Shown here: piece by piece, positions 1-16,160 of the stretch
How the letters are laid out: each line of letters begins with the position of its first letter
Numbering within the stretch: position 1 is the stretch's first letter
Assembly: GCA_020435085.1 (NCBI GenBank)
Contig: JAGRAB010000010.1
Span: forward strand, 1 to 16,160
Direction: 5' to 3'
Origin: Bdellovibrionales bacterium
GTDB lineage: Bacteria > Bdellovibrionota > Bdellovibrionia > Bdellovibrionales > UBA1609
Length of the DNA: 16,160 nucleotides
Position numbers and translations under genes: made by a program
Notes under the pieces: model-generated
What the model saw: only the letters and a program-made list of their open reading frames with translations
What the model was told of the DNA's origin: nothing
Database searches by the model: none

Positions 1-26
1 GCAATATCAATTGGAGCAATTTTCAT
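1..26 (-). CDS. divIVA: Start of a DivIVA-like gene (partial, runs off left edge)
   Basis: Only the first eight complete codons are inside the window, reading M-K-I-A-P-I-D-I on the minus strand. A strong GGAGGGGG ribosome binding site lies just upstream (about 31-38). DivIVA-domain proteins typically begin with M-[KR]-[IV]-x-P-x-D-I, and DivIVA genes commonly follow a yggS/proC-type cluster, so the start motif and the neighbourhood agree. DivIVA family proteins are cytoplasmic coiled coils that bind curved membrane at poles and septa and organise growth or division. The call rests on very few residues plus synteny. Confidence 0.55.
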
Positions 27-44
27 GCTTTCCCCCTCCATTAG

Positions 45-179
45 CTACCCCATTAATTTATGTAATGGCTCGTCATGATTCAATCCATCCGAGGTCCTAA
101 CGCGCCGCTCGACTCCGGAAAGCTCATCTCTTTTAATGACTACGCTAACTTTATCTCCGGTTAGAGCAAAAAGTGCCAC
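45..179 (-). pseudogene. Possible DUF167 (YggU-like) remnant or short gene
   Basis: A 44-codon reading frame from a GTG at 179 to a TAG 18 nt before the DivIVA-like start. Its middle reads K-V-S-V-V-I-K-R-D-E-L followed by a basic stretch. From memory this resembles the C-terminal strand of E. coli YggU (V-V-I-E-K-G-E-L followed by basic residues). YggU/DUF167 proteins are about 95-100 residues and often sit between proC/yggT and divIVA, the position seen here. The N-terminal half is missing: the frame is closed by a TGA at 216-218 and no good ribosome binding site precedes the GTG. It may be a decayed DUF167 gene, a real short gene, or chance. Confidence 0.3.
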
Positions 180-279
180 CTTACTTGGTGATATGCAGAG
201 CAAAAACTTACCTACTCAATAAGCTTTGAGTTTCCAAGAAAATAACGCAAGTCTGAGCAGCATGTAAGATGGCACCTTA
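177..279. repeat. Direct CACCTTA repeats beside proC and the DUF167-like frame
   Basis: The heptamer CACCTTA occurs at 177-183 and again at 273-279, 96 bp apart in the same orientation. The copies sit in GTGCCACCTTAC and ATGGCACCTTAG respectively. The second copy contains the proC stop codon (TAAGGTGCCA on the minus strand). The same decamer forms both ends of the 142-bp inverted-repeat element at 12681-12822. The DNA between the copies has no convincing gene. Confidence 0.4.
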
Positions 280-1107
280 GCGGGATTTTGATAACTCGCG
301 GTCACGGAGAACTGCTTTTTCGAAACTATAACGAAGGCCACGTTCAAGCTCAAGTTCACGCATAGAGTTTAAACCCGCAGCTGTCACACCTTGCTTGGAT
401 GTGACTTTTGCAAGTAACTCTTCAAGATTCAGCTTATTGGATTGATCTGCCAATTTAGAGGCCCCTAAAAATGTTTTTATTGTCATAAGACTTGCGGTTT
501 CTCCATCAAAACCATGCTCTTCGAGCCACTCCCGCCAATAAATCATCAATTCAAAAACAAATCCAACACCACTCGCTGCAGAAACTGTGAGAGCTTCAAA
601 AGCCTCTCCCTCTTCTGTTTCAATAACTAATCCCAATGGTGAAAATAAATCTTCAATAAAACTACCCAACTCTTCGTCACGAGTATTCGTACAATAGCCA
701 ATAACACCTTCTTTAATACTTGAGGGTGTATTTGGCATAAGACGAGCCACTCGTACTTTTGCATTAATGGCTTTTGTAATAACACTCATCGGTGTTCCAG
801 CAGCAAGACTTATCACGATTTGATTTTCAGAAAATGCATGTTGAAAGTCTTCAATCGCAGATAATAAATCTTGAGGCTTCATTGCCAAAACGACAACATC
901 CACTTGTTCAATCATTTGCTCACTACTACTTGGTGTCTGAATCTTTTTTTCTTCAGCAAATTTTTGCAGTTTTCCCGGTGAACGATTCGTTGCAAATATA
1001 TGAGAAGCCGAGAGGATTTGAGAATCAAGCCACCCTTTAATAATTGTCTGAGCCATATTTCCACAACCAATAAAGCCCACTTTTTTGCTTGCCAATAAGT
1101 GATTCAC
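277..1107 (-). CDS. proC: Pyrroline-5-carboxylate reductase
   Basis: Catalyses the last step of proline synthesis, reducing 1-pyrroline-5-carboxylate to proline with NAD(P)H in the cytoplasm. The N-terminal Rossmann motif G-F-I-G-C-G-N-M-A is at residues 11-19, followed by R-L-M-P-N-T-P and a C-terminal V-T-S-K-Q-G-V-T-A-A-G-L segment matching the P5C reductase signature. At 276 residues it is close to the usual 265-280. I chose the GTG at 1107: it overlaps the yggS stop as GTGA and has an AGAGGAAAG ribosome binding site at 1111-1119. An upstream ATG at 1152 would add 15 residues with no family similarity and run deeper into yggS. The gene is translationally coupled to yggS, and its TAA stop lies inside a GGCACCTTA repeat. 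Confidence 0.93.
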   Translation of the reverse strand: MNHLLASKKVGFIGCGNMAQTIIKGWLDSQILSASHIFATNRSPGKLQKFAEEKKIQTPSSSEQMIEQVDVVVLAMKPQDLLSAIEDFQHAFSENQIVISLAAGTPMSVITKAINAKVRVARLMPNTPSSIKEGVIGYCTNTRDEELGSFIEDLFSPLGLVIETEEGEAFEALTVSAASGVGFVFELMIYWREWLEEHGFDGETASLMTIKTFLGASKLADQSNKLNLEELLAKVTSKQGVTAAGLNSMRELELERGLRYSFEKAVLRDRELSKSR

Positions 1108-1811
1108 AACGCTTTCCTCTCTCCCAAAAGGACTGATCCTAATCGTATCCATGTAGCCCCCTCTTCAATTGCGACCAAATAATCTTGGCTCGTGCCCATA
1201 GAAAGCTCTGTTAGCTTTGGAGCACTCAATTTTTCTTGATCGATCAAGAGATTGAGTTTTTCCAAGAGCTCTCGGCCTTGAACAAAATAAGGCCGACTGT
1301 CTTCAGCCTTCTTCGTCATTGGTGGCATAATCATCAAACCACAGGTCTGCAAAGCTTCCAACTGGACCACATGAAAAAAAAGATCAAATAACTGATCCGG
1401 TCGAACTCCTGACTTACTTTTTTCACCTGCAAGATTGACTTCAATAAAAATTTTTTGCTTTTTTTGAATCTCCTGATGGGCCGAATTCAGTTTATCCGCT
1501 AAAGACACGCGATCTACACTATGAATATAATCAAACTTTCCAGCAATACTTTTTACTTTGTTTGTTTGAAGATGACCGATAAAGTGCCAATGTAACTTTT
1601 TTTCTGAGAACTGTTTTTGTTTTTCTAAAGCTTCTTGAACATAGTTTTCACCAAAAGTATTTAACCCTGCACCGCAAGCCTCCATAAGAGTTTCAAGGCT
1701 TTGCATTTTTGAAACTGCCAAAATATTTACAGAAGTTTCTGCACGCCCAGATTTACTACAAGCTTCAGAAATTTGATGACGAATTTTTTCAAGATGGATT
1801 TTTATGGACAT
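1104..1811 (-). CDS. yggS: YggS/PROSC family pyridoxal-phosphate homeostasis protein
   Basis: A 235-residue single-domain alanine-racemase-fold protein that binds pyridoxal 5'-phosphate and helps balance PLP and amino-acid pools; no enzyme activity is established for the family. The PLP lysine is K35 in I-L-A-V-S-K. Other family motifs are F-G-E-N-Y-V-Q-E, W-H-F-I-G-H-L-Q-T-N-K, and near the C terminus L-S-M-G-T-S-x-D-Y-x-x-A-I-x-x-G-A-T. The family usually has M-G-M-S where this protein has M-G-T-S. The start overlaps the end of maf by 23 nt and the stop overlaps the proC GTG, so maf, yggS and proC form one operon. YggS is a classic neighbour of proC and of divIVA loci. Confidence 0.93.
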   Translation of the reverse strand: MSIKIHLEKIRHQISEACSKSGRAETSVNILAVSKMQSLETLMEACGAGLNTFGENYVQEALEKQKQFSEKKLHWHFIGHLQTNKVKSIAGKFDYIHSVDRVSLADKLNSAHQEIQKKQKIFIEVNLAGEKSKSGVRPDQLFDLFFHVVQLEALQTCGLMIMPPMTKKAEDSRPYFVQGRELLEKLNLLIDQEKLSAPKLTELSMGTSQDYLVAIEEGATWIRLGSVLLGERKAL

Positions 1812-2394
1812 GCCAACCCTTTGCCTGCAATTGACTGACTAATTTTTCCAGAGGAAGTCCCACAACATTAGACCACGATCCTTCATACTTTTCGACAAAC
1901 TGTTTTCCTAAGCCTTGAATCGCATAAGCCCCAGCTTTATCCATTGGCTCTCCTGTCTGAATATATTTTTCGATTTCTAAGTTCGTAAGAATTCGAAAAT
2001 AAACTTTTGTTTGTTCAAAAAAGGTATGAGCTCGAGCCCAGTCCCCATCGGGAACCAACGTACATCCAGTTATAACGCTATGCATTTTTCCTGAAAGGAG
2101 TGATAAAAAGTCCTGTGCCTGTTGAAAATTTTCTGGCTTTCCAAGAATACGTCCCTCGATAGCAACAACTGTATCTGCTGATAAAACTAATTTATTCAAT
2201 AAATTCGTCTGCTTAAGTGAATCTATCAAATATTTTGCTTTGCGTCTCGAAAGGGCTTGAGCAAAGTCCGCAGGATTCAGGTTTTCCTCAATATTTTCCG
2301 ATACTTTAACTAGGTGAACCTGGAATAAAAAGCCAGCGTCACCAAGAAGTTGTCTGCGTCGTGGAGACTGCGACGCCAAGATAATTTCATACAT
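1789..2394 (-). CDS. maf: Maf-family nucleoside triphosphate pyrophosphatase (YhdE type)
   Basis: A 201-residue Maf protein. The family hydrolyses dTTP, UTP and some modified nucleotides to monophosphates, a house-cleaning role that has also been linked to division control. The nucleotide-binding segment L-A-S-Q-S-P-R-R-R lies at residues 6-14, the acidic motif L-S-A-D-T-V-V has D74, and G-K-P and E-P-M-D-K-A-G-A-Y-A-I-Q-G follow. Lysine after E-P-M-D is typical of the dTTP/UTP-specific (YhdE) branch rather than the m7GTP (YceF) branch. It is the first gene of the minus-strand operon, and its start lies only 31 nt from that of the divergent tadC-like gene. Confidence 0.92.
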   Translation of the reverse strand: MYEIILASQSPRRRQLLGDAGFLFQVHLVKVSENIEENLNPADFAQALSRRKAKYLIDSLKQTNLLNKLVLSADTVVAIEGRILGKPENFQQAQDFLSLLSGKMHSVITGCTLVPDGDWARAHTFFEQTKVYFRILTNLEIEKYIQTGEPMDKAGAYAIQGLGKQFVEKYEGSWSNVVGLPLEKLVSQLQAKGWHVHKNPS

Positions 2395-2396
2395 AT

Positions 2397-2412
2397 GTGA
2401 GTTTCATCTCAC
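2397..2412. promoter_or_regulatory. Short inverted repeat between divergent maf and tadC-like starts
   Basis: GTGAG and CTCAC flank a 6-nt spacer inside the 31-nt gap separating the maf and tadC-like start codons. It overlaps the expected leader of maf. It could be a small operator or a hairpin at the maf translation start, or chance; a 5-bp stem is weak evidence. Confidence 0.25.
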
Positions 2413-2425
2413 GAAAAGGTAGAAG

Positions 2426-3331
2426 ATGTTAAGCTTTGATTTCATATTATTGATAAGTGGTCTGTTTCTTTTTGGATTTGCGGCCTATCTTTTCATGTCT
2501 GCCATATTTACCAACAACACCGATGCGGATGCCTTGGCTTGGGCTTCTGGTGATGAACCTGAAAAATCTAAAAATGCTTTAATTAATTTTTCTCGCCCAC
2601 TTGTTCATAACTTTACCTTGCAACATGCTCAAAAGGTAACCGCAGAAAATTATCGAAAAAATATTGAGAAACGAATTCTTACTGCTGGTCTCTCTCAAGA
2701 AATCAATGTGGATGAGTATATTGGCCTCCAAATCCTTTGGGGACTTATGTTCCCCTTTGCTGCTACCGTTTTAAACTTTGCTTTACAGCTGGGCTACCCC
2801 TATTGGTTTGGTGGAGTCATTTCTGTTTTTGGAGTTTTGTTTCCTGGCATCTATTGCAATACCCGAAAAAAATTAAGATACACAGCCGTTGTTATTGATC
2901 TTCCATTTTTTATTGATCTTCTCGCCCTTTCAACAGAAGCCGGTTTGGATTTTATTGGTGCGATTCAACGGATCGTTGAAAAAGCCGAAAACAGTGTTCT
3001 CGCCGATGAACTTCGCATCGTCTTGAAAGATATTAAGCTGGGAAGTTCTCGGGCAGATGCTCTCAAAGCCATGTCTCAACGACTCGATATTCCAGAAATC
3101 ACCTCATTTATTGCAGTAGTGATTGATGCTGACTCTACCGGAGCAAGCATTTCTCAAGTACTCAAAGACCAATCAGAACAAATGCGACTTGAACGTTTTG
3201 TCCGTGCCGAAAAAGCGGGGGCTCAAGCTTCTCAAAAAATGCTGATCCCAATGATGATGTTTATTTTGCCAGCGGTATTTATTATGGTGTTTGCCCCTGT
3301 CATTCTTCAATTTTTTTATGGAGGCAAGTAA
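2426..3331 (+). CDS. tadC: TadC-like type II secretion F-domain inner-membrane protein
   Basis: A 301-residue polytopic protein of the T2SF family, most like TadC, one of the paired platform proteins in the inner membrane of Tad (Flp) pilus machines that work with the TadA ATPase. Predicted membrane segments lie near residues 5-27, 101-121, 126-145 and 272-296. The T2SF core spans about 156-290 and contains L-P-F-F-I-D-L-L-A-L-S-T-E-A-G-L-D, a highly typical TadC segment. The ribosome binding site AAAGGTAG is at 2415-2422. It opens the plus-strand operon; its stop overlaps the DUF192 start as TAATG. No tadA, tadB or flp gene is adjacent: the upstream neighbour is divergent maf, so the rest of the machine must lie elsewhere. 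Confidence 0.85.
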   Translation: MLSFDFILLISGLFLFGFAAYLFMSAIFTNNTDADALAWASGDEPEKSKNALINFSRPLVHNFTLQHAQKVTAENYRKNIEKRILTAGLSQEINVDEYIGLQILWGLMFPFAATVLNFALQLGYPYWFGGVISVFGVLFPGIYCNTRKKLRYTAVVIDLPFFIDLLALSTEAGLDFIGAIQRIVEKAENSVLADELRIVLKDIKLGSSRADALKAMSQRLDIPEITSFIAVVIDADSTGASISQVLKDQSEQMRLERFVRAEKAGAQASQKMLIPMMMFILPAVFIMVFAPVILQFFYGGK

Positions 3332-3678
3332 TGAACCGCCTCATGAATAAAACTAAAAATACAATTGTTGCTAATCAAATTGAAGAAGCAAAAACATTCT
3401 TCGAGCGTTCAAGAGGTCTCTTGGGCAGAAAACAACTTTCTCAAGGACATGCCCTGTGGATACATCATTGCAGTAGCATTCATACTTTTTTTATGAAGTT
3501 TGATTTAGATCTTATTTTTGTAGATAAGAACTTAAAGGTTCAATCGATTTATCAAAACGTAAAACCATGGCGAGTGATTATTCCAGGCTTTTCTGCGCGA
3601 TCAGTTTTTGAGTTTTCTGCTGGCCAACTGAATCATGATATCATCGAAAAAGGAGACGAACTCTATGTTAGCAATTAG
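3331..3678 (+). CDS. DUF192 family protein
   Basis: A 115-residue protein with the DUF192 pattern: R-S-R-G-L-L-G-R near the N terminus, then C-S-S-I-H-T-F-F-M-K-F, K-P-W-R, and F-E-F-S-A-G followed by K-G-D-E-L. The family's biochemical role is unknown. There is no signal peptide, although many DUF192 proteins are secreted, so this copy is probably cytoplasmic. GGAGG about 7 nt upstream supports the ATG at 3331. The gene overlaps tadC-like by one base and the next gene by 14 nt. The tight coupling suggests co-translation with the FHA proteins. Confidence 0.85.
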   Translation: MNRLMNKTKNTIVANQIEEAKTFFERSRGLLGRKQLSQGHALWIHHCSSIHTFFMKFDLDLIFVDKNLKVQSIYQNVKPWRVIIPGFSARSVFEFSAGQLNHDIIEKGDELYVSN

Positions 3679-5302
3679 AATCGTCTCTGGACCTCAAACA
3701 GGGGCTGTTATTCCTCTTAATTCAGGAACTGCAACTATTGGTAGGTCTGAAGATTGTAGCTTCCAATTAGTGAGCCCAGGAGTTTCGAAGCAACATGCTA
3801 AAATCGAAGTTCTTTCTGGAAAGATTATCATTAGCGATTTAGATTCAAAAAATGGAACCTTTGTAAATGGTGTACAAATTCGAAATAAGTCATTAAAAGA
3901 AGGGGATCGCATTGCCCTTCATGATGTATTAATGGAGCTCATTGATACTGAAAAAGAAAAACCTTTAATGGTTCCACCACCCAATATTCATTATCCACCA
4001 CAGTTTGGCAATGTGGCTTACCAGCATCAGCCCTTTCAGCAACCCAGTGAGGCACAATATCATCCCCCTTCTCAAGGGTCACAATTGCATATGGCCGCAA
4101 ACAACGAAGAAGTTCCTCAAAATATTAATGCCAATGAATTTATGACGATGATAAATAACTATGTTGAAGATGTTGTACTTCCAGGTGTTTACCGACTCCC
4201 TCAATATCTCGAATTCAAATGGGTACTTGGTATTTTTATGGCTGGATTTATTATTCTTGTCACAGCCCTTTCAACAATTCCACTTTTACGAATTTTGAAA
4301 ACAAGTATTGAACGAGAAAGCCAAGAGCACGCGCTCACTATTGCTAAGCACCTTGCCGATGACAATCTCAATGCCATTGGTCAAGGTTTAAATACCGCTG
4401 TTTCAGTAGCTGGTGCACTGAAACGCCCTGGAGTTGTTGACGCTCTCGTTATTTCCAATGTTGATGGCAGTATTATTGCCCCTGCCTCCAAAGCTGGCTC
4501 TTATCCAGACATTGCATTTGTACATGATGCAAGAAAGCGTGGAAAAGAGGCCGTAGCACAAGTGGATTCAGATACAGTTGTTGCCCTTGCTCCTCTTGAG
4601 TTTTTCAATGCCGAAACAGGATCTCGAGGGATCACGGCTTACTCTGTAGTTGTTTATGATATGGGCTCTCTTGCTGTTGATGATGGAAAAACTCTCAGTC
4701 TCTTTATTCAAACCCTATTTATTGGACTCCTTATTGGGGGAATTCTCTTTTTCTTTCTCTATAAAATGATTGAGTACCCATTAAAGAGTATGAACCTTCA
4801 ACTCAATGATGCTCTTAAAAGTGGAGGTTCACACATTACTATTGACTATGATTTCCCTGTTTTACAAAATCTTGCTTCAAATATTAGTAGTGCACTCACT
4901 CGAACAAGTGATTCTGGAAGTTCAAATGCCATGACTTCATTTGAACCCGATCGCACCCACGAAATGAATAATCTTGTTGAGCTCATTGGTTTTGGATCTC
5001 TTACGATTAATGGCAACGATCGCACAATTTCTGCAATGAATGCTGTCTTTCAAGAAAAATCTCATATGAATCTTCAAGACTCACTCTATATGTCGGTTAA
5101 TGAAATTCCAGATCAAGCCCTCAAACTCAGCCTTATTGATTTATTAGAACGAGTTGATGCCGAGCCTGATCAAATTATCACCAATGAACTTGAATTTAAT
5201 GGTGAATCCTACCAACTGGCCGCACAAGCGGTTCAAGGAAGTCAGGGTATTTCTTATTATGTGATAGTTCTTTTACCAAATGACGGAGGTTATGACGAAT
5301 GA
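3665..5302 (+). CDS. FHA-domain transmembrane sensor-like protein with PAS-like C terminus
   Basis: A 545-residue protein. The start at 3665 has AAGGAG at 3650-3655 and begins right at the FHA domain; an upstream in-frame start at 3635 would add ten residues without an equally good site. FHA domain about 3-93 with intact phosphothreonine-contact motifs: G-R-S at 26-28, S-K-Q-H at 41-44, N-G-T at 63-65 and V-N-G at 67-69. A Pro/Gln/His-rich linker (about 100-150) leads to a membrane segment near 186-208, a roughly 130-residue loop (212-343) probably in the periplasm, and a second membrane segment near 346-366. The C-terminal part (about 440-537) looks PAS-like, a weak call from pattern. No kinase, cyclase or methyl-accepting domain is visible. 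It overlaps DUF192 by 14 nt and the next FHA gene as ATGA. A role in relaying an envelope signal to phosphothreonine-bearing partners is inferred. Confidence 0.8.
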   Translation: MLAIRIVSGPQTGAVIPLNSGTATIGRSEDCSFQLVSPGVSKQHAKIEVLSGKIIISDLDSKNGTFVNGVQIRNKSLKEGDRIALHDVLMELIDTEKEKPLMVPPPNIHYPPQFGNVAYQHQPFQQPSEAQYHPPSQGSQLHMAANNEEVPQNINANEFMTMINNYVEDVVLPGVYRLPQYLEFKWVLGIFMAGFIILVTALSTIPLLRILKTSIERESQEHALTIAKHLADDNLNAIGQGLNTAVSVAGALKRPGVVDALVISNVDGSIIAPASKAGSYPDIAFVHDARKRGKEAVAQVDSDTVVALAPLEFFNAETGSRGITAYSVVVYDMGSLAVDDGKTLSLFIQTLFIGLLIGGILFFFLYKMIEYPLKSMNLQLNDALKSGGSHITIDYDFPVLQNLASNISSALTRTSDSGSSNAMTSFEPDRTHEMNNLVELIGFGSLTINGNDRTISAMNAVFQEKSHMNLQDSLYMSVNEIPDQALKLSLIDLLERVDAEPDQIITNELEFNGESYQLAAQAVQGSQGISYYVIVLLPNDGGYDE

Positions 5303-6261
5303 CATATCCAGCCGTCCCTTTAGCAAACCCTGCAAAATATTGCTTAAAAGTTTTAAATGGCCCTCAAAAAGGAACTAAGTTCAAACTTATTGCTCCCAAA
5401 GTGACATTAGGACGCTCATCAGAAAATGATATATCTTTAGAAAATGATTCTAAAATATCTCGACAACACTTAATGATTGAATTTGGCCCTCACGGGTATG
5501 AAGCAAAAAGTCTTAGCAACAAAAACCCTGTTTATATTAATGGATATGAGTCTGCACATGCCCTTCTGCAAAATGGTTCGAAAATTCGCATTGGAGATAC
5601 AGAATTTATCTTTGAGATTGAAACTTCTCAATTACCTCAATTGGCCGAAGTGAAATCTCCCAGCCTTCCAGGTTTTGAAAAACCACAAAAGAAAATACGA
5701 CGTTCAAAAAATTCTAAAAAGAAACCTTCTTCTTTAACTTTTAAAATTATTGTTGGTAGTCTTATCTTGTTTTTTGCTTGGCTCTTCACCTCTAGTGGAC
5801 CTAAAAAGAATATCAATATTAATATTAGCACTGCCAAAGATATCGAAAATGAAATTAATGAAGCCCATCGCATTCGCCAAGCGAAAGAAGAAGAAGCACG
5901 CATTAATAACAAAAACACTTCACAATATAGAGATGCTCAAGCCAATTATGTTAAAGGCTTTCGTGACTATCAAAAAGGACAATTTGCAAGAGCCCGAGAT
6001 GCCTTTCAAACATGTTTAAGTTTGTATCCTGAACATGTTCTTTGCCAAAGATACTATCGTTTGAGCGATCGTAAATTTAACGAATTGATTCAACAGTATA
6101 TGATTCTTGGACGTGATTACCAAGATAGAAATCAATATCAAGCATGTATGAATAGTTTAAGAACTGTCATGGTTATGATGAAAGATCGTAATGACCCGAC
6201 TTATAAGCAGGCAAAAGCAAGTTATGATGCTTGTGAAGCCCAATTAGGAGCTCGCTACTAA
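5299..6261 (+). CDS. FHA-domain protein with single membrane span and TPR-like tail
   Basis: A 320-residue protein. FHA domain about 14-108 with G-R-S at 38-40 and S-R-Q-H at 54-57; the usual N-G-T turn is altered to N-P-V (76-78), followed by I-N-G. A strongly basic run (131-142) precedes one membrane segment (about 147-165), which by the positive-inside rule puts the FHA domain in the cytoplasm. The tail (about 168-320) is helical and TPR-like, with the repeat-type stretch Y-x-K-G-x-x-D-Y-x-x-G-Q-F-x-x-A-R. It therefore resembles a cytoplasmic phosphopeptide reader joined to a periplasmic protein-interaction scaffold. GGAGG at 5285-5289 supports the start; ATG overlaps the previous stop as ATGA, and the next ATG begins on the last base of its own stop. 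Confidence 0.78.
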   Translation: MTYPAVPLANPAKYCLKVLNGPQKGTKFKLIAPKVTLGRSSENDISLENDSKISRQHLMIEFGPHGYEAKSLSNKNPVYINGYESAHALLQNGSKIRIGDTEFIFEIETSQLPQLAEVKSPSLPGFEKPQKKIRRSKNSKKKPSSLTFKIIVGSLILFFAWLFTSSGPKKNININISTAKDIENEINEAHRIRQAKEEEARINNKNTSQYRDAQANYVKGFRDYQKGQFARARDAFQTCLSLYPEHVLCQRYYRLSDRKFNELIQQYMILGRDYQDRNQYQACMNSLRTVMVMMKDRNDPTYKQAKASYDACEAQLGARY

Positions 6262-8264
6262 TGGTTCAGATTCGAGTCAAAAAACTTGGTGCTGAATTCG
6301 GTGAACTCATTCTTACCGAGGGGGAAGTCTATTTTGTTGGTCGCAGCAAGGACTGTGACCTTCGTTTAGATGCTGACAAAGGTATTTCAAGAAAACACCT
6401 TCGGATCTTTGAAAAAAATGGCATATGGATTGTTGAATCTCTCTCGCGGCTGGGAAATCTATTTTTAAATGGCTCTGAAGTCACCCAAATTGAGTTGAAT
6501 CAAAATTTACAGTTCGATGTCGAGAATTATACTTTTTCATTTATTCAAGAGCGATCTCATTCCACTCATAAAAAAGAAACTCCAGCTAATGAGTCAACAA
6601 CAGCCCAAACTCATCAAAATCAATTTTCAAATATACCTATTGCCATTGGTTCAACAGATGAAACTATTCAAATTGGATCTCGTAGTACTCACCAACAACC
6701 AAATCTTCATGCTTTTCTTAAAATCAGTGGTTTAGAAAAAGGGAATGATTCTATCCTTGAACTGGAAGGAAGCTTATGGGTCGGAGGACGAGATCCTCAC
6801 TGCGAAGTTCACATTGATGATGGACATGCAAGCCGAAAGCACTTTGAAATTACACGCAAAGACAATGAATTCTTTATTACTGACTTAAGTAGTGCCAATG
6901 GTACACACCTCAATGGAAACCGCCTAAAACCACATAAACCAATAAAAATTCTCAGTGGTGATATTATATCTATTGAACAAATTATCATTTTCTTTGAAGT
7001 TCGAGACTTAAGCTTTGAAAGTAAATTTGAAAATGCAAAAAAGCAACTACAAGTCATCTCCAGTCAAAGTGCACCCATGCAATATCCGCATCCTATTATG
7101 CTGCTCCCTCCATCACAGAACCACCCCCATGCATCTGTAATTATCGAAGGCCCCGAGACTTCTGAATCAGAATTTCATTGGAGGCGACCTGAAACTTATA
7201 GAAATTTCGACTATAAAAAGCATAAGGTGCATATTATTTTAGCGGCTTTAATTCCCATTTTATTTATTGGGATTTTCTCTGAAAATAAAAGCCCACAACC
7301 TATGGAGAAAAAAGAAAGTGCTTCAACGAGCAAAACCTTTGATTCCCTATCAAATGATCAAAAGGCTGCCGTTAAAGACATCTTTAACCTAGCTCAACAA
7401 CACTATCACTCTGTGAGATATGAACTTTGCATTACTGAACTTAAAAAATTGCATAATATTATCCCATCCTACGAAAACTCAAAAAAACTTGCTGAACTTT
7501 GTGAGCAAGGGACTATTCTGCTTCGCCAAGAAAAAGATCGCGAAGCTCGTGAAAAGAAAAAAGCAGAGACCGAACAAAAAATTATAACAACTGTTGAATA
7601 CTGCAAAACTCAGCTCTCTGAAAAAACAACTCTTGAAAATGCCAAAGAATGTCTTGGCGAAGCCTATGAACTTGATCCAGAGCACTCATCAATTCTTGCT
7701 TATCTTGATGAAATTCGATTACGCGATCAACTCAAAGAAGAGAAGGCTCAACAAATTTTAAAATTAAAGAATTTAATGAGTCGTGGGCGAGCTCAATTTG
7801 CAAAAGCAAAGTCTCTCGAAGAAAAAGATGAGCTCAGTAAATCTATTGAAGCTTATCGACAATTTTTATCTGCCAATTATCCAGGTTTAAAAAATGAACA
7901 CGAGTCTGCAAAACGAAGTTTGGCCTCTGTACAAGGAAAGCTTAATGAAAAAATAAAAACACTTCTCGAAGAATGTCAGGCCCTTCGATCTAATGGAAAA
8001 TTTAAAATGGCTTGGCAAAGTTGTGATAAGGCGACAAGAGAAGATCCTAAAAATTTAGATGCAAAAAAAGCAAAAGATGAGGCTCTTTCAGATTTACGTA
8101 AAGAAATGAAGTCCGTTTATCAAGATAGTATTCTCGAAGAAAGCCTTGGAAACGTTGATGCTGCAAAAGAAAAATGGCGATTGATTAGAAAAAATGACTT
8201 GGAATTTGAAGACTATTATAAGAAAGCGACAAGGAAACTACAAAAGTACGGCGAAGGCATTTAA
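6261..8264 (+). CDS. Double-FHA membrane protein with long helical TPR/coiled-coil tail
   Basis: A 667-residue protein with two FHA domains. The first (about 2-97) keeps G-R-S (27-29) and S-R-K-H (43-46), but its asparagine turn is degraded to S-R-L-G-N-L-F-L-N-G, so phosphothreonine binding is doubtful. The second (about 150-250) is canonical: G-R at 176-177, S-R-K-H at 191-194, S-A-N-G-T at 211-215 and L-N-G at 217-219. A Pro-rich linker (about 270-320) leads to one membrane segment (323-340). The remaining 325 residues are charged, helical and TPR/coiled-coil-like, with repeated patterns such as A-x-E-C-L-G-E-A-Y-E-L-D-P and A-W-Q-S-C-D-K-A-T-R-E-D-P. Orientation is inferred as FHA inside, tail in the periplasm. 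It shares this plan with the preceding gene and starts on the last base of that gene's stop, so duplication and elaboration are likely. Confidence 0.78.
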   Translation: MVQIRVKKLGAEFGELILTEGEVYFVGRSKDCDLRLDADKGISRKHLRIFEKNGIWIVESLSRLGNLFLNGSEVTQIELNQNLQFDVENYTFSFIQERSHSTHKKETPANESTTAQTHQNQFSNIPIAIGSTDETIQIGSRSTHQQPNLHAFLKISGLEKGNDSILELEGSLWVGGRDPHCEVHIDDGHASRKHFEITRKDNEFFITDLSSANGTHLNGNRLKPHKPIKILSGDIISIEQIIIFFEVRDLSFESKFENAKKQLQVISSQSAPMQYPHPIMLLPPSQNHPHASVIIEGPETSESEFHWRRPETYRNFDYKKHKVHIILAALIPILFIGIFSENKSPQPMEKKESASTSKTFDSLSNDQKAAVKDIFNLAQQHYHSVRYELCITELKKLHNIIPSYENSKKLAELCEQGTILLRQEKDREAREKKKAETEQKIITTVEYCKTQLSEKTTLENAKECLGEAYELDPEHSSILAYLDEIRLRDQLKEEKAQQILKLKNLMSRGRAQFAKAKSLEEKDELSKSIEAYRQFLSANYPGLKNEHESAKRSLASVQGKLNEKIKTLLEECQALRSNGKFKMAWQSCDKATREDPKNLDAKKAKDEALSDLRKEMKSVYQDSILEESLGNVDAAKEKWRLIRKNDLEFEDYYKKATRKLQKYGEGI

Positions 8265-8292
8265 ATAAATTTAACATCAAAGTAAGGCATCT

Positions 8293-8973
8293 ATGCAAAT
8301 TTATGAACAAGCCTATGGCGGCAAAATATTTAGACCTACTCCTGAGGTTCATCTTGAAGACGATGGAAGCCTTTGTATTATAGCCACACCCTGGGGTGGC
8401 AGAAGCAGTGCTAAAAAAGCTATTGAGGTGATCGTTGATACCTTTCTCTCGTCGCATACTGACCTAGAATCGACAACTCCATTTGAAAAAGACTTGAGCA
8501 TCTCTCCCACCGCCAATCACCTTAGAGCAGCTACATTATTAGCTAATCAACAAATTTATGCTGAAATAAATACGAACGAATACCATAGTGGATGTGAGCT
8601 TTTTGTTTGTGCAAAAATAGATAATGAGCTGAGTATTATCCAAACGGGGCAACCACAAGTATTTCTTGCAAAAAAATCATTACCCATTGTTCCTTTGGCA
8701 ACTGCAGCTGATTTGAGCACATGTCTTAGTCCCAACGGTTATCAGCTGCCTCCTCTCCCGAATGCACTTATGGGATTAGAAAAGACAATTCAATTGAACC
8801 TGTACACTTACCCTCTTTCCTCTGACTGTAAAGTTATTTTATTGAGCCGCTCTTTTGTACCACCACGATTTTTATCGGTTGACGGTTCTGACGTGAATAT
8901 TGAACTTTTAGTTGATACACTCATCAAGCAAGATGAAAGTATGCCTTTTTGGTTGGGAGTCATTCAATTATGA
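8293..8973 (+). CDS. PP2C-fold protein, probable pseudophosphatase
   Basis: A 226-residue protein recognised only by pattern as PP2C-like. An early strand and turn read I-A-T-P-W-G-G-R-S-S-A (30-40), where PP2C enzymes have a D-G-M-G-G turn followed by S or G residues. A helix with L-x-A-A-x-L-L-A-N-Q-x-I-Y is followed by G-C-E-L-F-V-C-A-K-I-D-N-E-L and T-G-Q-P-Q-V-F-L (118-125), where active enzymes have G-D-S-R-x-Y. A later L-L-S-R-S-F replaces the usual S-D-G-L. All three expected metal-binding aspartates therefore appear substituted. FHA and PP2C genes often travel together with Ser/Thr kinases; none is in this window. AAGG lies before the start. The stop overlaps the radical SAM start as ATGA. 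An unrelated fold remains possible. Confidence 0.55.
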   Translation: MQIYEQAYGGKIFRPTPEVHLEDDGSLCIIATPWGGRSSAKKAIEVIVDTFLSSHTDLESTTPFEKDLSISPTANHLRAATLLANQQIYAEINTNEYHSGCELFVCAKIDNELSIIQTGQPQVFLAKKSLPIVPLATAADLSTCLSPNGYQLPPLPNALMGLEKTIQLNLYTYPLSSDCKVILLSRSFVPPRFLSVDGSDVNIELLVDTLIKQDESMPFWLGVIQL

Positions 8974-9725
8974 AAGAGCTGTGTTCGCCAGTAAAAGCTT
9001 CAAGACGCTTTGGAACAGTTGTCGAGGTAAATCCCCTTGGATCAGGTAAGCTTTGCTCTTTTGACTGTATTTATTGCGATTTAGGCCCCAGTGAAATTCG
9101 AATGAATCAAATTCGAAAAGAAACAGATTTTCCTAAAGTTGAAGATATTGATACTGCCGTTAGAGAAACCTTGAGAAGTGCCAATACTGCAAATGAAAAT
9201 ATCGATACGATTGTTATTTCTGGAAATGGGGAGCCCACTTTATATCCCGATCTTCCAGATTTGATTGATAGGCTTTTAGCTATTCGACAAGAAATCGTAC
9301 CACAAGCAAAAATCGTTATTCTTACCAATGGCGTTCACTTTGATACGAATAAACTCATTGCTGCTCTTAACCTATTAGACGAGCGTATTATTAAACTTGA
9401 TTGTGGAAATGAAAATGCCTTTAAAACCACAAATCGCCCCTTAGTTCGAGCAAATATTTCTCGCGTGACTTCCGGTGGAAGAAAATTGAAAGATTGTATT
9501 GCCCAAAGTTTATTTTATGGAGGCCCTCAAGGGAATGATACAAAAGAATTAATTGATGAGTGGCTTGAGGTACTTGGTATCTTGCAGCCCAAATGTGTTC
9601 AAATTTATACAATCAATCGCTCCCCACTTGTCGAAGACTGCCGACCATTGACTGAAGATGAGCTCTATACGATTCAATCTCTTCTGAAACGAAAACTCTC
9701 AATTGAATCAAAAGTTTTCACTTGA
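8970..9725 (+). CDS. Radical SAM protein, COG0731 type
   Basis: A 251-residue radical S-adenosylmethionine enzyme. The [4Fe-4S]-binding motif C-S-F-D-C-I-Y-C has C29, C33 and C36, the C-x3-C-x2-C spacing. A G-N-G-E-P-T motif (85-90) corresponds to the SAM-binding GGEP region, and the N-terminal V-V-E-V-N-P-L-G-S-G-K matches the COG0731 family, which is related to tRNA-wyosine (TYW1-like) enzymes. The substrate is unknown. I chose the ATG at 8970, which overlaps the preceding TGA as ATGA and has GGGAG at 8955-8959; a TTG at 8949 would add seven residues. It is coupled to the PP2C-like gene, perhaps only by operon position. Its last 18 nt overlap the end of the opposite-strand gene. Confidence 0.85.
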   Translation: MKELCSPVKASRRFGTVVEVNPLGSGKLCSFDCIYCDLGPSEIRMNQIRKETDFPKVEDIDTAVRETLRSANTANENIDTIVISGNGEPTLYPDLPDLIDRLLAIRQEIVPQAKIVILTNGVHFDTNKLIAALNLLDERIIKLDCGNENAFKTTNRPLVRANISRVTSGGRKLKDCIAQSLFYGGPQGNDTKELIDEWLEVLGILQPKCVQIYTINRSPLVEDCRPLTEDELYTIQSLLKRKLSIESKVFT

Positions 9726-11546
9726 GACTCTTGCCATCACCTGACGAGCAAATCCCTTTAGCTTAGGTAAAGCCAGGGCCAAATCAGTAAGAGATGGCCC
9801 TGCAGGAATGTTTTTAGATACCGACCACGTAAGACCATTTTTAAAATTGAGCTCACCGAGTCTCGTATCTATTTTCTGGGTTTTATAAAGTCTTAAAAAA
9901 TTCTCTTTGAAGAGAATTGCTTTTTGAGGATTTTCCTCATTGACCCAAAGCAAAAGTGCTAAATATGTAGGATCATTACACTGTCTTTGTAATGTTGCAT
10001 CAGCCAAACTTTTTAATGTTTTTTCACATCCTTTGAGCTTTGTGTTTTTTATTCTTTGATTGAGGTTTCTTAAAGCCACATATTTCCAAGTAAAAACCCC
10101 TGCATCATCTGCAATTTTTAACAACTCCTCCCAGTCTTCCTTGGCTAAAATTTGAGAAGCTCTCCATCCCCAAACTTGTTGATCCCAACTTCTCTTTTTT
10201 GAAATATGAATTAATCTTTTATTCAGATCAGACGTTATCCCTTGAGGGCTCCAGATTTCTCTTCCAACGGCTAATTTTTCTGCCAAAGTTTCTGGAATAG
10301 GCCTCCATGGCTGTATTTCATTTTCTTTTAAAAAGTGATTCATTTTTTCTATCGGCAAACGCACTAATGGATCACTTTCTTCAATTTTGACCTGTTCTTG
10401 GCGATCGATAAGTGTGTTATATATTTTTATATTTTGATCATAAATTAATAATAACTGATCTAATCTTAAGCTCCATCGTTGAGTACCAACTTCTTGCCAA
10501 CTCGGCCATCCCGACTCAGAAATTAAAATACGATCTTGAGGCCAATCGACATCTGGTGTTTTCAAAACATTTAATAATGACCGCGTATCAAATCGACTCT
10601 TCTGAACAGGCTCCCGCCCAATCATACTCCATAATGTCACACCAAGATCAACAAGACTTACATTTCTATCAATGGTCCACTGTAAACCTAAATCTCTTTT
10701 TTTAGTGGCTGGTTTAATAAATAACTTTACCTGGGTATTTGAGCTATAAAGACTATAAGCACGTTCTTCAAAAGGACGAATAGAAAAATATCCCCCATTC
10801 AATCCTGCTAAAACAACGTACGTATTATCCCAATATCCCCATCGACGAAGTTGCTGAACGAGTCGAAATAAAGACTCACTCACTTCAGCTAATTGACTTT
10901 TAATTGATAAACTCCTTATTTCTCCCGCACTATTAAACGTTGTTACATCTGGAAACTGCAAATCGCTGGCATATAAAACAGAAAAAAATGGAGCACTGAC
11001 AGATTTTTGTTTCAACCAGCTGAGAAATAGATCTACTGTCTCACCAATGGGTCGATAAAATTCATTATTATTCACCTTAATATTGTCATCAAAGATTTGA
11101 AACCCTTGTGCAAAACCAGACTTTCTCCAAATTGGTGCTCCACCAGAAAGAAACAGTGTCTGAAATCCCAAATTCGATGCAGATTCAGAAACTGTTTGAA
11201 TCGCTCCTTTTAAATGATCACGACCTTGGTTATGAACATCATGTTCCTGTGGATAAAGGCCTGTCAGCATTGATGCTAATGAAGGCTGAGATAAGGTGGA
11301 TGGCGCGTAAGCATGCGTGAAACGAACAGCCTCATCACAAAAGACTTTAAGCCCTGAAAAATCAACATTTGTCTCAATCTCTTCAGAAGTGCAAGAAAAT
11401 GAGTCAAATGATAGGCCTTCAACAGCAATAACGAGGATTGAGGGAATCTTATTTTGGTTCCAAGAGCATCCTGTCAAACTTAGAGCTAGGAATGCTCCAA
11501 AGGCAAAATACCTTATTTTCACTTTTATCGTTTTAACGCTAAACAT
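9708..11546 (-). CDS. Sulfatase/alkaline-phosphatase-fold lipoprotein, metal site degraded
   Basis: A 612-residue exported protein. The ATG at 11546 has GAGGG 5 nt upstream and gives a lipoprotein signal peptide ending L-S-L-T-G-C (Cys27); a longer start at 11588 adds 14 residues before the signal. The fold is recognised from T-L-S-Q-P-S-L-A-S-M-L-T-G-L-Y-P (84-99), close to the C/S-x-P-S-x-A-S-x-x-T-G signature of sulfatases and phosphotransferases. Metal-site motifs look broken: the first-strand Asp is Glu (V-E-G, 42-44), and the usual T-S-D-H-G is A-G-L-N-G (247-251), losing both Asp and His. The C-terminal part (about 390-612) has no recognised domain and looks helical, possibly repeat-like. 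A structural or binding role at the inner or outer membrane is inferred. Confidence 0.7.
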   Translation of the reverse strand: MFSVKTIKVKIRYFAFGAFLALSLTGCSWNQNKIPSILVIAVEGLSFDSFSCTSEEIETNVDFSGLKVFCDEAVRFTHAYAPSTLSQPSLASMLTGLYPQEHDVHNQGRDHLKGAIQTVSESASNLGFQTLFLSGGAPIWRKSGFAQGFQIFDDNIKVNNNEFYRPIGETVDLFLSWLKQKSVSAPFFSVLYASDLQFPDVTTFNSAGEIRSLSIKSQLAEVSESLFRLVQQLRRWGYWDNTYVVLAGLNGGYFSIRPFEERAYSLYSSNTQVKLFIKPATKKRDLGLQWTIDRNVSLVDLGVTLWSMIGREPVQKSRFDTRSLLNVLKTPDVDWPQDRILISESGWPSWQEVGTQRWSLRLDQLLLIYDQNIKIYNTLIDRQEQVKIEESDPLVRLPIEKMNHFLKENEIQPWRPIPETLAEKLAVGREIWSPQGITSDLNKRLIHISKKRSWDQQVWGWRASQILAKEDWEELLKIADDAGVFTWKYVALRNLNQRIKNTKLKGCEKTLKSLADATLQRQCNDPTYLALLLWVNEENPQKAILFKENFLRLYKTQKIDTRLGELNFKNGLTWSVSKNIPAGPSLTDLALALPKLKGFARQVMARVSSENF

Positions 11547-11570
11547 AATTCCCTCAAATAGAATGATACC

Positions 11571-11600
11571 TTGACCACTGTTTTTCATTCCAGAGATAAT
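11571..11600 (+). promoter_or_regulatory. Sigma-70-type promoter for exbB-exbD
   Basis: TTGACC at 11571-11576 and GATAAT at 11595-11600 are separated by 18 bp. Each hexamer matches five of six consensus bases. It lies 36 nt before the exbB start in the gap between divergent genes, and AAAGGA at 11626-11631 is a good ribosome binding site downstream. Confidence 0.6.
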
Positions 11601-11636
11601 TTTAAAATCTTTTCAAGTATATGGGAAAGGAACAAA

Positions 11637-12269
11637 ATGTTTACAGAAAAGTTTTTTACAATTGCTGAGTTTGGCCATGAAATTACGCTCTGGGTGCTTA
11701 TTGCGCTGAGCATACTAAGTCTGACATTTATTCTTGAGAGGTTTTTCAGTCTTCGAAAGATGAAATCTGATAGCCAAAAAGTGGCCACACAAATCAATGA
11801 AGCCCTACAAAGTAGTCAAATTGCAGAAATTGGAGAACTGAGTCGAGATAAGCAAACTCTTGAGGGACGGGCCCTTTCTTACGGAATGAGACATGTCAAA
11901 GAGCATGGTGCTGCCGGCCTTGAAGAAATTTTCAACGCCTACACAATCATTGAAAAGCCAAGAATGGAAAGATACTTGAACTTCTTAGCTACGGTAGGCT
12001 CAAATGCTCCTTTTATTGGACTCCTTGGAACTGTTTTTGGAATTATGGATGCCTTTCGTGGGTTAGCAACAAGTCAAGGCGATGCTTCGGCTGTTATGAT
12101 TGGCATTTCAAAAGCACTGGTTGCAACAGCAATAGGTTTGATGGTCGCCATTCCCGCCATTATTGCCTATAACTATTTTCAAAAGCAGGTAAAAGGTATT
12201 TTGCAAAGCCTTGAAAGTGTTAAAGACCTTTGTCTGGCTTATGCAAAAGTTGCGAAAGGAAAACAATAA
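11637..12269 (+). CDS. exbB: ExbB/TolQ-family proton-channel protein
   Basis: A 210-residue inner-membrane protein of the MotA/TolQ/ExbB family, which forms a proton-driven motor with ExbD-type partners. The first membrane segment is near 15-34, then a cytoplasmic loop, then paired segments: L-A-T-V-G-S-N-A-P-F-I-G-L-L-G-T-V from 117, and I-S-K-A-L-V-A-T-A-I-G-L-M-V-A-I-P from 157. These are the family's signature helices. The ATG at 11637 follows AAAGGA; an upstream in-frame start at 11571 lies on the promoter -35 box and lacks similarity. It is followed directly by exbD with no gap. No TonB or TolA-type gene is in view, so it may power TonB transport, outer-membrane constriction or an Agl-like motility motor. 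Confidence 0.92.
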   Translation: MFTEKFFTIAEFGHEITLWVLIALSILSLTFILERFFSLRKMKSDSQKVATQINEALQSSQIAEIGELSRDKQTLEGRALSYGMRHVKEHGAAGLEEIFNAYTIIEKPRMERYLNFLATVGSNAPFIGLLGTVFGIMDAFRGLATSQGDASAVMIGISKALVATAIGLMVAIPAIIAYNYFQKQVKGILQSLESVKDLCLAYAKVAKGKQ

Positions 12270-12683
12270 ATGGCTGCAAAAATTGGAGGCGAATCTGACG
12301 AGCCAATAGCAGAAATCAATATTGTTCCCTTTGTCGATATTATTCTTGTAATTTTAATTATTTTTATGGTCACTACACCTATTATCATGAAACCAAGTAT
12401 TAATGTGAACCTCCCAAAAGCTGAGAGTGGTGATGATTCAACACCTTCAAAGCTAGGCATCACAATTACAAAAGATGGCAGAATTCTTCTTAATGGCGAG
12501 CCTTCTGATGTCGATGCTATAAAGGCCTATTCGGCTCAAGTCATCATTGAGAAACCAGATATTCAAGCTATTATTTCTGCAGACAAAGATGTGTCTCACG
12601 GCCAGGTGGTATCAGTGATTGATGCGGTAAAGTCTGGCGGCGTAAAAAAATTCGCGATCACCATCGACAAAGATCATCAATAA
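12270..12683 (+). CDS. exbD: ExbD/TolR-family protein
   Basis: A 137-residue partner of ExbB with one membrane anchor and a periplasmic domain. The N-terminal segment I-N-I-V-P-F-V-D-I-I-L-V-I-L-I-I-F-M has the conserved proton-carrying aspartate at D23. The periplasmic part ends with D-A-V-K-S-G-G-V-K-K-F-A-I, typical of the family's C-terminal dimer strand region. Length is normal. The ATG follows the exbB stop with no gap, with AAAGGA just upstream in the end of exbB. Its TAA stop is also the first triplet of a long inverted repeat, so insertion of that element may have supplied or preserved the stop. Confidence 0.92.
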   Translation: MAAKIGGESDEPIAEINIVPFVDIILVILIIFMVTTPIIMKPSINVNLPKAESGDDSTPSKLGITITKDGRILLNGEPSDVDAIKAYSAQVIIEKPDIQAIISADKDVSHGQVVSVIDAVKSGGVKKFAITIDKDHQ

Positions 12684-12822
12684 GGTGCCAGCTCCTCAAT
12701 GGTAGCAATATCGCGTCATCAAGATGATACATAAATGAGAATAGCAATATTTTAGAACAATGTTAGTAAGGCGTGTATTGATAATGACGCAATATTGCTA
12801 CCATTGAGGAGCTGGCACCTTA
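12681..12822. repeat. 142-bp element with 39-nt inverted terminal arms (MITE-like)
   Basis: The left arm (12681-12719) and right arm (12784-12822) are reverse complements across 39 nt with one mismatch (C12712 against A12791); the outer 31 nt match exactly. They begin and end with TAAGGTGCCA/TGGCACCTTA. The 64-nt centre is AT-rich, has no ORF, and contains a further copy of TAGCAATAT. The element fills nearly the whole gap between convergent exbD and the small secreted-protein gene. It could be a non-autonomous mobile element or a large cruciform or hairpin in the converging transcripts. It lacks the short loop and U-run of a typical intrinsic terminator. Confidence 0.85.
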
Positions 12823-12826
12823 CACC

Positions 12827-13234
12827 TTACATACAATGAAGAATTTTTCGCGCCAATGCTGGTATTTTTTTTTCGTAAAGATCCGAGACACAATTCTTCC
12901 AATTCATTTTAAAAGTGTTTTTTGCTTCCAACTGATCTTTTGGTGTCTCCAAGTATTCTCTGAGATTCACTGAGCAATCATAAGCAATACTTGACATCAA
13001 AACTTTATTTTTAAATATTTCTGGCATAAATAGTGTTAAGATAACACCTATTTCAGAAGTTGATTGATACAAGCTTTTTAACTCATCATCACTAAATTTT
13101 TTTTCTTTTACTTCCTCTTTATATGAAGCCACAATTTTTTGAATATGTTCCTGAGATTGACAGTCTTTTGCTTGAGAGCACCAAGTACTTATACAAATTA
13201 CATTGATAATTAAAATCTTAATCACTTTTGCCAT
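12827..13234 (-). CDS. Small secreted protein of unknown function
   Basis: A 135-residue protein not recognised as any family. An N-terminal signal peptide is clear: M-A-K-V-I-K then a hydrophobic core ending near T-W-C-S-Q-A, with likely cleavage about residue 21. Four cysteines remain in the mature part, enough for two periplasmic disulfides. The rest is charged and mostly helical. I prefer the ATG at 13234 over a TTG at 13240; no good ribosome binding site is seen, consistent with translational coupling, because the start overlaps the end of the transglycosylase gene by 13 nt in another frame. The shared operon and export suggest it acts with the transglycosylase, for example as a partner or inhibitor, but that is inference. 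Its TAA stop lies in a TAAGGTG copy next to the inverted repeat. Confidence 0.65.
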   Translation of the reverse strand: MAKVIKILIINVICISTWCSQAKDCQSQEHIQKIVASYKEEVKEKKFSDDELKSLYQSTSEIGVILTLFMPEIFKNKVLMSSIAYDCSVNLREYLETPKDQLEAKNTFKMNWKNCVSDLYEKKIPALARKILHCM

Positions 13235-14343
13235 AACCAATATTTCGTTGGAGTTAAATCCAATCCTTTTGCATTTTGTTTTTCTTCCTCACAAGTCGGA
13301 GGAGCCATTCCTCCTTTATTGTACCATCCATTGGGAGGATCAAAGTTTTCAGCAGTTAGACAGTTTCTCAATGACTTCATATATCCCTTCATTTGACCAT
13401 TCTTGCTATTCTCAAGTGCTTTTACGACACTTGCCAATGTTAGCGGTTTCTCCGCAGTTTTAATAAACTTGTTTACTGTACCGGGTCCAGCATTATAAGC
13501 CGCACCTAAAATTAACATCAAATTTATCGCCGCAACTGTATCGCTCCCATCAGCAGCCCCTGAGATAATTTCTTCCATAGAAGTATCGCTAAAGTTAAAA
13601 TTTAAGTGCGTCATGATTTCTCTAAAATAAAGACCGGCTCCTGCAATACAATTTTGTGGCATTTTTAAGCCCTTATTAGAGAAAGCCGTTGGTATTGACT
13701 TTAATGGATACCGATTTTGTTGTTTTAATTTTTCAAAATTTTGATTCCACATCTCTAATAAATTATCTTGCTTTACAACAGTTGCATAATAATCTTCATC
13801 GACAGCTTTTACTTGCCCTGCACTTATCTCCGATCGAATTTTTTGAATTTTTCCAGTACTTCTCCTCAAGTTGGCATTCGAAATAATTCCATTTATATGA
13901 TCTCTTGTGATCGGCAGCATTTGACATAATCCCTTAGCACCGGATGTTGAATTTCCGATGTCTTCGTCATAAACGCTTTCTTTCAAGAGCAGGCATTGAA
14001 GAAGTTGTGGTGGGACATCAAAAGACTCTGCTGTTGTTTTAATGTAATAGCGATATTCTTTTAAATATCGTTCTAATTTTTCTTGTTTGTTGGAGTCTTG
14101 TCGCCCCAAAATTTGGCATCGAATATATTCATCGACTTGAAGGCTACTTTTAATATTATACAGAGAATTGACAACGAGCGTAGATAAGTTTTTAAGCTCA
14201 TCAACCTTACAAACAAATCCCATTCCATATTCATCACATTCACCGCAATTGGCAGCGTTCAACTCTGTAAAACTTAATTGTGAAAATGAAGGAGAGGTGA
14301 AAAAAAATATTCCAAAAATAAAAAAGAAAATCCACTGTTGCAT
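13222..14343 (-). CDS. Secreted lytic transglycosylase (SLT/lysozyme-like)
   Basis: A 373-residue exported protein with a signal peptide (about 1-21). The SLT fold is shown by L-L-L-K-E-S (catalytic Glu E122), G-A-K-G-L-C-Q-M-L-P (135-144) and A-A-Y-N-A-G-P-G-T-V (291-300). This order is typical of family 1 transglycosylases, which cut peptidoglycan to 1,6-anhydromuramic products in the periplasm. The gap between the second and third motifs is about 150 residues, much longer than the few dozen usual in a minimal SLT domain, so there is a large insertion. Several cysteines (C33, C36, C45, C76, C117, C140) suggest disulfides. The upstream gap is AT-rich and no clear ribosome binding site is seen. 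In predatory bacteria such enzymes may act on self or prey wall; which applies here cannot be told. Confidence 0.85.
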   Translation of the reverse strand: MQQWIFFFIFGIFFFTSPSFSQLSFTELNAANCGECDEYGMGFVCKVDELKNLSTLVVNSLYNIKSSLQVDEYIRCQILGRQDSNKQEKLERYLKEYRYYIKTTAESFDVPPQLLQCLLLKESVYDEDIGNSTSGAKGLCQMLPITRDHINGIISNANLRRSTGKIQKIRSEISAGQVKAVDEDYYATVVKQDNLLEMWNQNFEKLKQQNRYPLKSIPTAFSNKGLKMPQNCIAGAGLYFREIMTHLNFNFSDTSMEEIISGAADGSDTVAAINLMLILGAAYNAGPGTVNKFIKTAEKPLTLASVVKALENSKNGQMKGYMKSLRNCLTAENFDPPNGWYNKGGMAPPTCEEEKQNAKGLDLTPTKYWLWQK

Positions 14344-14420
14344 CTATTTAAATATCGGAATTTCTTTGGTTTTCTAAATACTTTTCCATTTATCTTTAAA
14401 AAATATTTATGAATATCGTT
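14344..14420. other. AT-rich spacer between lipB and the transglycosylase gene
   Basis: A 77-bp gap between two minus-strand genes, rich in A and T. It must hold the transglycosylase promoter if that gene is not read through from lipB. I see no hexamer pair or terminator hairpin that I would defend. Confidence 0.5.
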
Positions 14421-15071
14421 TTAAATAAAACTTCTACGAATTTGTTTTTCAAGTATTGATTGGATATGACTCGAGTCTGGGGACCTTAATGCTAACTCCT
14501 CAATACTTATCATCGTTTCTTTGGTAAACCCACACGGTTGAATTCCACTAAATGCGTTGAGTGAACTTGTTAAGTTGATAGCCGCCCCGTGATAGGTCAC
14601 CCACTTACGAACAGCAATACCAATAGAAGCAATTTTATGATTCCCCGACCAAACGCCAGTAAAAATCAACTCTCTCCCTTCGGGATCAGTACTCTTTGTT
14701 TCTCTTACCTCTGCGGCAATATTCAGTTCTTCGAGAGTGCGCACAATCGCCTGTTCTAAAACTCGTAAATACTGATGCACATCTCGAGGTCTTAAATTTT
14801 TTCTCTCTTTTTTAAGATCCAGAATTGGGTAAATCACTAATTGTTCGGGCCCATGGTAAGTAGCCCTTCCCCCACGTGAGGATTCAAAAACATCTCCCGT
14901 CCAACCTTGAACATCCTCAGGGTGTGTGGAGCGACCTAAAGTAACAACTGGCGGATGAGTGCAAAAAATAACTGTGTCATCCACTTCACCAGAAGCCACT
15001 TTTTCAACAAGTTCTAACTGTCTCTCCGTTGCTTCTGGATAATGAATCAAACCCCAGTCAATAAACTCCAT
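14421..15071 (-). CDS. lipB: Octanoyl-[ACP]-protein N-octanoyltransferase
   Basis: A 216-residue LipB. It moves the octanoyl group from acyl carrier protein to a lysine of lipoyl domains, the first step of endogenous protein lipoylation in the cytoplasm. Key motifs are R-G-G-R-A-T-Y-H-G-P (66-75), the catalytic lysine K146 in N-H-K-I-A-S-I-G, V-T-Y-H-G-A-A-I-N-L, and the catalytic cysteine C180 in I-Q-P-C-G-F. The length is normal. Its ATG overlaps the lpd stop as TAATG, so the two are co-translated. The pairing is functional: Lpd works on the lipoyl groups that LipB starts. No lipA is visible. Confidence 0.94.
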   Translation of the reverse strand: MEFIDWGLIHYPEATERQLELVEKVASGEVDDTVIFCTHPPVVTLGRSTHPEDVQGWTGDVFESSRGGRATYHGPEQLVIYPILDLKKERKNLRPRDVHQYLRVLEQAIVRTLEELNIAAEVRETKSTDPEGRELIFTGVWSGNHKIASIGIAVRKWVTYHGAAINLTSSLNAFSGIQPCGFTKETMISIEELALRSPDSSHIQSILEKQIRRSFI

Positions 15072-16160
15072 TAGGCGTTCGCATTAGCTCCATTGGCACT
15101 ACGTTTTGAAAGTGGTTTTTGAATAATATGAATTGCGTGCCCTAACGTTGCCTCAGCCGCCTCCATCATGGTTTCACCAAGGGTGGGATGCGGATGAATG
15201 GTCAGAGCCAGATCATCCAATGTCGCTCCCATTTCGATGGCTAATGCAGCTTCAGAAATTAAATTTGATGCCTCTGGCCCCACAATGTGAACTCCAAGAA
15301 GCACATTGTTTTTTGCATCTGCAATCATTTTAACAAACCCATCTGTTTCCATCATGGAAACCGCGCGGCCATTGGCTGCAAATGGAAATTTTCCGATTTT
15401 TAAATCCGTATAACCTTTAGCCTTACACTCTTCTTCTGTCCACCCGGCACTGGCAATCTCAGGGTCTACAAAAATAACTGCTGGAACTGTCTTTGCATCG
15501 TAAACACGGTTTTTGCCAGATATGACTTCCGCGGCAAGGACGCCCTCATGACTGGCTTTATGAGCCAACATCGGCTGGCCGGCCACATCGCCAATAGCAT
15601 AAATATTAGGAATGGATGTGCGGCACTGAGCATTGATTTTAATAAAGCCTCTTTCAGTGACCTGAACACCCACTTTTTTAAAATCCATTTGATCCGAGTT
15701 GGGTTTTCGACCAACCGTGAGTAAAATTTTATCGGCTTTGAGCGTTTCCATTTTTCCTTTAATTTCTGCCGTCACTTCTAATTGTTTTCCGGCTTTTTTC
15801 CAAGACTTTGCAAAAGCACCAAGATGAACCTCAACACCTTTTTTCTTCAATTTTCTTGCAACCACTTGCACACACTCAGGGTCAGCCATGCCCTTAAGCA
15901 ACCCCTCAGCAGCCTCAAGAACATGCACTTCAGCACCCAAACCGCTCATATAAGAGCCAATTTCAAGGCCAATGTACCCGCCACCAATAACAACCATTTT
16001 CTTTGGGACTTCTTCTAAGTCTAAAGCACCTGTCGAAGTCACAACATCTTTTTCATCTGCTTGAAATCCAGGAATTTCAATGGGACGAGAGCCTGTGGCA
16101 ATAATGATATTTTTTGCGGCAATGGTTTTATTACCCTCTTTGGTTTTTACATTGAGCTCA
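15071..16160 (-). CDS. lpdA: Dihydrolipoyl dehydrogenase (E3), 5' end beyond the window
   Basis: About 363 of an expected 460-475 residues are present. The frame stays open to the right edge and includes I-I-I-A-T-G-S-R-P, so a GTG near 16042 is internal, not a start; the FAD-binding N terminus and the redox-active C-x4-C lie outside. Visible parts are the NAD-binding motif V-V-I-G-G-G-Y-I-G-L-E-I-G, the second FAD segment Y-A-I-G-D-V-A-G with the following L-A-H-K-A-S-H-E-G, and the dimerisation domain ending with the active-site H-P-H-P-T-L-G-E. The enzyme reoxidises dihydrolipoyl groups of pyruvate and 2-oxoglutarate dehydrogenase E2 subunits and makes NADH. It ends in an Ala/Asn-rich tail overlapping the lipB start. 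Confidence 0.95.
   Translation of the reverse strand, partial: ELNVKTKEGNKTIAAKNIIIATGSRPIEIPGFQADEKDVVTSTGALDLEEVPKKMVVIGGGYIGLEIGSYMSGLGAEVHVLEAAEGLLKGMADPECVQVVARKLKKKGVEVHLGAFAKSWKKAGKQLEVTAEIKGKMETLKADKILLTVGRKPNSDQMDFKKVGVQVTERGFIKINAQCRTSIPNIYAIGDVAGQPMLAHKASHEGVLAAEVISGKNRVYDAKTVPAVIFVDPEIASAGWTEEECKAKGYTDLKIGKFPFAANGRAVSMMETDGFVKMIADAKNNVLLGVHIVGPEASNLISEAALAIEMGATLDDLALTIHPHPTLGETMMEAAEATLGHAIHIIQKPLSKRSANGANANA

Follow-up and report, generated by a model that had tools for sequence, protein, structure and literature searches.

The window, meaning the whole stretch of 16,160 nucleotides that was analysed, contained seven tightly packed genes on the forward strand, from a TadC gene through a radical SAM gene, and this part of the original prediction was confirmed by open frames and Pfam searches. 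The first gene (2426–3331, 301 aa) encoded a TadC-type inner-membrane platform protein with a T2SSF domain (E-value 2.3e-18), and it was followed by a DUF192 protein (3331–3678, 115 aa; Pfam DUF192, 5.2e-20). The next three genes encoded membrane proteins with four FHA domains: FHA1 (3635–5302, 555 aa; Pfam FHA, 2.8e-19), FHA2 (5299–6261, 320 aa; 1.4e-11) and FHA3 (6261–8264, 667 aa; 1e-30 in two stretches). They were followed by o6 (8293–8973, 226 aa), a PP2C-fold protein according to its predicted model and a probable pseudophosphatase, and by a radical SAM protein (8949–9725, TTG start; Pfam Radical_SAM, 3.2e-10). The core is the first six genes, 2426–8973, and the radical SAM protein is a local neighbour outside it.

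The packing had been described as mostly overlaps of 1 to 14 nt. The overlaps in gene order were 1, 14 or 44, 4 and 1 nt, but FHA3 and o6 were separated by a 28-nt gap; o6 and the radical SAM gene overlapped by 4 or 25 nt. The paired values reflect alternative starts. When FHA1 starts at 3635 it overlaps the DUF192 gene by 44 nt, and the in-frame ATG at 3665 gives the 14 nt of the earlier description. The TTG start of the radical SAM gene gives 25 nt, and its in-frame ATG at 8970 gives 4 nt.

The order TadC-DUF192-FHA-FHA-FHA was searched in Bdellovibrionota, which is the scope of all comparisons here. The window belongs to Bdellovibrionia, the class with periplasm-invading predators. Synteny was counted on stop-to-stop frames. 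Close loci were the best 80 of 255 contig-scan matches, with record titles that were Bdellovibrio-type or unresolved, and the class membership of these 80 named loci was taken from titles and a TadC identity of 53–85%. Loci with less than 6.5 kb downstream of TadC or with no TadC frame (24 of 80 close and 3 of 18 out-of-class loci) were left out. Among the 56 close loci retained from the best 80 of 255 matches, 54 kept the order TadC, DUF192, FHA1, FHA2, FHA3, as did 14 of the 15 out-of-class loci, so the grouping is more than a coincidence. In the same two sets, o6 came next after FHA3 in 52/56 and 11/15 loci. The DUF192 gene lay directly 3’ of TadC in 55 of the 56 close loci, with L195 as the exception, and in all 17 other loci. 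The radical SAM gene followed the block, in the same orientation, in 18 of the 56 close loci and in none of the 15 out-of-class loci, so it was dropped as a block member. Radical SAM, sulfatase and ExbBD were each considered as core parts and rejected, because the out-of-class regions contained none of them downstream of the block. Within the class, the proC-yggS-maf and exbBD genes beside the block were also conserved. These flanks were not found in the 18 out-of-class regions, with the exception of an exbB-like frame upstream of the block in L139 and L141.

A TadC homologue was present in 139 of 143 class genomes (E ≤ 1e-30) and, with the G047 protein as the query, in 189 of 191 phylum-sample genomes (E ≤ 1e-20). 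Block loss was uninformative as a test of co-occurrence because presence was near-universal. Two genomes, G038 and G016, had neither TadC nor FHA3 matches. Since the neighbouring proC was absent from them as well, the cause is more probably missing contigs than loss of the genes.

We then compared the block with the tad genes proper. In the window's own genome the main tad locus, on contig C244, gave Pfam matches to RcpC (4.7e-21), Secretin (4e-20) and T2SSF (3.7e-20), and its ATPase matched T2SSE (2.1e-62) with an N-terminal CbiA/ParA match, which is a TadZ-TadA fusion. Thus TadA, TadB, a secretin, RcpC/CpaB and a TadZ-like domain were all encoded in the same genome. The contig begins at TadE-like frames, which had no Pfam match, and neither a Flp pilin nor a prepilin peptidase was seen in this genome. 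The tad locus of Bdellovibrio bacteriovorus kdesi carried a Flp1_like match (1.4e-11), the single locus of G212 a Peptidase_A24 match (2.6e-16), and G180 a Flp1_like match below cut-off (5.8e-4). Both in the window's genome and in kdesi, the main tad locus contained TadB and no TadC. One TadB-type and one window-type TadC protein were found per genome in 14 genomes; G042 had a further T2SSF frame of 326 aa about 13 kb from its TadB. The possibility that TadC and TadB are one gene was ruled out by their identity of 21–22% and their separate matches. The window-type TadC is, from these sequence comparisons, the likely partner of the main-locus TadB. The TadC protein had no sequence match to solved structures at E 0.01.

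The two halves were physically linked in some genomes outside the class and apart within it. The 46 out-of-class genomes included 21 with TadZ-TadA 9–19 kb downstream of the block on the same strand; five of these were read gene by gene. In all 13 single-contig class genomes, the block and the tad half were at least 145 kb apart. Genomes in which the genes were scattered and never accompanied by tad genes were looked for as evidence against the original prediction; instead, the order was kept in 54 of the 56 close and 14 of the 15 out-of-class loci, and tad genes lay nearby in the 21 linked genomes. TadC and FHA3 were present in G002 (97% complete, 300 contigs) and G134 (94%, 240 contigs), in which no TadZ-TadA match above about 1e-96 was found.

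Transmembrane segments were located by hydropathy at residues 197–215 and 357–375 of FHA1, 146–164 of FHA2 and 323–341 of FHA3. FHA2 thus consists of an FHA domain, a membrane segment and a TPR-like part, and FHA3 of two FHA domains, a membrane segment and a TPR-like part, both TPR-like parts being predicted to be periplasmic. All four FHA domains had been described as apparently facing the cytoplasm. The excess of Lys/Arg before the membrane segment fits this placement for FHA2 (8 vs 2) and FHA3 (6 vs 3), but the counts around the first segment of FHA1 (2 vs 3) do not decide its orientation. The TPR-like tails claimed for two proteins are weakly supported, as the TPR matches of FHA2 (TPR_2) and FHA3 were below the Pfam cut-off.

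The predicted model of FHA1 (pLDDT 86.9, pTM 0.55) contained an FHA domain predicted with high confidence, which matched solved FHA domains; the FHA fold, whose absence would have spoken against the prediction, was therefore predicted for this protein. Its top fold match was a WalK-YYCH model entry, and most of the others listed were FHA domains. From the membrane segments, the model and the fold matches, we read FHA1 as an FHA domain, a membrane segment, a Cache-like ectodomain, a second membrane segment and a PAS-like C-terminal part. No kinase domain was found in FHA1.

The phosphothreonine-site residues Arg, Ser, Lys, His and Asn were essentially invariant in FHA1 across 69 class rows (one masked at Arg37) and 18 of 18 others, as in an FHA reader. 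The site was partly degenerate in FHA2 and in both FHA3 domains: FHA2 kept His in 48/61 and Asn in 45/61 class rows, the first FHA3 domain was without the Asn of the NG pair, and Gln replaced His in the second in 28/59 class rows.

The o6 protein had no Pfam match even at E 1. Its predicted model (mean pLDDT 95.2) resembled PP2C phosphatases in Foldseek, with tPphA as the best match (1.1e-12) and the type VI secretion protein PppA (6jkv) at 2.6e-10. The earlier PP2C-like call was therefore right as to the predicted fold, and the metal-binding motif DGxGG was absent, TPWGG standing in its position. The motif was present in none of 61 class rows and in 11 of 12 out-of-class rows, and PP2C_2 was above cut-off in 4 of the 6 out-of-class homologues scanned. 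On the model and the alignment, o6 is a probable pseudophosphatase in Bdellovibrionia. The loss of DGxGG in this class would fit a structural role for o6 equally well.

A kinase was looked for as a cluster member in 12 genomes, and no Pkinase match above cut-off lay closer than 20 kb to TadC. A Hanks-type kinase of 640–705 aa was present in each of the 7 genomes whose kinase frame was scanned; 3 of these 7 kinases had a PEGA domain and 6 were aligned. This unlinked kinase is a candidate phosphothreonine writer.

We concluded that the block at 2426–8973 very likely forms one half of a Tad-type pilus machine, the half responsible for sensing and scaffolding. Its Tad membership is strongly supported. 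More specifically, it probably supplies the platform and signalling half of a Tad machine (type IVb pilus or Kil-like) that is gated by phosphothreonine. The inner-membrane platform would consist of TadC and of the TadB whose gene adjoins the TadZ-TadA fusion at a separate place in the genome. Around the machine, FHA2 and FHA3 would serve as an inner-membrane scaffold with cytoplasmic FHA domains and periplasmic TPR-like tails. FHA1 would be a transmembrane sensor with a Cache-like ectodomain and a PAS-like cytoplasmic domain, its FHA domain being the recognisable cytoplasmic reader. A Ser/Thr kinase encoded elsewhere would make the phosphothreonine. Recognition of this residue by FHA1 and by one or more of the other FHA domains would gate pilus assembly or firing on contact with prey or a surface. 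The PP2C protein, with its phosphatase motifs kept in other classes, may have become a catalytically dead binding partner in Bdellovibrionia. A trans-envelope assembly coupling phosphothreonine reading to a Tad machine had been proposed from the outset. The Tad-linked membrane assembly is well supported because the genes are not scattered, tad genes lie nearby in 21 of the 46 out-of-class genomes and FHA1 has a predicted FHA fold; the phosphothreonine coupling is what we infer. The lack of a kinase match above cut-off near TadC in the 12 genomes speaks against this reading, as does the state of the FHA sites, two of the four domains being partly degenerate and the FHA2 site variable. Further points against it are the want of such a TadZ-TadA match in G002 and G134, the additional T2SSF frame of G042 and the differing phenotypes of the bd0470 and bd0474 mutants described below.

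As an alternative, the FHA proteins could form a scaffold that is purely structural and independent of phosphate. They would then resemble the SctD/YscD ring protein of type III secretion, with a cytoplasmic FHA-fold domain, one membrane segment and a periplasmic part aligning the platform with the secretin, and the dead PP2C protein would be one more structural piece. The lack of a nearby kinase would fit this. All three FHA proteins matched Yop-YscD_cpl above its cut-off, the FHA1 model also matched the type III secretion protein 4d9v (2.3e-7), and the predicted periplasmic TPR-like tails and the absence of DGxGG in all 61 class rows agree with such a scaffold. However, a plain scaffold would need none of the essentially invariant site residues of FHA1, the FHA1 model looks sensor-like, DGxGG was kept in 11 of 12 out-of-class partners, and the NCBIfam SctD model gave only 26.1, 19.7 and 18.1 bits for the three proteins against a cut-off of 86. 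We regard this explanation as unlikely. It is very unlikely that the block works for a different type IV filament or secretion system, such as a type IVa pilus or type II secretion, with TadC as a recruited paralogue and not the partner of TadB, given its same-strand proximity to tad genes in the 21 out-of-class genomes, the presence in 13 of 14 genomes of a pair of two-domain T2SSF proteins that would serve other machines (G001 had one and a fragment), and a TadB without an adjacent TadC. Passive inheritance of a neutral neighbourhood without shared function, to which the conserved in-class flanks could point, is highly improbable and already largely contradicted, because the block order was kept where the flanks were not found (the frames in L139 and L141 excepted) and mutants of both bd0470 and bd0474 fail at predation (PMC6561027).

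A bolder form of the phosphothreonine-gated reading is doubtful. Here the FHA/PP2C block would be a built-in phospho-switch of the Tad machine phylum-wide. In Bdellovibrionia the locus would have come apart, and the active site of the phosphatase would have been lost while an invariant Trp was gained. Reversible control would thereby have turned into a one-way or contact-latched trigger of pilus firing, contact being sensed by FHA1.

The block offers a small protein set, kept together over the phylum, for prey-contact sensing and Tad/Kil-type pilus firing in Bdellovibrio and relatives. It also suggests that the TadB beside the hit locus has its missing partner, in all likelihood, in the orphan tadC of Bdellovibrio. 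Two points are directly testable, the phosphothreonine site of FHA1 and the probably inactive catalytic centre of the PP2C-fold protein.

The B. bacteriovorus counterpart of the block, Bd0470–Bd0475, has been published. That operon has six genes with tadC first, like the block (PMC6561027, PMC12034629), and Bd0474 has the layout of FHA3, two FHA domains and TPR (PMC12034629). The window carries an ortholog of this operon and comes from a different family within the order. The gene order of the block is identical in B. bacteriovorus kdesi, with identities of 62–63% for TadC and 32% for FHA3; the pairing of Bd0471, Bd0472, Bd0473 and Bd0475 with DUF192, FHA1, FHA2 and the PP2C protein, respectively, follows gene order alone. 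Transposon mutants of bd0470 and bd0474, in one shared operon, did not kill prey and were restored by plasmid copies; the bd0470 mutant did not attach, and the bd0474 mutant attached and neither killed nor rounded prey (PMC6561027). Given these differing phenotypes, the block does not work as a plain all-or-none unit. Host-independent strains downregulated tadC bd0470 together with bd0108-0121 (PMC3818213). In the parts of the operon papers available to us, no mention was found of the PP2C fold, the phylum-wide order or the single-locus form (PMC6561027, PMC12034629).

In the canonical Tad/Cpa pilus of Caulobacter and Aggregatibacter, TadC normally adjoins TadB. TadA, TadB, TadC, a TadZ-like protein, RcpC/CpaB and the secretin are shared with it, and so probably is Flp, which was matched in the kdesi tad locus. 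Here, however, TadC is found among FHA and PP2C genes, either at the opposite end of the locus or at a separate site. A joint platform of CpaG and CpaH, the TadB/TadC counterparts, has been proposed from an AlphaFold3 model, and an FHA-CpaF fusion is a known Tad variant, mostly of betaproteobacteria (PMC12019362).

The type VI secretion threonine phosphorylation pathway consists of PpkA, Fha/TagH and PppA. As in the block, an FHA reader and a PP2C-fold protein are tied to an envelope machine; unlike in that pathway, no kinase match above cut-off was found within 20 kb of the block's TadC in the 12 genomes, the PP2C protein was without DGxGG, and the TagH model scored 39.4, 24.3 and 56.1 for the three FHA proteins, below its cut-off of 120.25.

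FHA-rich Tad/Kil systems have been described, and in Myxococcus xanthus Kil the Tad core genes are spread over two clusters with several FHA proteins, as in the window system (PMC8460266). The loci compared here likewise have several FHA proteins among the tad genes. In Kil, the ATPase carries an FHA domain at its N-terminus, whereas the ATPase of the window's genome is a MinD/ParA-type fusion in which no FHA match was found; the seven FHA matches of that genome were on contigs C29, C358, C224 and C241. The Kil authors counted B. bacteriovorus among the bacteria with a Kil-like system, and they proposed a signalling role for the FHA proteins (PMC8460266).

Seven open reading frames lie on the plus strand at 2426-9725 of the window (contig C29). 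The genome that it belongs to is incomplete, with 61.85% completeness over 421 contigs. Pfam searches identified a TadC-type T2SSF protein, a DUF192 protein, three FHA proteins (FHA1, FHA2 and FHA3) with four FHA domains in total, and a radical SAM protein, while the remaining 226-aa protein (o6) had no Pfam match. By hydropathy, two transmembrane segments were found in FHA1, one in FHA2 and one in FHA3. What the original prediction observed was confirmed; its TPR calls were weak, with matches under the Pfam cut-off.

The conserved unit is six genes, TadC through o6. Among the best 80 of 255 matches to a TadC alignment, 56 loci taken to be of the class Bdellovibrionia (close loci) carried a TadC frame followed by 6.5 kb or more of sequence. 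The order TadC, DUF192, FHA1, FHA2, FHA3 was found in 54 of the 56, with o6 next in 52, and among 18 regions from other classes (L127-L144), 15 of which qualified, the five genes were ordered in 14 and o6 came next in 11; these counts are conditional on TadC, because TadC was used to select both sets. Exceptions among the close loci were L195 without DUF192, L220 and L199 with FHA1 and FHA3, respectively, split in two frames, and L163, in which no o6 was seen. Out of class, FHA1 was in two frames in L137, and an o6 match was absent from L136, L137, L141 and L142. All six genes were present in L145 and L146, from another family of the class. Packing was tight, with median gaps of -1 nt at four junctions and -18.5 nt at DUF192-FHA1 (48 close loci, longest-start frames).

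A sulfatase-family protein on the minus strand (9708-11588) adjoins the block and is conserved there within the class, and an ExbB/TolQ- and ExbD/TolR-like pair is found at 11571-12683. Of the 56 close loci, 47 have exbB downstream of the block; none of the 15 out-of-class loci does, and in one of these, L141, an exbB-like frame lies upstream.

The tad locus of the same genome is on another contig (C244, extracted as L104). Its genes are, in order, two TadE-like frames, named by eye without a Pfam match, RcpC/CpaB (4.7e-21), a secretin (4e-20), a 759-aa TadZ-TadA fusion (L104:3681-5960; MinD/ParA-type N-terminal part and T2SSE, 2.1e-62, Pfam), TadB (T2SSF, 3.7e-20) and an RHS-repeat protein (L104:6863-8560; DUF6531 and RHS, Pfam), the counterpart of Bd0109. 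No TadC was found in this locus. TadB should need one, because CpaG and CpaH were proposed as a joint platform from an AlphaFold3 model (PMC12019362). In a T2SSF/T2SSE census, each of 14 genomes had a single window-type TadC as well as one TadB-type frame beside a long ATPase frame; two two-domain GspF/PilC-type proteins were present in 13, and one plus a fragment in G001. Additional T2SSF frames over the cut-off were found in G042 (326 aa) and G035 (555 and 206 aa), and one match each below it in G017, G047, G052 and G055. The G042 frame (G042:C1:2437468-2438337), with two T2SSF matches, is about 13 kb from TadB and had no counterpart in the census of the other 13 genomes. For this TadC partner of TadB, the strongest candidate is the window-type protein.

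Both parts are widespread. Of 143 class genomes, 134 gave a strong TadZ-TadA match (E below 1e-150), 139 a window-type TadC (E <= 1e-30) and 137 an FHA3 (E <= 1e-20). Frames of about 700-820 aa that TadZ-TadA matches over their full length turned up repeatedly in the class and phylum samples. With the G047 protein as query, TadC (E <= 1e-20) was present in 189 of 191 phylum-sample genomes, the exceptions being G038 and G262. Contigs are likely missing from G038 and G016, because proC is absent from both as well. G002 and G134 had TadC and FHA3 without a clear TadZ-TadA match.

The places of TadC and TadZ-TadA were compared in 46 out-of-class genomes, a non-random sample picked for listed TadC places. 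TadZ-TadA was 9.3-19.3 kb downstream of TadC on the same strand in 21 of them, which fall in families f14, f17, f21, f22, f23, f25 and f26. G176 and G194 also had it on the same contig as TadC, but farther off: about 421 kb away in G176, and in G194 upstream at about 33 kb. In 23 it was on a separate contig, which decides little where assemblies are fragmented. The match counted for G245 and G226 is partial and lies on the contig that carries TadC. Five loci read gene by gene had TadC-DUF192-FHA1-FHA2-FHA3-o6, pilin/TadE-like frames, CpaB, secretin, TadZ-TadA, TadB and an RHS-like frame; one of them, G205, has a minus-strand frame that separates TadZ-TadA from TadB, and DUF192 is present on stop-to-stop frames. 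A 917-aa frame matched by both TadZ-TadA and TadB profiles (G145:C6:277624-280377) is possibly a fusion of the two. In the class, the block and the tad genes were at least 145 kb apart in all 13 single-contig genomes. The single locus is probably the older form.

In G237, the frame after FHA3 (L136:3862-4758) matched PP2C_2 weakly, at 1.1e-4 and under the cut-off; after it comes a TadA-type ATPase frame, with the TadZ-TadA fusion on another contig. B. bacteriovorus kdesi and two loci from other families (L237, L238, L243) likewise have the RHS-repeat protein after TadB, and RHS-like frames were seen by eye after TadB in G180, G175, G212 and G205. RHS after TadB carries the hit-locus arrangement beyond Bdellovibrio.

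The predicted model of o6 (54 sequences, pLDDT 95.2) matched PP2C-fold proteins in Foldseek (tPphA, 1.1e-12; PstP, 1.7e-11; T6SS PppA, 2.6e-10), and its profile matched five serine/threonine-phosphatase entries among solved structures, all at E 0.007-0.008. Four of six out-of-class homologues were over the Pfam PP2C_2 cut-off (best 3.8e-12) and two under; the class o6 of L145 had no PP2C match by Pfam. Among frames of 180-330 aa, DGxG[GD] was found in 0 of 61 class rows but in 11 of 12 out-of-class rows (all except L127), and the motif's x position was Trp in all 61 class rows. [NQ]ED near the N-terminus was present in 4 of the 61 class rows and in 10 of the 12 out-of-class rows. Loss of DGxGG probably abolishes o6 activity.

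For FHA1, the alignment of FHA sites covered 69 class rows plus a second set of 18 (L127-L146). Arg37, Ser51, His54 and Asn73 of FHA1, positions that we take to be the FHA phosphothreonine site, were invariant in both sets, save one masked residue at Arg37. In FHA2, Arg and Ser were kept in 61/61, His in 48/61 and Asn in 45/61 class rows, and all four in 18/18 rows of the second set. The first domain of FHA3 kept Arg, Ser and His in 59/59 rows, but at its NG pair the commonest residues do not include Asn; the second kept Arg in 57/59, Ser in 58/59, Asn in 57/59 and His in 31/59 (Gln in 28/59). In the FHA1 model (68 sequences, pLDDT 86.9, pTM 0.55), an FHA domain (about 11-105) is joined by a disordered linker to a long helix that spans TM1; then come an alpha/beta ectodomain (about 245-345), the TM2 helix and a PAS-like domain (about 441-548). 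Its top Foldseek match was a model entry of WalK-YYCH (WalK is a sensor kinase), and most other matches listed were FHA domains. This match and the secondary structure suggest that the ectodomain may be Cache-like and the C-terminal domain PAS-like.

A Hanks-type kinase match over the cut-off was found in all 12 genomes searched, although the one in the genome of the window was just partial, and none was within 20 kb of TadC in these 12. Seven kinase frames scanned (L244-L250, 640-705 aa) all had the kinase domain, and three had PEGA. These kinases, unlinked to the block, are candidate writers of the phosphate mark, and the Tad machine may be under phosphothreonine control.

In the open-licence literature, no paper was found joining Bdellovibrio, PP2C and FHA, or tight adherence, FHA domain and PP2C, and no published account of the PP2C fold and motif loss of o6 was found there. 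Neither the phylum-wide gene order nor the single-locus form came up in passages of the cited Bdellovibrio, Kil and CpaG/CpaH papers. The operon in B. bacteriovorus was known before, as were FHA-rich Tad systems. bd0470 (tadC) and bd0474 share one operon; transposon mutants of either do not kill prey, and plasmid copies restore killing. The bd0470 mutant does not attach, and the bd0474 mutant attaches and neither kills nor rounds prey; the authors suggested that Bd0474 may be part of type IVb machinery (PMC6561027). Bd0474 bound the TPR protein Bd0075 in two-hybrid assays, and a Bd0473-Bd0475 interaction was predicted in the authors' grey range (ipTM 0.604) (PMC12034629). The tad operon bd0109-bd0119 was reported with TadA and TadB, in a main text that does not use the term TadC (PMC5430801), and bd0108-0109, bd0109-0110 and bd0110-0111 are co-transcribed pairs (PMC3818213). 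The Kil paper stressed FHA proteins, described Tad genes split over clusters as unique, and listed Bdellovibrio as Kil-like (PMC8460266).
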